A DNA stretch of 64,000 nucleotides from an uncultured Clostridia bacterium. Its GTDB lineage: Bacteria > Bacillota > Clostridia > Oscillospirales > Oscillospiraceae. This document shows, piece after piece, positions 1-64,000 of this stretch. A program made the position numbers and the translations under genes. The notes under the pieces were generated by a model. That model was given only the letters and a program-made list of their open reading frames with translations. It was not told the DNA's origin and made no database searches. The DNA is taken from contig CAMGRL010000006.1 of NCBI GenBank assembly GCA_946061515.1, forward strand, positions 1 to 64,000, written 5' to 3'. Positions within the stretch are counted from its first letter, which is position 1; each line of letters starts with the position of its first letter.

Positions 1-1
1 C

Positions 2-54
2 CTGGAGCAGGAGCGCTGCTTCAATTACTACTGCCGCCAGGCCATGACCATGTG
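2..54 (+). CDS. 3' end of a truncated CDS (...LEQERCFNYYCRQAMTM*), product unknown
   Basis: Open frame from the window edge to TGA at 52-54, followed by hairpin terminators. Confidence 0.4.
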
Positions 55-101
55 ACAGCAGGCCCGGCCTTTCGGGCGTTTTTCGAAAGACAGTAAAACA
101 G

Positions 102-141
102 GCAAAAGGCGTGACCTTCATGGTCACGCCTTTTGCCTTAC
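102..141. terminator. Bidirectional intrinsic terminator hairpin
   Basis: Inverted repeat AGGCAAAAGGCGTGACC-ttca-GGTCACGCCTTTTGCCT. Confidence 0.7.
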
Positions 142-236
142 AGCGCGCATACAGGTTTAACCCGTATAGAAAAGCGCACTTGTATCTGTTCGATAAATGG
201 GAATTTACCGGGGCGTTCCGATTTTGTGCCGAATCA

Positions 237-391
237 AAGCCTCCCTCTGACGAGGGAGGTGGCAAAAATCTTTGATTTTTGACGGAGGGAGAGAAAAGAA
301 AGACTGGCAATGTATGTGAAGATATTGATTTGGCCGTCAGGTGTCTCTCCCTCAGTCAGCTTCGCTGACAGCTCCCTCATCAGAGGGAGCC
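237..391. repeat. Dispersed intergenic repeat units (CCCTCAGTCAGCTTCGCTGACAGCTCCCTC...GAGGGAGCC)
   Basis: Near-identical unit recurs at 24151-24193, with a related unit near 22803-22850. Confidence 0.7.
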
Positions 392-611
392 TTGGGCTGT
401 AGACGCAACCCCCTCATCATTTCCTGCACTCAGGCAAAAACCAAATTCAATTTGCAGGTCTGTCTGGTCCCCTTTTACTTCATTTACCAGTACAGTCTTA
501 TGAACCCCGCCTTTCGGCAGGGCTTACTTTTTTTCGTTTGATTTTCACTGTACAAAGACGGGAAATCTTGGTATAATAATGGGCGATTTTAGAACTTGGA
601 GGCGTTTTGTT

Positions 612-1520
612 ATGCAGGAGCCAACTCTGGTCATTCTTGCCGCAGGCATGGGCAGCCGCTTCGGCGGGCTGAAACAGATCACCGCGGTGGACGACCATGG
701 ACACGCGATCATCGACTTCTCCCTTTACGACGCATACCGCGCCGGATTCCGTAAAGTGGTTTTCATCATCAAGCATGAGATCGAAGAGGATTTCAAAAAC
801 CGTGTGGGCCGGCGTATGGAAAAATATTTTGACGTGAAGTATGTCTACCAGCAGCTGGACGTGCTGCCGGAGGGCTACGCCGTTCCCGAGGGCCGGGTAA
901 AGCCCTGGGGCACCGGTCACGCGGTCATGTGCTGTGCCGGTGTGGTGGACGGGCCCTTTGCCGTCATCAACGCGGACGATTTTTACGGCCCCAGCGCCTA
1001 TTCCACCCTGTTTGACTATCTGAAAGAGGACCGGGCGGACAATGAGCACGCCATGGTGGCCTACGAGCTGCGCAAGACCGTCACCGAAAACGGCTCCGTG
1101 GCCCGGGGCATCTGCAGCGTGGAAAACGGCTATCTCACCGACGTGGTGGAGCGCACCCACATTGAAAAGCGGGGCGACGACGCCGCCTTCACCGAGGACG
1201 GCGTGAACTTTGTCCCCGTCTCCGGCGATGTGCCCGTGTCCATGAACTTCTGGGGCTTTGGCAAGTCCATGCTCCGTGAGCTTCAGGACCGCTTCCCCGC
1301 CTGGCTGGACGAGAATCTGCCCAAAAATCCCCTGAAGTGCGAATACTTCCTGCCCTTTGTGGCCAACTCCATCATCAAGGAAGGCCTGGGCAGCGTCCGC
1401 CTTCTCAACTGTCACGAGACCTGGCACGGCATCACCTACAAGGAAGACATGGACAGCGTGGTCAATTATCTTGCGGAGCTTCGCCGTCAGGGCGTGTACC
1501 CGGAAACTCTGCTGGACTGA
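612..1520 (+). CDS. Nucleotidyltransferase family (NDP-sugar pyrophosphorylase-like) protein
   Basis: N-terminal LVILAAGMGSRFGGLKQ nucleotidyltransferase signature; RBS-like GGAGG upstream of ATG 612. Confidence 0.85.
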   Translation: MQEPTLVILAAGMGSRFGGLKQITAVDDHGHAIIDFSLYDAYRAGFRKVVFIIKHEIEEDFKNRVGRRMEKYFDVKYVYQQLDVLPEGYAVPEGRVKPWGTGHAVMCCAGVVDGPFAVINADDFYGPSAYSTLFDYLKEDRADNEHAMVAYELRKTVTENGSVARGICSVENGYLTDVVERTHIEKRGDDAAFTEDGVNFVPVSGDVPVSMNFWGFGKSMLRELQDRFPAWLDENLPKNPLKCEYFLPFVANSIIKEGLGSVRLLNCHETWHGITYKEDMDSVVNYLAELRRQGVYPETLLD

Positions 1521-1532
1521 GGAGGGAACCGC

Positions 1533-2549
1533 ATGAACGTACTTGTTACCGGCGGCGCCGGATATATCGGCAGCCACACCTGTGTTGAGCTTCTGCAGCG
1601 GGATATGGGCGTTGTGGTGGTGGACAATCTGGTCAACTCCAGCCCCAAGGCCATAGAGCGGGTGGAGCAGATCACGGGAAAGCACGTGGACTTTTACGTC
1701 AAGGACGTGCGGGACCGGGAGGCCATGAACGCCATCTTCGACAAGCACCAGATCGACTGCGTCATCCACTTTGCCGGGCTGAAGGCCGTGGGCGAATCCG
1801 TGGCCATGCCCCTGGAGTATTACGACAACAACCTTTTCTCCACCGTCACCCTGTGCGAGGTGATGCGGGACCACGGGGTGAAGAACATCGTGTTCTCCTC
1901 CTCCGCCACCGTCTATTCCGGAGATAACGAGATGCCCCTCCGGGAGGCCTCCCGCACCGGCATGTGCACCAACCCCTACGGCTGGACCAAATACATGTCC
2001 GAGCAGATCCTCAGAGACACGGCCAAGTCCGACAACGACTGGGCCATTGTCCTGCTGCGTTACTTCAACCCCATCGGCGCTCATTCCAGCGGTCTGATCG
2101 GCGAGGACCCCAGAGGCATCCCCAACAACCTGATGCCCTTCATCTCCCAGGTGGCCATCGGCCGCCGGGAGTATCTGAACGTTTTCGGCAACGATTACGA
2201 CACCCCCGACGGTACCGGCGTGCGGGACTACATCCACGTTGTGGACCTGGCCCGGGGCCATGTGGCCGCTATCAACTACATGCAGCAGCACAAGGGTGAG
2301 AGCGTCTTTAACCTGGGCACCGGCAACGGCTACAGTGTTCTGGACATGGTCCACGCCTTTGAAAAGGTCACCGGCAAGAAGGTGCCCTATAAGATTGCGC
2401 CCCGCCGCCCCGGTGACCTGGCCACCGTGTACGCAAGCCCGGACAAGAGCGCCGAGCTGCTGGGCTGGAAGGCCGAATACGGTCTGGAGGACATGTGCCG
2501 CGACACCTGGGCCTGGCAGAGGAAGAACCCCATGGGCTACGGGGAATAA
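1533..2549 (+). CDS. galE: UDP-glucose 4-epimerase
   Basis: MNVLVTGGAGYIGSHTCVELL; YGWTKYMSEQ (YxxxK); GTGVRDYIHVVDLARGHVAA. Confidence 0.95.
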   Translation: MNVLVTGGAGYIGSHTCVELLQRDMGVVVVDNLVNSSPKAIERVEQITGKHVDFYVKDVRDREAMNAIFDKHQIDCVIHFAGLKAVGESVAMPLEYYDNNLFSTVTLCEVMRDHGVKNIVFSSSATVYSGDNEMPLREASRTGMCTNPYGWTKYMSEQILRDTAKSDNDWAIVLLRYFNPIGAHSSGLIGEDPRGIPNNLMPFISQVAIGRREYLNVFGNDYDTPDGTGVRDYIHVVDLARGHVAAINYMQQHKGESVFNLGTGNGYSVLDMVHAFEKVTGKKVPYKIAPRRPGDLATVYASPDKSAELLGWKAEYGLEDMCRDTWAWQRKNPMGYGE

Positions 2550-2592
2550 AAAAGTTCATCCTGAGCAATGCTCAGGATGAATTTTTTTTATC
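2549..2592. terminator. Intrinsic terminator between galE and the convergent anti-sigma-like gene
   Basis: AAAAAAGTTCATCCTGAGCAATGCTCAGGATGAATTTTTTTTA. Confidence 0.85.
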
Positions 2593-3574
2593 CGCCGAAA
2601 CTTTCTGCCGTGATTGTGGCTTCGGCAATAAGGATACTCACCACATCAGCCGTATTAATGATTTTTTCCTGATAGGGAGCGTTCAGATAAAGCGCTCCGC
2701 TTTTCTCTTCAAAGGTTAGTACTCCGCTGCAGCTGACGCTGCTCCCGTTGGATAGTTCAAGCTTTGCTGTACGCACCAGCTCATCTGTATAGTTTGCCCA
2801 TTCCCGATTATATTGTCCAAACAAGTCCTCTGTATTCTCTGTTTTCAGTATCCATACAGCACACTCTCCTCTCAGCTCTACCCCCTGAAGGTATACTGTC
2901 TGCCCCGTAACAGGAAAGACCGCCTCCACAGGCTTTGCAAAGCATATAAGGCGCATATCCGGGTCTGTTATCGAAAGGCTTATTTTCCCATAGTCCCGAA
3001 CTGGGTCAGTAAAGGGAAGCCGGATCTGTAAATCAATATTTGTTCCTGCAGAAAGCCCGTTTGTATGAAAGCCGCAGCTTAGCACCAGACTTTGGCTCTC
3101 TTCATCATAAGAATCCGGTACAACAAAGGCAGAAAGCCAATTCTCGCCCCCATCTATGGAAAATTCATATGGCTGTTGGACATCCAGATTTAATTCCTCA
3201 GCACTCACCGGACATATTGCTGTATATACTCTTTGGTATTCTCCGCTGTTGACTGCGGAGAGCAGCGTAATCCCCGGCGCGGTCTCGTCGCTTACCTGGT
3301 ATTCCACATAAGCCGGAGCTTTTTCTTCCGCGCCCAGACTGTCTCTCAATTCCTCCTGGCGCTGGCGGTTGACTGATACGACTGCGTAAGCTGTGACGCT
3401 CAGTGCCAAAATCAGTATGGCAGCAAGCACGACTGTGCAAAGACGCCTGCGGTAAAAACGGTTTTTGCGTGCAGCTTTGACATGTACTGCTTTTCCCGCA
3501 ATTTCTGATTCAACGAGAGCAAGATATTTTTCGTCTGCAAAAGATAATGTATTCAAAAGCCTTTTCCCTGTCAT
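2588..3574 (-). CDS. Membrane-anchored anti-sigma-like protein, extracytoplasmic C-terminus
   Basis: Single TM helix (LCTVVLAAILILALSVTAYAVV) after a basic N-terminus; directly follows a sigma-70 family gene. Confidence 0.6.
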   Translation of the reverse strand: MTGKRLLNTLSFADEKYLALVESEIAGKAVHVKAARKNRFYRRRLCTVVLAAILILALSVTAYAVVSVNRQRQEELRDSLGAEEKAPAYVEYQVSDETAPGITLLSAVNSGEYQRVYTAICPVSAEELNLDVQQPYEFSIDGGENWLSAFVVPDSYDEESQSLVLSCGFHTNGLSAGTNIDLQIRLPFTDPVRDYGKISLSITDPDMRLICFAKPVEAVFPVTGQTVYLQGVELRGECAVWILKTENTEDLFGQYNREWANYTDELVRTAKLELSNGSSVSCSGVLTFEEKSGALYLNAPYQEKIINTADVVSILIAEATITAESFGG

Positions 3575-3576
3575 TT

Positions 3577-4119
3577 TCAGACCCCCTCCTTTTCAAGAGT
3601 TGTACGCAGAGCAGCCCTGCTCTTTGAGAGAGAATATTTTGCCTGCCGCTCTGACAGATCATATTTTTCTGCAATCTCACTGATCTGATAACCATAATAA
3701 TATCGTGCAAGAAATATCGCACAGCTTCTTCGGTCCAGAGAGCCGAGAAAGCTGTTCAGTATGGCTGCCAATTCTCTGTCCTCACACATATTTTCCCCGC
3801 GGTCCTGCCCGTACTGTACACACTCGTCAAGCTCGACCTCCAAAGCATGGCGCTTGCCGGCCAGCAGATAGTCCAGTCTGGTAAGCGAAAGGTTTCGGGT
3901 AATTCGAGAAAGATAGTATTTCAGACTGTTGGGTCTTGCAGGCGGAATTGAATTCCATGCTGCAAAATAGGTGTCATTGACTATTTCCTCTGTATCTGAT
4001 CGGCTGCGCAGAATATTAAACGCAATTTGTGTCAGATAGGCGTGATACTTGCTGCCGGTCTCCTGGATCGCCCGCTCCGAGCGTGAGAAGTACAAGTCAA
4101 CAATATCGGAGTCTTCCAT
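3577..4119 (-). CDS. RNA polymerase sigma factor, sigma-70/ECF-type
   Basis: Region 2 (DTEEIVNDTYFAAWNSIPP) and region 4 (YYYGYQISEIAEKYDLSERQAKYSLSKSRAAL). Confidence 0.85.
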   Translation of the reverse strand: MEDSDIVDLYFSRSERAIQETGSKYHAYLTQIAFNILRSRSDTEEIVNDTYFAAWNSIPPARPNSLKYYLSRITRNLSLTRLDYLLAGKRHALEVELDECVQYGQDRGENMCEDRELAAILNSFLGSLDRRSCAIFLARYYYGYQISEIAEKYDLSERQAKYSLSKSRAALRTTLEKEGV

Positions 4120-4220
4120 TCATGTACCTCCTTTTGTTCTTGTATAGAGCCCTACACTCCAATAGTAGGGAAAACATAGACTCGAGGACAAAACAGTCTT
4201 TTCACCAGCGCATTTTTATA

Positions 4221-4257
4221 ACAAAACAGAGCTGATTTCTCAGCTCTGTTTTGTTTT
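4221..4257. terminator. Intrinsic terminator
   Basis: ACAAAACAGAGCTGATTTCTCAGCTCTGTTTTGTTTTTT. Confidence 0.85.
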
Positions 4258-6060
4258 TTCCTTTTTTCGTTCTATCGTCAGCGGCAGGAGAATAATGCCG
4301 AAGATCACCACAAAGATGGCCGTATACAGCAGGCCCCGGCCCAGAAGCAGGCTGCAAAGCTCGCTGACCGCCGCAAGCAGCGCAGCGGCCAGCACGAACA
4401 GCCACAGGCCGCGGCAGCGGATTTTCTCAAAGGCAATCAGTACGGTGAGAATGCCGAAAACGCCGCTGAGGATCATCAGGATGCTCATGACAAGCCTTCC
4501 CCGGTACGCTTTTTCCCCATTTGCCTGCATCTCCTGCAGCTCCGCGTTGGCCGAAGCGATCAGCTCGCCGCCCTGGCCCACGCTGTGGGCGATCCCCTCA
4601 TAGGCCATCAATGCGGCCTTTGCGGAGGCGGTTCTGTCTTCCAGACTCTCATAGCCGTCAACGCTGTCCTCCATGGCGCCGATATCCGCGTATACGCCCT
4701 CAAGCCGTTCCTTTTCCGCTTTCAGCTCCTCTGCCTGCTCCTCCAGTTCCTTTTCCTTGGCGGCCATCTGGCCCCAGCCGGCGTTCATCTGCTTTTCGCC
4801 CTCGTCCAGGGCGGTCTTGGCCGCGTCCAGCCCGGCCTTGGCTGCGTCCATCTGGGCTTTTCCCTCCAGAATGGCGGGCTCGCCCGCTTCAAGCTGCTTC
4901 TGCCCCTCTTCCAGCTGGGCTTTCAAAAGGGCAAGCTGTTTTGCCGGCTCTTCCATGGCGGCCAGCGCGGCCTGAAGCTGCGCTTCCTGTTCAGCCAGCT
5001 GCGTCTCCGCCGCTTCCAGCGCCTCTTTGGCTTTCTGGAGCTGGTCCTTATTCTCGTTGAGCAGCTTAAGCAGGGCCTCGTACTGCTCCTGGGTCAGCTC
5101 GATCTGGATGCGGTCCTCCTGGATCTCCTGGTTTTCCTCGTCCAGGACCGGCTGGTTTTCTTCCAGCCAGAGCTTCAGCTCCTCATAGCTCATGCCGAAG
5201 GCCTCCATACACAGCTCGTCAGCCTTGGCCTGAACCTCCTCTTCGCTGTAGCCCTCTTCAATGAGCCGGGCCATCAGTTTGTCGGCCTCCTCGACCAGCG
5301 CGCAGGCCGCGTTATACAGCAGCAGCTGCTTTTCGTATTCGCTGAGCTTGGGCGAAAGCTCGTTGATCAGGTCCTCCAGCTCCTTCAGCTTGGCTTCCAT
5401 AGCCTCCTGATCCTCTGGCAGCTGCTCCTCCAGGGAGGCAATCAGCTCCTTCAGCTGGCTGATGGTCTCTTTTGTGGCACTGATGGCGGTGAGCATGGCT
5501 TCCACCTTCTGCCGCTGGGCGTCCAGCTCCGCCGAATTTTCCTCCAGCTGCTTCACGCCCTCGTAATAGGCCGCCCAGCCCAGCTCCAGGCCCTCTTTTG
5601 CCGCCAGATACTGCTGGTAAAGCTCGTCAAAGGCCGCGGCCCCCTCTTCATAGGCGGCAAGGCCCTGCTCATACTGCTCCCGGCCGCTTTTCAGTGCCGC
5701 GGAGGCCGTACCCAGAGCACTTCGGCCCAGCACCAGTCCGGCTCTTGTGGCGGTGTGGGTGGCCAGCTCCGTGCGGAAATCGGACATATCCTGGTTGTAC
5801 TGGTCCCTGGTTTCCGACAGGCTCAGGTCCGTGCTTTCAAAGTCCCCTTTGCCCTCCTCCAGCTGGCGCAGGAGCAGGGCGGCGTTATCCGTCTTTTCGG
5901 ACAGCAGGTCGATCTGTCCCAAATTTTCATTATTATCCTTTACCGCTTTTCCCACGCAGATGGCTCCCGAGAGAAGCGTGAGCACACTGACGACGGCAAG
6001 GGCCACGGCCAGGACGCTGACCAGGGCTGGGTGCTTCAAGGTCCATTCCTCCAACATCAT
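4240..6060 (-). CDS. Coiled-coil membrane protein (YhgE/Pip-like topology: N-terminal TM, long repetitive coiled coil, C-terminal TM cluster)
   Basis: Repeated EQGLAAYEEGAAAF / LEEGQKQLEAG / LDEGEKQMNAG motifs between hydrophobic termini; paralogous in layout to 25838-27700. Confidence 0.6.
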   Translation of the reverse strand: MMLEEWTLKHPALVSVLAVALAVVSVLTLLSGAICVGKAVKDNNENLGQIDLLSEKTDNAALLLRQLEEGKGDFESTDLSLSETRDQYNQDMSDFRTELATHTATRAGLVLGRSALGTASAALKSGREQYEQGLAAYEEGAAAFDELYQQYLAAKEGLELGWAAYYEGVKQLEENSAELDAQRQKVEAMLTAISATKETISQLKELIASLEEQLPEDQEAMEAKLKELEDLINELSPKLSEYEKQLLLYNAACALVEEADKLMARLIEEGYSEEEVQAKADELCMEAFGMSYEELKLWLEENQPVLDEENQEIQEDRIQIELTQEQYEALLKLLNENKDQLQKAKEALEAAETQLAEQEAQLQAALAAMEEPAKQLALLKAQLEEGQKQLEAGEPAILEGKAQMDAAKAGLDAAKTALDEGEKQMNAGWGQMAAKEKELEEQAEELKAEKERLEGVYADIGAMEDSVDGYESLEDRTASAKAALMAYEGIAHSVGQGGELIASANAELQEMQANGEKAYRGRLVMSILMILSGVFGILTVLIAFEKIRCRGLWLFVLAAALLAAVSELCSLLLGRGLLYTAIFVVIFGIILLPLTIERKKEKTKQS

Positions 6061-6173
6061 TCATGCTTTAAATTATATAGCCTAATTATGAATAATCCAA
6101 GTACGAAAAGCAGTTTTTTCTTTTCTTTACGCGGAATTTATTGTATAGTATCCGAAGAAAGGCGGGATTAACC

Positions 6174-7130
6174 ATGATTCTCAGCTTTGCGCCCATGGAG
6201 GGCGTGACCGGCGTCTCCTACCGCAGGATACACAGGGAAATGTTTCCCGGCGCGGACAAATATTACGCGCCCTTTATCGCCCCGGACAGTCAGGGCAATT
6301 TCCGGCTCAAACACCTGCGGGACGTGCTGCCGGACAACAACCGGGGCATCGCCCTTGTTCCCCAGATTTTAGCCAACAGTCCGGAGGCCTTTCTCTCTGT
6401 GGCCCGGCAGCTGCGGGAGCTGGGCTATGAGGAGGTCAACCTGAACGCGGGCTGCCCCTCGGGCACGGTGGTATCCAAGCACAAGGGGGCTGGGATGCTG
6501 GCGGATCTGGACGCTCTGGACGCCTTTCTGGACCGGGTGTTTTCCTCCGTTCCGGTAAAGGTCTCGGTCAAGACCCGGATGGGCATGAACAGCACCGATG
6601 AGTTTCCCGCCATTCTGGACGTTTACAAGCGCTATCCCCTCTGTGAGCTGATCGTCCATGCCCGGGACCGGGCGGGCCTGTATAAAAGCAAGCCTGACCG
6701 GGAGGCTTTCGCCCGGGCCTTTGAAAACTGCCCTTTCCCGGTCTGCTATAACGGCAACATCTTTAATGCCGCGCACATGGCCTCCCTGACAGCGCAGGTG
6801 CCGGGGATTTCCCGGGTGATGCTGGGCCGGGGCGCGGCGGCCAATCCCGCGCTGTTTCGGGTATTGAAGGGCGGCCCTCCCCTTTCGCGCTTTGAGCTTC
6901 GGGAATTTCACGACAGGCTCTTGGATGACGCCCTCTCCTCCGGGCTCAGTCCCCACTATGCCATGGCCAGGATGAAGGAGCTGTGGTATTACATGATCTG
7001 GATGTTCCCCGGCAGCGAAAAAGAATTTAAGGCCCTGAACAAATCCCGCAGTCTGGACGATTTCCGGTCCGCCGTCTCCTGCGTCTTCAGTTCCTGCGCC
7101 TTTGACCCGGACACAGGGTTCAACGGGTAA
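6174..7130 (+). CDS. tRNA-dihydrouridine synthase family protein
   Basis: MILSFAPMEGVTG; EVNLNAGCPSGTVVSKHKGAGML; VSVKTRMG; VCYNGNI; VMLGRGAAANP. Confidence 0.93.
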   Translation: MILSFAPMEGVTGVSYRRIHREMFPGADKYYAPFIAPDSQGNFRLKHLRDVLPDNNRGIALVPQILANSPEAFLSVARQLRELGYEEVNLNAGCPSGTVVSKHKGAGMLADLDALDAFLDRVFSSVPVKVSVKTRMGMNSTDEFPAILDVYKRYPLCELIVHARDRAGLYKSKPDREAFARAFENCPFPVCYNGNIFNAAHMASLTAQVPGISRVMLGRGAAANPALFRVLKGGPPLSRFELREFHDRLLDDALSSGLSPHYAMARMKELWYYMIWMFPGSEKEFKALNKSRSLDDFRSAVSCVFSSCAFDPDTGFNG

Positions 7131-7214
7131 GTCGTATAATATTATGTAAACCGATAGCCGCAATAATGAACCCCCGGGCAGAGGTTTCTGCACGGGGGAT
7201 CATTCGTTCCGGCA

Positions 7215-8969
7215 TTATATCTCGTACTTTTTGCTGTACTCCTCGTAATACTCATCAAAGCGGTGGGAGTGCAGCTCTTTCAGATTGATCACATAGCTGT
7301 GGGTGTCGTAGGTGTCGGCCCGCAGCTCGATCATGGCGATGGCGATATTGGAGCAGTGGTCCGCCACGCGCTCCAGATTGGTCACCAGGTCGTTGAACAC
7401 GAAGCCCTGGGACAGAGAGCAGACGCCGTTCTGCAGCCGGTCCACATGGCGCAGCTTCATCTCGTCGCAGAGGATGTCGATCCGCTCCTCAAAGGGCTCC
7501 ACCCGAAATGCGTCTTCCACATTGTCGCTCTTGAAACATTCAAAGCACAGCGTGACCATGTCGCTGACGGCGGTGGAGAGTACGGACAACTCCCGGCGGG
7601 CCTCTTCGGAGAAATTCAGCTTCTTTTCCGCAATCTCCCGGGCGGCTTCGGCAATGTTCATGGCGTGGTCGCTGATACGTTCAAAATCGCTGAGGGTGTG
7701 CAGATACTTGGACAGGTTCTCGTTCTGCACCGTGTCCAGCTCATTGGCGTTGATGCCCATGAGATAGGTGCCGATCTTATCCTCATATTCATCCACCTTA
7801 TTTTCGCCGTTTTCCACCCGGCGGAAGCCCTCCTCGCTGTAATGGGCCAGCAGATTCAGCGCGGAGAAGAAGTTTGTTCTGGAGGCGTCGGCCATGTCGT
7901 TCACGGTCAGGCGGCTCTGCTCGATGGCCAGGGCCGGGTGGGCCAGGAAACGCTCATCCAGCCGGTCCAGAGAGGCATTCACGCTGCGCTCCTCCTCGCT
8001 GACCTTGACGATCCTTTCCACGAAGGAAAGCAGCAGCTTGTTGAAGGGCAGCAGAAGGGCCACGCTGAGGGCGCGGAACACGGAGTTGACCAGGGCAATG
8101 CTCACCGGGCTCATCACCAGGCCGGACAGTCCCAGATCAATAAAGGCAGAAAGGCCGTAATACAAAACAGAGCAGACCGCGACTGCGGCGATCTCGATCA
8201 CCAGATACAAAAAGGCGGTGCGCCGGCCCTCGGTCTTGGCGCCCAGGGCGGACAGCAGCACAGGCACCGCAGCGCCGATGGCGATACCCAAAATCAGGGG
8301 ATAGGCGGTGGCAAAGGTGACGGCCCCCGTCATGGACAGGGCCTGCAAGATACCCACAGCGGCAGAGGCGCTCTGCAGCACGGCAGTGAAGACCATACCC
8401 ACGATGATGCCCAAAATGGGATTGGAGAATGTGGTCAGCAGATGGATAAATTCCGGGCTCTGCCGCAGGGGGGAGACCGCGCCGCTCATGCTCTGCATAC
8501 CAAACATCAGCACCGCAAAGCCCAGCAGAATGTCCCCCACATGCCAGTGCTGCTGTTTTTTGGAGAACATGCGCAGGATAATGCCGATCACCGCCACGAC
8601 GGCGGTCAGGGTGGAGGTGGAGAGCAAAGAGACCCAGCCGCTGCCGTCCACACTGGACAGGCAGATGATCCAGCCGGTGACGCTGGTGCCGATGAGGGCG
8701 CCCTCGATAATGGCCACGGCCTGTTCCAGCTTCATCATGCCGGAGTTCACGAAGCCCACCACCATAACGGAGGTGGCCGATGAGGACTGGATGATGGCGG
8801 TGACGGCCGTGCCCAGGAAAACGCCCTTCAGCGGCGTGCTGGAAAGACGGTAGAGCACCAGCTCCATCTTATTTCCGGCCACCTTTTTCAGGCCCTCACC
8901 CATCAGCGTCATGCCGAACAGGAACAGCGCAACGCCGCCCAAAAGAGAGATAATATTGGAAACGCTCAT
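7215..8969 (-). CDS. Na/Pi cotransporter family protein with C-terminal PhoU-like domain
   Basis: Repeated TAIIQSSSATSVMVVGFVNSG and TAVLQSASAAVGILQALS motifs; helical PhoU-like tail. Confidence 0.92.
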   Translation of the reverse strand: MSVSNIISLLGGVALFLFGMTLMGEGLKKVAGNKMELVLYRLSSTPLKGVFLGTAVTAIIQSSSATSVMVVGFVNSGMMKLEQAVAIIEGALIGTSVTGWIICLSSVDGSGWVSLLSTSTLTAVVAVIGIILRMFSKKQQHWHVGDILLGFAVLMFGMQSMSGAVSPLRQSPEFIHLLTTFSNPILGIIVGMVFTAVLQSASAAVGILQALSMTGAVTFATAYPLILGIAIGAAVPVLLSALGAKTEGRRTAFLYLVIEIAAVAVCSVLYYGLSAFIDLGLSGLVMSPVSIALVNSVFRALSVALLLPFNKLLLSFVERIVKVSEEERSVNASLDRLDERFLAHPALAIEQSRLTVNDMADASRTNFFSALNLLAHYSEEGFRRVENGENKVDEYEDKIGTYLMGINANELDTVQNENLSKYLHTLSDFERISDHAMNIAEAAREIAEKKLNFSEEARRELSVLSTAVSDMVTLCFECFKSDNVEDAFRVEPFEERIDILCDEMKLRHVDRLQNGVCSLSQGFVFNDLVTNLERVADHCSNIAIAMIELRADTYDTHSYVINLKELHSHRFDEYYEEYSKKYEI

Positions 8970-9057
8970 AAAACCCGATTCCTACCCATTATATTATCAT
9001 TGTAATTGATGATAACACAGTTTATCCCCCGGTACAACCGGGGAAAAAATTTTTAGC

Positions 9058-9090
9058 AAAACAAGACGAGCAAAGCCCGTCTTGTCTGTC
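9058..9090. terminator. Intrinsic terminator-like hairpin
   Basis: AAACAAGACGAGCAAAGCCCGTCTTGTC. Confidence 0.6.
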
Positions 9091-9102
9091 CTTTTTCTGT
9101 TG

Positions 9103-9747
9103 TTATTCGGCAAAAAAACTGACAGTAAATTCCGTCCAGGGGAAAATCTCCGGAGGAGCCTGCCGGAAATCCAGGGTTTTTCCGGTGATGGGGTGAGGAA
9201 AGCACAATCTCTCCGACCAGAGGGCTATGCCGCAGTTCCTGATTTTGCTGCCGTAGCGGGCGTCCCCCAGCAAGGGCAGGGCCCGGGAAGCAAACTGCAC
9301 CCTGATCTGGTGGGAGCGGCCGGTGTGAAGGCAGATGCGCAGAAGTGAGATGTCATCCACACAGCCAATTACAGTATACTCCAGCTCCGCTTCCTTTACC
9401 CCCTTGCGCATACGGTCCACCACATAGGTCTTGTTTCTTCCCTTGTCATGGAAGAGCAAATCACGGAGCACGCCCCTGTCCTGGGCGGGGCGGCCCTGTA
9501 CGACGGCAAGATATTCCTTTGTTAAGCTCCTCTGCGCCACGGCGGCGGAGAGTCTTCCGGCGGCCTGCCCGGTCCGGGCATAGACCATCACGCCGCCTAC
9601 CCCGGCGTCCAGCCGGTGAACGCAGAAAAAATCCCCGCCCAGGCTGTCCCGGAGCAGCTCCGGCATCCCGGGAGACTCGGACAGTGCTCCGGCCGGCTTG
9701 ACCACTATGGCAATATGTCTGTCCTGATACAAGATCTCCGGCTTCAT
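9103..9747 (-). CDS. RluA-family pseudouridine synthase
   Basis: VVKPAGALSES; VHRLDAGVGGVMVYARTG; GRSHQIRVQFASRALPLLGDARYG. ORF-track start (10359) is too far upstream; ATG 9747 preferred. Confidence 0.92.
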   Translation of the reverse strand: MKPEILYQDRHIAIVVKPAGALSESPGMPELLRDSLGGDFFCVHRLDAGVGGVMVYARTGQAAGRLSAAVAQRSLTKEYLAVVQGRPAQDRGVLRDLLFHDKGRNKTYVVDRMRKGVKEAELEYTVIGCVDDISLLRICLHTGRSHQIRVQFASRALPLLGDARYGSKIRNCGIALWSERLCFPHPITGKTLDFRQAPPEIFPWTEFTVSFFAE

Positions 9748-9996
9748 TGTCACCACACCTCTCCCCTGGATTTTACAACGGACGATCGCCTTTTGCAAGC
9801 GCAATATACAAATCCTTTTTGAGGTTTTTGTGTGGGATGTACAAAAACAGCGCCGCCGGGCCGGAAAGATTGCTAATTTTTTGTCGATTTGCGAATTGCA
9901 TTCCGCCGCCCCAAGTGCTATATTATGATTGTAAGTTAAATAACTAACAGGCAAGCAAAAGCTGTCGCCTGATTTGAAAAACGGGAGGAATAAAAC

Positions 9997-10245
9997 ATGA
10001 AGTGCCCTCGCTGCGGACATGAGATGACCAAAGACAACCACAGAAAATATGACCTGATGATGTGCTATGAGTGCGGCTATATGGAAGGCCGCAACATGGG
10101 CGAAAATCCCATCCACAACAGAGTTGTGACCAACTATGAGCGTCTCAACGGCATGAACTTCAACGAAGCCGTGGCCTTTATGGCCGACGGTCTGGGTCTT
10201 GACGAGAACACCCTCAGCGCCTGGTTTGAAAAATACGTTGCATAA
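9997..10245 (+). CDS. Small zinc-ribbon protein (two CxxC motifs)
   Basis: MKCPRCGHEM...MMCYECGYMEG; RBS GGGAGGA upstream. Confidence 0.75.
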   Translation: MKCPRCGHEMTKDNHRKYDLMMCYECGYMEGRNMGENPIHNRVVTNYERLNGMNFNEAVAFMADGLGLDENTLSAWFEKYVA

Positions 10246-10259
10246 AAGAAGGTAAAAAA

Positions 10260-10308
10260 AGTTTCCGCAGTCCCGCTCCCCCGGCGGCTGCGGAAACTTT
10301 TTTTGACT
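10260..10308 (+). terminator. Intrinsic terminator
   Basis: AGTTTCCGCAG...CTGCGGAAACTTTTTTTG. Confidence 0.85.
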
Positions 10309-10357
10309 TTTCCTGTGTTTTTCTGTATACTTCTCATACCGGAAGGAGGAAAACATC

Positions 10358-10876
10358 ATGAGAGAATTGGAGACCGAACGGCTGCGTCTGAGAGCGCTGC
10401 GGCCTGACGACGTGCAGGCAATTTACGACGGCTGGGCCAGTGACCCGGAAGTGACCCGGTACCTGACCTGGAACCCCCATGAGAGCACTGAGCAGACCCA
10501 GAGCATCATGGACTACTGGCTTGCGGAATACGAAAAAGAGGACTGCTTTCGCTACGGTATTGAGCGCAAGGCGGACCGTGCGCTGATGGGTATGCTCGAC
10601 GTGGTGGGCTTTGTGGACGACACCCCGGTCATCGGCTACTGCTCCGGCCGGGCCTATTGGAACCAGGGCTACATGACGGAGGCCTTTCAGGCCGTGATCC
10701 GGGAGCTTTTCGCCTGCGGTTACAGCGCCATTATCGTTGAGGCGGTCCGGGAAAACACCGGCAGCAACCGGGTGATTCAAAAATGCGGCTTTCGCTTTGT
10801 GGGCAGCAGTGAGCGTCCCCTCTCCCGGCTGAAGCCCGACATTGTCGCCATCAATTCCTACCGTCTGGAGAAGTGA
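10358..10876 (+). CDS. GNAT-family N-acetyltransferase
   Basis: METERLRLR-type start; NQGYMTEAFQAVIRELF; NTGSNRVIQKCGFRFVG. Confidence 0.9.
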   Translation: MRELETERLRLRALRPDDVQAIYDGWASDPEVTRYLTWNPHESTEQTQSIMDYWLAEYEKEDCFRYGIERKADRALMGMLDVVGFVDDTPVIGYCSGRAYWNQGYMTEAFQAVIRELFACGYSAIIVEAVRENTGSNRVIQKCGFRFVGSSERPLSRLKPDIVAINSYRLEK

Positions 10877-10987
10877 ATCATGGGCTTGCCGCTGTGCGGC
10901 AGGTCCTTTTTTTCTTTCTTTTTTCTTTTTTCCTGTAACCTTTCCAAATGCTTTCCGTATATACAGGTGAGACGCAAGGAGGTGCCT

Positions 10988-11545
10988 ATGGAAGACTCAG
11001 CCATTGTCGATCTGTACTGGCAGCGTTCCGATCAGGCCATAGCGGAAACGGACCGCAAGTACGGCAGATACTGCCACCGGATCGCCTACAATATCTGCGC
11101 AAGCAACGAGGACGCGGAGGAATGTGTGAACGACACATGGCTTCGGGCCTGGAACGCCATGCCCACCGAGCGCCCCTCTGCGCTGTCCGGATTTTTGGGG
11201 GCCATCACCCGAAATCTGGCGCTGGACCGCTGCAGGGCAAAACACAGCCTGAAGCGGGGCGGCGGAGAGATCCCCCTGGCTCTGGACGAGCTGGGCGGCT
11301 GCGTGTCCGGGCCGTCCGATCCGGAACGGGAGATTGAGGCAAAGGAACTGGCGCAGGCCATAGACCGCTTTGTGGACAGTCTGCCGGAAAATGAGCAGAT
11401 CCTCTTCATTTCCCGCTACTGGTTCCTTGCGCCGGTGGCGGAGATCGCCGCAAAGCGCGGCTGTACCCAGGGCAAGGTGAAGGTCACGCTCTTCCGGCTG
11501 CGCGAGAAACTGAAGCTGTATTTACAGGAGGAAAACTTATGCTGA
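10988..11545 (+). CDS. RNA polymerase sigma factor, sigma-70/ECF-type
   Basis: NEDAEECVNDTWLRAWNAMP; LFISRYWFLAPVAEIAAKRGCTQGKVKVTLFRLREKL; paralogous to 3577-4119. Confidence 0.88.
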   Translation: MEDSAIVDLYWQRSDQAIAETDRKYGRYCHRIAYNICASNEDAEECVNDTWLRAWNAMPTERPSALSGFLGAITRNLALDRCRAKHSLKRGGGEIPLALDELGGCVSGPSDPEREIEAKELAQAIDRFVDSLPENEQILFISRYWFLAPVAEIAAKRGCTQGKVKVTLFRLREKLKLYLQEENLC

Positions 11546-12330
11546 ATGCCGATATGCTTTTGGATGCCATGCAGGGCATCCGCCCGGAGAATGTCCATAA
11601 GGCGGAGGTTTTTCTGGGCTACGATGAGGCGTCCCAGAGCCCGCCCCATGTCCGCCGCAGACTGTGGAGCACCATTCTGGTGGCCGCAATCCTGATCTCC
11701 CTCTTTACCGTCAGCGCCTATGCTCTCGGCCTGTTTCAAATCAGCGGGCACAGCAGCAAAGAGAGCTTTACCGTCCATTTTGAGGACCAGAGCATCCAAT
11801 GGAACAGCGAATACGTTTTTACCTTTGCGGGGCCGGAGGAATGTCTGGAGGTCCACTTTAAAACCACCTGGGCGCCCAACGACGACTATTGGTACCCGGC
11901 ATCGTGGGCGGCGGACTGGACCCAGCTGGTGGAGGGCAGAGAGCTCTACAACGAACAGTTCGATATTTATATGCCCTCCTGCGTGGTGGATGTGCTGTAC
12001 GCCTCCCAGTTTGTGGACGGGGGCGCCATGCTCCTGCTGGGTTTTCAGCCAGAGGAGATCCATCAGGAGACCTGGGGCGAGCTGCAGGTCTTAAAGTTTA
12101 GCGCTCAGGCCACCCACGCCATTGACGCAGAGCAAACAGAGTTTCCCACGGGGAATTTTGTGATCCTGTTCCACCCGGAACAGGGCTGGATCATCGGCGT
12201 CCGGGGCTACGACAGCATGGAGAACATGGAGCGGATCGCCCGCGGTCTGATCGTGGCGCCCACAGGCAACACCGTCCGGCAGAGCGACTTTGAAAACCCT
12301 TACGCATTCTGCGACATCTACATCGGGTAA
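11539..12330 (+). CDS. Membrane-anchored anti-sigma-like protein
   Basis: Overlaps the sigma gene by 7 nt; single TM helix (LWSTILVAAILISLFTVSAYALG) and extracytoplasmic domain. Confidence 0.6.
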   Translation: MLNADMLLDAMQGIRPENVHKAEVFLGYDEASQSPPHVRRRLWSTILVAAILISLFTVSAYALGLFQISGHSSKESFTVHFEDQSIQWNSEYVFTFAGPEECLEVHFKTTWAPNDDYWYPASWAADWTQLVEGRELYNEQFDIYMPSCVVDVLYASQFVDGGAMLLLGFQPEEIHQETWGELQVLKFSAQATHAIDAEQTEFPTGNFVILFHPEQGWIIGVRGYDSMENMERIARGLIVAPTGNTVRQSDFENPYAFCDIYIG

Positions 12331-12337
12331 GAAAACC

Positions 12338-14584
12338 ATGAAAAAGATAAGCAGAGGACTCATTATTCTCCTTGCCCTTTCCCTGTTGACGCAGCTCAGC
12401 GCCTGCGGAAAGGCGGAAACGGCGCAAGAGACCAGCGAAGCATCCCCTCTCGTGATAGAAACGCCCCAGGCCTGCGCGGAGACGGAGCCGGGCTGGATCA
12501 CAACGGAGCTGCCTGTGCCCGAGGGCTTTCAGAATCTGCGCGGCCTTCAGCGTGTGGAGGACTGCCTGTACTTTCACGCAGAGACAAGGGAAGGCGGCTT
12601 TGCCATTTTGCGCTATGACACGCTCACAGCACAGTGGAAAAGCTGGATTTTGGACACGGGAGAGGCAAAATATCCCTATGTGGACGCCTTTTCCGCGGCG
12701 CAGGGCGCTGTCTGGGTGCGGCTGTTCGAGGGTTATTCCGACGAGGAACTGGCGACCATGAACCTGACTCGCAGGCAGCACTATTATCTGATCGTGCTGG
12801 ACCCGGCGAACGGCGGGCAGACTTGTACCCGCATGGATTTCTGGCGCAGCGACAGCACGGGCCACGACCCTTACTTCAGCGGCATGATCGCCCTGGACGG
12901 GGAGCGGGCCATTTTGAACGACGACGAGCGGGTGCGCGTCATCAGCCGGGATGCACAGGTGACCGGCCAAGTCGACCTTCCACTGGAGGGCAACTGCGCT
13001 AATGTCCGCATTGGAGACCGGCTCTATGTGGACACCCGGGACGGCTGGTGCGCGCTGGACCCGGCCACGCTCCAGTGCGGGGAACCGCTGGAGGCGCTTT
13101 TTCAGGCCAATGTTTACAACAGCAGCCGCGGCCGCTTTCTTGTGACAAAAGAGAGGGTACTGTACGAATTTGACCCGGCCAGCGGCGCCATGAGCCCGGT
13201 TTTCCACTGGATGGACGTGGCGCTGGAATACAGCACGCTGTGGAGCGCCTATGAGGGTCTGGAAAATTCCCTGGGCGAACTGTACTATCTGGCTGGCGGT
13301 AAGCTGGTAAAGGTCAGCCCAGGCATGGTGCCGGTGAAGAAAACGCTGACTCTCGGCTGCTTTGCCGACGCCTCTGCCTATGGCTACGAATTCAACGAAA
13401 CGGAGTACACCTGCCCGGAGACACTTCTTGACGCGGTGATGCGCTTTAATCAGACGGACCCGGAATACCGGATCGTCATCAAGTCCACGGTCTGGCACGA
13501 TGAGGCGGAGCGAAACCGCCTGATGGTCGAACTGGCCACATCCAATGACATTGACGTGCTGGACACCAGCCTGCTCCCGCCCGGCGCGGTGGACAAAGAG
13601 CTGCTGGTGGATCTGCTCCCTTATATTGACGCCGACCCCGACATCCGCCGGGAGGACTTCATCCCCGGTCTGTTTGCCGCATTGACCGAGGGTGGCGGAC
13701 TGTACGAGTACACGGACAAATTCACGCTGCTGACCATGCTGGGCGCGGAGCATCTGGGCATCAATCCTGACCAATGGACCGTGGAGCGGGCCATTGCGGC
13801 GATGGACGAAACGGAATCGGCGCTGCGTCTCACCCGGGAGGAAATTGTCCTCCTCTTTTCCTGGGCGGCCACAGCGGAGTTCATGGACCGCAGCACCGCC
13901 AGCTGCCGCTTTGACAGTCTGGAATTTATAGGCTGGCTGGAGCTTCTGAAGCGGTGTGCCTCTTCGGCGGCTGTGTCCGGTACCTTTTCCGATGGAGATT
14001 GCGAATTTTTGCTCTCCTATGACTATGCCGCCGATGCGGGCTTTTACCCCCGGCTGCTTTTTGCGGATGAGGCGGTGGTTCTGGGCTTCCCCGGCTCTTC
14101 CGGGACCGGAACCTACTTTATGAAGCTGCTGCCGCCGGGCGGGACAGGGCGCACCGGCGAGCTGTGGCTGGGAAACGACCTGATGCACACCGCGGGCTGC
14201 AACACCAGCCTGGGCATCATGGCTTCCAGTGAAAACCGAAACGGCGCATGGCGCTTTGTCAAGACCTTTATGCGGGGCGGGGATGAGCCTTACCTGACCG
14301 AGGGCATCCCCGTTTTCCGGGACAGCTTTGAACAGGCGGTGGAAAACAGCCTTCACCGGCCCCAAAGCAATGTGAGCACCTATGAATCCTTCAATGAAAG
14401 GGACGCCGCTGTGATCCGGGAGCTGGTCTGCAATACGGATCAGCTGGTTCTCCGGGACGAGGCGGTGACAGAAGTACTCCAAAACGAGATCAATGCCTTC
14501 CTGAGCGGTCAAAAATCTGCCGGGGAAGCTGCCGGACAAATTCAGAGCCGGTTAAGCCTCTACATGTCAGAGCATTACGGTTAA
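12338..14584 (+). CDS. Large lipoprotein: propeller-like N-terminal half fused to a solute-binding-protein-like C-terminal half
   Basis: Lipobox LLTQLSACGKAE; C-terminal half resembles extracellular solute-binding proteins. Confidence 0.6.
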   Translation: MKKISRGLIILLALSLLTQLSACGKAETAQETSEASPLVIETPQACAETEPGWITTELPVPEGFQNLRGLQRVEDCLYFHAETREGGFAILRYDTLTAQWKSWILDTGEAKYPYVDAFSAAQGAVWVRLFEGYSDEELATMNLTRRQHYYLIVLDPANGGQTCTRMDFWRSDSTGHDPYFSGMIALDGERAILNDDERVRVISRDAQVTGQVDLPLEGNCANVRIGDRLYVDTRDGWCALDPATLQCGEPLEALFQANVYNSSRGRFLVTKERVLYEFDPASGAMSPVFHWMDVALEYSTLWSAYEGLENSLGELYYLAGGKLVKVSPGMVPVKKTLTLGCFADASAYGYEFNETEYTCPETLLDAVMRFNQTDPEYRIVIKSTVWHDEAERNRLMVELATSNDIDVLDTSLLPPGAVDKELLVDLLPYIDADPDIRREDFIPGLFAALTEGGGLYEYTDKFTLLTMLGAEHLGINPDQWTVERAIAAMDETESALRLTREEIVLLFSWAATAEFMDRSTASCRFDSLEFIGWLELLKRCASSAAVSGTFSDGDCEFLLSYDYAADAGFYPRLLFADEAVVLGFPGSSGTGTYFMKLLPPGGTGRTGELWLGNDLMHTAGCNTSLGIMASSENRNGAWRFVKTFMRGGDEPYLTEGIPVFRDSFEQAVENSLHRPQSNVSTYESFNERDAAVIRELVCNTDQLVLRDEAVTEVLQNEINAFLSGQKSAGEAAGQIQSRLSLYMSEHYG

Positions 14585-14587
14585 AGA

Positions 14588-14642
14588 AAATACTCCCTCT
14601 GTGATTGGCAGCTTTCGCTGTCTCTCACAGAGGGAGTGCTTT
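14588..14642. terminator. Intrinsic terminator
   Basis: ACTCCCTCTGTGA...TCACAGAGGGAGT hairpin. Confidence 0.75.
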
Positions 14643-14675
14643 AGTGCTTCTTTATTGTGTTATCGCCTTGGGCGA

Positions 14676-17564
14676 TCAGCCCTTTTCCTTGCGGAGCTTC
14701 CGGATGGTCAGCACCGCGCCGGCGGCGGTGGTCAACACCAGCAGGGCCCACAGGATGGGTGCGCTGCTGTCGCCGGTACCGGGAATGGAGCTGTAGGTGT
14801 TGGTGATGGTGAAGGTGTTGCCCTTCTGGCTGATGCTCTTGGTGTAACCCGCGGGCAGATTGCTCTCATCCACGGTCCACTTGTACTGGCTGGGCAGGTT
14901 CTTCCAGGTGCAGGTCCACTTATCCTTTTCGCTGATGGTCTTGCTGTCGTACTTCACGCCGTCCTTGTACAGGGTGACGGTGATGGTCTCGGGCCGCTTG
15001 CCCGCTTCCTTGTCGTTCTTCCAGAGCTTGTTGACGGTGATGTCAATATAGCTTTCCGGGTCGTTTTCCAGGAGGAACACGCTGGTGGAGCCAGTGAGCA
15101 GCTCTGCGCCCTTGACAGTCAGCTCCAGCACGGGGACGATCGTCGTCGTGTCGGTCTGATCCTCATTCTCCACCCGGTCCACAGCATAGCCCTTGTTGGC
15201 GACGGTAAGCTCAATAACCTTGCCAGAGAGGACATAGCCGCTGGGGGCCTTGGTCTCCTTCAGGTAGAAGCTGCCCGCGCTCTTGAAGCCGAAGGCCAGC
15301 TTGCCGTTGGCGTCGGTGGTGGCGGTTGCCACGCTGGTCTTGCATTCCTTGTCGGAATACACGGTGAACTCCGCACCGGCCAGGGCCTTGCCGTCCTTGC
15401 TGCTCTGCTTCACAGCGGAGAATACCACCATTTCAGCCGTATCGGCGTATTCATAGCGGTTGACGAAGTCGACCGTAGTCTTCTCCTGGCTGATGGTGCC
15501 CTCAGATTTTCCGCCAACAGGAGAAACCACATTCCAGGAGGCGTCCTCGCTCACTTCTTCAAGCACTTTGTAGGCAGTGCCATAGGGGATATTTTCAATG
15601 GTCTTGCTCTCCCCAGCCTTCAGGGTGAAGGTCTGCTTCTCATTGCCGATGGTCAGGCTGAAGCTGTATTCCTCAGCCTCGGGCCCCAGCTTCTTGTTGT
15701 TCTCCACGGTCTTGGTGATGACGAGGGAGCCGGTCTGCCGCGCGTTGGTCACGGTCAGCACGCCGTCCACGTCTTTAGGATCGCTGCTGACGACCCAGTT
15801 GTATATCTTGTTCCAGAATTTGCCGTCCTCGCTGATCTGGATGGTGGGATCGCCGTCCTTCAGCTTGACGGTGACGGTCCAGCTCTGCTCCGTGGCCACA
15901 TAGCCCTCGGGGGCCTTGGTCTCTTTCAGGGTGTACTCTGCCGCCTTGGTGAAGCCGCCGAAAACTGCCTCGCCCTTGCTGTCGGTGGTCTGGGTGCTTA
16001 CCACACTGCCGTCTTCATCGTAAAGGGTGAACTCCGCACCGGAGAGCTTGTTTTCCTGCCCGTCGATCTTGACGATCTTGAAGCTGGCGGGATTGTGGAT
16101 CTCCCCACTGATATTCTTGGTGTAAGTATTGGTGATTTTTGCCTCGGCTGTGCTGCCGTTATTTACGGAAACAGTAACTTTATCGTCCTCTGCCCCAGCG
16201 CTGTTGATGGTCAGATTGTAGCTATCCCGGGCAGCTGAGGTGGGATCCTCGGTGACGGTATAATCGCCTGCGGGCAGGTTCTCAAGCGTGAATTCCCAAG
16301 GCGTTTCAGAGCTTGCGATGGGCAGCTCTATCGTACGCGTCTCAAAACCGTCGGGGCCGGCTACAGAGAACACAAATTTGCCGATATTCGCGCTGTCCTT
16401 GTTCAGCTCGCTGTCCGGTCCGAAGGTCTTGGCGATCTTCAGGCTGCCCAGCTTGGTATAAGTGTTCTCAAAGGCTGCCCTTTCGGAGGATACGGTGTAC
16501 TTGTTGGTATCCGTGTCAAGGGCGCTCTTTGTCAGGGTCACGGTGGTGCTGCCGCCGGTGAAATTGCTGGCGTAGACATAGCCGTCCACATCGGCCGCAC
16601 CCTCAGTGATGGTGTAAGACCCCTCGCTCAGGCCGCTTATGGTGCTGCTCCACTGATTCTCCGCGTTGAGCGTTACCGTGGTGCTGAATTCATTGGGTCC
16701 GGTGACGCTGAAGCTGACAGAGACAGGACGCAGGTTCTCCGGAAGACCCGCAAAGCTCTTGGTGATGGTGATGCTGCCCGGCTCGGTGGTGGGCGGAGTG
16801 TATTTACTCCAGGAGCCGTAGATCACGGTGTCGGCAGTGATGGCAAAGCTTGCCGCGCCGTTGAGCTGTATCCGGCTGCCACCCTTAGGCTCATATTCGG
16901 TCCAGCCGGAGAAGGTGTATACATCCTCGCCGTCCAGGATGGTTCTGTCCTTTGGGAAAGTGGTGTCCACAGTGACCTGTTCATTTGCCTGATAATGATT
17001 GCTGTCTGTGGGAACCTGGGCAAGCCCGGCGGGTAGACCGGTCCACTCGTAGCTGACCTGATAGAAGTACTCTTCCTTGATCTGCTCTTCGTCCACATCA
17101 AAATCCAGACCCTGGTGACCATCGCAGATGTAGATGGCTCTGATGAAATCATCCTCGCCCTGGAAAGTGAACTGCAGATCCTTCTTCTCTTCATTGTTGA
17201 TGGTGATATCGCAGGTCAGGACCACTTTAGCGTCCTTGGGTATACTGAGGCCGGTCTTCCGCCACTCATACTTTTCCTGGTTTTGGAAGGACCAGCTATC
17301 CGACTTGAAATAGTTTCCTTCCTTATCCTTCGTGTAAACCTCCACGCGGGGATAAGAAACGGTGATCGGCGTATCCACACCGTCTATGGTCAGATTTCCG
17401 GCCACGCGAATATCGATATGGTCGAAATAAGTTGTCCTCTCATAAACCTTTTTCGCTTCCTCCATAGTCCACTCTTTGCCCTTGTCTGCATAGGCGGTTG
17501 TGCCCGAGGCAAACACGGACACGATCATCAAAATGCAAAGCAGTGCTGACAGAACCCTTTTCAT
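14676..17564 (-). CDS. SpaA/Cna_B-domain cell-wall-anchored adhesin/pilin-like protein
   Basis: Signal peptide; repeated LAGAEFTVYSD...LKETKAPSGYV and LSGAEFTLYDEDG...LKETKAPEGYV; C-terminal IPGTG sorting motif + TM + RKLRKEKG. Confidence 0.93.
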   Translation of the reverse strand: MKRVLSALLCILMIVSVFASGTTAYADKGKEWTMEEAKKVYERTTYFDHIDIRVAGNLTIDGVDTPITVSYPRVEVYTKDKEGNYFKSDSWSFQNQEKYEWRKTGLSIPKDAKVVLTCDITINNEEKKDLQFTFQGEDDFIRAIYICDGHQGLDFDVDEEQIKEEYFYQVSYEWTGLPAGLAQVPTDSNHYQANEQVTVDTTFPKDRTILDGEDVYTFSGWTEYEPKGGSRIQLNGAASFAITADTVIYGSWSKYTPPTTEPGSITITKSFAGLPENLRPVSVSFSVTGPNEFSTTVTLNAENQWSSTISGLSEGSYTITEGAADVDGYVYASNFTGGSTTVTLTKSALDTDTNKYTVSSERAAFENTYTKLGSLKIAKTFGPDSELNKDSANIGKFVFSVAGPDGFETRTIELPIASSETPWEFTLENLPAGDYTVTEDPTSAARDSYNLTINSAGAEDDKVTVSVNNGSTAEAKITNTYTKNISGEIHNPASFKIVKIDGQENKLSGAEFTLYDEDGSVVSTQTTDSKGEAVFGGFTKAAEYTLKETKAPEGYVATEQSWTVTVKLKDGDPTIQISEDGKFWNKIYNWVVSSDPKDVDGVLTVTNARQTGSLVITKTVENNKKLGPEAEEYSFSLTIGNEKQTFTLKAGESKTIENIPYGTAYKVLEEVSEDASWNVVSPVGGKSEGTISQEKTTVDFVNRYEYADTAEMVVFSAVKQSSKDGKALAGAEFTVYSDKECKTSVATATTDANGKLAFGFKSAGSFYLKETKAPSGYVLSGKVIELTVANKGYAVDRVENEDQTDTTTIVPVLELTVKGAELLTGSTSVFLLENDPESYIDITVNKLWKNDKEAGKRPETITVTLYKDGVKYDSKTISEKDKWTCTWKNLPSQYKWTVDESNLPAGYTKSISQKGNTFTITNTYSSIPGTGDSSAPILWALLVLTTAAGAVLTIRKLRKEKG

Positions 17565-17816
17565 TTCATAACCTCCTGATTATTGAATGCTTTTCCCGTT
17601 TGCTGTTCACTCCCAAACGGAAAATCATATATGATAAAATTTTTTTAACTGCTCAAATGTAAGGTATCACATCTATTGTCACAAAGCAATGGTAAATTGT
17701 AACTTTTTTATATTTATTTGTAAATCTTCAGAACTTATTTTGTAATCTTTTCTTTTCCTTTGACAAGTTCTCCCCCAGGCGTTACAATAAGCTCAACAAC
17801 ACAGGAGGGAAAATGT

Positions 17817-18743
17817 ATGCGCTGGATCGAAGTCTGTGTCAACACGCCGGAGGAACTGATCGACGAACGCTGCGAGGCCATGGCCGCCATGGGGGCGGGA
17901 GGCTTTGTGATCGAGAACGAATCGGACTTCCGGGATTTTCTCGAAAACAACCACCAGTACTGGGACTATGTGGACCAGGAGCTGGAGGACAAGTTCAAAG
18001 GCGTCTGCCGGATAAAGTGCTATCTGTCCGACGATGAAGAGGGCTGGGACATTCTGCACCGCATCCGCTCAGCCTACGAGGATGTCGGGATATCCTATGT
18101 GGCAGACAGCGACTGGGAGAACAACTGGCGGGAATATTACAAGCCCATCGAGGTAGGAGAAAAGCTGGTGGTAGTCCCGGAGTGGGAGGCTGTGCCGGAG
18201 GACGGCAGGCTGCCCCTGCGGCTGGACCCGGGGCTGATTTTCGGCACCGGCAGTCACGCCACAACAAGGATGTGCCTGGCTTCTCTGGAGAATTACGCCG
18301 GGCCGGGAAAGAAGATCCTGGATCTGGGCTGCGGCAGCGGTATTCTGGGCATCGGCGCTCTTGTGCTGGGGGCGGAGCGCTGCACCGGCTGCGACATTGA
18401 CCCCAAGGCTCCCGACGTGGCCATGGCCAACGCCGCGCTCAACGGCATCGGCCCGGACCGGTTCACGGTCTACGCCGGAGATATCACCGGCAACGCCGGC
18501 CTTCGCCGGGAACTGGGAACGGGCTATGATGTGGTGCTGGCCAATATCGTCTCTGATGTGATCATTCCCCTGTCCGCCTTTGTGCGAAGCTTTATGGCAG
18601 AGGACGGTGTGTTCATCACCTCCGGGATCATTGAGGGGCGTCAGGATGAGGTCCGCGCCGCTCTGGAGAAAAACGGCCTTGCGGTAACTGCTCATCTCTG
18701 TGAGGAGGAGTGGCACTGCTTTGTCTGCCGTTTGTGTTTCTGA
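17817..18743 (+). CDS. prmA: Ribosomal protein L11 methyltransferase
   Basis: DPGLIFGTGSHATTRMCL; ILDLGCGSGILGIGALVLGAERCTGCDID. Confidence 0.93.
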   Translation: MRWIEVCVNTPEELIDERCEAMAAMGAGGFVIENESDFRDFLENNHQYWDYVDQELEDKFKGVCRIKCYLSDDEEGWDILHRIRSAYEDVGISYVADSDWENNWREYYKPIEVGEKLVVVPEWEAVPEDGRLPLRLDPGLIFGTGSHATTRMCLASLENYAGPGKKILDLGCGSGILGIGALVLGAERCTGCDIDPKAPDVAMANAALNGIGPDRFTVYAGDITGNAGLRRELGTGYDVVLANIVSDVIIPLSAFVRSFMAEDGVFITSGIIEGRQDEVRAALEKNGLAVTAHLCEEEWHCFVCRLCF

Positions 18744-18854
18744 CCTGATTATACCCGGCCCGCCGTGTCGAAGCAAGTCGAATCCGGGTATTTTAAGTTT
18801 CTTAAAATCTAAATAATTTTTAAGAATCCCTGTTTTTGGGTACAAAATAAGCAA

Positions 18855-18894
18855 AAAGCCAAGCTCTTGCGAGCTTGGCTTTTTGCTTTCCACA
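18855..18894. terminator. Bidirectional intrinsic terminator
   Basis: AAAAAGCCAAGCTCTTGCGAGCTTGGCTTTTTG. Confidence 0.85.
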
Positions 18895-18910
18895 AAGTGT
18901 ATTTTTTCAT

Positions 18911-20197
18911 TTATTTTCCGTAGATATCGTTGGTATCCATCAGCACCACGTCCACGTCGAAGGTCTCTCCCTCCCGCCAGATGGTGAAGGTCATGACGTC
19001 GCCCACATTGAACTGGTTCTTGATGGCGCCCACTTCGTCCACGGTGCTGACCGGCTGGCCGTTCACATGGGTGATGATGTCGCCTATCTGGATTCCTTTT
19101 GCCTCCGCGTCGGAACCCTCGGTAACGTCGGAGACGTACACGCCGCCGGGGATGCTGTAATAATCGGAGGCGTTATCCGGAATACCGCCGATGGTGATGC
19201 CCACGGAAGGCCGTCCCCGCACTTCACCTTCGGTCACCAGGGCGTTGACCACGTTCTTCACCGTGGAGGAGGGGATGGCAAAGCCGATGCCCTCAATGCT
19301 GGAATAGGAGGACATCATCTTCATGTTGGTGACGCCCACCACCTGGCCGTACATATTGAACAGCGGGCCGCCGGAGTTGCCCTCGTTCAGGGCGGTGTTG
19401 GTCTGCAGCAGGGTCATGCTGTGCCCGTTGTAGTTGATGCCCCGTTCGATGGCGGAGATGATGCCGTCAGTCAGGGTCATGCGGAAGGTCTCGCCCAGGG
19501 GATTGCCGATGGCAGCCACCTTATCGCCCACCATAAGGCTGCCGCTGTCGCCGAAGCTGGCGGCGGGCAGGCCTGTGGCCTCGATCTTCAGCACGGCCAC
19601 ATCGCTGATGGCGTCCGCGCCCACCAGTGTAGCCTCGTGCACGCTGTCGTCATAGAGGGTGACGGTGGCCCGGTCGCAGTCCTCGATCACATGGGTGTTG
19701 GTCAAAATCAAGCCATCCTCCGACAGCACTACACCGGTGCCCCAGCTGTAGGCGCTCTTGCCGTCCACATAGCCGGAGATTGCCACGATGGAGGGAGAAC
19801 AGTTCTGATACAACTCCTGAAGGCTCAGCTCCTCTTCCGGGGCGGCCTGAAGTTCCAGACGGAAGTCGATGGGCAGTTCCGCCCGGGGAATGTTGATCTC
19901 CGCCACGTCGGTCTGGACCGACTCATAATAGTCGTCAAAGAAATCCTGCCAGTTTTCCGGCATATCGTCGCTGTCCTCCAGAGAGGGAAGCGCCGGGCTG
20001 CCGGGCTCTTTGCTTTCCGGCTCCCGGAAGGCAATGGAGGTGCCAATGAGAAGCAGCAGGGCCAGGCACACCGCGCCGATCACTCTGATTCTGATTTTTT
20101 TCTTCTTTTTCTTTGCCGGCTTGGGCAGGGGCTCTTCCTCTTTAGGGACCAGAGGCGCGTACCAGCTCTCGTCGTTATACCAATCATTATTGCTCAT
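18911..20197 (-). CDS. HtrA/DegP-like S1C serine protease with C-terminal PDZ domain
   Basis: TNTHVIEDC; DVAVLKIEA; NEGNSGGPLFNMYGQVVGV; C-terminal PDZ (IQIGDIITHVNGQPV). Confidence 0.95.
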   Translation of the reverse strand: MSNNDWYNDESWYAPLVPKEEEPLPKPAKKKKKKIRIRVIGAVCLALLLLIGTSIAFREPESKEPGSPALPSLEDSDDMPENWQDFFDDYYESVQTDVAEINIPRAELPIDFRLELQAAPEEELSLQELYQNCSPSIVAISGYVDGKSAYSWGTGVVLSEDGLILTNTHVIEDCDRATVTLYDDSVHEATLVGADAISDVAVLKIEATGLPAASFGDSGSLMVGDKVAAIGNPLGETFRMTLTDGIISAIERGINYNGHSMTLLQTNTALNEGNSGGPLFNMYGQVVGVTNMKMMSSYSSIEGIGFAIPSSTVKNVVNALVTEGEVRGRPSVGITIGGIPDNASDYYSIPGGVYVSDVTEGSDAEAKGIQIGDIITHVNGQPVSTVDEVGAIKNQFNVGDVMTFTIWREGETFDVDVVLMDTNDIYGK

Positions 20198-20229
20198 ATG
20201 ATATCCTCTAATATTCTCTTATTCTTTTA

Positions 20230-21654
20230 TTACTCCGCCAGAGGCAGCGTAAATACAAATTCTGTCATGCCATCCTCACTTTTTACGGCAATATCCTCGT
20301 CGTGGCTGTTGATGATGGACTTCACCAGGTACAACCCCAGGCCCACGCCGTCTTTATCCAGGCTGCGGGAGCGGTCGGACTTGTGGAAGCGGTCAAAAAT
20401 GAAGGGCAGATCCTCCGACGGGATGGTCTCGCCGTAATCCTTGATGGAGACATAAGCCTTTCCGCCGTCCTTAAACAGCCGCACGGTGATGCAGCTGCCG
20501 GGGGAGGCGAATTTCACGGCGTTATCGGTCAGGTTATAGATCACCTGGGTAATGGCATCCTTATCCGCCCGGACCATGATGTGGTTATCCGGGAACTGGG
20601 GGTCCACATCCAGATTTTTCTTGGTGGCCCGGGATTCGAAAGACAGCATGGTCTGCAAAATCAGTTCCGTCAGGTCGAAGACCTCACGCCGGGCCGGGTC
20701 CGCCGCCCGGGCCTTCATCTGGGACACATCCAGCATATCCCGCACCAGACGGGACAGCCGCCGGGTCTCATCCCGGATAGAGCGGAGATATTTTTCCTCG
20801 TCCTCCTTGGGGATGGTGCCGTCCAGAATGCCGTCGGCAAAGCCGGCGATGGTGGTCATGGGGGTGCGCAGCTCGTGGGAGATGTTGGCGATAAATTCGC
20901 TTCTCCGCGCTTCGGCGCTCTCCAGAGAGTCGGCCATCTTGTTGAAGGATTCGATCAGCGCGCCCATCTCGTCGGTGGGGTCCTCCTGCTGCTTTACGCG
21001 GACGGAGAAATCACCCCGGGCAAATTTCCGGGAGGCCGCGGCCATTTCGTCCAGAGGCCGGGCCATGCGCTTGGAATAGACCAGGCTCATCAGCAGCGCG
21101 GCGGCAAAGACGCCCATGGCCACGATGGCGGCGATGCCCAGGAAGGTGGTCCAGGCGCCCAGGATATTGTCGATGACGTTGGTGACAAAGGCATAGCCGA
21201 TCACATTGTCCTTGGCGTCAATGATCTGGGTGGCCACCACAAAGCGCTCCTTGGCGTACATGCCGTCCAGACTGGAGATCTGGTCCATTTTTCCGCTGGT
21301 CCTCAGCAGGCTCATCACGCTGTCGGAAAGCTGCCTGCCCATATGCTCGCAGATCATGGTGCGGTCGGAGCAGGCCACCACCACGCCGTCGGTGTCGGTG
21401 ATGAAGATGTGGTTTCCTGTGCTATGGGAAATGGAGCTCAGACTCATGCCCAGGGCCCAGCTGTTGAGACTTTCATTCTGGGCAATAGCGGAGGCCATAC
21501 GAGAGACTTCCCCCGCGCTGTTTTCCATATTGTCCCGGTATTCGTCGATAATATAGCTGCGTCCGATGCCCACGAAGGCCACCGCGATGATGAGAAAACA
21601 CACCGTCACCATTACGGCGGTAGCCACGAAGTTACGAAGATAGATGCTCTTCAC
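20230..21654 (-). CDS. Sensor histidine kinase with HAMP domain
   Basis: FIANISHELRTPMTTIAGFADGILDG; DNAVKFA; GVGLGLYLVKSI. Confidence 0.95.
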   Translation of the reverse strand: MKSIYLRNFVATAVMVTVCFLIIAVAFVGIGRSYIIDEYRDNMENSAGEVSRMASAIAQNESLNSWALGMSLSSISHSTGNHIFITDTDGVVVACSDRTMICEHMGRQLSDSVMSLLRTSGKMDQISSLDGMYAKERFVVATQIIDAKDNVIGYAFVTNVIDNILGAWTTFLGIAAIVAMGVFAAALLMSLVYSKRMARPLDEMAAASRKFARGDFSVRVKQQEDPTDEMGALIESFNKMADSLESAEARRSEFIANISHELRTPMTTIAGFADGILDGTIPKEDEEKYLRSIRDETRRLSRLVRDMLDVSQMKARAADPARREVFDLTELILQTMLSFESRATKKNLDVDPQFPDNHIMVRADKDAITQVIYNLTDNAVKFASPGSCITVRLFKDGGKAYVSIKDYGETIPSEDLPFIFDRFHKSDRSRSLDKDGVGLGLYLVKSIINSHDEDIAVKSEDGMTEFVFTLPLAE

Positions 21655-21657
21655 GGT

Positions 21658-22341
21658 TTATTCCACGACCTCGAACTTATAGCCCACGCCCCAGACCGTT
21701 TTGAGGCACCATTTGTCGGACACGCCCTCCAGCTTTTCGCGCAGACGCTTGATATGTACGTCCACAGTGCGGGAGTCGCCGAAATAGTCAAAGCCCCAAA
21801 CCTCGTCAAGAAGCTGGTTGCGGGTGAATACCCGGTTGGGCGAAGAGGCCAGGTGGAACAGCAGCTCCATCTCTTTGGGCGGGGTGTCGATCTTTTTGCC
21901 GTCCACGATCAGCTCGTAGGAGTCCAGATTGATCACCAGCTTGTCGAAAGTGAGCTTTTTATCCACGGGAGCGTCGCCATCCTTGCGGCGCATTACGGCG
22001 TGGACCCGGGCCAGCAGCTCTTTGATCTCAAAGGGCTTGGTGACATAGTCGTCCGCGCCCATCTCCAGGCCGTTTACTTTATCGTTAGTTTCTCCCTTCG
22101 CCGTAAGCATTATTATGGGCGTAGAGGATTTCTTCCGTATATCCCGGCAGACCTGCCAGCCGTCCTTCACGGGCAGCATGATATCCAACAGCACCACATC
22201 CGGGGCGAAAAGGTCAAAGCTGCTTTCGGCCTTGCCGCCGTCTGAGGCGATCATCACCTCAAAGCCATCCTTGCCCAGATACAGGCGCAGAAGTTCGGCG
22301 ATATTGCTGTCATCCTCAACAATAAGAGCGCGTTTACTCAT
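21658..22341 (-). CDS. OmpR-family DNA-binding response regulator
   Basis: MSKRALIVEDDSNI; VVLLDIMLPVKDGW; MGADDYVTKPF; winged helix RTVDVHIKRLREKL. Confidence 0.95.
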   Translation of the reverse strand: MSKRALIVEDDSNIAELLRLYLGKDGFEVMIASDGGKAESSFDLFAPDVVLLDIMLPVKDGWQVCRDIRKKSSTPIIMLTAKGETNDKVNGLEMGADDYVTKPFEIKELLARVHAVMRRKDGDAPVDKKLTFDKLVINLDSYELIVDGKKIDTPPKEMELLFHLASSPNRVFTRNQLLDEVWGFDYFGDSRTVDVHIKRLREKLEGVSDKWCLKTVWGVGYKFEVVE

Positions 22342-22525
22342 TTTCTTTTCCTCCAATGCTTTGCTGAAAAACCTGTCAATAAACTTTATATCACATTATA
22401 CAACGATTATACAACACCGGAAAGGGCAAAGGTTAAAAAAGTGTAAAAAAGTGTCTCCCATTTTCCGGCGGACCGCTTCCGCCTGATTTGATGAACAGGG
22501 AGGCCATATTGCGGCCCTGCGTGGA

Positions 22526-22690
22526 CGCCCGCCTGCCGGAGCAAAAAAATTGCTGTCATCCTGAGCATGAGCGAAGGATCCCGTATGGTTACGCTTGGCG
22601 TTCTGTTCACGGGATTCTTCGTCGCTGCGCTCCTCAGAATGACAGAGGAGGATGGGGGGGCTTTTGCCGCGCGCCCTTCAGGCCTCCCCT
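22526..22690. repeat. Direct repeat copy A (~165 bp)
   Basis: CCCGCCTGccGGAGCAAAAAAATTGCTGTCATCCTGAGC...CAGAATGACAGAGGAGGATGGGG...CCTTCAGGCCTCCCCT, nearly identical to 22909-23071. Confidence 0.9.
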
Positions 22691-22908
22691 GAAAGGGGAG
22701 GTGCCCCGAAGGGGCGGAGGGGTTTGCCTCCCCCTGGAGGGGGAGGTGGCATTTGCAAAGCAAATGACGGTAGGGGCAAGTCGGAAGCCGGAACCGCGGT
22801 GGTACCCCCCTCAGCCGCTTTCAGCGACAGCTCCCCCTAATGGGGAGCCTTTTTTGCGGGCCGCCCCTACGGTTCTGTTTTGGTCAGGCCGTAGGGGCGG
22901 GGCTCGCC

Positions 22909-23071
22909 CCCGCCCGCCTGTCGGAGCAAAAAATTGCTGTCATCCTGAGCGAAGCGAAGGATCCCGGATGGTTACGCTTGGCGTTCTGTTCACGGGATTC
23001 TTCGTCGCTGCGCTCCTCAGAATGACAGAGGAGGATGGGGACTTTTGCCGCGCGCCCTTCAGGCCTCCCCT
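22909..23071. repeat. Direct repeat copy B (~163 bp)
   Basis: Near-identical to copy A; its right edge abuts the adhesin remnant. Confidence 0.9.
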
Positions 23072-23960
23072 ACTGCGGTATAGGTGACATCCTCGTAAAC
23101 GGTCTCTGCGACTTTGGGATCCCAGCCCTCGAAAGTATAGCCCTCGCGCTCGGGAGTGCCTTCAAAGGCCGGAGTAGTGCTGCCGTTGTTGGCAGTGTAC
23201 ACCTGATCTGCGAACAGCTCCACACCCTCAACGCCGTCGGTATAGGTCACGGTGGAGGTGGGAAGATACAGATAAGCATGGATAAGGTTTGCAACGGCAG
23301 AGGTAATATTGTTCGTCAGTCCGCCGGAAACCGTGCTGGGTATCTGCCATGAGCCGGTAAGCCTCCCGGTAAAGGGATTGACGCTTGTCACCCAGTAGAG
23401 GGTCAGAGTCTGGTCTGCCTCGAATTTCTCGTTGCCAAAGGCATACATCCAGTCGCCGACGAAGTTTTCTTTCCAACCGGAAACAGCGAGGAGATTCTTG
23501 TTGGTATTGAAGGAAGTTCTGGCAGCCGCTTCAAACTTGTCGCCGGAGAGGAAGTGGAAGGTGACGGTAGTGGTGTAGCCGTCAACATCGTTGCCCTCGA
23601 TCGCACCGATCTCATAAGCCACGCCTGCGGCCTTGATGGTCGGGGTTGAAGAATACATCTCTTTTCCGGGATGGATTATCTCTGTGCCCACTGCATAAGC
23701 CCGGATCTGCATTTTGTTAACGTCAGTCGCGGTAATCTTCTTGGTGGGCTTGTTAGCGGTGGCCTTTTCCCACTGGGCAACATAGGTCACGTCAGCGGTT
23801 ACAGTATCCTCTACTTCAGGATCCCAGCCCTTGAACACCCATTTGTCGCGGGTGGGGTTTCCGCCCTCGAAAGCAGGGGTCTCGCCGCCAGCATTTACAG
23901 AATAGACCTGATCATCAAAAATCTTCTCGTCATCTACACCATTAATACGAACAATACGCT
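23059..23960 (-). pseudogene. Remnant of an InlB B-repeat/SpaA-type surface protein, truncated at both ends
   Basis: Readable frame ...GVDDEKIFDDQVYSVNAGGETPAFEGGNPTRDKWVFKGWDPEVEDTVTADVTYVAQWEK... with an in-frame stop just upstream and no start/signal peptide; frame ends in repeat DNA (YTAVGEA*). Confidence 0.75.
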
Positions 23961-24087
23961 GGAAAAGTCAAGTCTTTTTGGTATCAACTGGAAGAAAAAT
24001 AATCTTAATTTTTCTGTTTTCCTTTCGTAATTGCGTAGTATTATTTTGCAATTATATACTTTTTGCTTAAAAACAGGGGGGGAGCGT

Positions 24088-24136
24088 CAAAAGCCAACCA
24101 TCCTGAACCGCAAAGCGGTTTAGATGGCTGGCTTTC
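24088..24136. terminator. Intrinsic terminator-like hairpin
   Basis: AAAGCCAACCATC...GATGGCTGGCTTT. Confidence 0.5.
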
Positions 24137-24150
24137 GGGCTGAAAACTAC

Positions 24151-24193
24151 CCCTCAGTCAGCTTCGCTGACAGCTCCCCTGACAAGGGGAGCC
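24151..24193. repeat. Dispersed intergenic repeat unit, same family as 346-391
   Basis: CCCTCAGTCAGCTTCGCTGACAGCTCCCCTGACAAGGGGAGCC. Confidence 0.75.
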
Positions 24194-24200
24194 ACAGGGC

Positions 24201-25583
24201 TCAGAAATCCACCTTTTGCAGCTCGATCAGGGCCACGATATAGACCTTCAGGGCCTCAATAAACCAGGCTTTGCAGGCGGCCTCGTCCACGCCGTGGATG
24301 GGGCCGGCAAAATCCGGTGCGGGCCGCTCCGGGTGCTCCGGGCCGAAAGACACGGCGTTGGGGAAATGGCGGGCGTAGGTGCCGCCGCCGATGGTGTAAG
24401 GCTCGGCGCTCTCGCCGGTGACCTCGTTATAAGCCCGGATGCAGACCTGTACCTCCGGCTTATCGGTGCTGACGTAGAAGGGGGCCGCGTCGCTCTCCAC
24501 GGTGACTTCCGCCGCGCCGCCGACCTTTTCGGCGATGATGGCGGCGATCTTCTCCCCGCTCATGGTGGTGGGATAGCGGCTGTCCACGGTCTGGAACATG
24601 CGGCCGTTCTCCACGCCGATGACGCCGCCCACGATGGTCAGGGGCTTGAACAGGCCGTCGTCCGCCTGAACGCCCAGACCCCGGCCGTCATAATGCTCGT
24701 TGAGCATGGACACGGCCTTCAGGAAGCGGCTCTCCTGCGCTCCGGCAATGCCGCTGTCCAGAATGTAGTTGACAAGCACGCCGATGGCGTTCACCGTGTC
24801 CTCCGGCAGGGAGGCGTGTCCGCCCAGGCCGGTGGCCGTCAGGTGCCAAAGGCCCTTTTCAGTCTGCTCCGCCGTGACTCTCTCCGTATTCTCCAGCGCC
24901 TTGTCCGACTTTACCCAGGCCTCCGCCTTGTCGGGCACGGCGTTGGGGGCAAAGCCGCCCCGGATATCCACGATGTTCTCCATGGGCACGTTTGAGAGCA
25001 TGCGCCCGTGGTAAATGCCCTTCTCCCCGTTGCACAGGGGGAAGTTTGCGTCCGGGCTGAAGCAGAAGAGCGGAGCACGGTAGTGCTCCAGATAGTACTC
25101 CACATCCTGCATTCCGGTCTCCTCGCTGACGCCCAGCAGGGCCCGGACCGGGTAGCGCAGGGCCACGCCCTTGTCCTTCAGGTATTTCAGCGCGTAAAGG
25201 CAGAGCACGCTGGGGCCCTTATCGTCCATTACGCCCCGGCCGATGATGTAGCCCTCCCTCTCGCGCATGGTGAAGGGATCGCTGCTCCAGCCGTCGCCGG
25301 TGGGCACAACGTCCAGGTGGGTGATGGTGGCCAGATAGTCCTCCCCTTCCCCGATTTGGGCATAGCCCATCATATCCTCGCAGTTGACGGCGTCCAGGCC
25401 CAGCTCCCGGGCCATGGCCAGCGCCTCCTTCAGGGCTGCGGCCGGGCCTTCGCCAAAGGGCGCGCCGGGCTTTGCCTCGGTTTCCACGCTGTTGATGGCC
25501 ACCAGCCGGGCAATGTTTCTGAATATCTCCTCTTCGTTTTCCGCAATGAATTTATCTATATCACGGCTCAATTCTGCGTTCAT
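24201..25583 (-). CDS. M20-family metallopeptidase (PepV-like dipeptidase)
   Basis: ATITHLDVVPTGDGWSSDPF; GRGVMDDKGPSVLCLYALK; GVSEETGMQDVEYYL; YTIGGGTYARHFPN. Confidence 0.92.
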   Translation of the reverse strand: MNAELSRDIDKFIAENEEEIFRNIARLVAINSVETEAKPGAPFGEGPAAALKEALAMARELGLDAVNCEDMMGYAQIGEGEDYLATITHLDVVPTGDGWSSDPFTMREREGYIIGRGVMDDKGPSVLCLYALKYLKDKGVALRYPVRALLGVSEETGMQDVEYYLEHYRAPLFCFSPDANFPLCNGEKGIYHGRMLSNVPMENIVDIRGGFAPNAVPDKAEAWVKSDKALENTERVTAEQTEKGLWHLTATGLGGHASLPEDTVNAIGVLVNYILDSGIAGAQESRFLKAVSMLNEHYDGRGLGVQADDGLFKPLTIVGGVIGVENGRMFQTVDSRYPTTMSGEKIAAIIAEKVGGAAEVTVESDAAPFYVSTDKPEVQVCIRAYNEVTGESAEPYTIGGGTYARHFPNAVSFGPEHPERPAPDFAGPIHGVDEAACKAWFIEALKVYIVALIELQKVDF

Positions 25584-25837
25584 ATTGCCGCTCCTTTCTA
25601 ATAATATATAGAAGAATATACACCGAAAGCCGCTTCCGGTCAAGAGATGGTCAACACTTTACGCGTAGTTGACAGCTGCATTGTTTTTGTTTTGACACTT
25701 TGCCCGAAAGTGTACAAATTTATAGATTTTTTCGATTTTTCGTCACTTTTTATGCGGTTGTTAACACTTTTTTAACAATTTAACATTAGTATGATGATAG
25801 CCGGAACCGAGTAAAAACTGTTAAGGGAGGAAAAAAC

Positions 25838-27700
25838 ATGAAAAGAACATCGGTGAAGGTCCTGAGCGTCGTGCTGATCCTTGCCAGCCTGTTCGGGCTG
25901 TGCGCGGGAGGGCTGACGCTGAAGGACATGCTGGACTGCAAAGCCTACTGGGAACAGAAGGGCGAGGAGTCTGACGCAAGCATCGCAATGCTGGAGGACG
26001 GTCTGAACCAGCTGAAGGAAAACGAGAGCGCATACAACGACGGTCTTGCCGCTCTGGCCCAGGGCGAAAAGGACTATGAAGCCGGGCAGCTGGAGCTGGA
26101 GGCCGGGGCCAAGGCTCTCGAGGACGGGCAGAAGGAGTATGAGGCCGGACAGCAGACGCTGGAAAAGGGCTATGCGGATTATGCCGCCGGTGAGAAAAAA
26201 CTGGCAGACGCGCAGAAGGAACTGAAAGCAGGCTGGGCCAGCTATAAGGAAAACGCCGCTCTGCTCTCCGCTGCCCACGCCCAGTACGATGCGGGCCTTG
26301 CCCAGTATAACGAGGGGCTTAAGGCGCTGGAAGCGGGAAAGGCCCAGCTTGCGGCCGGTCAGGCACAGCTTGCCGAGAGCAAAAAGCTTCTGGACGCAGG
26401 CCAGGCCCAGCTTGACGCCGCCAAGCCTCAACTGGAAGCCTATGAGCAGGGGCGGGCCGCCCTGGAGCAGGGCAAGGCGGATCTTGCGACCTTTAAGGCC
26501 AGCAAAGATACCCTGATGAGCTACATCGGCAGCTACAATCAGCTGATTGACGCCAAGAACGCATACGGCGGACTGCCCGAGGAGCAAACCCAGCAGCTCA
26601 ACGCCATTATCGCCGGAGTGAATCCTGTGATGGCCAAGACCGGGCTGGACAAATATATCTGGCTTGACGGGGAAAACAAGACCGTCTCCGCTGAACAGGC
26701 CGGGGCGATTTTTGCCAACTACATCAGCGAAGCCGAAAAGACCATCGCCAAAAACGAGGCCTATCTGGACTCCATGAAGCCCAGCTACGAGGCGGGCAAA
26801 GCCGCTGAGGCGGAGCTTGCTGCCAAGTGGGAACTTTATAACCAGAAGCTGGCCGAGGCAAAGGCAGCAGAAGCCAAAATAGCCGAAAGTGAAAAGCAGC
26901 TCGCCCAGGCAAAGGCCACGCTGGATGCCAGCGCCGCCCTGCTGGCCGAGAAAGACGCGGAGCTGGAAGCCGGCTACAAAAAGCTGATGGCCGGTGAGGC
27001 GGAATTTGCCAAAGGCATGGCGAAACTGCAGTCCTCAGAGAAGGCGCTGGAAGAGGGCGAGCAGGCCCTTATCGACGCCGAGGCCCAGCTTGCCGAGGGG
27101 CAGAAGACCTATGACGACGGCGTAAAGGAGCTGGAAGCCGGCGCTCAGGCCCTTGAAGACGGCAAAGCCCAGCTGAAGGCCTTTGAGGACGGCAACGCCC
27201 AGGTTGCGGAGGGCCTTGCCATTCTGACCGCCACAGAAACCGTATACGACAAAAACGGCAATGCCATGCTCACCAGCATTGCCGACCGGCTGGGGCCCGA
27301 CTTCAATTATATGAAGGATGCGTCACTGGTGGATCTGGACCGGGGGTTTGAGGCCGTGGCTGCCGCGCGGCAGTTCTCCGCCGATAATTCCGCTCTTGTC
27401 ACCAGGGAGCTGGGCGCCCGGGCCGTGGCTGCCGTACTGGCGATTGCCGCCGCCATTCTGGGTATCGTGACCGGGATCATGGGATTGATGGGTAAAAAGG
27501 TCTTTATCCTGGCTCTTGTGGCTGCCGCCGCCGCGGCGGCGGGCTTTATAGCCGCTCTGGTTGCCGGATTCAGTCTCCCCCTGTCCGCTATAGCAGGTTC
27601 CGCCCTTGGCGCCGGGGTCATCGTTGCGGCATTGGCTGTGCAGGCCGTGGCCGCTTTGCTTGAAGGTATATCCGGAAAAAGCGTGAAAACAGCAAAATAA
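25838..27700 (+). CDS. Coiled-coil membrane protein (YhgE/Pip-like topology)
   Basis: N-terminal signal/TM; AQYDAGLAQYNEGLKALEAGKAQLAAGQAQLAESKKLLDAGQAQLDAAKPQLEAYEQG repeats; C-terminal TM cluster. Confidence 0.6.
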   Translation: MKRTSVKVLSVVLILASLFGLCAGGLTLKDMLDCKAYWEQKGEESDASIAMLEDGLNQLKENESAYNDGLAALAQGEKDYEAGQLELEAGAKALEDGQKEYEAGQQTLEKGYADYAAGEKKLADAQKELKAGWASYKENAALLSAAHAQYDAGLAQYNEGLKALEAGKAQLAAGQAQLAESKKLLDAGQAQLDAAKPQLEAYEQGRAALEQGKADLATFKASKDTLMSYIGSYNQLIDAKNAYGGLPEEQTQQLNAIIAGVNPVMAKTGLDKYIWLDGENKTVSAEQAGAIFANYISEAEKTIAKNEAYLDSMKPSYEAGKAAEAELAAKWELYNQKLAEAKAAEAKIAESEKQLAQAKATLDASAALLAEKDAELEAGYKKLMAGEAEFAKGMAKLQSSEKALEEGEQALIDAEAQLAEGQKTYDDGVKELEAGAQALEDGKAQLKAFEDGNAQVAEGLAILTATETVYDKNGNAMLTSIADRLGPDFNYMKDASLVDLDRGFEAVAAARQFSADNSALVTRELGARAVAAVLAIAAAILGIVTGIMGLMGKKVFILALVAAAAAAAGFIAALVAGFSLPLSAIAGSALGAGVIVAALAVQAVAALLEGISGKSVKTAK

Positions 27701-27797
27701 GCCACAGCGAATTATTCTCCCGCCATAGTACATGGCGGGAGATTTTTCCTTTATATCGCTTGACCGTTGCTTTTTCCTTGTGTATACTTTTTCCGGT

Positions 27798-27821
27798 GAT
27801 CGTGTGAATATTCACACGATC
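27798..27821. promoter_or_regulatory. Perfect 24-bp palindrome, operator-like
   Basis: GATCGTGTGAATATTCACACGATC equals its own reverse complement. Confidence 0.5.
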
Positions 27822-27952
27822 CAGATTAAAACGGCGTGCCGCTCGCCGCTGAAGCGGCAACCGCGGCACATGCCAAAAATCTCCATTCTACCGCAGTGGG
27901 AGATTTAAATTGCTATTTGTGCTGATGCATCTGCGGCAGAACGGAGATTAAT

Positions 27953-29050
27953 ATGAAAAAAACTACTTTGATTTTGCTGTTTCTTCTTATCGCCGCGCTG
28001 CTCTGCGCCTGCGGCGGACAGGCCGCGCCCGAACCAACGCCCACGCCGGTACCTACCCCCACCCCCACGCCGGAGCCGCCCCGCTCCATCGTACTGACGG
28101 ACGAGAGCGCGGAGGAAATACTGGCGCTGGCGGACTGCGGCTATCTGGAGCGCATCGACGCTTCCGCGAGCCATGAATATGAGGCGCTGCTGACCCTGTC
28201 CCAGCTTTTGCCGGACTGCGAGATCACCTGGAATGTTGAATTTCAGGGTCTGAGCTACCCCTCCGATACCGAGGCGCTGACCATTACCGACCCCCAGGGC
28301 GCGGCGGAAGCGCTGCGCTATCTGCCCGGGCTGAAAACCGTGGACATGAGCGCCTGTGACCTCTCTGTGGAGGAGATGGAGGCCCTGTCCGACCTGCGGC
28401 CGGATGTGGATTTTCTCTGGACCGTGCGTTTTGGAAACTGGGAAGTGAGAAGCGACATCACCTGCTTTTCCTCTCTGCGCACCGGCACCGAGGGCAGCCA
28501 CCGCTATACCTCGGAAGAGCTCTACCCCCTGCTGCGCTTCTGCCGGCATCTCCGCGCCCTGGATCTTGGGCACAACGACCTGACGGATATCAGCCTGATC
28601 GGAGAAATGCGCGAGCTTCAGGTGCTGATTTTGGCGGACAACCCCAACCTGGTGGACATCTCTCCCCTGGCCGGGCTGGCGGAGCTGCAATATATCGAGC
28701 TGTTCCTCTGCTGGGATATTGCGGATTTCAGCCCCCTGAACAGCTTAAGCAAAATGCAGGATCTGAACCTGTCCTATTGCCGGAATTTAGAGGACATCAG
28801 CTTTATCGACAACATGCCGGATTTTGAAAACGGCTGGTTCCGGGGCACCAAGGTCGACAGCGAGGATATAAGGCCCTACGCGGAGAGCCGGCCGGAGATC
28901 ACCTTTGTGTACGGTAACCCCTCCGACATCTCCGCCGTGTGCTGCGGCTGGCGCTCCACAGAGCGGAACACCGCCATCCGCAATGCCTTTACCAACTGGC
29001 CGCAGGTGGTGGACTACCGGCACTGGGATGATATCGAGTTTATCGGCTGA
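27953..29050 (+). CDS. Leucine-rich-repeat lipoprotein
   Basis: Lipobox LLCACGGQ; Pro/Thr linker PTPTPVPTPTPTPEPP; LRALDLGHNDLTDISLIGEMRELQVLILADNPNLVDISPLAGL. Confidence 0.85.
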   Translation: MKKTTLILLFLLIAALLCACGGQAAPEPTPTPVPTPTPTPEPPRSIVLTDESAEEILALADCGYLERIDASASHEYEALLTLSQLLPDCEITWNVEFQGLSYPSDTEALTITDPQGAAEALRYLPGLKTVDMSACDLSVEEMEALSDLRPDVDFLWTVRFGNWEVRSDITCFSSLRTGTEGSHRYTSEELYPLLRFCRHLRALDLGHNDLTDISLIGEMRELQVLILADNPNLVDISPLAGLAELQYIELFLCWDIADFSPLNSLSKMQDLNLSYCRNLEDISFIDNMPDFENGWFRGTKVDSEDIRPYAESRPEITFVYGNPSDISAVCCGWRSTERNTAIRNAFTNWPQVVDYRHWDDIEFIG

Positions 29051-29085
29051 AAAAATATCCCCTGTCCAATGACAGGGGATAATCT

Positions 29086-29700
29086 TTACGCGTTTTCGGT
29101 TTTTTTGGTGCTTTTGGGCTTGAAGTCCGGCTCGGTGCCGTTGATGAGCCGTTTGATGTTGCCCCGGTGCTGGATGATGACCATGCACATGGCCACAATG
29201 GCCAGAATCAGCCGGGGGGTGCTCACATGGAAGATGATCGAGCCCACGGTAATGGCCACAGCCCCGCAGATGGAGCCCAGGGAGACTTTTTTGGAGGCCA
29301 CGGCGAACAGGCCGAAGCTGCCGAACACCAGCAGGCCCACCCGCCAGTCGATCATCAGGCTCAGCAGACCGCCCACAGACACGCCCTTGCCGCCCTTGAA
29401 CTGATGGAACACCGGGAAACAGTGGCCGACAATGCAGGCAATACCGCCGGCCATCAGGCCCATGTCGTCCAGCAGCAGATAGCCCAGCAGCACGGCCAGG
29501 GCCGCCTTCACCATATCGCCCAGCAGGGTGATCAGCCCCGCTTTCATGCCGAATACCCGGGCCATGTTGGTGGCGCCGGCATTGCCGCTGCCCTCCTTGC
29601 GCACGTCCCTGCCCATGCCCACAGACAGACACACCGACACACTGATCGAGCCCAGCAGATAGCCCGCAACGATAACAAGCAGATACTTTAATGCTTCCAT
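29086..29700 (-). CDS. plsY: Glycerol-3-phosphate acyltransferase
   Basis: YLLGSISVSV; GSGNAGATNMARVFG; GHCFPVFHQFKGGKGVSVGGG-type motif. Confidence 0.95.
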   Translation of the reverse strand: MEALKYLLVIVAGYLLGSISVSVCLSVGMGRDVRKEGSGNAGATNMARVFGMKAGLITLLGDMVKAALAVLLGYLLLDDMGLMAGGIACIVGHCFPVFHQFKGGKGVSVGGLLSLMIDWRVGLLVFGSFGLFAVASKKVSLGSICGAVAITVGSIIFHVSTPRLILAIVAMCMVIIQHRGNIKRLINGTEPDFKPKSTKKTENA

Positions 29701-29925
29701 TTCAAGCTCCTGTATTATTTCAAAAATTGAAAGTATTCCTTGTGATAGGTATTATACACGCCCTTGCTCTCTTTTTCAACGCTTATTCAACTTATTTACG
29801 ATTTCTTCAAAATTTGGGGATTGCTTCCGGATAAATTGCGATTTTTATAACAATATCTTGACTTTACCGGTCGTTAGGGTGATAATGTCTGCGCAAAAAA
29901 ATAGAGAAAAAATGGAGTTAAACTG

Positions 29926-30846
29926 ATGTTGGTCGCAGCATTGATCAAAAAGATCATTTCCCTGTTTCTGATATTGTTTCTGGGCGCTCTGCTTGTCCGC
30001 CTGAAGGTGCTGAAGGCGGAGGACAGCAAGGTCCTCTCCAAGCTGACGCTGTATCTCATTATCCCCTGCGTGATCATCAACGCCTTTCAGGTGGAGTTTT
30101 CCCCGGAGATCAAGGGCGGACTGCTGCTGGCGCTGTGCGCGGCGGTGATTATCCAGCTGGGCACGATTTTTTTCGCCCACCTGCTGAAAAAGCCCCTGAA
30201 GCTGGACCCGGTGGAGCAGTGCTCCGCCGTATATTCCAACTCAGCCAACCTGATCATTCCCCTGATCAGCGCCATGCTGGGGGATGAGTGGATCATTTTT
30301 ACCTGTCCCTATACCGCATTTCAGCTTTTTCTTCTCTGGAGCCACGGCAAGTCGGTGCTCTGCGGGGAGAGGGGCTTCCAGCTGAAAAAGATCCTCACCA
30401 ACACCAACCTGATCGCCGTGTTTGTGGGCGTGGTGATGCTGCTGACCGGCTTCTCCTTCCCCTCCCCTATTCAGGACGCCATTTCCTCCGTCAGCGTCAC
30501 CGTAGGGCCCATCGCCATGCTGGTCACGGGCATGATTATCGGCGGGATGGATCTGAAAAAGGTCTTTCGCTACAAGCGGGTCTGGCTTGTCACCTTCCTT
30601 CGGCTGGTGCTGCTGCCTCTGCCCGCGCTGCTGCTGGTCAAATTCTCCGGTATGGCCGCCCTTGTTCCCAGTGGAGAGACGGTGCTGCTCATTGTACTCA
30701 TAGCCAGCTCCACTCCGACAGCCAGCATGGTGACCCAGATGAGCCAGGTCTACGGTCAGGACGCGGACTATGCCAGCGCTATCAACGTGATAAGCACCCT
30801 GATGTGCGTCTTTACTCTGCCCGTGGTGGTGGCCCTCTATCAGTGA
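29926..30846 (+). CDS. AEC-family transporter (auxin efflux carrier-like)
   Basis: Ten-TM-type hydrophobic profile; YSNSANLIIPLISAMLGDEW; SSTPTASMVTQMSQVYG. Confidence 0.88.
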   Translation: MLVAALIKKIISLFLILFLGALLVRLKVLKAEDSKVLSKLTLYLIIPCVIINAFQVEFSPEIKGGLLLALCAAVIIQLGTIFFAHLLKKPLKLDPVEQCSAVYSNSANLIIPLISAMLGDEWIIFTCPYTAFQLFLLWSHGKSVLCGERGFQLKKILTNTNLIAVFVGVVMLLTGFSFPSPIQDAISSVSVTVGPIAMLVTGMIIGGMDLKKVFRYKRVWLVTFLRLVLLPLPALLLVKFSGMAALVPSGETVLLIVLIASSTPTASMVTQMSQVYGQDADYASAINVISTLMCVFTLPVVVALYQ

Positions 30847-30916
30847 TAAAGCTGTTGCCTTAAAGCGGCTTCCGTGCTATACTGTGAGCAACGAATGAAC
30901 TTGGAGGCAGGTCGCT

Positions 30917-31288
30917 GTGAAAGAGAATGTTGAGAAATTTTTTGCCTTATACAATGCCGACCCCGGGCTGAAAAAACGCGTGAAGGACGCGGAAGCCGCC
31001 TATCCCGGCAGTCTGGAGCTGCGGGAGCCGCTGGTGGAGGCGGTGCTGCTGCCTGTGGCCCGGGAGCTGGGTCTGGAGTTCAGCATCAAGGAGCTTCAGG
31101 ACTATGAGACGGCCCACTACGCCCGGCTGCACCGGGACGTGGAGCTGACGGAAGAGGATCTGGCCGCGCCCGACGATGAGACCGAATACTGGCTCATCCA
31201 CCACGGCTGGTCCCATGACGATTCTATCTTCTGCCCCGGCGGCAGCAAGGAACCCGGCCTGATCCGCATTGAAAAGAGAAAAAAGTGA
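30917..31288 (+). CDS. Small protein with Nif11-like N-terminal region
   Basis: NVEKFFALYNADPGLKKRVKDAE...ARELGLEFSIKELQDYE resembles the Nif11 pattern. Confidence 0.5.
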   Translation: MKENVEKFFALYNADPGLKKRVKDAEAAYPGSLELREPLVEAVLLPVARELGLEFSIKELQDYETAHYARLHRDVELTEEDLAAPDDETEYWLIHHGWSHDDSIFCPGGSKEPGLIRIEKRKK

Positions 31289-31294
31289 TTCCTT

Positions 31295-31327
31295 TGGGTA
31301 CAATCTGCAAAGATTGTACCCTTTTTG
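31295..31327 (+). terminator. Intrinsic terminator
   Basis: GGGTACAATCTGCAAAGATTGTACCCTTTTT. Confidence 0.85.
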
Positions 31328-31495
31328 ATTTGAATTTAAGCTTTGTCAATTGACAGCTGTGTAAAAAACGGCCCTGTAATTTCGTAAAAAACGCTTAATT
31401 TCCGTGCTTTTTGCGGAATACTGTTGTTGGATGGAACTATTTTTAGTATAATTTTATTATAAAAACCGAAAAAATGCTTTGGAAGGAGTGACCAT

Positions 31496-33058
31496 GTGGA
31501 AAAAAAGAAAACGAGCTTCGGCACAAGCATAGGCTTTGAGCTGGCGGCGGCAGGTTCCGCGGTGGGTCTGGGCAATCTGTGGGGCTTTCCCTACAAGACC
31601 AGCGCCAACGGCGGCGCGGCCTACCTGTTCGTGTACCTGGCCTGCATTCTGCTGGTGGGCGCGGCGGCCATGCTGGCGGAGTTCATCATCGGGCGCAGGG
31701 CCAGAGCCAACCCGGTGACGGCCTACAAGGAGATTGCCAAAAACTGCGGCTGGTTCGGTCTGGCGGCGGTGGTGATCCCGGCGCTCATCATGTGCTATTA
31801 CTTTGTGCTGGGCGGATACACCGTCAAGTATTCCCTCAATTCCTTTGCGGGCAACGCCGGAATGTTTCAACATTTTGCCGGCAACGCGGGTGACGTGATT
31901 TTGCACACCGCGGTATTTGCCCTGCTGGCCCTGGCCATTGTGGTGGCCGGCGTGCGCGGCGGCATCGAAAAGACCTCCAAGATCCTCATGCCCACCATGC
32001 TGGTGATCCTGGTGGTCATCATCAGCTTCTCCCTGCTTTTGGGGGAGGGCGTATCTGAAGGTCTGGCCTTTTATCTCCGGCCGGATTTCTCCGCCATGTC
32101 CTGGTCCGGGGCGCTGTCCGCCATGGGTCAGGCCTTTTTCTCTCTGTCCCTGGGCTGCGGGGCCATGATCTGCTATGGCTCCTACTCCGGAAAAAAAGTC
32201 AACCTGTTCCGCTCCACGGCGGTCATCTGTATTCTGGACAGCCTTCTCACCTTCATGGTGGGCCTGGCCATCTTCCCCGCTCTGTTTCACTATGCCGCCG
32301 TCTCCGGCGTGTCCACGGCGGAGCTGGGCATGGGCGGCATGGGGCTGATGTTCATCACCCTGCCCATGGTCTTTGCGGATATGCCCGTTGTGGGCAGCAC
32401 CCTGTCCCTGCTGTTTTTCACCATGGCGGCCATCGCCGCGCTGACCTCGGTCATCTCCATTCTGGAGGTGGTCACCCAGTTCGTGATCCAGAAATTCCGG
32501 ATCTTCCGCACCAAAGCCGCCCTGCTTGTCACCGGCATCTGCGTGGTTCTTTCCGTGCCGGTGGGCCTGTCCTTCGGCGCGGCCATGAACGGCGGCAGTC
32601 TGATGGCGCTTTTCGGCCGGAACCTGCTGGAGGTGCTGGATATGATTACCAACACCATCCTGATGCCGGTCTGCGCCCTCTTTGCCTGCCTGGCCGTGGG
32701 CTGGATCATCGGACCCCGGGAGGCGGTCAAGTCCATCTCCCCGGAGGGGGACAGCAAAGCCCACCGGCTGCTGGGCCTGATGCTGAAAGTCGTCACCCCT
32801 CTGCTCATCATTGTGATCGAAATTTTTGGCATTTACGATTTGATCATGCCCCTGGATAAGGGCGTCCGCCGCTTCTCCGCCGACGGCTGCGGCATTGTGG
32901 TCTGCGCCTATGGGATTTTGCTGATCTGCGCCGTCCTGTACTTCGCCTTCCTGAAAAACAGTGACATTGGAAACAACAGCGACGAGCTGCAGGTGGACGC
33001 GCTGGAGGCAGAGCGTGTCAAGGCCGGACCCAGCCGCGGCTGGTACCGGCCGGAATGA
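31496..33058 (+). CDS. Neurotransmitter:sodium symporter (NSS) family transporter
   Basis: GFELAAAGSAVGLGNLWGFPYKTSANGGAAYLFVY; GTG start. Confidence 0.93.
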   Translation: MEKKKTSFGTSIGFELAAAGSAVGLGNLWGFPYKTSANGGAAYLFVYLACILLVGAAAMLAEFIIGRRARANPVTAYKEIAKNCGWFGLAAVVIPALIMCYYFVLGGYTVKYSLNSFAGNAGMFQHFAGNAGDVILHTAVFALLALAIVVAGVRGGIEKTSKILMPTMLVILVVIISFSLLLGEGVSEGLAFYLRPDFSAMSWSGALSAMGQAFFSLSLGCGAMICYGSYSGKKVNLFRSTAVICILDSLLTFMVGLAIFPALFHYAAVSGVSTAELGMGGMGLMFITLPMVFADMPVVGSTLSLLFFTMAAIAALTSVISILEVVTQFVIQKFRIFRTKAALLVTGICVVLSVPVGLSFGAAMNGGSLMALFGRNLLEVLDMITNTILMPVCALFACLAVGWIIGPREAVKSISPEGDSKAHRLLGLMLKVVTPLLIIVIEIFGIYDLIMPLDKGVRRFSADGCGIVVCAYGILLICAVLYFAFLKNSDIGNNSDELQVDALEAERVKAGPSRGWYRPE

Positions 33059-33071
33059 CGGGGTGACGAAA

Positions 33072-34370
33072 ATGAAAAAAGACCGGAAAATTTTTGATGT
33101 CGTCACCATCGGCTTTGCGCTGTTTTCCATGTTTTTCGGCGCGGGGAATGTGATCTTCCCCCCGTACCTGGGCCTGCAGTCCGGCCGCCAGTGGCTGGGC
33201 GGCTTCTTTGCCTACTATTTTGCCGACGTGCTGCTGGCTCTGCTGGCGCTGTTCGCCCTGCTGCGTGAGGGCAGCGCGGAGCGGGTCATGGACCGGATCG
33301 GCAAAAAAGCCGCCGTCTTTTTGATGACGGTGATCATCCTCTGCATCGGCCCCATGCTGGCCATCCCCCGCACCGCCGCCACTACTTATGAGATGGGCAT
33401 CACTCCCCTGCTGCCGGGAGTGTCCTCCGTGCTGTTTTCCGTCTTGTTCTTCGCGGTCATTCTGGCCCTGAGCATCCGGGAATCGGCGGTCATCGACCTG
33501 ATCGGCAAATTTCTCACCCCGGCTCTGCTGCTTGGTCTGGCCGCGCTGATCGTTGTGGGCATTGTCAGGCCCCTGGGGAGCATTTCCGGGGATGTTCTGG
33601 TGGACAGCGTGATCGTCACCGGCGTGCAGGCCGGCTACCAGACCATGGACGTTCTGGCGGCCCTGGTTTTCGGCGCAGTGCTCATCAAAAGCGCGGCGGA
33701 CAAGGGCTATGATAGCCAGGGCGGCAAGATGAAGGTGCTGGCAGGAGCCGCCGGTCTGGCCGGCGCGCTGCTGCTGCTGGTGTACCTGGGGCTCAGCTAT
33801 CTGGGCGCCACCGTGTCGGAGATCTACACGGCGGAGATCAGCCGGGCGGATCTGGTGATCGCCATCGTCCAGAGCCTGCTGGGGAACCCGGGACTTGTCA
33901 TCTTCGCCATTGTGGTGGCCCTGGCCTGTGTCACCACGGCGGTGGCCCTTGTCAGCTCGGCGGCGGACCATTTCTCCACCATCTGCCGGGATAAGGTCTC
34001 CTACAAGGCCTTTGTGGTCATCATCTGCGTGTTCAGCGCAGTGGTGTCCAACCTGGGTCTGGACACCATCGTGTCTATCGCGGCCCCCATCCTCAACGTG
34101 GTCTATCCCCCGGTGCTGGTGCTGGTGATCGTCTCCCTTGTGGCGCCCCATATGCCCAACGCCATCTGCATCTGCGCCATCGGCGGCGCGCTGGTCACCA
34201 GTGTTCTCACTACCCTGGATTCCTACGGGCTGTCCATGCCCTGGCTTCGGTATCTGCCTCTGTCCAGCGTGGACATGGGCTGGGTGCTGCCCGCGGTGCT
34301 CTGCGGCTTTGCGGGCTTTATCTACCGCCTGCCCTGGCTGGAGCGCAGCGAGGAGAGCGAAGAAGAGTGA
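33072..34370 (+). CDS. brnQ: Branched-chain amino acid transport system II carrier (LIVCS family)
   Basis: GFALFSMFFGAGNVIFPPYLG; IPRTAATTYEMGI. Confidence 0.92.
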   Translation: MKKDRKIFDVVTIGFALFSMFFGAGNVIFPPYLGLQSGRQWLGGFFAYYFADVLLALLALFALLREGSAERVMDRIGKKAAVFLMTVIILCIGPMLAIPRTAATTYEMGITPLLPGVSSVLFSVLFFAVILALSIRESAVIDLIGKFLTPALLLGLAALIVVGIVRPLGSISGDVLVDSVIVTGVQAGYQTMDVLAALVFGAVLIKSAADKGYDSQGGKMKVLAGAAGLAGALLLLVYLGLSYLGATVSEIYTAEISRADLVIAIVQSLLGNPGLVIFAIVVALACVTTAVALVSSAADHFSTICRDKVSYKAFVVIICVFSAVVSNLGLDTIVSIAAPILNVVYPPVLVLVIVSLVAPHMPNAICICAIGGALVTSVLTTLDSYGLSMPWLRYLPLSSVDMGWVLPAVLCGFAGFIYRLPWLERSEESEEE

Positions 34371-34400
34371 GCTTTTTCTCCCGTGCTTTATACCCATATC

Positions 34401-34436
34401 AAAAGCCGCTGCGGAAAATCCGCAGCGGCTTTTTCA
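34401..34436. terminator. Bidirectional intrinsic terminator
   Basis: AAAAGCCGCTGCGGAAAATCCGCAGCGGCTTTTT. Confidence 0.9.
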
Positions 34437-34835
34437 TTATTTCATCAGTTCGTCGGTCAGCCGGAGGATCTCCGGGGCCAGTTTTTCCCGGCGTTTTTTG
34501 GTGATGCGGTTAAAGACCGGGTAGGCCGAGGCCATGACCAGCATCCCCACAATGCCGACGAGTACGCCGGGGATAAACCAGCTGCCGCCCCAGACCATGG
34601 TGCAGCACATGCCCACGCCCAGCAGCAGCGCCCCAATCACGCCCAGGATGATGGACGCCATGGTGCCGGGCCTTACGGCGCTCTCATCCAGGCGGCGCAG
34701 CTGCTCCATCTTGTCCTCCTCCGCCGGCAGGGACTTTTCCCGGATCTTTTTTATCTCTTCCTGCTGCCTTGCGGAGTAGGTATAACTGATGAAAAATGTT
34801 TGTAAAAGATTAAATTGAATTTCTCCCCCTGCCAT
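34437..34835 (-). CDS. Small membrane protein, two predicted TM helices (start uncertain)
   Basis: MASIILGVIGALLLGVGMCCTMVWGGSWFIPGVLVGIVGMLVMASAYPVFNRITKKRREKLAPEILRL. Confidence 0.65.
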   Translation of the reverse strand: MAGGEIQFNLLQTFFISYTYSARQQEEIKKIREKSLPAEEDKMEQLRRLDESAVRPGTMASIILGVIGALLLGVGMCCTMVWGGSWFIPGVLVGIVGMLVMASAYPVFNRITKKRREKLAPEILRLTDELMK

Positions 34836-34899
34836 GGTATGCTGAGAACATAATCAACAAACGGCGTGATGCCGCTTTTGCGGCAGAAGGGAGAAAAGA

Positions 34900-35334
34900 A
34901 TGACCGATTTGGAAAAAGCACTGGCGATCATGGACGAGCGCTTCGGCCGGGACCGGATGATCTCCCTGGCCACCGCTGTGGATAACCTGCCCTCCGTCCG
35001 GGAGGTGAACGGCTATTACCGGGACGGCTCCTTTTACATCATCACCCACGCCCTGTCCGGGAAAATGCGGCAGATCGCCCAAAATCCCCGGGTGGCCATC
35101 AGCGGCGAGTGGTTCAGCGCCCACGGGGTGGCGGAAAATCTGGGCCATGTGCTGAAAGAGGAAAACCGGGAGCTGATTTTAACATTGCGGCAGGTCTTTT
35201 CCTCCTGGTATCATAACGGCCATGTGGACGAAACAGACCCCAACACCTGCCTTCTCCGTGTCCGGCTCACCGACGCCGTGCTTTTCAAGGACGGCACAAG
35301 GTATGCCATTGACTATGCCCAACTAAGTCCATAA
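34900..35334 (+). CDS. Pyridoxamine 5'-phosphate oxidase-like (FMN-binding split-barrel) protein
   Basis: MISLATAVDNLPSVREVNGYYRDGSFYIITHALSGKMRQIAQNPRVAISG. Confidence 0.85.
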   Translation: MTDLEKALAIMDERFGRDRMISLATAVDNLPSVREVNGYYRDGSFYIITHALSGKMRQIAQNPRVAISGEWFSAHGVAENLGHVLKEENRELILTLRQVFSSWYHNGHVDETDPNTCLLRVRLTDAVLFKDGTRYAIDYAQLSP

Positions 35335-35337
35335 AAA

Positions 35338-35366
35338 ATCCGCCCTCTCGCTGAGGGCGGTTCTTC
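35338..35366. terminator. Intrinsic terminator
   Basis: CCGCCCTCTCGCTGAGGGCGGTTCTTCTT. Confidence 0.7.
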
Positions 35367-35375
35367 TTGTATTCT

Positions 35376-35900
35376 TTATTCGTTTTCCACCTGGATCTGG
35401 CACATCTTCATTGCGGCCAGAGCGGTTTTGTGGCTCTCCGGCGTGACGCCGGCGCAGCAGGCGGCGTCCACCCTTATGGGGACCTCGGGCAAAAAGGCCT
35501 TTGCCAAAAGGGCGTTGGAGATGACGCAGATGTCGGTGCAGAGGCCCACCAGGGTGATGCTCCCGATCTTCTCTTCCTGATCCAGCTGCAAAAGCAGCTC
35601 GCCCAGGGCCCGGGAACCGAAGGTGGGCTTGTCCACGGCAGGCTCGGTGCGGAGCTTTTCCAGCTCCTCCCGGATCTGCCAGCCCTGGCTGTCCCTGATA
35701 CAGTGGGGCACGGGCAGGTTTCCGCCCTCCTGGGTCTCCATATAGTTTTCCTCGTGGGTGTCCCGGGTGAAGAGGACCCGGCCGGGGAAGTTCTTTATCT
35801 TTTCCGCCACCTTGTCCACAATGGCCACGGCCTCAGGCGTGCCCAGCGCGCCGTCGATAAAATCGTTCTGCATGTCGATAACAAGTAATATATTCTGCAT
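35376..35900 (-). CDS. Isochorismatase/nicotinamidase-like cysteine hydrolase
   Basis: LLVIDMQNDFIDGALG; KPTFGS; ITLVGLCTDICVISNALLAK. Confidence 0.93.
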   Translation of the reverse strand: MQNILLVIDMQNDFIDGALGTPEAVAIVDKVAEKIKNFPGRVLFTRDTHEENYMETQEGGNLPVPHCIRDSQGWQIREELEKLRTEPAVDKPTFGSRALGELLLQLDQEEKIGSITLVGLCTDICVISNALLAKAFLPEVPIRVDAACCAGVTPESHKTALAAMKMCQIQVENE

Positions 35901-36038
35901 TCAGAAGTCCTCCGTTTCTTTTTCCCCAGTGTACCACGGCTTGGAGGCAGCTTCAAGGGGCAATTTTTCATTGAGTTGTTGACAAAAGCCCGTAAGCAAA
36001 TATAATGTCAATGATTTTTCATTAAAGAGGCATTTCCA

Positions 36039-37370
36039 ATGTTTACAAAGAAACAGGTTTGGGCGCTCATCATCCCGCTGATGATCGAGCAGGTTTTGAA
36101 TGCGCTGATGGGCGCGGCGGACACCATGATGGTCAGCAACGCCGGCTCCGCCGCCATCTCCGCAGTCTCCCTGGTGGATTCCATCAATATTCTGGTACTC
36201 TATGTTTTCACCGCCATGGCCACCGGCGGCACCATTGTCTGCTCCCAGTACATAGGCCACAGGGACGAGGAAATGGCCGGCCAGGCGGGAAAACAGCTGG
36301 TGCTGTCCGTTACGGCGCTTTCCGTGGTGGTCACGGTTCTCTGCCTTGTGCTGCGCCGGCCCCTGCTCTCCCTCATCTTCGGCACGGTGGAAGCGGAGGT
36401 TATGGCTAACTCCCTCACCTATTTTTTCATCACCGCCCTGTCCTATCCCTTCATCGCCCTGTATAACGCCGGGGCCGCCCTGTTTCGCACCTGCGGCAAC
36501 GCAAAGCTCCCTCTGGCCGTCTCCACCGTGGCCAACCTGATCAACGTCATCGGCAACGCTATCTTCATTTTCAGCTTCCATATGGGCGTGGCCGGCGCGG
36601 CTCTGGCAACGCTGATCTCCCGCGTCATCTGCGCCGCGGCGGTGATGATCTGTCTGCGCCGCCCCACCCAGACCATTATTATCCGGGATTACCTGTCTAT
36701 CCGCCCCAATATGCGTCTGATTCGGCGCATTATGTCCATAGGCATCCCCACCGGCATTGAAAACGGCATGTTTCAGTTCGGCAAGCTGGCCATCCAGTCC
36801 ACCGTCTCCACCCTGGCCACCTATGAGATTGCGGCCCAGGCCATGACCTCCACGCTGGAGATGATGACCAGCAACGCCTCCGTCGGCGTGGGTCTTGCCA
36901 TGGTGACCATTGTGGGCCAGTGCGTGGGTGCCTGGAAGCTGGACGAGGCCAAGACCTATATCAAGCGCCTGACCTGGTACGGGGAAGTTGGCATTATTGT
37001 CAGCTGCGCCATTATCGCGGCAGCGATCAAGCCCATCACCGTTCTGGGCGGCATGGAGCCTGCCGCGGCGGAGCTCTGCGTCAGGCTCACCTGGCTCATC
37101 TGCATTGTCAAGCCCCTCCTCTGGGCCTTCAGCTTCATGCCGCCCTACGGCCTGCGGGCTGCCGGGGACGTGAAGTTCACCATGCTCTTCTCCATCTGCT
37201 CCATGTGGCTCTGCCGGGTCATTCTGGCCATTGTCCTGGTCCGTGTGTTCCATATGGGCCCGCTGGCCGTCTGGATCGCCATGTTTATCGACTGGGCCCT
37301 GCGCGCCCTGGTCTACGCCGTCCGCCTCCGTGGAAAAAAGTGGATCCACAAGGCCGTCATTGCGGATTGA
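36039..37370 (+). CDS. MATE-family efflux transporter
   Basis: PLMIEQVLNALMGAADTMMVSNAGSAAISAVSLVDSI; 12-TM profile. Confidence 0.95.
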   Translation: MFTKKQVWALIIPLMIEQVLNALMGAADTMMVSNAGSAAISAVSLVDSINILVLYVFTAMATGGTIVCSQYIGHRDEEMAGQAGKQLVLSVTALSVVVTVLCLVLRRPLLSLIFGTVEAEVMANSLTYFFITALSYPFIALYNAGAALFRTCGNAKLPLAVSTVANLINVIGNAIFIFSFHMGVAGAALATLISRVICAAAVMICLRRPTQTIIIRDYLSIRPNMRLIRRIMSIGIPTGIENGMFQFGKLAIQSTVSTLATYEIAAQAMTSTLEMMTSNASVGVGLAMVTIVGQCVGAWKLDEAKTYIKRLTWYGEVGIIVSCAIIAAAIKPITVLGGMEPAAAELCVRLTWLICIVKPLLWAFSFMPPYGLRAAGDVKFTMLFSICSMWLCRVILAIVLVRVFHMGPLAVWIAMFIDWALRALVYAVRLRGKKWIHKAVIAD

Positions 37371-37390
37371 CTTGATATCGTTTATTCGGC

Positions 37391-37428
37391 AAAAACCCGC
37401 GCTTACAAACGTAAGCGCGGGTTTTTTG
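37391..37428. terminator. Bidirectional intrinsic terminator
   Basis: AAAAACCCGCGCTTACAAACGTAAGCGCGGGTTTTTT. Confidence 0.9.
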
Positions 37429-37434
37429 TGATAC

Positions 37435-39867
37435 TCAGAGCTTGATCAATTTGGCGCTGAGGGGCGGGACAGTGAGCTTCACCAGCCCCTTGCCGGCGGC
37501 GCTGCAGTCGGCTGTAAACTGCGTTTCTTCCTCTCCCCTGTTCACCGCGAGAAGGTATGCCCCGTTTTCGCAGGGCAGGCCGAACGCGTCCTCTCCGTGG
37601 TTTACATAACGTAAAACCGTCAGCACATCCTGGGACACAGCGGCAAACTCCGCCTCACCTGTGGACAGGATGGGGCTGGCGTTGCGCTGGGCGGCGAGGT
37701 TTACATAATAATCATGCAGCTCTCTGTCTCCCTCTTTGAAAGGCATGCGGTTGAAGGGGTCGTTCACGCCGCACATGCCCTGCTCGTCCCCGTAATACAC
37801 GCTGGGCACGCCGGGGATGGCAAACTGGATGGCGGCGCAGAGCTTTTCCAGCGTCACCGCTCTCTCCAGAGATTCAGCGCTGAACTTCATCGCCACCTGG
37901 TCTTCCCGGGAATAATTCTTGATGGTGATGTCGGTGGCCAGTGCGTTGCGGACACGCTCCATGTCGTGAGAGCCGATCAGGTTCATCAAAGCGTAATACA
38001 TGGGCTTGGGATAGTTCATCTGCTGGCCCACAAGGAAATCCCGCAGGCCGTAGGCGCTGATGCGCCTGTGGCAGAAGTCCAGAACGGCGGTTCGGAAGGG
38101 GTAGTTCATCACGCTGTCCAGGGAGTAGCCCAGGGCGTAATTTCTCCGCCCGCCGAAGCCCTCCTTCAGCACCGGGTCCTCCCAGACCTCGCCCAGAATG
38201 GGGGCGTCGGGCTTTTCCTCCTTGGCGGCCTTGCGGATCAGGCTCAGTGCCTCGTCCGGAAGCTCGTCCGCCACGTCCAGCCGCCAGCCGGCGGCGCCCC
38301 GGCGAAGCCAGGTCTTGACTACGCTGTCCCGCCCTGTGACCACAAAATCCTGCCAGCGGGGGTTTAATTCGTCCACCTCGGGCAGATCCTCAAAGCCCCA
38401 CCAGCAGCGGTACTTTTTGGGGAAGCTCTTGAACTCATACCAGTCGAAATATTGGGAAGTTTTGCTCTGGCAGGCGCCCTGGCCGGGGTAGTTGCCGTAG
38501 CGGTTGAAGTATACGCTGTCGGCGCCGGTGTGGGAAAATACCCCGTCCAGCATGATGCGGATGCCCAGCGCCTCCGCCTTGTTGCACAGGCGGACAAAGT
38601 CGCCGTTGGTGCCCAATATGGGGTCGGCGTTCAGATAGTTGGCGGTGTCGTAGCGGTGGTTGGAGCGGGCCTCCACGATGGGGTTGAGGTAAATGCAGCT
38701 GATCCCCAGCTCTTTCAGATAAGGCAGCTTTTCCTCAATGCCCTTGAAGGTGCCGCCGTAAAAATCATCGGGGCTGTAGCTTTTTTCAAAGGATCTGGGC
38801 TGCCAGCGCACCGGCTCGTCCAGACTCTTGTGCAGCTCCGGGGTCTGGCCCAGAGCCTTGTGGTAGGCAATGCCCTTTTCCGCCGTGCCGTCCTGAGAAA
38901 AGGCAAAGCGGTCGGGGAAGATCTGATACATCACGCTGCGGCGAAACCAGGCGGGGGTCTCAAAGTCCCGGAGATATACCGTCAGCCGGAAGCCTGTCCA
39001 CTCTCTGGGGCGCACGGTGCAGGAAAAGCCGCTGCTGTCCGGCCCGGCGTAGTAATCGCCGCTGGGGGTGTCCAGCCGGAAGATATACCACAGGGGGGCG
39101 GGCTTTTCCGGCGCGGTCAGCTTTACGGAAAAAACATCTCCGTCCTGCTCCATGGGGTATTCCCTGCGGCTGCCGTCGCCGGTGAGGATCAGCTCCGCCT
39201 TGCGAACACTGCCGCGGATCAGTCGGAAGGCAAAGCGCAGCTCATCGGCGCAGCGGGCCGCCCGGGGCGGGTTCCGATACTCTTCCCGGCGTCCGTCGTG
39301 CTCAATGAGGGGGATGCGTCTGGCCGCGTCGTTGAATACGGGGATCAGGCTGGCGGTTCTGGGCTGCAGGGGGCGCAGCAGGGCCGCGTCCTCGTCCGTC
39401 AGCGTGCAGCTGCCGCAGCAGCGGGCGGTGACGGTATAGGCGTCCTCCAGCTTGAAGCCGCAGTCGTCCATCAAAAGGCGCAGAAGCTCCGGCGCCACAA
39501 AGCGTTCGCCCTGGGCGCTGAAGCACTCATATAAGCGGTCCAGCCCCAGATTGCCCCCAAGGCAGTCCTGGGCGGCGGAATAGGCCCCGGCGGCGGCGTT
39601 AAAGTAGCGCCGGGTGGCCTCCGGGCAGTCGGCGGAAGAGAGCAGGGCGCACAGCGCCTCGTCTCCGCCCACGGCCTCCCAGCGGCCGTCGATCAGGCAG
39701 GCTTCCACAAAGCGCCGGTCTTTGTAGCTGACAAAGAGGGTGTAGTCCTCAGACCAGTGCTCCTCATAGCTGCCGCCGAAATAAATTTTGTATTTTCTTT
39801 TTCCGGCGCCCCGGTCAGGGGCGCCGTCCGTTATCGTTGTCTGGTTTCCTCTGTTTACAGCATCCAT
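37435..39867 (-). CDS. GH13-family glycoside hydrolase (neopullulanase/amylopullulanase-like)
   Basis: VMYQIFPDRFAFSQDG; GISCIYLNPIVEARSNHRYDTANY; GWRLDVADELP; LIGSHDMERVRNAL. Confidence 0.92.
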   Translation of the reverse strand: MDAVNRGNQTTITDGAPDRGAGKRKYKIYFGGSYEEHWSEDYTLFVSYKDRRFVEACLIDGRWEAVGGDEALCALLSSADCPEATRRYFNAAAGAYSAAQDCLGGNLGLDRLYECFSAQGERFVAPELLRLLMDDCGFKLEDAYTVTARCCGSCTLTDEDAALLRPLQPRTASLIPVFNDAARRIPLIEHDGRREEYRNPPRAARCADELRFAFRLIRGSVRKAELILTGDGSRREYPMEQDGDVFSVKLTAPEKPAPLWYIFRLDTPSGDYYAGPDSSGFSCTVRPREWTGFRLTVYLRDFETPAWFRRSVMYQIFPDRFAFSQDGTAEKGIAYHKALGQTPELHKSLDEPVRWQPRSFEKSYSPDDFYGGTFKGIEEKLPYLKELGISCIYLNPIVEARSNHRYDTANYLNADPILGTNGDFVRLCNKAEALGIRIMLDGVFSHTGADSVYFNRYGNYPGQGACQSKTSQYFDWYEFKSFPKKYRCWWGFEDLPEVDELNPRWQDFVVTGRDSVVKTWLRRGAAGWRLDVADELPDEALSLIRKAAKEEKPDAPILGEVWEDPVLKEGFGGRRNYALGYSLDSVMNYPFRTAVLDFCHRRISAYGLRDFLVGQQMNYPKPMYYALMNLIGSHDMERVRNALATDITIKNYSREDQVAMKFSAESLERAVTLEKLCAAIQFAIPGVPSVYYGDEQGMCGVNDPFNRMPFKEGDRELHDYYVNLAAQRNASPILSTGEAEFAAVSQDVLTVLRYVNHGEDAFGLPCENGAYLLAVNRGEEETQFTADCSAAGKGLVKLTVPPLSAKLIKL

Positions 39868-41333
39868 ATATATAGCCTTGCATACTCCTGCGCGGAAAGT
39901 TCAAAGCCGAAGTCGGCCTGCATGGCGCGGCTGATCAGACCATGCATCACTTCTTTGTTGTTCCAGAAGCTCAGCGCGTACAGCACGGTATTTCTCATTT
40001 CCCAGGCGTCGTAATTGGCAAAGGAGAAGCCCACGCCCTCGTCGGTATACTCGTTATAGGGGGCCACGGTGTCCCGCAGGCCGCCGGTCTCCCGGACGAT
40101 GGGGATGCTGCCGTAGCGCATGGCGATCATCTGGCTCAGGCCGCAGGGCTCAAAGCGGGAGGGCATGAGGTAGAAGTCGCTGCCGGCGTAAACCAGGTGG
40201 GACAGCTCCTCATTGTAGCCGATATAGGCGCAGAGGCGGCCCTTATAGCGGCTCTCCGCGCCGCGCATGAAGTTTTCAAAGCGCTCGTCGCCAGTGCCCA
40301 GGAGCATGAACTGCATGTCGTTGTTGGTCATCAGATCGTCGATCACATGGGCCACCAGGTCAAAGCCCTTCTGCTCGGTCATGCGGGTGACCATGGCGAA
40401 AAGGGGCACGTCGGGCCGGACCTCCAGGCCCATGCGCTGCTGCAGCTCGGCCTTGCAGGCGGCCTTGCCGTTCAGGTGTCCCCTGTCATATCTGGCAGGG
40501 AGCAGCCCATCGGTGCGGGGATTGAATACATCCTTGTCGATGCCGTTGATGATGCCGGAGAGCTGTTCGCTGCGGGCGTTGAGGATGCCCTCCAGCCCCT
40601 CGGCGTAATAGGGGGTCTTGATCTCGTTGGCGTAGCTGGGGCTGACGGTATTGATCCTGTCGGAAAACACGCAGCCGGCCTTCAAAAAGTCCGCGCAGCC
40701 GTTGAGCTCCATGAACTCCCAGGTGTAATATTTGGAATCCACACCCAGTAGGTCCTGCACATAGTCAAAGCCGAACTTTCCCTGGAAGGCGATGTTGTGG
40801 ATGGTCAGCAGGAAACGGAGATTTTCCTGCATACCGCCCTGATACTGGGTCTTGGCCAGCATGGGGATCATGGCGGTGTGCCAGTCGTTGCAGTGCACCA
40901 CCTCGGGCCGGAAGTCCAGCAGAGGCAGGGTGTCCAGCACGGCGCGGCAGAAGTAGGCGTACTGCTCCCCTTCGGGATAGCCGCCGCGATAGATCTTGTC
41001 GCCGAAGTACTGCTCGTTGTCCACCAGGTAGATCACAACGCCGTCCAGCACCAGCTTTTCAATGCCCACATAGGCCTTGCGCCAGCCCAGATTGCTGTAA
41101 AAATGGAACATATGCTCAGTCTGCCCGGCATATTTGTTTTTGATGACCCGGTGATAAGGGATAATGACTCTGGCGTCAATGCCCAGTCTGGCCAGAGACT
41201 TGGGGAGAGTCCCCACCACATCGGCCAGACCGCCGGTCTTGGCCAGAGGGGCGCACTCCGCCGCACACAGCAGCACTGCGGGCAGCTCACTGCGGCCCTT
41301 TTCCTTCAGCATTTCACGAAATTCCTTTTTCAT
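39855..41333 (-). CDS. glgA: Glycogen synthase (GT5)
   Basis: AAECAPLAKTGGLADVVGTLPKSL; SRFEPCGLSQMIAMRYGSIPIVRETGGLRDTV; overlaps glgB. Confidence 0.96.
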   Translation of the reverse strand: MKKEFREMLKEKGRSELPAVLLCAAECAPLAKTGGLADVVGTLPKSLARLGIDARVIIPYHRVIKNKYAGQTEHMFHFYSNLGWRKAYVGIEKLVLDGVVIYLVDNEQYFGDKIYRGGYPEGEQYAYFCRAVLDTLPLLDFRPEVVHCNDWHTAMIPMLAKTQYQGGMQENLRFLLTIHNIAFQGKFGFDYVQDLLGVDSKYYTWEFMELNGCADFLKAGCVFSDRINTVSPSYANEIKTPYYAEGLEGILNARSEQLSGIINGIDKDVFNPRTDGLLPARYDRGHLNGKAACKAELQQRMGLEVRPDVPLFAMVTRMTEQKGFDLVAHVIDDLMTNNDMQFMLLGTGDERFENFMRGAESRYKGRLCAYIGYNEELSHLVYAGSDFYLMPSRFEPCGLSQMIAMRYGSIPIVRETGGLRDTVAPYNEYTDEGVGFSFANYDAWEMRNTVLYALSFWNNKEVMHGLISRAMQADFGFELSAQEYARLYIWML

Positions 41334-43260
41334 CTTTCTCTGCCTCCGTTTTCTTTTTCTCCGTCTCTTTGTCCTTTTTATATTCAAAGTACACTGTAGA
41401 CATGGGGGGTAGGGTGATCTTTGCGGAATACTGCATTTCAAAGAAGGGCTCGTCTATACTCTTGATGACCCCCTCGTTTTTGATGCCGTGGCCGCCGAAG
41501 CGCTCCTCATCGCTGCTGAGGATCTCTTTCAGGGTGCCGGGGGCGGGCAGGGCGATGACGAAATCGTCATAGCGCACGGGGGTGAAGTTGCAGGCGCAGA
41601 CCAGATAGCTGTCCTGCTCGGGAGCCAGGCGGATAAAGGCCACGGAGCTGCGCTGGTTGTCGTTCACGTTCAGCCACTTGAAGCCGTCCCAGGAGCGGTC
41701 GATCATGTACATGGCAGGCGTTTTCACATAGAGCTTGTTCAGCTCACGGCAGTAGTCCTGCATGGCCTTGTGCTTGGGGTAGTCCAGAAGCAGCCAGTCC
41801 AGCTGCTGCTTGAAGTTCCACTCGATAAACTGGCCGAACTCGCTGCCCATAAAGGTCAGCTTCTTGCCCGGGTGGGCAAACTGGTAGCCGTAGAGGGTGC
41901 GCAGGGAGTCGAATTTCAGGTCGTAGTCGCCGCTCATCTTGTTGAGCATGGATTTCTTGCCGTGGACCACCTCGTCGTGGGAGTAGGCCAGAACGTAGTT
42001 CTCGGAGAAGGCGTACATCATGGAGAAGGTCAGCTTGTTGTGGTTATAGCTGCGGTAGATGGGGTCCAGAGCCATGTAGTCCAGGGTGTCGTGCATGAAG
42101 CCCATATCCCACTTGAAGCAGAAGCCCAGGCCGCCCACCTCGGGGGGAGCGGTGATCAGGGGGAAGGCGGAGGATTCCTCGGCGATGGTGATGGCGCCGG
42201 GGTAATTGACCAGAACTGTGGAATTCAGCTTCCGCAGAAAGTCCACCGCGTCCAGGTTGGTGCTGCCGCCCTCGCGGTTGGGGGTGTACTCCCCGTCCTT
42301 ACGGCAGTAGTTCAGGTAGAGCATGGAGCTGACCGCGTCTACCCGGATGCCGTCGATGTGGTAGTCCTCAAAGAATTTGCAGGCGGAGGAGACAAGGAAG
42401 CTCTTCACCTGGTTGGAGGCGTAGTCAAAAATCAGGGTGCCCCACTCGGGATGCTCCGCCATGCGGCGCTCCTTGCACTCAAACTGAGGGGTGCCGTCGA
42501 ACATGGCCAGGCCGTGCTCGTCCTTGGGGAAGTGGGCCGGGACCCAGTCCATGATCACGCCGATGCCCGCTCTGTGCAGGCGGTTGATCATGTACTTGAA
42601 GTCGTCCGGGTCGCCGTAGCGGGAGGTGGGGGCGTAATAGCCGGTGACCTGATAGCCCCAGGAGGGGGGATAGGGGTACTCGGTCAGAGGCATGAACTCC
42701 ACATGGGTGTAGCCCATGTCCTTGCAGTACTTGACCAGCTCCTCAGCGATCTCCCGGTAGACCGGCTTCTCGCCGGGCAGGTCCTTCCAGGAACCGATGT
42801 GTACTTCATACACACTCATGGGCTCCTGCATGAACTTGCGCTCCGCGCGCTTTTCCATGTAGTCCTTGTCGGTCCAGCGGGTACGGCTGCGGGCAAAGAC
42901 CTTGGAGGCTGTCTCCTTATCGGACTGGCTCCAGGCGGCAAAGGGGTCGGCCTTCAGCACCTGGCGGCCGTCGGCCCCGTCGATGCAGTATTTATACAGT
43001 GCGCCGTGCTCCAGGCCCTCCACAAAGCAGACCCACACGCCGCCTTCCACAGGCTCCATGGGGGTGGCGTTCCGGTCCCAGTTGTTGAAGTCGCCAACCA
43101 GGGTGACCCGGCGGGCATTGGGGGCCCAGACCATAAAGCGGTACATTTTGATGCGTGCGATATAGTGGCAGCCAAAGGCAAGCCATGCCTTCTGTGCGGC
43201 GCCGGTATTAAAAAGATAGATATCGTCCCGCGGGATATACTTCTGCAATTTCTCGTTCAT
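41314..43260 (-). CDS. glgB: 1,4-alpha-glucan branching enzyme
   Basis: MPLTEYPYPPSWGYQVTGYYAPTSRYGDPDDFKYM; GIRVDAVSSMLY; LAYSHDEVVHGKKSML. Confidence 0.97.
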   Translation of the reverse strand: MNEKLQKYIPRDDIYLFNTGAAQKAWLAFGCHYIARIKMYRFMVWAPNARRVTLVGDFNNWDRNATPMEPVEGGVWVCFVEGLEHGALYKYCIDGADGRQVLKADPFAAWSQSDKETASKVFARSRTRWTDKDYMEKRAERKFMQEPMSVYEVHIGSWKDLPGEKPVYREIAEELVKYCKDMGYTHVEFMPLTEYPYPPSWGYQVTGYYAPTSRYGDPDDFKYMINRLHRAGIGVIMDWVPAHFPKDEHGLAMFDGTPQFECKERRMAEHPEWGTLIFDYASNQVKSFLVSSACKFFEDYHIDGIRVDAVSSMLYLNYCRKDGEYTPNREGGSTNLDAVDFLRKLNSTVLVNYPGAITIAEESSAFPLITAPPEVGGLGFCFKWDMGFMHDTLDYMALDPIYRSYNHNKLTFSMMYAFSENYVLAYSHDEVVHGKKSMLNKMSGDYDLKFDSLRTLYGYQFAHPGKKLTFMGSEFGQFIEWNFKQQLDWLLLDYPKHKAMQDYCRELNKLYVKTPAMYMIDRSWDGFKWLNVNDNQRSSVAFIRLAPEQDSYLVCACNFTPVRYDDFVIALPAPGTLKEILSSDEERFGGHGIKNEGVIKSIDEPFFEMQYSAKITLPPMSTVYFEYKKDKETEKKKTEAEKDEKGIS

Positions 43261-43483
43261 GGGGTGAATTCTCCTTTTCATTCCAGTCGTAAGCTCTGTT
43301 GTAAGCTATGGGATATCCGCACAACATGATGGGATATCTAAGTTATTATACAGCCAATCGCTGTCAATTCCAAGAGAAAAATCTTCGAAAGTCCGTCCTA
43401 TGTTATCTTTTTTGCAATTTTTCTCCCTTTTTAATACGTTATGTAAACCGGATTGACTGAAAGCACCTCGCTGTACCATAGGA

Positions 43484-43517
43484 AAAGCGCCTCCTTGTAC
43501 GCAAAGAGGCGCTTAAT
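43484..43517. terminator. Intrinsic terminator-like hairpin
   Basis: AAGCGCCTCCTTGTACGCAAAGAGGCGCTTA. Confidence 0.65.
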
Positions 43518-43520
43518 CGG

Positions 43521-44741
43521 TCAATCTCTGAAAAACAGGTCCCGGGTGTAGACCTTTTCCCACACGTCCTCCAGACAGGGGTCCCAGCGGTTGGCCAGGA
43601 TCACGTCGGCGCTTTGCTTGAAGGCGTCCAGGTCCTTTTCCACCCGGCAGCCGGCAAAGCTGTCCTGCCCGTCCAGGGTAGGCTCGTAGATCAGCATGGG
43701 GATGCCCTTTTCCCGGATTCGCTCCATGACCCCCTGGATGGCGGAGGTGCGGAAATTGTCGCTGCCGGATTTCATGGTCAGCCGGTAGATGCCCACGGTT
43801 TTGGGCTTTCGCGCCAGGACAGTGGCGGCGATAAAGTCCTTGCGGGTGGCGTTGCTCTGTACCACGGCGCCGATGAGGTTCTGGGGCACGTCCTTATAAT
43901 TGGCCAGCAGCTGCACCGTATCCTTGGGCAGACAGTAGCCCCCGTAGCCGAAGGAGGGGTTATTGTAGTGCCCGCCGATGCGCGGGTCCAGGCAGACGCC
44001 CCGGATGATCCGCCCCGCGTCCAGGCCCTTCAGCTGGGCATAGGTGTCCAGCTCGTTGAAAAAGCTGACCCGCACGGCCAGATAGGCGTTGGCGAAAAGC
44101 TTGATGGCCTCCGCCTCGGTGGGGCCGGCGAAGACCGTGGGGATCTGCTCCGGCGCTGGCTCCAGCTCCAGCAGCGGCTCCCTGGCCGCCCGGACGAGAA
44201 GCCCGGCAAATTCCTCCGCCGCCTGCCGCTGGGCGGGTTTTGCCCCGACGATGATGCGGCTGGGGTGAAGATTGTCGTAAAGGGCCCGGGATTCCCGCAA
44301 AAACTCCGGGCTGAACAGAATATTCTCCGTGCCGTACTTTTTCTGTACCAGCTCCGTGTAGCCCACGGGGATGGTGGATTTGATCACCATCAGGGCCTGG
44401 GGATTTACGCGAAGCACCGTCCCGATGACCTGCTCCACCACAGAGGTGTCAAAGCAGCCCAGCTGCTCATCATAGTTGGTGGGGACGGCAACGATCACCG
44501 TGTCCGCCCTCCGGTAGGCCTCTTCAGCGTCGGTAGTGGCCGTCAGATCCAGTTGGATCCTCCCCTCAAGGCTTGCGGCCAGGAAGGTTTCGATCTCCCG
44601 GTCCCGGATGGGGCTGACGCCGGAATTGATCTTCTCCGCCTTTGAAGCGGTGGTGGTGACGCAGTCCACATGGTTGTGCTGGGACAGCAGCACGGCCAGG
44701 GACAGCCCCACATAGCCCGCTCCGGCGATGGCAATGTTCAT
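43521..44741 (-). CDS. ugd: UDP-glucose 6-dehydrogenase
   Basis: [55 protein letters not shown]. Confidence 0.95.
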
Positions 44742-44757
44742 CTTCCGCGCCTCCCGC

Positions 44758-45843
44758 TCAGACGCCCGGGGCGCAGAGTTCCTCCGCTGCATTGGCCGTC
44801 TCCGGCGGGCCGTAGAAATCCAGAAGCAGGGCGGCAAACTTGTCGTGTACGCCGTGCTTTGCCGGGGCCTGGACGATGTTCATGCCCGGGTTGTGGTTGC
44901 CCTCGATCAGCTCCAGCTTCCCTCCCGGCAGGATGGCCACATCCCAGCCCACCACACGCAGACAGGGCAGGGTCTGGGAGGCCCGGCGGCACAGGTCCAC
45001 CACCTGATCCCAGTAGGGGATCTGCTGGTCCCGGAAGCGGACGCCGGTCATGGGGTGGCTCAGGTAGGTGTTGCCGTGCTCATCCAGCCCGTCGGTGATG
45101 ATGCGGCCGGTTTTGGGGTCGATCTCGCAGAAGATGCCGCCGCCGTGGGCGTTATCCACATGCAGGCCCTTGTTGCCCACCCGCAGGCCAGCGCCGAACA
45201 CCTGGAAGCGCTCCCCATTGCGGAAGGTGATGACCCGCAGAGTGTTGAGAGATTCGGGATGGTAGCAGGCCAGCGCCGGGTCAGACTCCAGAAACTCCTC
45301 CGCCAGATACCCCTTTTCCGACAGCTCGGTGAAGAGCCCGTCCAAATCCTCCACGTCCTCAATATTCAGCTTCTTAAAGCCGATGCCCCAGCTGGACAGC
45401 GGGGGCTTGAGGGCGATGGAGCGGTGCTTTTCCAGAAAAGCGCCAAACTCCTCCACTGTGGCCTCCGGCAGATAGAGCCAGTCCCGGCTGATAAATTCCG
45501 AAAAGGTCTTGAGAAAGCAGACCTTGTCCTTCAGATAGGGCTCGGAGGGGCTGTTGTAGGGGCGCATCAGGAGGGTGGCCTCCGTGTCCGTCAGATACTT
45601 TTTCTGTTCGCTGAGGGGCAGACCCGCAAAGCCGAAGATGGTGTACTCGGACATGGAGACCCGCTTTTCCGGGTTATTGCGGCGCACCTTCAGATAATCG
45701 TAAAAGAGCTTGTTTTCCGTAAAGCCCTCGGGCAGCTTCTGTATGCCCTTGACGTAGATTTTGAACCGCTTTCGCAGGACGGGGTATGCTTTTATGCTCT
45801 TGACAAGCATATTTTCAGTCAGTATGTTTTTCATCGTTCTCAC
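44758..45843 (-). CDS. Sugar-transfer associated ATP-grasp protein (1 of 4)
   Basis: [86 protein letters not shown]. Confidence 0.85.
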
Positions 45844-46810
45844 CCAGACAGCTTAATATCAACGGGTATTTTCCAACCCTGTCAAACTGGATTATATTGC
45901 CTCCTGGCCAGTGCACATTGCCCTCGATCAGCGCCGGGCCGTCAGAGGTCAGGGCGATATCCCAGCCCACATAGCCCAGACTGGGCACACGCTCCATGCC
46001 CTGCCGCACCAGTGTTTTCAGCTCATCCCAGTAAGGAAGAGCAAAGCCGGGCATGAAATACCCGGTAGCCGGATGGCGTGTGTATTCCCGGATCTCCGTA
46101 TTGTTCCGCCCCGGGCCGGACACCCGGCCATTCTCCAGATCCAGCGGGTAGGCCACGCCGCCGGAGTGGAAATTGTCCGTCACCGCGCCCTTTCCGCCGC
46201 ATTTCAGGCAGGCGCCGATCAGGCGGATCTCTCCCTTCGCGTCCCTTGCGGCGTTGACGCGGACGGAGTTGACGCAGGAGGGGTTGATTGCATTCAGAGC
46301 CGCATGCTGCACGATCACTTCTTCTAAAAGCAGCTTCTCCCGGCAGCACTTTTGGTAAAAGTCCTCCCTGTCCTCCGGGCAGCGGAGCTTTTCGATGCCC
46401 TTGCCCATGGTCCCGGATACAGGCTTTATGATACACTCTTCATGCCGGTCAAGGAAAGCGGTAAATTCTGCAAAGGAAGCATCGGGCGCGTACAGAAACT
46501 CCCGCCTGAGCAGGTCCGAAAAGGTTCTGTCGAACAGCTCCTTGCGGGCGAGTTTCTGTATATCCTCATTTGTGGCCTTCCGGTTCAGCGCGCTGTCCAC
46601 CGCCTTGGAGCGGCCGGAGGTGAGATACTCCCCTCTCTGCCGGTCGCTCAGTTCATAGAAGCGGAGAACCAGATAGTTTTCCGCCGAAGCGCCGTGGCGG
46701 CGGGAGCAGTGCACAGCGTCCCGGAAATAGTGCCAGACAGAGCCGCCCCGCTGCTCATGCAGACTGCGGCTGACGGCCCAGAGCTTTTTTGCGGCGTTCC
46801 ATCTTGACAT
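45815..46810 (-). CDS. Sugar-transfer associated ATP-grasp protein (2 of 4)
   Basis: IIKPVSGTMGKGIEKL; NFHSGGVAYPLDLENGRV; LGYVGWDIALTSDGPALIEGNVHWPGGNIIQFD. Confidence 0.85.
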   Translation of the reverse strand: MSRWNAAKKLWAVSRSLHEQRGGSVWHYFRDAVHCSRRHGASAENYLVLRFYELSDRQRGEYLTSGRSKAVDSALNRKATNEDIQKLARKELFDRTFSDLLRREFLYAPDASFAEFTAFLDRHEECIIKPVSGTMGKGIEKLRCPEDREDFYQKCCREKLLLEEVIVQHAALNAINPSCVNSVRVNAARDAKGEIRLIGACLKCGGKGAVTDNFHSGGVAYPLDLENGRVSGPGRNNTEIREYTRHPATGYFMPGFALPYWDELKTLVRQGMERVPSLGYVGWDIALTSDGPALIEGNVHWPGGNIIQFDRVGKYPLILSCLGENDEKHTD

Positions 46811-46932
46811 CAGGCAGCGCCGCCCTTTCCATCACGGAGGAACCAGCGAAGCTTTTCCCGATACAGGACGGCGGAGACCGGCCCGTTGGTGGCTGGCCGC
46901 TTCAGCGCCGTGCCCAAAACCGCAATTTTCAC
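46810..46932 (-). CDS. Candidate 40-aa ORF or gene remnant (VKIAVLGTALKRPATNGPVSAVLYREKLRWFLRDGKGGAA)
   Basis: GTG overlaps the upstream stop (GTGA) and its TGA overlaps the downstream ATG (TGATG). Confidence 0.4.
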   Translation of the reverse strand: MKIAVLGTALKRPATNGPVSAVLYREKLRWFLRDGKGGAA

Positions 46933-47813
46933 CGCTTGTCACCCTCCATCATTTTTCCGAACATCAGATCCGTCTCCGGCAGGCGCTTATTGTCCAGCGC
47001 GGCGGCGGGCGTAAAGGTCATCTCCCCGAAGCGCACCTGGCCCTCCGTGATATACAGGTCGACCCGCACAAAGGGAAAGCCCGCGCTGAGCTTGTCCGCC
47101 GTTTGAAAGGCCTCTTCCAGGCCCTCAGGCCGGGGCGGCGCAAAATCCGCCGGGGCGTTTTTCGAGTCCCGGTTGATGCGCATAAGCTGAAAATCCCTAT
47201 CAAAAAAATAGAAGCGGGGCCAGCCCTCTTCCCTTCCCATGCAGAGCATCACGCAGCAGGCCCGGCCGTTGAAGCAATAAAATTTATAATCCTCCAGAGG
47301 GCTATCGCCGCCGATATATTCCTCAACGATCAGTTTTTTGGGTACATTCCGGTACTGAAGCTCGGAATAATAGGCCCAGAAGGGTTCCTTTCCCCATTTT
47401 TTCAGCTGCTTTACCGCCGCCGGGACATCCAGCGCGGACTTGTCCGGGCACAGCAGATTGTAGCCGCAGCCAAAGTTCCACTTGATCACAAAGCGCTCCG
47501 GCAGGGCGTTGAAATCAATGTCCTCCGGCCGGTCGTATACGGCGAGCAGCTGGTTTAAAGTACTTGCACAGCCCCGCTCCGCCACAAAGTCCCGCACCCG
47601 GTATTTGTCAGCGCACTGGCGCACCAGGGGGCCCGTGCCGTAACGCTCCAGCTTCAGCTTCAGCAGCTTTTCATTCAATGTCTCCGGGTTTTTCAGATTC
47701 ACCCGGCGGCCGAATTTTTTCAAAAACAGCAGCTCCGTATTCAGGCGGGGCGATATATAGGACAAGGCCGCGTAAAATCCGCGGCTCAGCGTCCTGATTT
47801 TTTTCTTTTTCAC
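46929..47813 (-). CDS. TupA-like ATP-grasp protein
   Basis: NLKNPETLNEKLLKLKL; ADKYRVRDFVAERG; PERFVIKWNFGCGYN; EEYIGGDSPLEDYKFYCFNG. Confidence 0.85.
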   Translation of the reverse strand: MKKKKIRTLSRGFYAALSYISPRLNTELLFLKKFGRRVNLKNPETLNEKLLKLKLERYGTGPLVRQCADKYRVRDFVAERGCASTLNQLLAVYDRPEDIDFNALPERFVIKWNFGCGYNLLCPDKSALDVPAAVKQLKKWGKEPFWAYYSELQYRNVPKKLIVEEYIGGDSPLEDYKFYCFNGRACCVMLCMGREEGWPRFYFFDRDFQLMRINRDSKNAPADFAPPRPEGLEEAFQTADKLSAGFPFVRVDLYITEGQVRFGEMTFTPAAALDNKRLPETDLMFGKMMEGDKR

Positions 47814-47825
47814 GGCACTCTGTCC

Positions 47826-48737
47826 TCACTCGGCCACAGCGTAGCTGTGGATCTTGTGCTCCGCGTCGTGGCGGGTGACGGAGATCATCATCTCCTCCGC
47901 CGCTTCCAGAGAGTCCTGAAGGCAGGCGGCCACAAATTTGGAGCGCTTGACGATGGAGCGGTACTCCATTTTGGAGGCCACATACTGGTAGTGCTTGACG
48001 GTGATAGAGGGGTCATAGCGGATGACCCGGCCTTCCCGGCGGCAGAGCCAGTCCAGGATCTCCATCTCGTAATACATAAAGGTCTTGCAGAAGAAGGGCT
48101 CCGGATGATCCGTCAGATAGCGGGCGGAGAAAATGACGCAGGAGCCGTGAAGGATGACCCCCTCGGCCGGCACGGAGCTGTCGATCTTCTGCTTGGCCCG
48201 GTTATAGCGCTGGACCTGACGCCAGAAAGCGGGGTTCCACTTCTCGCCGCTGCTGAGGAGCATAAGGATGGGGTTCTGGCTGCGCTTCACATACTCCAGC
48301 TTTTTCCGGGTGGATTCCAGGGTACAGCGGTGCAGAGACTTGGGGCTCTGGTGGATGCCGGAAAATACGGAAACGATATCCGGCCCCAGAACATCAAAGG
48401 GGTGCTCCAGATAAATTTCACTAATCCGGAGAGAGAAATCCGCCTGCTCGATCTCCACGTCGTTATTGAGTACCACGGTAAATTCCGGGTGCAGATTTTC
48501 CCAGGCCCAGCGGACGCCCAGATTATTGCCCCGGGCAAAACCGGCGTTCTCCCCGTTTAAGAGCACGGTGACATCCGGGTCGTTCATGTACTTTTCCTGG
48601 AGCATCCGGCCGGTATCATCGGGGGAGGCGTTGTCCACAATGACAACATGATTTTCGCCCAGGAGCTTTTTGATACATTCCGTGCAGGTGATCGTGCTGT
48701 CAATGGCGCGGTAATGGAGAATTACGAAAGCGTTCAT
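47826..48737 (-). CDS. Family 2 glycosyltransferase
   Basis: VVIVDNASPDDTGRMLQEKY; NAGFARGNNLGVRWA; VVLNNDVEIEQ. Confidence 0.92.
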   Translation of the reverse strand: MNAFVILHYRAIDSTITCTECIKKLLGENHVVIVDNASPDDTGRMLQEKYMNDPDVTVLLNGENAGFARGNNLGVRWAWENLHPEFTVVLNNDVEIEQADFSLRISEIYLEHPFDVLGPDIVSVFSGIHQSPKSLHRCTLESTRKKLEYVKRSQNPILMLLSSGEKWNPAFWRQVQRYNRAKQKIDSSVPAEGVILHGSCVIFSARYLTDHPEPFFCKTFMYYEMEILDWLCRREGRVIRYDPSITVKHYQYVASKMEYRSIVKRSKFVAACLQDSLEAAEEMMISVTRHDAEHKIHSYAVAE

Positions 48738-48743
48738 ATCTCT

Positions 48744-49613
48744 TTACTCTCTCTTTCTTCCGGGACGGAATGCTCTCGCCCTGTCTCCCAGATAATATGC
48801 CAGGTCGTACCATTTATGGGTCAGTTCAAAACTCTTCTTATAATGCTCGGCGGCCCGGCCCGGGTCGGTCCTGTGCAGCCGCTTCCCCATGCGCCGGTTC
48901 ATCACCGCGTCGCTCTGGGGGTATTTTTCGTAGAGGGCCCGATGCTTTTCATAGAGATGCACCAGCGCGGGGTAGGACTTGACGGCAAAGGAGATGCTGT
49001 CTCCCCCCACCTCAGAGTCGGCCAGGGCCTCCGGCAGATAGCAGAGCGTAAAACGCTCCGCGGCCCGGATGGCAAAATCCCAGTCCTGATAGCGCCGGAA
49101 GCTCTCGTCAAAGCGCAGCGCCTCCCAAACGCCTTTTTTCATCAGCATGGTCTGGGTCCCGGCCCGGTTCTCGGCCAGAAATTCCTCCAGCGCCTTTTCC
49201 GGGTGACAGGCGTGTACCGGGAAATAGAAGCTGCTGCCGTCGTGGGCGATGCGGTTCATGCCGCAAAAGCACAGGTCCGCCCCGGTCTCCTCCAGCAGTC
49301 TGCGCTGCTTTTCCAGCTTCTCCGCATGCCAGGTGTCGTCGCTGTCCTGAAAGGCCAGCAGCTCCCCATTGGCCCGCTCCGCGCCGTAATTTCTGGCGTA
49401 GCAGGCGCCCCGGTTTTGTTCATAGCGGTAATATTTTACCCGGGGGTCCGTTATATTCTCAAATAGTTCTTGTGTTCCATCGGTGGAAGCGTCGTCCACC
49501 ACGATCACTTCCAGATTGCTGTAGGTCTGCCCCAGGACGCTGAAAAGGCAGGCGGGTAGCTTGTCCCGCCTGTTGTAACAGGGTATGACCACAGAGATCA
49601 GCTTGTTATCCAT
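48744..49613 (-). CDS. Family 2 glycosyltransferase
   Basis: ISVVIPCYNRRDKLPACLFSVLGQTYSNLEVIVVDDASTDGTQEL; FQDSDDTW. Confidence 0.95.
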   Translation of the reverse strand: MDNKLISVVIPCYNRRDKLPACLFSVLGQTYSNLEVIVVDDASTDGTQELFENITDPRVKYYRYEQNRGACYARNYGAERANGELLAFQDSDDTWHAEKLEKQRRLLEETGADLCFCGMNRIAHDGSSFYFPVHACHPEKALEEFLAENRAGTQTMLMKKGVWEALRFDESFRRYQDWDFAIRAAERFTLCYLPEALADSEVGGDSISFAVKSYPALVHLYEKHRALYEKYPQSDAVMNRRMGKRLHRTDPGRAAEHYKKSFELTHKWYDLAYYLGDRARAFRPGRKRE

Positions 49614-50463
49614 GCTCTTTCTCCCCGCCGTTTATCCGGGGCAGCGGGAAGCTCTCCCTCATCAGCTTTTTCTTTGTCTCCACCATGGAGGGGGTAATGG
49701 CGTAATCCGCCCTGATTTCATCCACGCTGGGCGCCCTGTCCGTTCTCAGATCACAGACCAGGTGGGGCACCGGATAGGCGGAGTAATAATCGTCAAATTT
49801 ATAGCCGTCGCCCAGAGGGCGGTCGGAAAAGACCAGATGCCGGTTGGGTATATGGAAGCTGTCCGCCACGATCAGCCCGTGCAGGCTGCTGGACAGCAGC
49901 GTGCGGCACTGGGCGATCTGCCGGACCACCGTCAAAGGATCGTCCTTCACATTGATCAGGATCGAATTGGGGTAGCTGTCCGCAAGCTTCTGACAGGCCG
50001 GGTCACTAAGATCGCAGATATGGGGTACTATTCCGATATCATACACCATTTCCGGTCTTTCGTCCAGTAGTTCATCGGCCAATATGCCCGCATCTCCGGT
50101 GGGAATATCTAACTTTTTTCCGGTCATCTGCTCCAGGTTTTTCCGTGTCAGCTCGCCGCGGACGGCCCGAAAGTCCATGTCCCGCTTGAAGAACTTCCCT
50201 TCGCAGTCGGTGTAATTGATAAAGCCGGTGCCCCAGATGCTCACTTTGGGCCGGACAAGGCCGTTGAGCCGCTGGCGCAGGCGCATGGGCAGGCTGCCGT
50301 GAAGGGTATACTGGCCAAGACAGCTGCCGATGGCGCAGAGCTCCCCGGTCAGAAAGGAGTGCCGCTCCACCTTGTAGCCGAAGCATTTTTCAATGATAAG
50401 TACGTTCAGAAGGTCGCCCATATTGGCAAGCTTTGCGTAATAGAGCTTTACTGTTTCCTGCAT
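49606..50463 (-). CDS. Polysaccharide pyruvyl transferase family protein
   Basis: YYAKLANMGDLLNVLIIEKCFGY; IWGTGFI; CRTLLSSSLHGLIVADSFHIP. Confidence 0.9.
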   Translation of the reverse strand: MQETVKLYYAKLANMGDLLNVLIIEKCFGYKVERHSFLTGELCAIGSCLGQYTLHGSLPMRLRQRLNGLVRPKVSIWGTGFINYTDCEGKFFKRDMDFRAVRGELTRKNLEQMTGKKLDIPTGDAGILADELLDERPEMVYDIGIVPHICDLSDPACQKLADSYPNSILINVKDDPLTVVRQIAQCRTLLSSSLHGLIVADSFHIPNRHLVFSDRPLGDGYKFDDYYSAYPVPHLVCDLRTDRAPSVDEIRADYAITPSMVETKKKLMRESFPLPRINGGEKEHG

Positions 50464-50474
50464 AGTTCAGCCTT

Positions 50475-52070
50475 TCATCCCACGGCCCTGCAATAGGGCA
50501 GCGCATACATCAAGAGGAAGAATGCCCCCAGGGCAATACCGAAGAGCAGATATACGATCCAGAGCCGGTGATCCTTCCGGCATTCCCTCTCATCCAGGGC
50601 AGAAGCGGGCGCACGGAAAAGGTCTGCGCGAAGCTCCTCTTCCCCGGCGGATACGGGGCGGAGAACTGAGCCCAGAACCGCGCCGATCAGGCTCAGCGCA
50701 ATACCGATAAAGAAGGGGTCCAGAATCACCGGGGGCGTGACGCCCAGCGCGGAGTACAGTATTTTGGACATGACGCAGCCAAGAAAGCCCAGAAGCATCC
50801 CCCAGAAAGCACCGGTTTTGCTGAGTTTTTTGCTCCAGACACTGCCGAAGGCGGCCAGGCTCCAGGAACTGGCAATCACGGTGCCGCCGAAGTACATGAT
50901 GACAAAGATCTGCGGCGGGTTGAAATAGGCCAGCACAAGAATAACCAGGCTGGCAGCCAGCATGGTGAGGCGGGACAGACGGAGCTTTTTTCTGTCGTCC
51001 CGGCCCTTGTCTGGCATAATGTCGTTGACCAGAGAGAAGCCCACCAGGGACAAAAACGTAGACGCGGAGGAGATCCCCGCCGCGCTGATGCCGGTGAGCA
51101 TCACAATGCCGATTACCGGAGGCAGCACGTTCATGGCCGCCCAGATCAGCGCCTGATTTCCGGGCAGGCTGCCGTTGATATTGCGGACAAAGGCCGCGGT
51201 AAAATACAGGGCGATGGTGACCACCATCACACCCATGGAGGACCAGATGGAGGAGCGCATGACCACATGCTCGTCCCTGGCCATCAGATAGCGGCTTGTC
51301 TGCCAGGGGCTGACGGAAACCACCAGCGCCCATACCAGGCCGTAGGTCAGGGCCCAGGCCAGATTGCTCACGCCGTCCGGGTACAGATAGCCGAGGTTCC
51401 CGGACCAGGAGATGATGCCGGGCATACTCTCGCAGTTGGCCAGAGCGGCGATTCCCCCGAACCAGCCCCCTGCCGCGTGGACAATGAAGGGCACGGCCAC
51501 AAGGGCGGCAGTCAGAAAAACCAGAAACATGATGGTGTCCGTCAGCAGCACGCCGGGAGAGCCGGAGTAAATGGTGAAGGCCGTGAAAGCCAGCCACACG
51601 ATCACCGTGCAGAGCGAATAGTCCAGCCCGGTGATGCTGCTGATCAGCGTGGCAACCCCCTGGATAGCGGAGAGGAGGTAGGCACTGACAGAGACGATGA
51701 GAATGAGAGAGGAGAGCTTTTTCAGCGCCGGAGAGTCAAAACGGCTGCCGAAATATTCCGGGAGGGTGCTTGCCCGGCTGCGGCGGATATAGCGGCCAAA
51801 AAAGCCCGCGCCGTAGATATAGCCGGTGGCCTGGATCACGCCCACAATGACGATGCCCATAAAAAAGCCCGAATAGACTTCTCCCGTATCCCCCAGAAAG
51901 GCCCCGGTGGACAGGAAGGACGCGATCAGAGAGCCCACCACCAGAACCGTAGGCGCATTGCGCCCGGCCACATAGTAGTCGTTGGTGCTTTTTACCCGGC
52001 GCCCCGCCAGAATCCCCACGGCAAAGAACAGAACAAGGGAGGCCAGTATGCCCACAAGATAGATATTCAT
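50475..52070 (-). CDS. Sodium:solute symporter (SSS) family protein
   Basis: STNDYYVAGRNAPTVLVVGSLIASFLSTGAFLGDTGEVYSGFF; WQTSRYLMARDEHVV. Confidence 0.93.
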   Translation of the reverse strand: MNIYLVGILASLVLFFAVGILAGRRVKSTNDYYVAGRNAPTVLVVGSLIASFLSTGAFLGDTGEVYSGFFMGIVIVGVIQATGYIYGAGFFGRYIRRSRASTLPEYFGSRFDSPALKKLSSLILIVSVSAYLLSAIQGVATLISSITGLDYSLCTVIVWLAFTAFTIYSGSPGVLLTDTIMFLVFLTAALVAVPFIVHAAGGWFGGIAALANCESMPGIISWSGNLGYLYPDGVSNLAWALTYGLVWALVVSVSPWQTSRYLMARDEHVVMRSSIWSSMGVMVVTIALYFTAAFVRNINGSLPGNQALIWAAMNVLPPVIGIVMLTGISAAGISSASTFLSLVGFSLVNDIMPDKGRDDRKKLRLSRLTMLAASLVILVLAYFNPPQIFVIMYFGGTVIASSWSLAAFGSVWSKKLSKTGAFWGMLLGFLGCVMSKILYSALGVTPPVILDPFFIGIALSLIGAVLGSVLRPVSAGEEELRADLFRAPASALDERECRKDHRLWIVYLLFGIALGAFFLLMYALPYCRAVG

Positions 52071-52171
52071 TCCTTGCCGTCCTTATCTCGCCTGAGGGCG
52101 GTCAGGGACCGGTAGATCAGAGCGGTCACGGCAATCCAGACGCCAAAAGCGGCGGAGAGTATAATTTCCAT
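52067..52171 (-). CDS. 34-aa symporter small accessory-like membrane protein (MEIILSAAFGVWIAVTALIYRSLTALRRDKDGKE)
   Basis: Not in the supplied ORF track; one TM helix; stop overlaps the symporter start (ATGA). Confidence 0.75.
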   Translation of the reverse strand: MEIILSAAFGVWIAVTALIYRSLTALRRDKDGKE

Positions 52172-52274
52172 GCTTTCCTCCATTATGCCGCTTCATGTTC
52201 AACAAACGTATCTTGCCAGCAAGCGGCCACGGCCGGCTCTATTTATGGTTTGTGTCCGTACTTTGCGGACAAAT

Positions 52275-53333
52275 TTACAGTTTGATCAGCACACGGTCAT
52301 AATGGCCGCGGCCGTCGAAGGCTGCGCCCTTCATCCCCTCGTCAAACAGGGGCTGATAGCCGAAGCCGTCCGTCACCCAGGCAAAGCCCCTGTACTGGGC
52401 GGTATTGAAGCCGGGGATGGTGTTGGCCTCGATGATCAGCGGCCCTTCCTCGGTAATGGCCACGTCCCAGCCGATGTTGGAGATCTTGGAAGCCAGAGGG
52501 ACGGCCTTGCGCATCATGTCGATGGTCTCCTGCCAGAAGGGCATTTTCAGGCCCTTGAAGGGAACCCCTGTGACCGGATGCTGGGCATAGTCCACGAGAT
52601 TATTCTGATCAACGGCGTCGCTGATGACCTCGCCGGTCCGGATGTCGATCATGGCGGTGAGGGCGTCCTGGCAGCCGTTGGAAATTTCCTTGTTGATTGC
52701 GGCGGTGAGCACCGGGGCAAAGAGATAGCTCGCCTCCGGGGAGACCACCGAATAAAAGCGCACGATGCTGACCGCGCCGGGGTTTAAGCGGGCGATGTCA
52801 GGGTGCTGGATGATATACTCCTCCACCACGCCGTTTTCCACTTTGGCGATCTGCTCCAGAGCGGAGCTGAACTGCTCCTCTGTGCCGGTGGGGAGGACCC
52901 GGACGCCCTTGCCCTGGCCCTTGCAGTTGGGCTTGAGCACCACTTTGCCCTTGTCCCCGGCCAGCTCCCTGAGTTTTTCAGGGGTAACATCCCGGGTCAT
53001 GGCACAGCCGCGTCCGTAAAAATCGGAAAAGACCTTTGAGAATATGTATTTATTCATCAGTATACATATATATCGCCGGTCCGTAAAGGTTTTTCTGTAT
53101 TCCGCACGGGTCCAGAGGGTGGACACCGTAGCCTTTTGTTCCTCGGACAGGTCAAAATAGCCTGTCCACTCATATTCGTTCAGGGAGATGTGGTTGATTT
53201 TCTTTGCCCGCAGGATATCCTTTTCGATAAACCTGGCGTCCTTGCCGCAACGCTCCGAAAGCTCCCGGGAGAACTCCCGGATATGCTTTCTGGCAGCGTA
53301 AATGTCCTTTATGGTGTGGGCCGTCTTTCTCAT
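52275..53333 (-). CDS. Sugar-transfer associated ATP-grasp protein (3 of 4)
   Basis: VVLKPNCKGQGKGVRVL; VDYAQHPVTGVPFKGLKMPFWQETIDM; NIGWDVAITEEGPLIIEANTIPGFNTAQ. Confidence 0.87.
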   Translation of the reverse strand: MRKTAHTIKDIYAARKHIREFSRELSERCGKDARFIEKDILRAKKINHISLNEYEWTGYFDLSEEQKATVSTLWTRAEYRKTFTDRRYICILMNKYIFSKVFSDFYGRGCAMTRDVTPEKLRELAGDKGKVVLKPNCKGQGKGVRVLPTGTEEQFSSALEQIAKVENGVVEEYIIQHPDIARLNPGAVSIVRFYSVVSPEASYLFAPVLTAAINKEISNGCQDALTAMIDIRTGEVISDAVDQNNLVDYAQHPVTGVPFKGLKMPFWQETIDMMRKAVPLASKISNIGWDVAITEEGPLIIEANTIPGFNTAQYRGFAWVTDGFGYQPLFDEGMKGAAFDGRGHYDRVLIKL

Positions 53334-53348
53334 TGTGTGCTCTCCCTC

Positions 53349-54443
53349 TTACATTTTCGCAATCAGGGCTTCCAGCTCCGCTTTTCTGCCCGTTCTGGTC
53401 ACCAGCTGCATGCCGCCCATCTGCGCGGTGCAGTTGGCTTCCACCATGCACCAGCCCCGATCCGCCGTATAGGCCAGATCCCAGCCGCAGTAGTGGTTGC
53501 CGGGCACCATCAGGGCAGCGGTTTTGACCATCTCCAGCACTTCATCCCAGTGGGGGATCTGAAAACCCTTGAAGCGCACGCCGGTGTCCGGGTGGCATTC
53601 AAAGCGGTTTCCTTTTTTATCCGCACCGTCGGTAAAGATCACGCCGGTGTCCGGGTCGATCAGGGCGCTGATGCCGCCGGCGCTGAAATTGTCCACAATG
53701 CTGTGGTGCTGGCCCACCCGCAGAGTGGGATTGAAGAGCCGCACTTCAGGCTCCCCGTTTTCGCCCTTGATCACGGCAGTGGGCACGCGGAGGGTGTTCA
53801 CCGATTCCGGATGGATAACGGCCATTTCGGCCCCCTGCTGAATGATCTCCTCCAGCACAGCGCCCTTTTCGTGGACGGCTTCCAGGGCCTGCTCCAACGT
53901 GTCATAATTTTTGACGCTGTCAAAATGGACGCCCTTGCCGAAGGCGGCGAAGATGGGCTTTACGATATAGTCCGGATGCTTGTCCGTAAACGCCCTGAAG
54001 CGCTCCATCATCTCCTCCGTCATCTCATCTCTCTGACGGATGCAGATCATATCCCGCTTGAACATGTCCTGGAACTTCTTGTAGGTCAGATACTTGTTCT
54101 CCAGCATGTTGGTGTTTTTGGGGTCGTTCATCCGGGGATAGTAGCTCAGGCGAATACCCTCGGTGATGAAGGAGTCCCGATAGGCGTCGTCCTGTCCCTC
54201 AAAGCCGAAGTTGAAGTACTCGTCGTAGTAAGAGCCGAACTTCTGCAGGCAATGGTTCATATCCCGGCGCAGTGCGCGCATGTATTTCTTGTCCGCCATC
54301 TCCTCCGGGGTCTTGTAGCGGGCGATGATCTCGTCGATCTGTCCCTTTTTGCGGCGGCGGTAGTTATACTTGCGGTACCAGTTTTTGAAGCGGATCTTGT
54401 AGTAAATTTTTCTCCTGAGTTTACGAAACACGGGAATCCACAC
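53349..54443 (-). CDS. Sugar-transfer associated ATP-grasp protein (4 of 4)
   Basis: YIVKPIFAAFGKGVHFDSV; NFSAGGISALIDPDTGVIFTDGADKKGNRFECHPDTGVRFKGFQIPHW; YCGWDLAYTADRGWCMVEAN. Confidence 0.87.
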   Translation of the reverse strand: MWIPVFRKLRRKIYYKIRFKNWYRKYNYRRRKKGQIDEIIARYKTPEEMADKKYMRALRRDMNHCLQKFGSYYDEYFNFGFEGQDDAYRDSFITEGIRLSYYPRMNDPKNTNMLENKYLTYKKFQDMFKRDMICIRQRDEMTEEMMERFRAFTDKHPDYIVKPIFAAFGKGVHFDSVKNYDTLEQALEAVHEKGAVLEEIIQQGAEMAVIHPESVNTLRVPTAVIKGENGEPEVRLFNPTLRVGQHHSIVDNFSAGGISALIDPDTGVIFTDGADKKGNRFECHPDTGVRFKGFQIPHWDEVLEMVKTAALMVPGNHYCGWDLAYTADRGWCMVEANCTAQMGGMQLVTRTGRKAELEALIAKM

Positions 54444-54553
54444 TCTTTTCTCTTTGTCAGAAAAACGACGTTTTTCGCGGTATATAACACAAATTTACTG
54501 CCCGCAGAGGCGGACAGTAAATTTGAAAACAGCTGGGTACTATAAAAAAGCCC

Positions 54554-55309
54554 TCACGGGTTGACTGTGCTGGGACGGTAGCCGCCGTCCACGCTGATCA
54601 CCGTACCGGTGACATAGGAGGCCCAGTCAGAGGCCAGGTACAGCATGGCCCGGGAGATATCCTCCGCCTCGCCCATGCGTTTGAGGGGAATGGTTTTGGC
54701 AAAGCTCTGCTTTTGCTTCTCGTTGAGCGCGGCCACCATCTCGGTATTGATGACGCCCGGGGCCACTGCGTTGACCCGGATATTCCAGGGGGCAAGCTCG
54801 AAGGCCAGGGACTTGGTCATGCCGATAATGGCCGCCTTGCTGGCGGGATAGGGGCAGCCCATGCCGGAACCGTAGATCCCGGTGACGGAGGCCGTGTTGA
54901 TGATCACGCCCTGCCGCTGCTTTTTAAAGTAAGGCGTGGCAAATTTGCAGAAGTTAAAGACGCCCTTGACGTTGATATCCATGACCCGCTCAAATTCCTC
55001 TGTGGTGGTGCGGGTAATGGGGCGGTCACTGGAGACGCCGGCGATATTCACCACCATGTCCACATGGCCGAAGCGCTTCACCGCCTGCTTGAAGACGGCC
55101 TTGACGCTCTCCGCATCCCGCACGTCGCACGGGCAGGCAAGAAATTCGGAGCCGCAGGCCTCCACATGGTCTTTCAGCTCCTCCATACGGTCGGTGCGGA
55201 TATCCACACCGGCGATCTTCGCGCCCTGCTGGGCAAAAAGCTCCGCCGTTTTGCGGCCGATACCGGAGTTGACCCCGGTGATCACAGCGACCTTATCTGT
55301 TAAAAGCAT
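54554..55309 (-). CDS. SDR-family oxidoreductase, candidate hydroxysteroid dehydrogenase (BaiA-like)
   Basis: VITGVNSGIG; MDINVKGVFNFCKFATPYFKKQRQGVIINTASVTGIYGSGMGCPYPASKAAIIGMTKSL; downstream of baiE. Confidence 0.85.
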   Translation of the reverse strand: MLLTDKVAVITGVNSGIGRKTAELFAQQGAKIAGVDIRTDRMEELKDHVEACGSEFLACPCDVRDAESVKAVFKQAVKRFGHVDMVVNIAGVSSDRPITRTTTEEFERVMDINVKGVFNFCKFATPYFKKQRQGVIINTASVTGIYGSGMGCPYPASKAAIIGMTKSLAFELAPWNIRVNAVAPGVINTEMVAALNEKQKQSFAKTIPLKRMGEAEDISRAMLYLASDWASYVTGTVISVDGGYRPSTVNP

Positions 55310-55310
55310 A

Positions 55311-55365
55311 GCAACTTTCTCCTGAAGTTGCGCCCGGACCGGGCGGGCAATGCCCGGTCCGGGCG
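55311..55365 (-). promoter_or_regulatory. Two adjacent RNA hairpins in the baiE-SDR intergenic gap
   Basis: CGCCCGGACCGGGC-gggcaat-GCCCGGTCCGGGCG (55331-55365) and GCAACTT-caggaga-AAGTTGC (55311-55331, minus strand) with the SD in the loop. Confidence 0.6.
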
Positions 55366-55377
55366 CAGATGGGACCA

Positions 55378-55911
55378 TTATTTTTTCTTAACGACTTTCT
55401 TTTTCTTGGGGGCGAACATGTTGATGCGGATGTAGTGGGTCTGATCTCTCTGGAAGGACTCCTCATAGATGCGCAGATAGCCGGTCTCCTTGATGAGCCA
55501 CTTGCCGTCCAGCTTGACATACTTGTCGGTGTAGAGAGCGCTGCCCTGGATCTGGGTTCCCTCGTAGGGGTTGCCCTTGGCAAAGATCAGGTTGTCCTGC
55601 AGATACCAGTGGCCGATGGCCTCGGTATCGCTGACGATCTCGATCTCGGGGGTGTGGCCCTGGTGCAGGGTGATCTCGGTCTGAGGCATGTTCTCCGCCA
55701 TGTAGTTGGCGACCTCTTCGGGGCCGTGGAAAGACAGCTTGCCGTCAGAGTAAGAGGTGGTAACATCGGGGTGGAAGGTGGCCTTCAGGCCTTCCCAGTC
55801 CTTGGTGTCCAGGGCGGCAAAGTATCTGCTCTTCAGCGCCTTGATCTCCTCGATGTCCTTCAGTCTCTGTACTTCCTTTTCAAGGGCTTCCAGACGTTCT
55901 TCAACAGTCAT
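55378..55911 (-). CDS. baiE: Bile acid 7-alpha-dehydratase homologue (SnoaL/NTF2-like fold)
   Basis: MTVEERLEALEKEVQRLKDIEEIKALKSRYFAALD...TSYSDGKLSFHGPEEV...HQGHTPEIEI...YTDKYVKLDGKWLIKETGYLRIYEE aligns along its length with C. scindens BaiE as recalled; Y30, D35, Y54, H83, D106 and R147 retained. Confidence 0.93.
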   Translation of the reverse strand: MTVEERLEALEKEVQRLKDIEEIKALKSRYFAALDTKDWEGLKATFHPDVTTSYSDGKLSFHGPEEVANYMAENMPQTEITLHQGHTPEIEIVSDTEAIGHWYLQDNLIFAKGNPYEGTQIQGSALYTDKYVKLDGKWLIKETGYLRIYEESFQRDQTHYIRINMFAPKKKKVVKKK

Positions 55912-55943
55912 TGTAAAAACCTCTTTTCTATTTCGCTTGTTTA

Positions 55944-57866
55944 TCAGATGGTCATAGCGACTGCATAGGCGTCGGCTGTGGCATCCAGACCCATGCGGAC
56001 TTCCTTGGCGTCGCCGATGACGTCATAGGCAATGCCCAGCTCCTCGCACTTGGCGGTCAGGTCTGCGGTGGGACGGGAGACGGTGCCGAAAGCGACGACC
56101 AGCGTGTCAAAGTGACGGCTCTTATCGGAGGTCTTCTTGAACTTGTCGGTGAACTTGTAGTTCAGGGTGTGGTCCTCAACGCTGGTAACCTTGGACTTGT
56201 TGCTCTTCTTGATGGTATCGCCGGGATACTCAATGTCGAGGAACATGGTACGCAGCATGCCCATGCCGTTGCCCACGCGCTTTGCATCCATCACGCGGAC
56301 GTCCTTCACGCCGTTGGCAATCAGGTACTGTGCGGTCTCGCAGCCTACGCCGCCGCCGCCCAGGATAACGACCTCGCCCTTGGGCATGACCTTGCCGGAG
56401 AGGACGTCCTCAGCGGTAACAACGTCTGCACCGTCCAGACCGGGGATCTGAGGAGCAACGTAGTGTGCGCCGGTTGCCACAACAACATGGTCGGGCTTGA
56501 CCTCGGCGATCAGCTCGGGAGTGACGGTAACGCCGGTCTTGATCTCGATGCCGCGGCGCTTGCACTCCTCAGCCTCCCAGAGGACAGCCTTGGTGAACTC
56601 TTCCTTCTTGGGTGCCTTGCCGGCCAGGACAAACTGACCGCCCACCTCGTCGCTGGCTTCGTAGACGGTGGGATTGTGGCCGCGAGCCTTCAGGAACTCT
56701 GCGCAAACCAGGCCGCCGATACCGGCGCCGATGACCATGACATTCTTGGGGGTCTCGGTCTTGGGCAGGCCCTTGTACTCCAGGCAGAGCATGGGGTTGC
56801 GGGTGCAGGTGATGTGGCTGGCTTTGGGGTCGACAACCTTGTCGTAGCAGCCCTGGGTGCAGCCGATGCAGCGGCGGATTTCGTCGTCGCGGCCTTCCTT
56901 TGCCTTGTTGCACCACTCGGGATCGACCAGCTGGCCGCGGCCCACGGCGATCATGTCGATCTTGCCCTCGCGAATCAGCTTGTCAGCAACGTCGGGGGTG
57001 TTGACACGGCCCACGCCGATGACGGGAATGCTGATGCCGGCCTTGACGGCGGCGATATTGTCCATATTGAAGCCGGGCTCCAGGTTGTAGGGGGGAACCT
57101 CGTAAACGGTAGCAAGGCTCATGGCGTTGCCGCGGGACAGGTCAGCGGCGTCTACGCCGGCCTCGGCTGCCCAGTTGATGAACTGGATGGTCTCTTCCAG
57201 AGTGGTGACCTTGGGCATCAGCTCGTCGATGGCATCAAGACGCATCAGCAGAGGCATATCCTCGGGCATATTGGCGCGCATCTCGCGGATGACTTCCAGA
57301 TTGAAGCGGCAGCGGTTCTCCAGGCTCTGGTTGCCGTACTCGTCGGTACGGTTGTTCAGGCTGGGGTTCATGAACTCGTGGGGCAGGTAAGTATGGGCAG
57401 CGTGGAACTCCAGTGCGTCAAAGCCGGCTTCCACAGCCAGTTTGGCGGAAGCGCCGTACTGCTTGATGATCTCCTGGATACGCTCGTGGGTGATGGTATC
57501 GGGAGTCTCTCTCTTGTTGGTCTTGTCAAAGAAGGCTTCGGGAACAAAGCCGCCGTGCCAGATCTGGACGCAGGCCAGACCGCCGTTGTCGTGGATAGCC
57601 TTGGTGACCTTCTTCAGCTCGTCTCTGTGGTGCTCGTTGTACAGGCCCAGGTACAGATAAGCATGGGTCTCAGGGCAGATACAGGCAGGCTCCACAATAT
57701 TCAGCGCGCAGCCGCCGGCCGCACGGACGCCGTGGTAAATTGCCAGATCCTCGGCGACATCATGCTTATTCTTGACCATCTTGGTGTTCATGCCGGGCAG
57801 AACAACGCGGTTTTTCAGCTCAAGCCCTCTCAGCTTGATGGGGGAAAACAATGCATCGTAGCTCAT
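55944..57866 (-). CDS. baiCD: BaiCD-type NADH:flavin oxidoreductase (3-oxo-delta4 bile acid reductase homologue)
   Basis: MSYDALFSPIKLRGLELKNRVVLPGMNTKMVKNKHDVAEDL; FHAAHTYLPHEFMNPSLNNRTDEYG; Fe-S motif CIGCTQGCYDKVVDPKASHITC; matches recalled C. scindens BaiCD. Confidence 0.92.
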   Translation of the reverse strand: MSYDALFSPIKLRGLELKNRVVLPGMNTKMVKNKHDVAEDLAIYHGVRAAGGCALNIVEPACICPETHAYLYLGLYNEHHRDELKKVTKAIHDNGGLACVQIWHGGFVPEAFFDKTNKRETPDTITHERIQEIIKQYGASAKLAVEAGFDALEFHAAHTYLPHEFMNPSLNNRTDEYGNQSLENRCRFNLEVIREMRANMPEDMPLLMRLDAIDELMPKVTTLEETIQFINWAAEAGVDAADLSRGNAMSLATVYEVPPYNLEPGFNMDNIAAVKAGISIPVIGVGRVNTPDVADKLIREGKIDMIAVGRGQLVDPEWCNKAKEGRDDEIRRCIGCTQGCYDKVVDPKASHITCTRNPMLCLEYKGLPKTETPKNVMVIGAGIGGLVCAEFLKARGHNPTVYEASDEVGGQFVLAGKAPKKEEFTKAVLWEAEECKRRGIEIKTGVTVTPELIAEVKPDHVVVATGAHYVAPQIPGLDGADVVTAEDVLSGKVMPKGEVVILGGGGVGCETAQYLIANGVKDVRVMDAKRVGNGMGMLRTMFLDIEYPGDTIKKSNKSKVTSVEDHTLNYKFTDKFKKTSDKSRHFDTLVVAFGTVSRPTADLTAKCEELGIAYDVIGDAKEVRMGLDATADAYAVAMTI

Positions 57867-58501
57867 AATTAATACACTCTTTCCATTTCTCAATTTTTTG
57901 TTTTTTTGGTTCCTCCCCCGCCCCGGGAAAAGGCGGAAAAACGGATTTGGGAAGCATCCGTTTTCTTCGGTTCCTGGTGGTCCGAACCGACGGGACAAAG
58001 TGTTCAGCAGAAAACCTTTTGATAAAATTCTAACGCTTTATGGCCTTACCTGTAGGAAATATTTTTGTGTTTTTATTCAACATACATGTACAAAAAATAA
58101 AAAAAACCTGTCAAGCTTCACGACCTGTTGGTATTTTCGCACAAAGATACCGCAGTCAAATTGTTCAATATGCATCATTTATGCCGATTTCCGGGAAATG
58201 CTCCCCTTCCGGTCTGAGGAAAATTTCCCTTTGATTTCAGGATTTTATGAAGAAAAAATTAATATTATGTCCTCATCGGTGACAGTACAGAGTGATAAAT
58301 TTGGCGTGCCTGAAGATTATTTAACAAAAATATTGGTCTACATCAAAGCGAATTTATGTTTATAATGGTATCATACAACAGATTTGATCTGAACGCAAGC
58401 AGAAAGCCTCCGCTCCGGCGCCGGGAACGCCGGGACGGGCATAAAGCATGAGGCAAGGAAGAAAGAAAACCGATACGATAAAGAAATTAGGAGAAGACGC
58501 C
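57867..58501. promoter_or_regulatory. Divergent intergenic region between baiCD and baiH
   Basis: 635-bp gap between divergent starts, notably AT-rich from ~58000 to 58380. Confidence 0.6.
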
Positions 58502-60547
58502 ATGATCACTGACATGAAAAACGCCAAACTCTTCAGCCCCCTTCAGCTTGGCCGCACCACGCTGAAGAACCGCATAGCAATGGCTCCCATGAGCATGCAC
58601 TACGAGGCCACCGACGGCACCGTGCCCAAGCAGCTGGCCGACATTTTTGTCCGCCGTGCAGAGGGCGGCGTCGGCTACGTCGTTATCGACGCCGTGACCG
58701 TTGACCACAAATACTGGTACATCGGCAAGACCACCGCTCTGGACAAGGACAGCCTGGTTCCCCAGTTCGCCGCTTTCGCCAAGAGAGTCAGCGACGCGGG
58801 CAGCACTCTGTTCCCCCAGATCATTCACCCCGGTCCCGAGTCCATCTGTGCGCTCAAGGGCATCAAGCCCCTGGGCCCCTCCGTTAACACCAACGCCAAC
58901 GGCCATGTCTGCAGAGAGATCACCATTGACGAGATCCACAAGGTAGTCAAGCAGTACGGCCAGGCCGCCCGCCGTGCCGAAGAGGCCGGCTGCGGCGGTA
59001 TCGCCCTGCACACCGCCCACGCTTACATGCTGCCCGGCGCTTTCCTGTCCCCCCTGCGCAACAAGCGCATGGACGAGTACGGCGGCTGCATCGACAACCG
59101 CGCCCGCTTCATCCTCGAGGTCATCGAGGAGGTCCGCAGAAACGTCAGCCGCGACTTCCCCATCGTTCTGCGTGTCTCCGGCGACGAGCGCATTGCCGGC
59201 GGCAACTCTCTGGAAGAGATGCTGTACCTGGCGCCCAAGTTTGAGGCAGCCGGCGTGGATATGCTGGAGGTTTCCGGCGGCGTTCAGTACGAAGGTCTCC
59301 AGAACATTCTGCCCGCCCACAGCCAGAAGATCGGCAAGAACGTCTACGAAGCCTCCGAGATCAAGAAGGTTGTCAATATCCCCGTTTTCGTGGTTGGCAA
59401 GATCAACGACATCCGCTACGCTGCCGACATCGTGGAGCGCGGTCTGGTTGACGGCGTGACTCTGGGCCGTCCCCTGCTGGCCGATCCCGACCTGCCCAAG
59501 AAGGCCTACGAGAACCGCTTTGACGACATCACTCCCTGCGGTTCCTGCGCCGGCCGCTGCATCACCCCCGAGAATCCCATGCACCCTGTCTGCAAGTGCC
59601 ACATCAACCCCCTGGTTGGCTGCGAGTATGACTTCCCCTTCAATCCCACCGACAAGCCCAAGAAGCTGCTGGTCATCGGCGCCGGCCCCGGCGGTATGTA
59701 CACCGCTGTCACCGCTGCCGAGCGCGGCCACGACGTGACCGTTTGGGAAAAGAGCAACCGCATCGGCGGTCAGCTGAACCTGGCTGTTGTCTCTCCCGGC
59801 AAGCAGGAGATGACCAAGTGGCTCGTCCACCTGAACTACCGCGCCAAGAATGCCGGCGTCAAGTTCGAGTTCAAGAAGGAAGCCACCGTTGACCTGGTCA
59901 AGGAGTTCGCTCCCGACGCCGTTGTTGTGGCCACCGGCGCAAAGCCCTTCATTCCCACCTTTATCAAGGGCGTCGATCCTGCCAAGGCCATCACCACCCA
60001 CGACATTCTCAGCCGCAAGGTCACCATTCCCAACGGCCGTGTCTGCATCCTGGGCGGCGGCGAGGTCGCCTGCGAGACCGCCGAGATGATCTTCAACGAT
60101 GCCCGTCCCCACTCCATCTACACCCCCAACTTCAGAAACGGCGATGTGGACATCACCCTGGTTGAGATGATGCCTCAGATGATGACCGGCGTCTGCCAGC
60201 CCAACCGCAGTGTTGCCATGGAGGCGCTGCGTCACCACGGCGCAAAGATGTTCGTCAACTCCAAGGTTATGGAGCTTAACGAGTACACCATCCAGGTGAA
60301 CGCCGGCGGCAAGGTGCACGACGTTGTCAAGCACGACGTCAAGATCCAGCATCTTGAGGACGGCAGCGAAGAGTGGCTCAAGTGCTTCGACTACGTCATT
60401 CTGGGTCTGGGCTCCAGAAAGTACGATCCTCTGTCCGAGGAGCTGAAGGCCTTCGTGCCCGAGGTGTATGTGATCGGCGACGCCGTTAAGCCCGGCCAGT
60501 CCAGCGATGCCATGCATCAGGGCTTCCATGTGGCTTACGACCTGTAA
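58502..60547 (+). CDS. baiH: BaiH-type NADH:flavin oxidoreductase
   Basis: KLFSPLQLGRTTLKNRIAMAPMSMHYEATDGTVPKQLADIFVRRAEGGVGYVVIDAVTVD; PQIIHPGPESIC; HAYMLPGAFLSPLRNKRMDEYGG; C-x2-C-x3-C Fe-S motif; matches recalled C. scindens BaiH. Confidence 0.93.
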   Translation: MITDMKNAKLFSPLQLGRTTLKNRIAMAPMSMHYEATDGTVPKQLADIFVRRAEGGVGYVVIDAVTVDHKYWYIGKTTALDKDSLVPQFAAFAKRVSDAGSTLFPQIIHPGPESICALKGIKPLGPSVNTNANGHVCREITIDEIHKVVKQYGQAARRAEEAGCGGIALHTAHAYMLPGAFLSPLRNKRMDEYGGCIDNRARFILEVIEEVRRNVSRDFPIVLRVSGDERIAGGNSLEEMLYLAPKFEAAGVDMLEVSGGVQYEGLQNILPAHSQKIGKNVYEASEIKKVVNIPVFVVGKINDIRYAADIVERGLVDGVTLGRPLLADPDLPKKAYENRFDDITPCGSCAGRCITPENPMHPVCKCHINPLVGCEYDFPFNPTDKPKKLLVIGAGPGGMYTAVTAAERGHDVTVWEKSNRIGGQLNLAVVSPGKQEMTKWLVHLNYRAKNAGVKFEFKKEATVDLVKEFAPDAVVVATGAKPFIPTFIKGVDPAKAITTHDILSRKVTIPNGRVCILGGGEVACETAEMIFNDARPHSIYTPNFRNGDVDITLVEMMPQMMTGVCQPNRSVAMEALRHHGAKMFVNSKVMELNEYTIQVNAGGKVHDVVKHDVKIQHLEDGSEEWLKCFDYVILGLGSRKYDPLSEELKAFVPEVYVIGDAVKPGQSSDAMHQGFHVAYDL

Positions 60548-60576
60548 TTGAAGCGATTCACGAAAAGTTTTCCCTT

Positions 60577-60612
60577 TCCCCGGACAGCACGCTGTCCGGG
60601 GAATTTTTCTTT
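60577..60612 (+). terminator. Intrinsic terminator after baiH
   Basis: CCCCGGACAGCACGCTGTCCGGGGAATTTTTCTT. Confidence 0.85.
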
Positions 60613-60628
60613 TCCTTCTCCCTGTTTT

Positions 60629-60791
60629 ATACTAATCCCTGATAAAAACATTCAACGCTTTCCGGCAAAATTTGCGCCATGCTGCGTTGGCTTTCTTGAC
60701 CATATATCTCCATTATGCTCTGCGAAAGCCGCCTTGCCTGCCACAAATTTTGCGCGGAAATCCAATAAAGCTTTTTATCCGGGATTAGTAT
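60629..60791. repeat. TIR-bounded ~163-bp MITE-like palindromic element 1
   Basis: ATACTAATCCCTGATAAAAA...TTTTTATCCGGGATTAGTAT (20-bp TIR, one mismatch); internal inverted CAAAATTTGCGC/GCGCAAAATTTG. Confidence 0.7.
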
Positions 60792-60944
60792 CAGGCCGGT
60801 CCTGAAGGAGCAGAATAAGAAATGGACCAACGGAAGCCCGGAAAAATTCCGTCGAAATCTTGCTTTTTTTCGCAAGTGCTGGTAATCTATAGTTAAAAAA
60901 ACGAAAGTGTTTTTCATCCGCATAAAGCGAGGTGTGGGGTTTTC

Positions 60945-62186
60945 ATGAAAAAAAAGAGCAGGCCCTTGTGCGAAAAGCCCAGAAGCGGCGTTTTCTGCGG
61001 TCCGGACAAGTACCTGGCGCTCCAGGAATACACCATCACCGAGGAGATGTACCCGGTAATGGAGCTGGACAGCTATTTTGTCTTTGTCCGCAGCGGCAAA
61101 GGGATTTTTATCATCAACGGCGAGGAGTTTCATGTGGAGCCCGGCTGCATGGCCTGGATCCAGGCCACCCAGGTGCTCACCATCTGCCCGGACTTCGGCG
61201 ATCCGATGTGTCTCTGGGTATGCGCCTACGATTATCAGCTCCTCAGCTACTATCTCTTCCGCCAGATCAGCGCCACCAACGAGACGGAGATCGTCAACGG
61301 CATCCCGGTCATCGGCCCGGAGGGGCAGGAGCTGCGGGATATCGAGCGGCTTTTCTGCCAGTTCCGGGAGCTCTGCAAAAAAGGCAGCCGGGGCTCCGCG
61401 GTGATCCGAAGCTCCTATCTGCGGAAAATTGAGATCCTGTACAACCGGGTGGCGGGCAGAATGCGGGACCAGTACAAGACCAGCGACATGCCCCTTGGCC
61501 GCCGGGCCAGCCTGTATATCGCCGCCCACAGCGCGGAAAACCTGAGCTCCGAAAAGGTGGCCAAGGCCGTAGGCGCCAGTGAGTCGGCCATGAACCACGC
61601 CCTGCTGGTGGTGACGGGGATGAATTTCAACCAATATCTCAGCCGTCTGCGGCTGGTGCTGGCCACCACCTATTTTCTCTATGACAGCCTCCCCTTTGAC
61701 TATATCGCCTCCATCTCCGGCTTCAATATGGATATCACCTTCTTCCGCCGCTTCAAGAGCTTAACCGGCATGACGCCCCAGAGCTACCGGGAGCAGATGC
61801 TCTGCGACGGCAAGGACGGCAGCATCTACCGGGGTATGATCATGAGCGAGACACTGATCTCCGCCATCAGCTATCTCTATGAAAATCTGACGGAGTATAT
61901 CGACGTGGAGACGCTGGCCAAAGCCCTTTATACTTCAGGCAGCATCCTGCGCAGCCAGTTTAAATCCCGCCTGAACACCAGCTACAAGCAGGTGCTGTCC
62001 CAGTTCCGGGTACGCTACGCGGAAGCCCTGCTGACCACCACGGATCTGCCCACGGTGGATATCGCCATCGAGTCCGGCTTCGGCTCGGACAGGACCATGG
62101 GCAGAGTGTTTTACAGCATCAACGGCATGACTCCCTGCGAGTTCAGGAAGCTGCGCACCGGCAGGAGAAGCAGAAATGGTAAATAA
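60945..62186 (+). CDS. AraC-family regulator with N-terminal cupin-like sensor and two AraC HTH modules
   Basis: FNMDITFFRRFKSLTGMTPQSYREQM and FGSDRTMGRVFYSINGMTPCEFRKLRTG both match AraC C-terminal HTH patterns. Confidence 0.85.
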   Translation: MKKKSRPLCEKPRSGVFCGPDKYLALQEYTITEEMYPVMELDSYFVFVRSGKGIFIINGEEFHVEPGCMAWIQATQVLTICPDFGDPMCLWVCAYDYQLLSYYLFRQISATNETEIVNGIPVIGPEGQELRDIERLFCQFRELCKKGSRGSAVIRSSYLRKIEILYNRVAGRMRDQYKTSDMPLGRRASLYIAAHSAENLSSEKVAKAVGASESAMNHALLVVTGMNFNQYLSRLRLVLATTYFLYDSLPFDYIASISGFNMDITFFRRFKSLTGMTPQSYREQMLCDGKDGSIYRGMIMSETLISAISYLYENLTEYIDVETLAKALYTSGSILRSQFKSRLNTSYKQVLSQFRVRYAEALLTTTDLPTVDIAIESGFGSDRTMGRVFYSINGMTPCEFRKLRTGRRSRNGK

Positions 62187-62772
62187 AAACGTATTTGAAA
62201 AGGAACAGGGCACGCCGGAAAAGGTCCCTGGCAAACCGATTTTTTTCGGTTCCCATGACTATTTTGTGGAAAACGTGCTGCCGGACAACATTCAGGCCCG
62301 GCTGCGCCGGATCAGCGCCCCCACCCCCTATGTGAATAACCGGGACGAGGTGTTTCTCCTGGTGCGTTCCGGCACCGGCACCATGACGGTGAACGGGCTG
62401 GAGTACCGGCTCAAGCCCAACACCCTCATCAACCTGGGTCCCTTCCACCGTTACCGCTTCATCCCCGACAAGGGCACGGCCCTGGAGATCGCCGACAGCC
62501 GCATGAACAGTGGCACCTATGTCTACATGATCGCCAACCCCTACCTGAAGCGCAAGCAGTTTTTCGTCACCTCCGAGCCGCCGGTGGTGCATCTGACCGG
62601 TCTGCTGGCCGAGGTGGCCAACGACGCCATGACCGGCCTGCTGGCCGAAATGGAGAACAAATCTGAGGACAGAATGCAGCTCTGCTTCTGCTATATGATG
62701 GACCTGTTCGGCATCATTACCGACATGATGCCCAAGAGCTATTTCCGCAAAACCGATGCCGGAAACGACTGA
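62176..62772 (+). CDS. Stand-alone AraC-type cupin sensor domain without HTH
   Basis: RDEVFLLVRSGTGTMTVNGLEYRLKPNTLINLGPFHRYRFIPDKG; 11-nt overlap with the upstream regulator; no C-terminal HTH. Confidence 0.7.
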   Translation: MVNKNVFEKEQGTPEKVPGKPIFFGSHDYFVENVLPDNIQARLRRISAPTPYVNNRDEVFLLVRSGTGTMTVNGLEYRLKPNTLINLGPFHRYRFIPDKGTALEIADSRMNSGTYVYMIANPYLKRKQFFVTSEPPVVHLTGLLAEVANDAMTGLLAEMENKSEDRMQLCFCYMMDLFGIITDMMPKSYFRKTDAGND

Positions 62773-62932
62773 TACTAATTCTTGATTAAAAGATTTAATC
62801 AGCGGCGCAGGGATATTGGTGCAAGACAAGGCAGAGGAACGCCGCCATACTTTGTGTATGGCAAGTGACGATAACACAGTATTGCACCAATAGACCAAGC
62901 TGATATTAAAGATTGAAATCGAGAATTAGTAT
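62772..62932. repeat. TIR-bounded ~161-bp MITE-like palindromic element 2
   Basis: ATACTAATTCTTGAT...ATCGAGAATTAGTAT; outer ATACTAAT shared with element 1. Confidence 0.7.
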
Positions 62933-62939
62933 GAGGGAA

Positions 62940-63022
62940 AACACCCCATATTCTGAATTTGACCGGCTGTACGGGTCCTTATGTCCAGGCATCGGCGCGG
63001 CGAGGTCGGAATATGGGGTTTT
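62940..63022. terminator. Terminator-like inverted repeat upstream of the SDR
   Basis: ACCCCATATTC...GAATATGGGGTTTTAT with a long loop. Confidence 0.4.
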
Positions 63023-63222
63023 ATCGTATTTCTGCTGGTAAAAGTTTATTTTTTGGCATACGGATATGCGAAAGAAAAGGATATTTTGGCGGTCTATGGC
63101 TCCGGAAAACTGTTAAAATATTGTCGCACGAATAAAAAATCTGGTGGCGTGTAACGGGGTTTGGGAAGGCCCCTGAGTCAGTCAACACTATTTTTATTTG
63201 AGAAGAAAGGAAGTACTTCAAC

Positions 63223-63990
63223 ATGTTTGAAAACGAATTCAAAGGCAAAGTAGTAGTCATCAGCGGCGGCAGCCGTGGTATCGGCTTTGCAGCCGTCAAG
63301 GGCTTTCTGGCCAACGGCGCAAAGGTCTGCTTCCTCAGCCACTATGAGGAGACCGGCGCAAAGGCTCTGGCCGCGCTGAAGGAGATCAACCCCGACTACG
63401 AAGTCATGACCAAGGCCATCGACCTGTGCGATTTCAAGGCAGCTCAGGATCTGTACAAGGAAGTCATTGCCAAGTGGGGCCGCATCGACGTGCTCATCAA
63501 CAACGCTGGTACCGACTGCCCCACCTGGCTCACCAAGCTGAAACAGTCCGAGTGGGACGCCGTCTGCAACCTGAACCAGAAGGCTGTCTTCAACATGAGC
63601 AAGTACGCCATTGATTACCTGAAGAAGACCAAGGGCTGCATCATCAACACCGCCTCCGTCGCCGGCGTTTACGGCTCCCCCACCGGTCTGCCCTACCCCG
63701 CCTCCAAGGCCGCTGTTATCGCCATGACCAAGTCCATGGCTTACTCCTTCGCTCCCAACGGCGTTCGCGTCAACTGCATCGCTCCGGGCGTTGTTGAGAC
63801 CGACATGACCGCCGGCATGCCCGACTTCGCCAAGAAGTCCGTCGGCGACACCATCCCCATGAAGCGCTTCGGCCAGCCCGAGGATATTGCCAACGCCATG
63901 ATGTTCCTGGCCTCCAGCGCAGCATCCTACGTCACCGGCGCCTGCCTGCAGGTAGACGGCGGCTACCGTCCCAGCAACCTGCTCAACTGA
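63223..63990 (+). CDS. BaiA-like SDR (candidate 3-alpha-hydroxysteroid dehydrogenase)
   Basis: VVVISGGSRGIGFAAVKGFLANGAKV; INTASVAGVYGSPTGLPYPASKAAVIAMTKS; GVVETDMTAGMPDFAKKSVGDTIPMKRFGQPEDIANAMMFLASS; resembles recalled BaiA2. Confidence 0.85.
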   Translation: MFENEFKGKVVVISGGSRGIGFAAVKGFLANGAKVCFLSHYEETGAKALAALKEINPDYEVMTKAIDLCDFKAAQDLYKEVIAKWGRIDVLINNAGTDCPTWLTKLKQSEWDAVCNLNQKAVFNMSKYAIDYLKKTKGCIINTASVAGVYGSPTGLPYPASKAAVIAMTKSMAYSFAPNGVRVNCIAPGVVETDMTAGMPDFAKKSVGDTIPMKRFGQPEDIANAMMFLASSAASYVTGACLQVDGGYRPSNLLN

Positions 63991-64000
63991 GCATAAGGCA

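Follow-up and report, generated by a model that had tools for sequence, protein, structure and literature searches.

RESULTS

bai genes near the end of the window

The stretch of DNA that we analyzed, called the window below, comprises 64,000 nucleotides from an uncultured gut bacterium of the Oscillospiraceae and carries a homologue of the bile acid 7α-dehydratase gene baiE within a nearly complete bai gene cluster. The window stops at position 64000 and its contig extends to 67237, so that the last two features listed here lie past the window's end.

54554 to 55309, minus strand: second SDR gene, 251 aa, downstream of baiE and travelling with the operon
55378 to 55911, minus strand: baiE, bile acid 7α-dehydratase homologue, 177 aa, NTF2/SnoaL_4 fold, with Y30, D35, Y54, H83, D106 and R147
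55944 to 57866, minus strand: baiCD-like NADH:flavin oxidoreductase gene, upstream of baiE across a 32-bp gap, with OYE and Pyr_redox_2 domains
58502 to 60547, plus strand: baiH-like NADH:flavin oxidoreductase gene, divergent from baiCD, 418 bits to NF041087, in the cluster-1 baiH position
60945 to 62186, plus strand: gene for an AraC-family regulator (HTH_18) in the barA position
62176 to 62772, plus strand: gene for a 198-aa protein in the barB position
63223 to 63990, plus strand: baiA, SDR of 255 aa, best PDB match 4is2, a bile acid 3α-hydroxysteroid dehydrogenase (E = 5e-57)
contig 64086 to 65609: BaiB, 863.5 bits against a curated cut-off of 650
contig 65712 to 67073: CoA-transferase III in the baiF position (BaiF-type)

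The gene for BaiE thus stands in one bai operon with genes for BaiB, BaiA, BaiCD and BaiF-type partners, and the intact operon is kept in relatives. The baiCD-like protein scored 795 bits against the NF041087 BaiCD model, slightly below the equivalog cut-off of 825, and an orthologue is present in every BaiE relative examined. The baiH-like protein, whose start codon was picked by eye, is 82 to 99% identical across relatives in the genus and its sister genus. The order at the two regulatory positions is that of Table 1 of PMC9426597, and a family search with the barB-position protein gave no match.

The baiE homologue is an intact gene

The baiE reading frame runs uninterrupted through 177 codons and a stop on the minus strand, beginning with an ATG at 55911 that is preceded, 8 bases 5′, by an AGAGG ribosome-binding site. 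A plus-strand open reading frame across the same positions was rejected as a shadow of this gene. When all PDB sequences were searched, which also served as our source of reference BaiE sequences, the best three matches were BaiE crystal sequences (4l8o, 9e-64; 4l8p, 3e-61; 4leh, 1e-59), and after the BaiE entries the best remaining match reached only E = 6e-06. The initial annotation, which had placed a BaiE homologue here, therefore describes a real gene. Its product is homologous over its full length to characterized BaiE, is nearer to BaiE than to other SnoaL proteins, and matches the Pfam family SnoaL_4 with 97 bits. Compared with six orthologues, baiE has a dN/dS of 0.05 to 0.27, which points to strong purifying selection; because the similarity in addition spans residues 1 to 167, a chance resemblance to BaiE is excluded.

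An AlphaFold2 model of the protein (mean pLDDT of 86, pTM of 0.79) first matched the structures 4leh, 4l8o, 4n3v and 4l8p, with E values of 2e-20 to 2e-19 and TM scores of about 0.8, followed by LinA at 2e-10. The predicted fold is accordingly NTF2-like and closest to the BaiE crystals. In a phylogenetic tree, a branch with support 85/97 separates the BaiE sequences from other SnoaL proteins. The same branch appeared in a tree with more rows (66/96), and the deeper branching order within BaiE is weakly supported.

The clostridial enzymes and the window protein are alike in fold, core length, six active-site positions and operon partners. They differ in that the window protein is 57 to 58% identical to the crystallized BaiE of C. 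scindens, C. hylemonae and C. hiranonis, carries R147 for R146 (as does C. hylemonae BaiE), ends in a lysine-rich C-terminal tail, and has A33 and T36 flanking D35 where C. scindens has C33 and G36. Since these residues beside D35 differ, substrate preference could differ as well. More distant relatives from Halieaceae and Mycobacterium are 36 to 42% identical to the window protein and retain D106, R146 and the triad; those from Mycobacterium have all six residues. No recognizable bai operon was seen in the two flanks listed for these homologues (L010 and L011), and the 20 kb around the mycobacterial homologue L011, judged from the list of open reading frames, held no evident one. LinA dehydrochlorinase, scytalone dehydratase and LdpA share the superfamily and the NTF2-like barrel at about 20 to 24% identity and act on other substrates.

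Active-site residues are in register and only partly diagnostic

The 2016 BaiE structure paper by Bhowmik reportedly assigns roles to a Y30, D35 and H83 triad as well as to Y54 and R146. In a MAFFT alignment with the three PDB sequences of BaiE, Y30, D35, Y54, H83 and D106 of the window protein carried the same numbers as in C. scindens BaiE, and R146 of the latter corresponded to R147, shifted by one extra residue close to position 114, which is likewise present in C. hylemonae BaiE. The numbering and the single inserted residue claimed from the sequence at the outset were therefore right, and no catalytic residue was out of register with the solved BaiE sequences.

These residues had further been taken to argue for a 7-dehydratase and against a generic SnoaL-like protein. 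That conclusion stands mainly on clade, operon and BaiB, whereas the argument itself has limited diagnostic value. We compared 15 SnoaL_4 proteins of the genus that are not BaiE, including three encoded in the window's own genome. Of these, 12 have equivalents of Y30, D35 and H83; Y54 is present in 6/15, D106 in 5/15, R146 in none, and the complete set likewise in none. All six residues occur in each of the 16 BaiE sequences compared, and also in three mycobacterial homologues with 36 to 38% identity. Because of this occurrence in generic SnoaL_4 proteins and mycobacterial homologues, the triad is a superfamily feature and the six-residue set a necessary mark of BaiE that does not suffice for its recognition; Y54 together with R146 is more telling than the triad.

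The operon resembles cluster 1 and lacks baiG

Cluster 1 is the bai operon of uncultured Oscillospiraceae MAGs (UBA11811 and CAG:103) in PMC9426597, whose Table 1 gives its order as baiE-baiCD divergent from baiH-barA-barB-baiA-baiB-baiG-baiF-baiF. The window agrees with it in having a 177-aa BaiE and baiCD on one strand and baiH, barA, barB, a 255-aa baiA, baiB and baiF on the other, with baiA matching cluster-1 BaiA in both slot and length. The agreement reaches as far as baiB, after which the slot is without baiG; unlike the tabulated cluster 1, the window's operon also has an extra SDR gene after baiE. Judged from the relative G012, where unrelated genes follow the first baiF, the second baiF of the tabulated cluster is probably lacking as well; the window's own contig stops 164 bases past its first baiF. 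In the sister genus, G638 and G692 have the gene order of Table 1 of PMC9426597, including baiG and two baiF genes, and a BaiE 74 to 75% identical to that of the window, and they probably represent the published CAG:103-type lineage. Clusters of this type are thus already described, and the new details are the absence of baiG from the operon of this subclade and the second SDR gene after baiE. The part of the ruminant and rumen bile-acid literature available to us does not describe the operon.

In the window's genome, the slot between baiB and baiF spans contig positions 65610 to 65711 (L018:3610-3711), and the gap is about 0.1 to 0.15 kb here, in G012 and in L002/L075. Since the genome is 81% complete, absent genes such as a transporter or a bile salt hydrolase are not judgeable from it alone. 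The baiG gene was found nowhere in this genome (G000), in G012 (99% complete) or in G486 by a search that was positive in three other genomes. The gene lies between baiB and baiF in G018, G043, G881, G008 and the sister genus, and in G029 and G784 an MFS protein other than BaiG adjoins baiB. The one in G029 resembles the "conjugated bile salt MFS" model with a score below the cut-off; such a protein was considered as a replacement for BaiG in the window's genome, and the search there found none. A sodium:solute symporter gene (PF00474; 50475 to 52070, minus strand) lies near the operon and could be a candidate bile-acid importer; a PF00474 symporter gene adjoins the operon also in G018, a genome with baiG. 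Bile salt hydrolase (PF02275) gave no match in G000 or in G008, G012, G018, G029 and G043 (90 to 99% complete), with positive controls; in contrast, PMC9426597 records the gene in 41/41 cluster-1 MAGs.

A second SDR gene and other neighbors

The second SDR shares 41.6% identity with the BaiA of the window and is possibly another hydroxysteroid dehydrogenase. Its gene lies 3′ of baiE here, and its orthologue adjoins baiH in G018, G008, G784 and G881 (loci in relatives include L034:5871-6641, L071:13993-14784 and L073:4775-5563); in G029, a gene for a BaiA-like paralogue follows baiH in its place. Between baiE and the second SDR gene, a GC-rich hairpin with a 16-bp stem occupies 55330 to 55366 (-41 kcal/mol, z of -5.6) and lacks a U-run. 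A gene labelled ATP-grasp-like (53349 to 54443, minus strand) lies by the baiE end and stays beside the operon in both genera with 64 to 94% identity; the chromosomal site therefore looks conserved. Elsewhere in the same genome, contig C79 (L055) carries a tandem SnoaL_4 pair (1347 to 1865 and about 2042 to 2557) whose members share 58% and 70% identity with the SnoaL_4 protein encoded between baiB and baiG in G008 (L056:9309-9833), and by analogy of position the pair may be BaiI-like.

BaiE is patchily distributed

A close BaiE was found in 10/102 genomes of the window's genus, and all of those checked share the catalytic set; the family sample had one in 7/401 genomes. In a class-wide sample, the window's own genome was the sole carrier, and none of the 391 other genomes had a BaiE at E 1e-30. 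The distribution of BaiE is thus patchy.

DISCUSSION

What makes the identity of the gene convincing is similarity to BaiE over the full length, placement among the BaiE sequences, purifying selection, and an operon that includes BaiB and a BaiF-type CoA-transferase. We put the probability at about 0.92 that its product is a genuine BaiE, with the predicted activity of a bile acid 7α-dehydratase in the 7α-dehydroxylation pathway. Its substrate and pathway flux we infer, as we do its catalysis, the latter from homology, active-site residues and operon context. In the proposed pathway, a bile acid would enter the cell through a transporter, BaiB would attach CoA, BaiA would oxidize the 3-hydroxyl to a ketone, and BaiCD (or BaiH) would add the C4-C5 double bond, after which BaiE would remove water across C6-C7. 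The D35/H83 pair of BaiE takes the 6α proton from the 3-oxo-Δ4 intermediate and the 7-hydroxyl departs as water (PMC11045871). In the window protein, the same pair would abstract this proton while the 3-oxo-Δ4 system stabilizes the negative charge, and the 7α-hydroxyl would depart as water to leave a 3-oxo-Δ4,6 intermediate, which later reductases would turn into deoxycholic or lithocholic acid.

The main competing explanation is a dehydratase of the BaiE fold whose principal substrate is not a cholyl or chenodeoxycholyl intermediate but a different steroid or form of bile acid, such as a 7β-hydroxy, 6-hydroxylated or A-ring variant characteristic of the animal host. Residues near D35 unlike those of clostridial BaiE and an operon without baiG and with a second SDR gene would fit such an enzyme, yet the six catalytic and binding positions are all conserved and BaiB scores far above its curated cut-off. 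Moreover, in cluster 1, an operon of the same type, BaiA and BaiB are active on cholate, which they converted to 3-oxo-cholyl-CoA (PMC9426597, in its available part, which reports no enzyme assay of cluster-1 BaiE). We therefore regard this explanation as improbable. A generic SnoaL-like protein with an unrelated function and a likeness to BaiE in fold only could draw on how common the Y/D/H triad is among SnoaL_4 proteins of the genus; it is barely conceivable in view of 57% full-length identity, the grouping with BaiE, an R146 equivalent that no generic paralogue shares, and the operon context. Equally hard to credit is a decayed or non-expressed copy of baiE, against which stand the intact frame with its ribosome-binding site, the strong purifying selection and the intact operon kept in relatives.

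The subclade might run a modified 7α-dehydroxylation pathway in which the BaiG importer was lost or exchanged and the extra SDR, encoded next to baiE, serves as an additional hydroxysteroid dehydrogenase and determines the product, such as an oxo- or iso-bile acid. We consider this doubtful; if true, the pathway may end in something other than plain deoxycholic or lithocholic acid.

The initial annotation called BaiE the committed step, which is loose wording: PMC11045871 has BaiE catalyzing the rate-limiting step, here that toward secondary bile acids, and BaiB as the likely commitment enzyme. For annotation, the Tyr/Asp/His triad should not by itself serve to recognize BaiE. The transporter slot and SDR complement of the bai operon vary between species. 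In the published survey, cluster 1 accounts for about 85% of the baiE genes in the human gut and for about 96% of their transcripts (PMC9426597), so that most are assigned to uncultured Oscillospiraceae, and the window adds another genus of that family.
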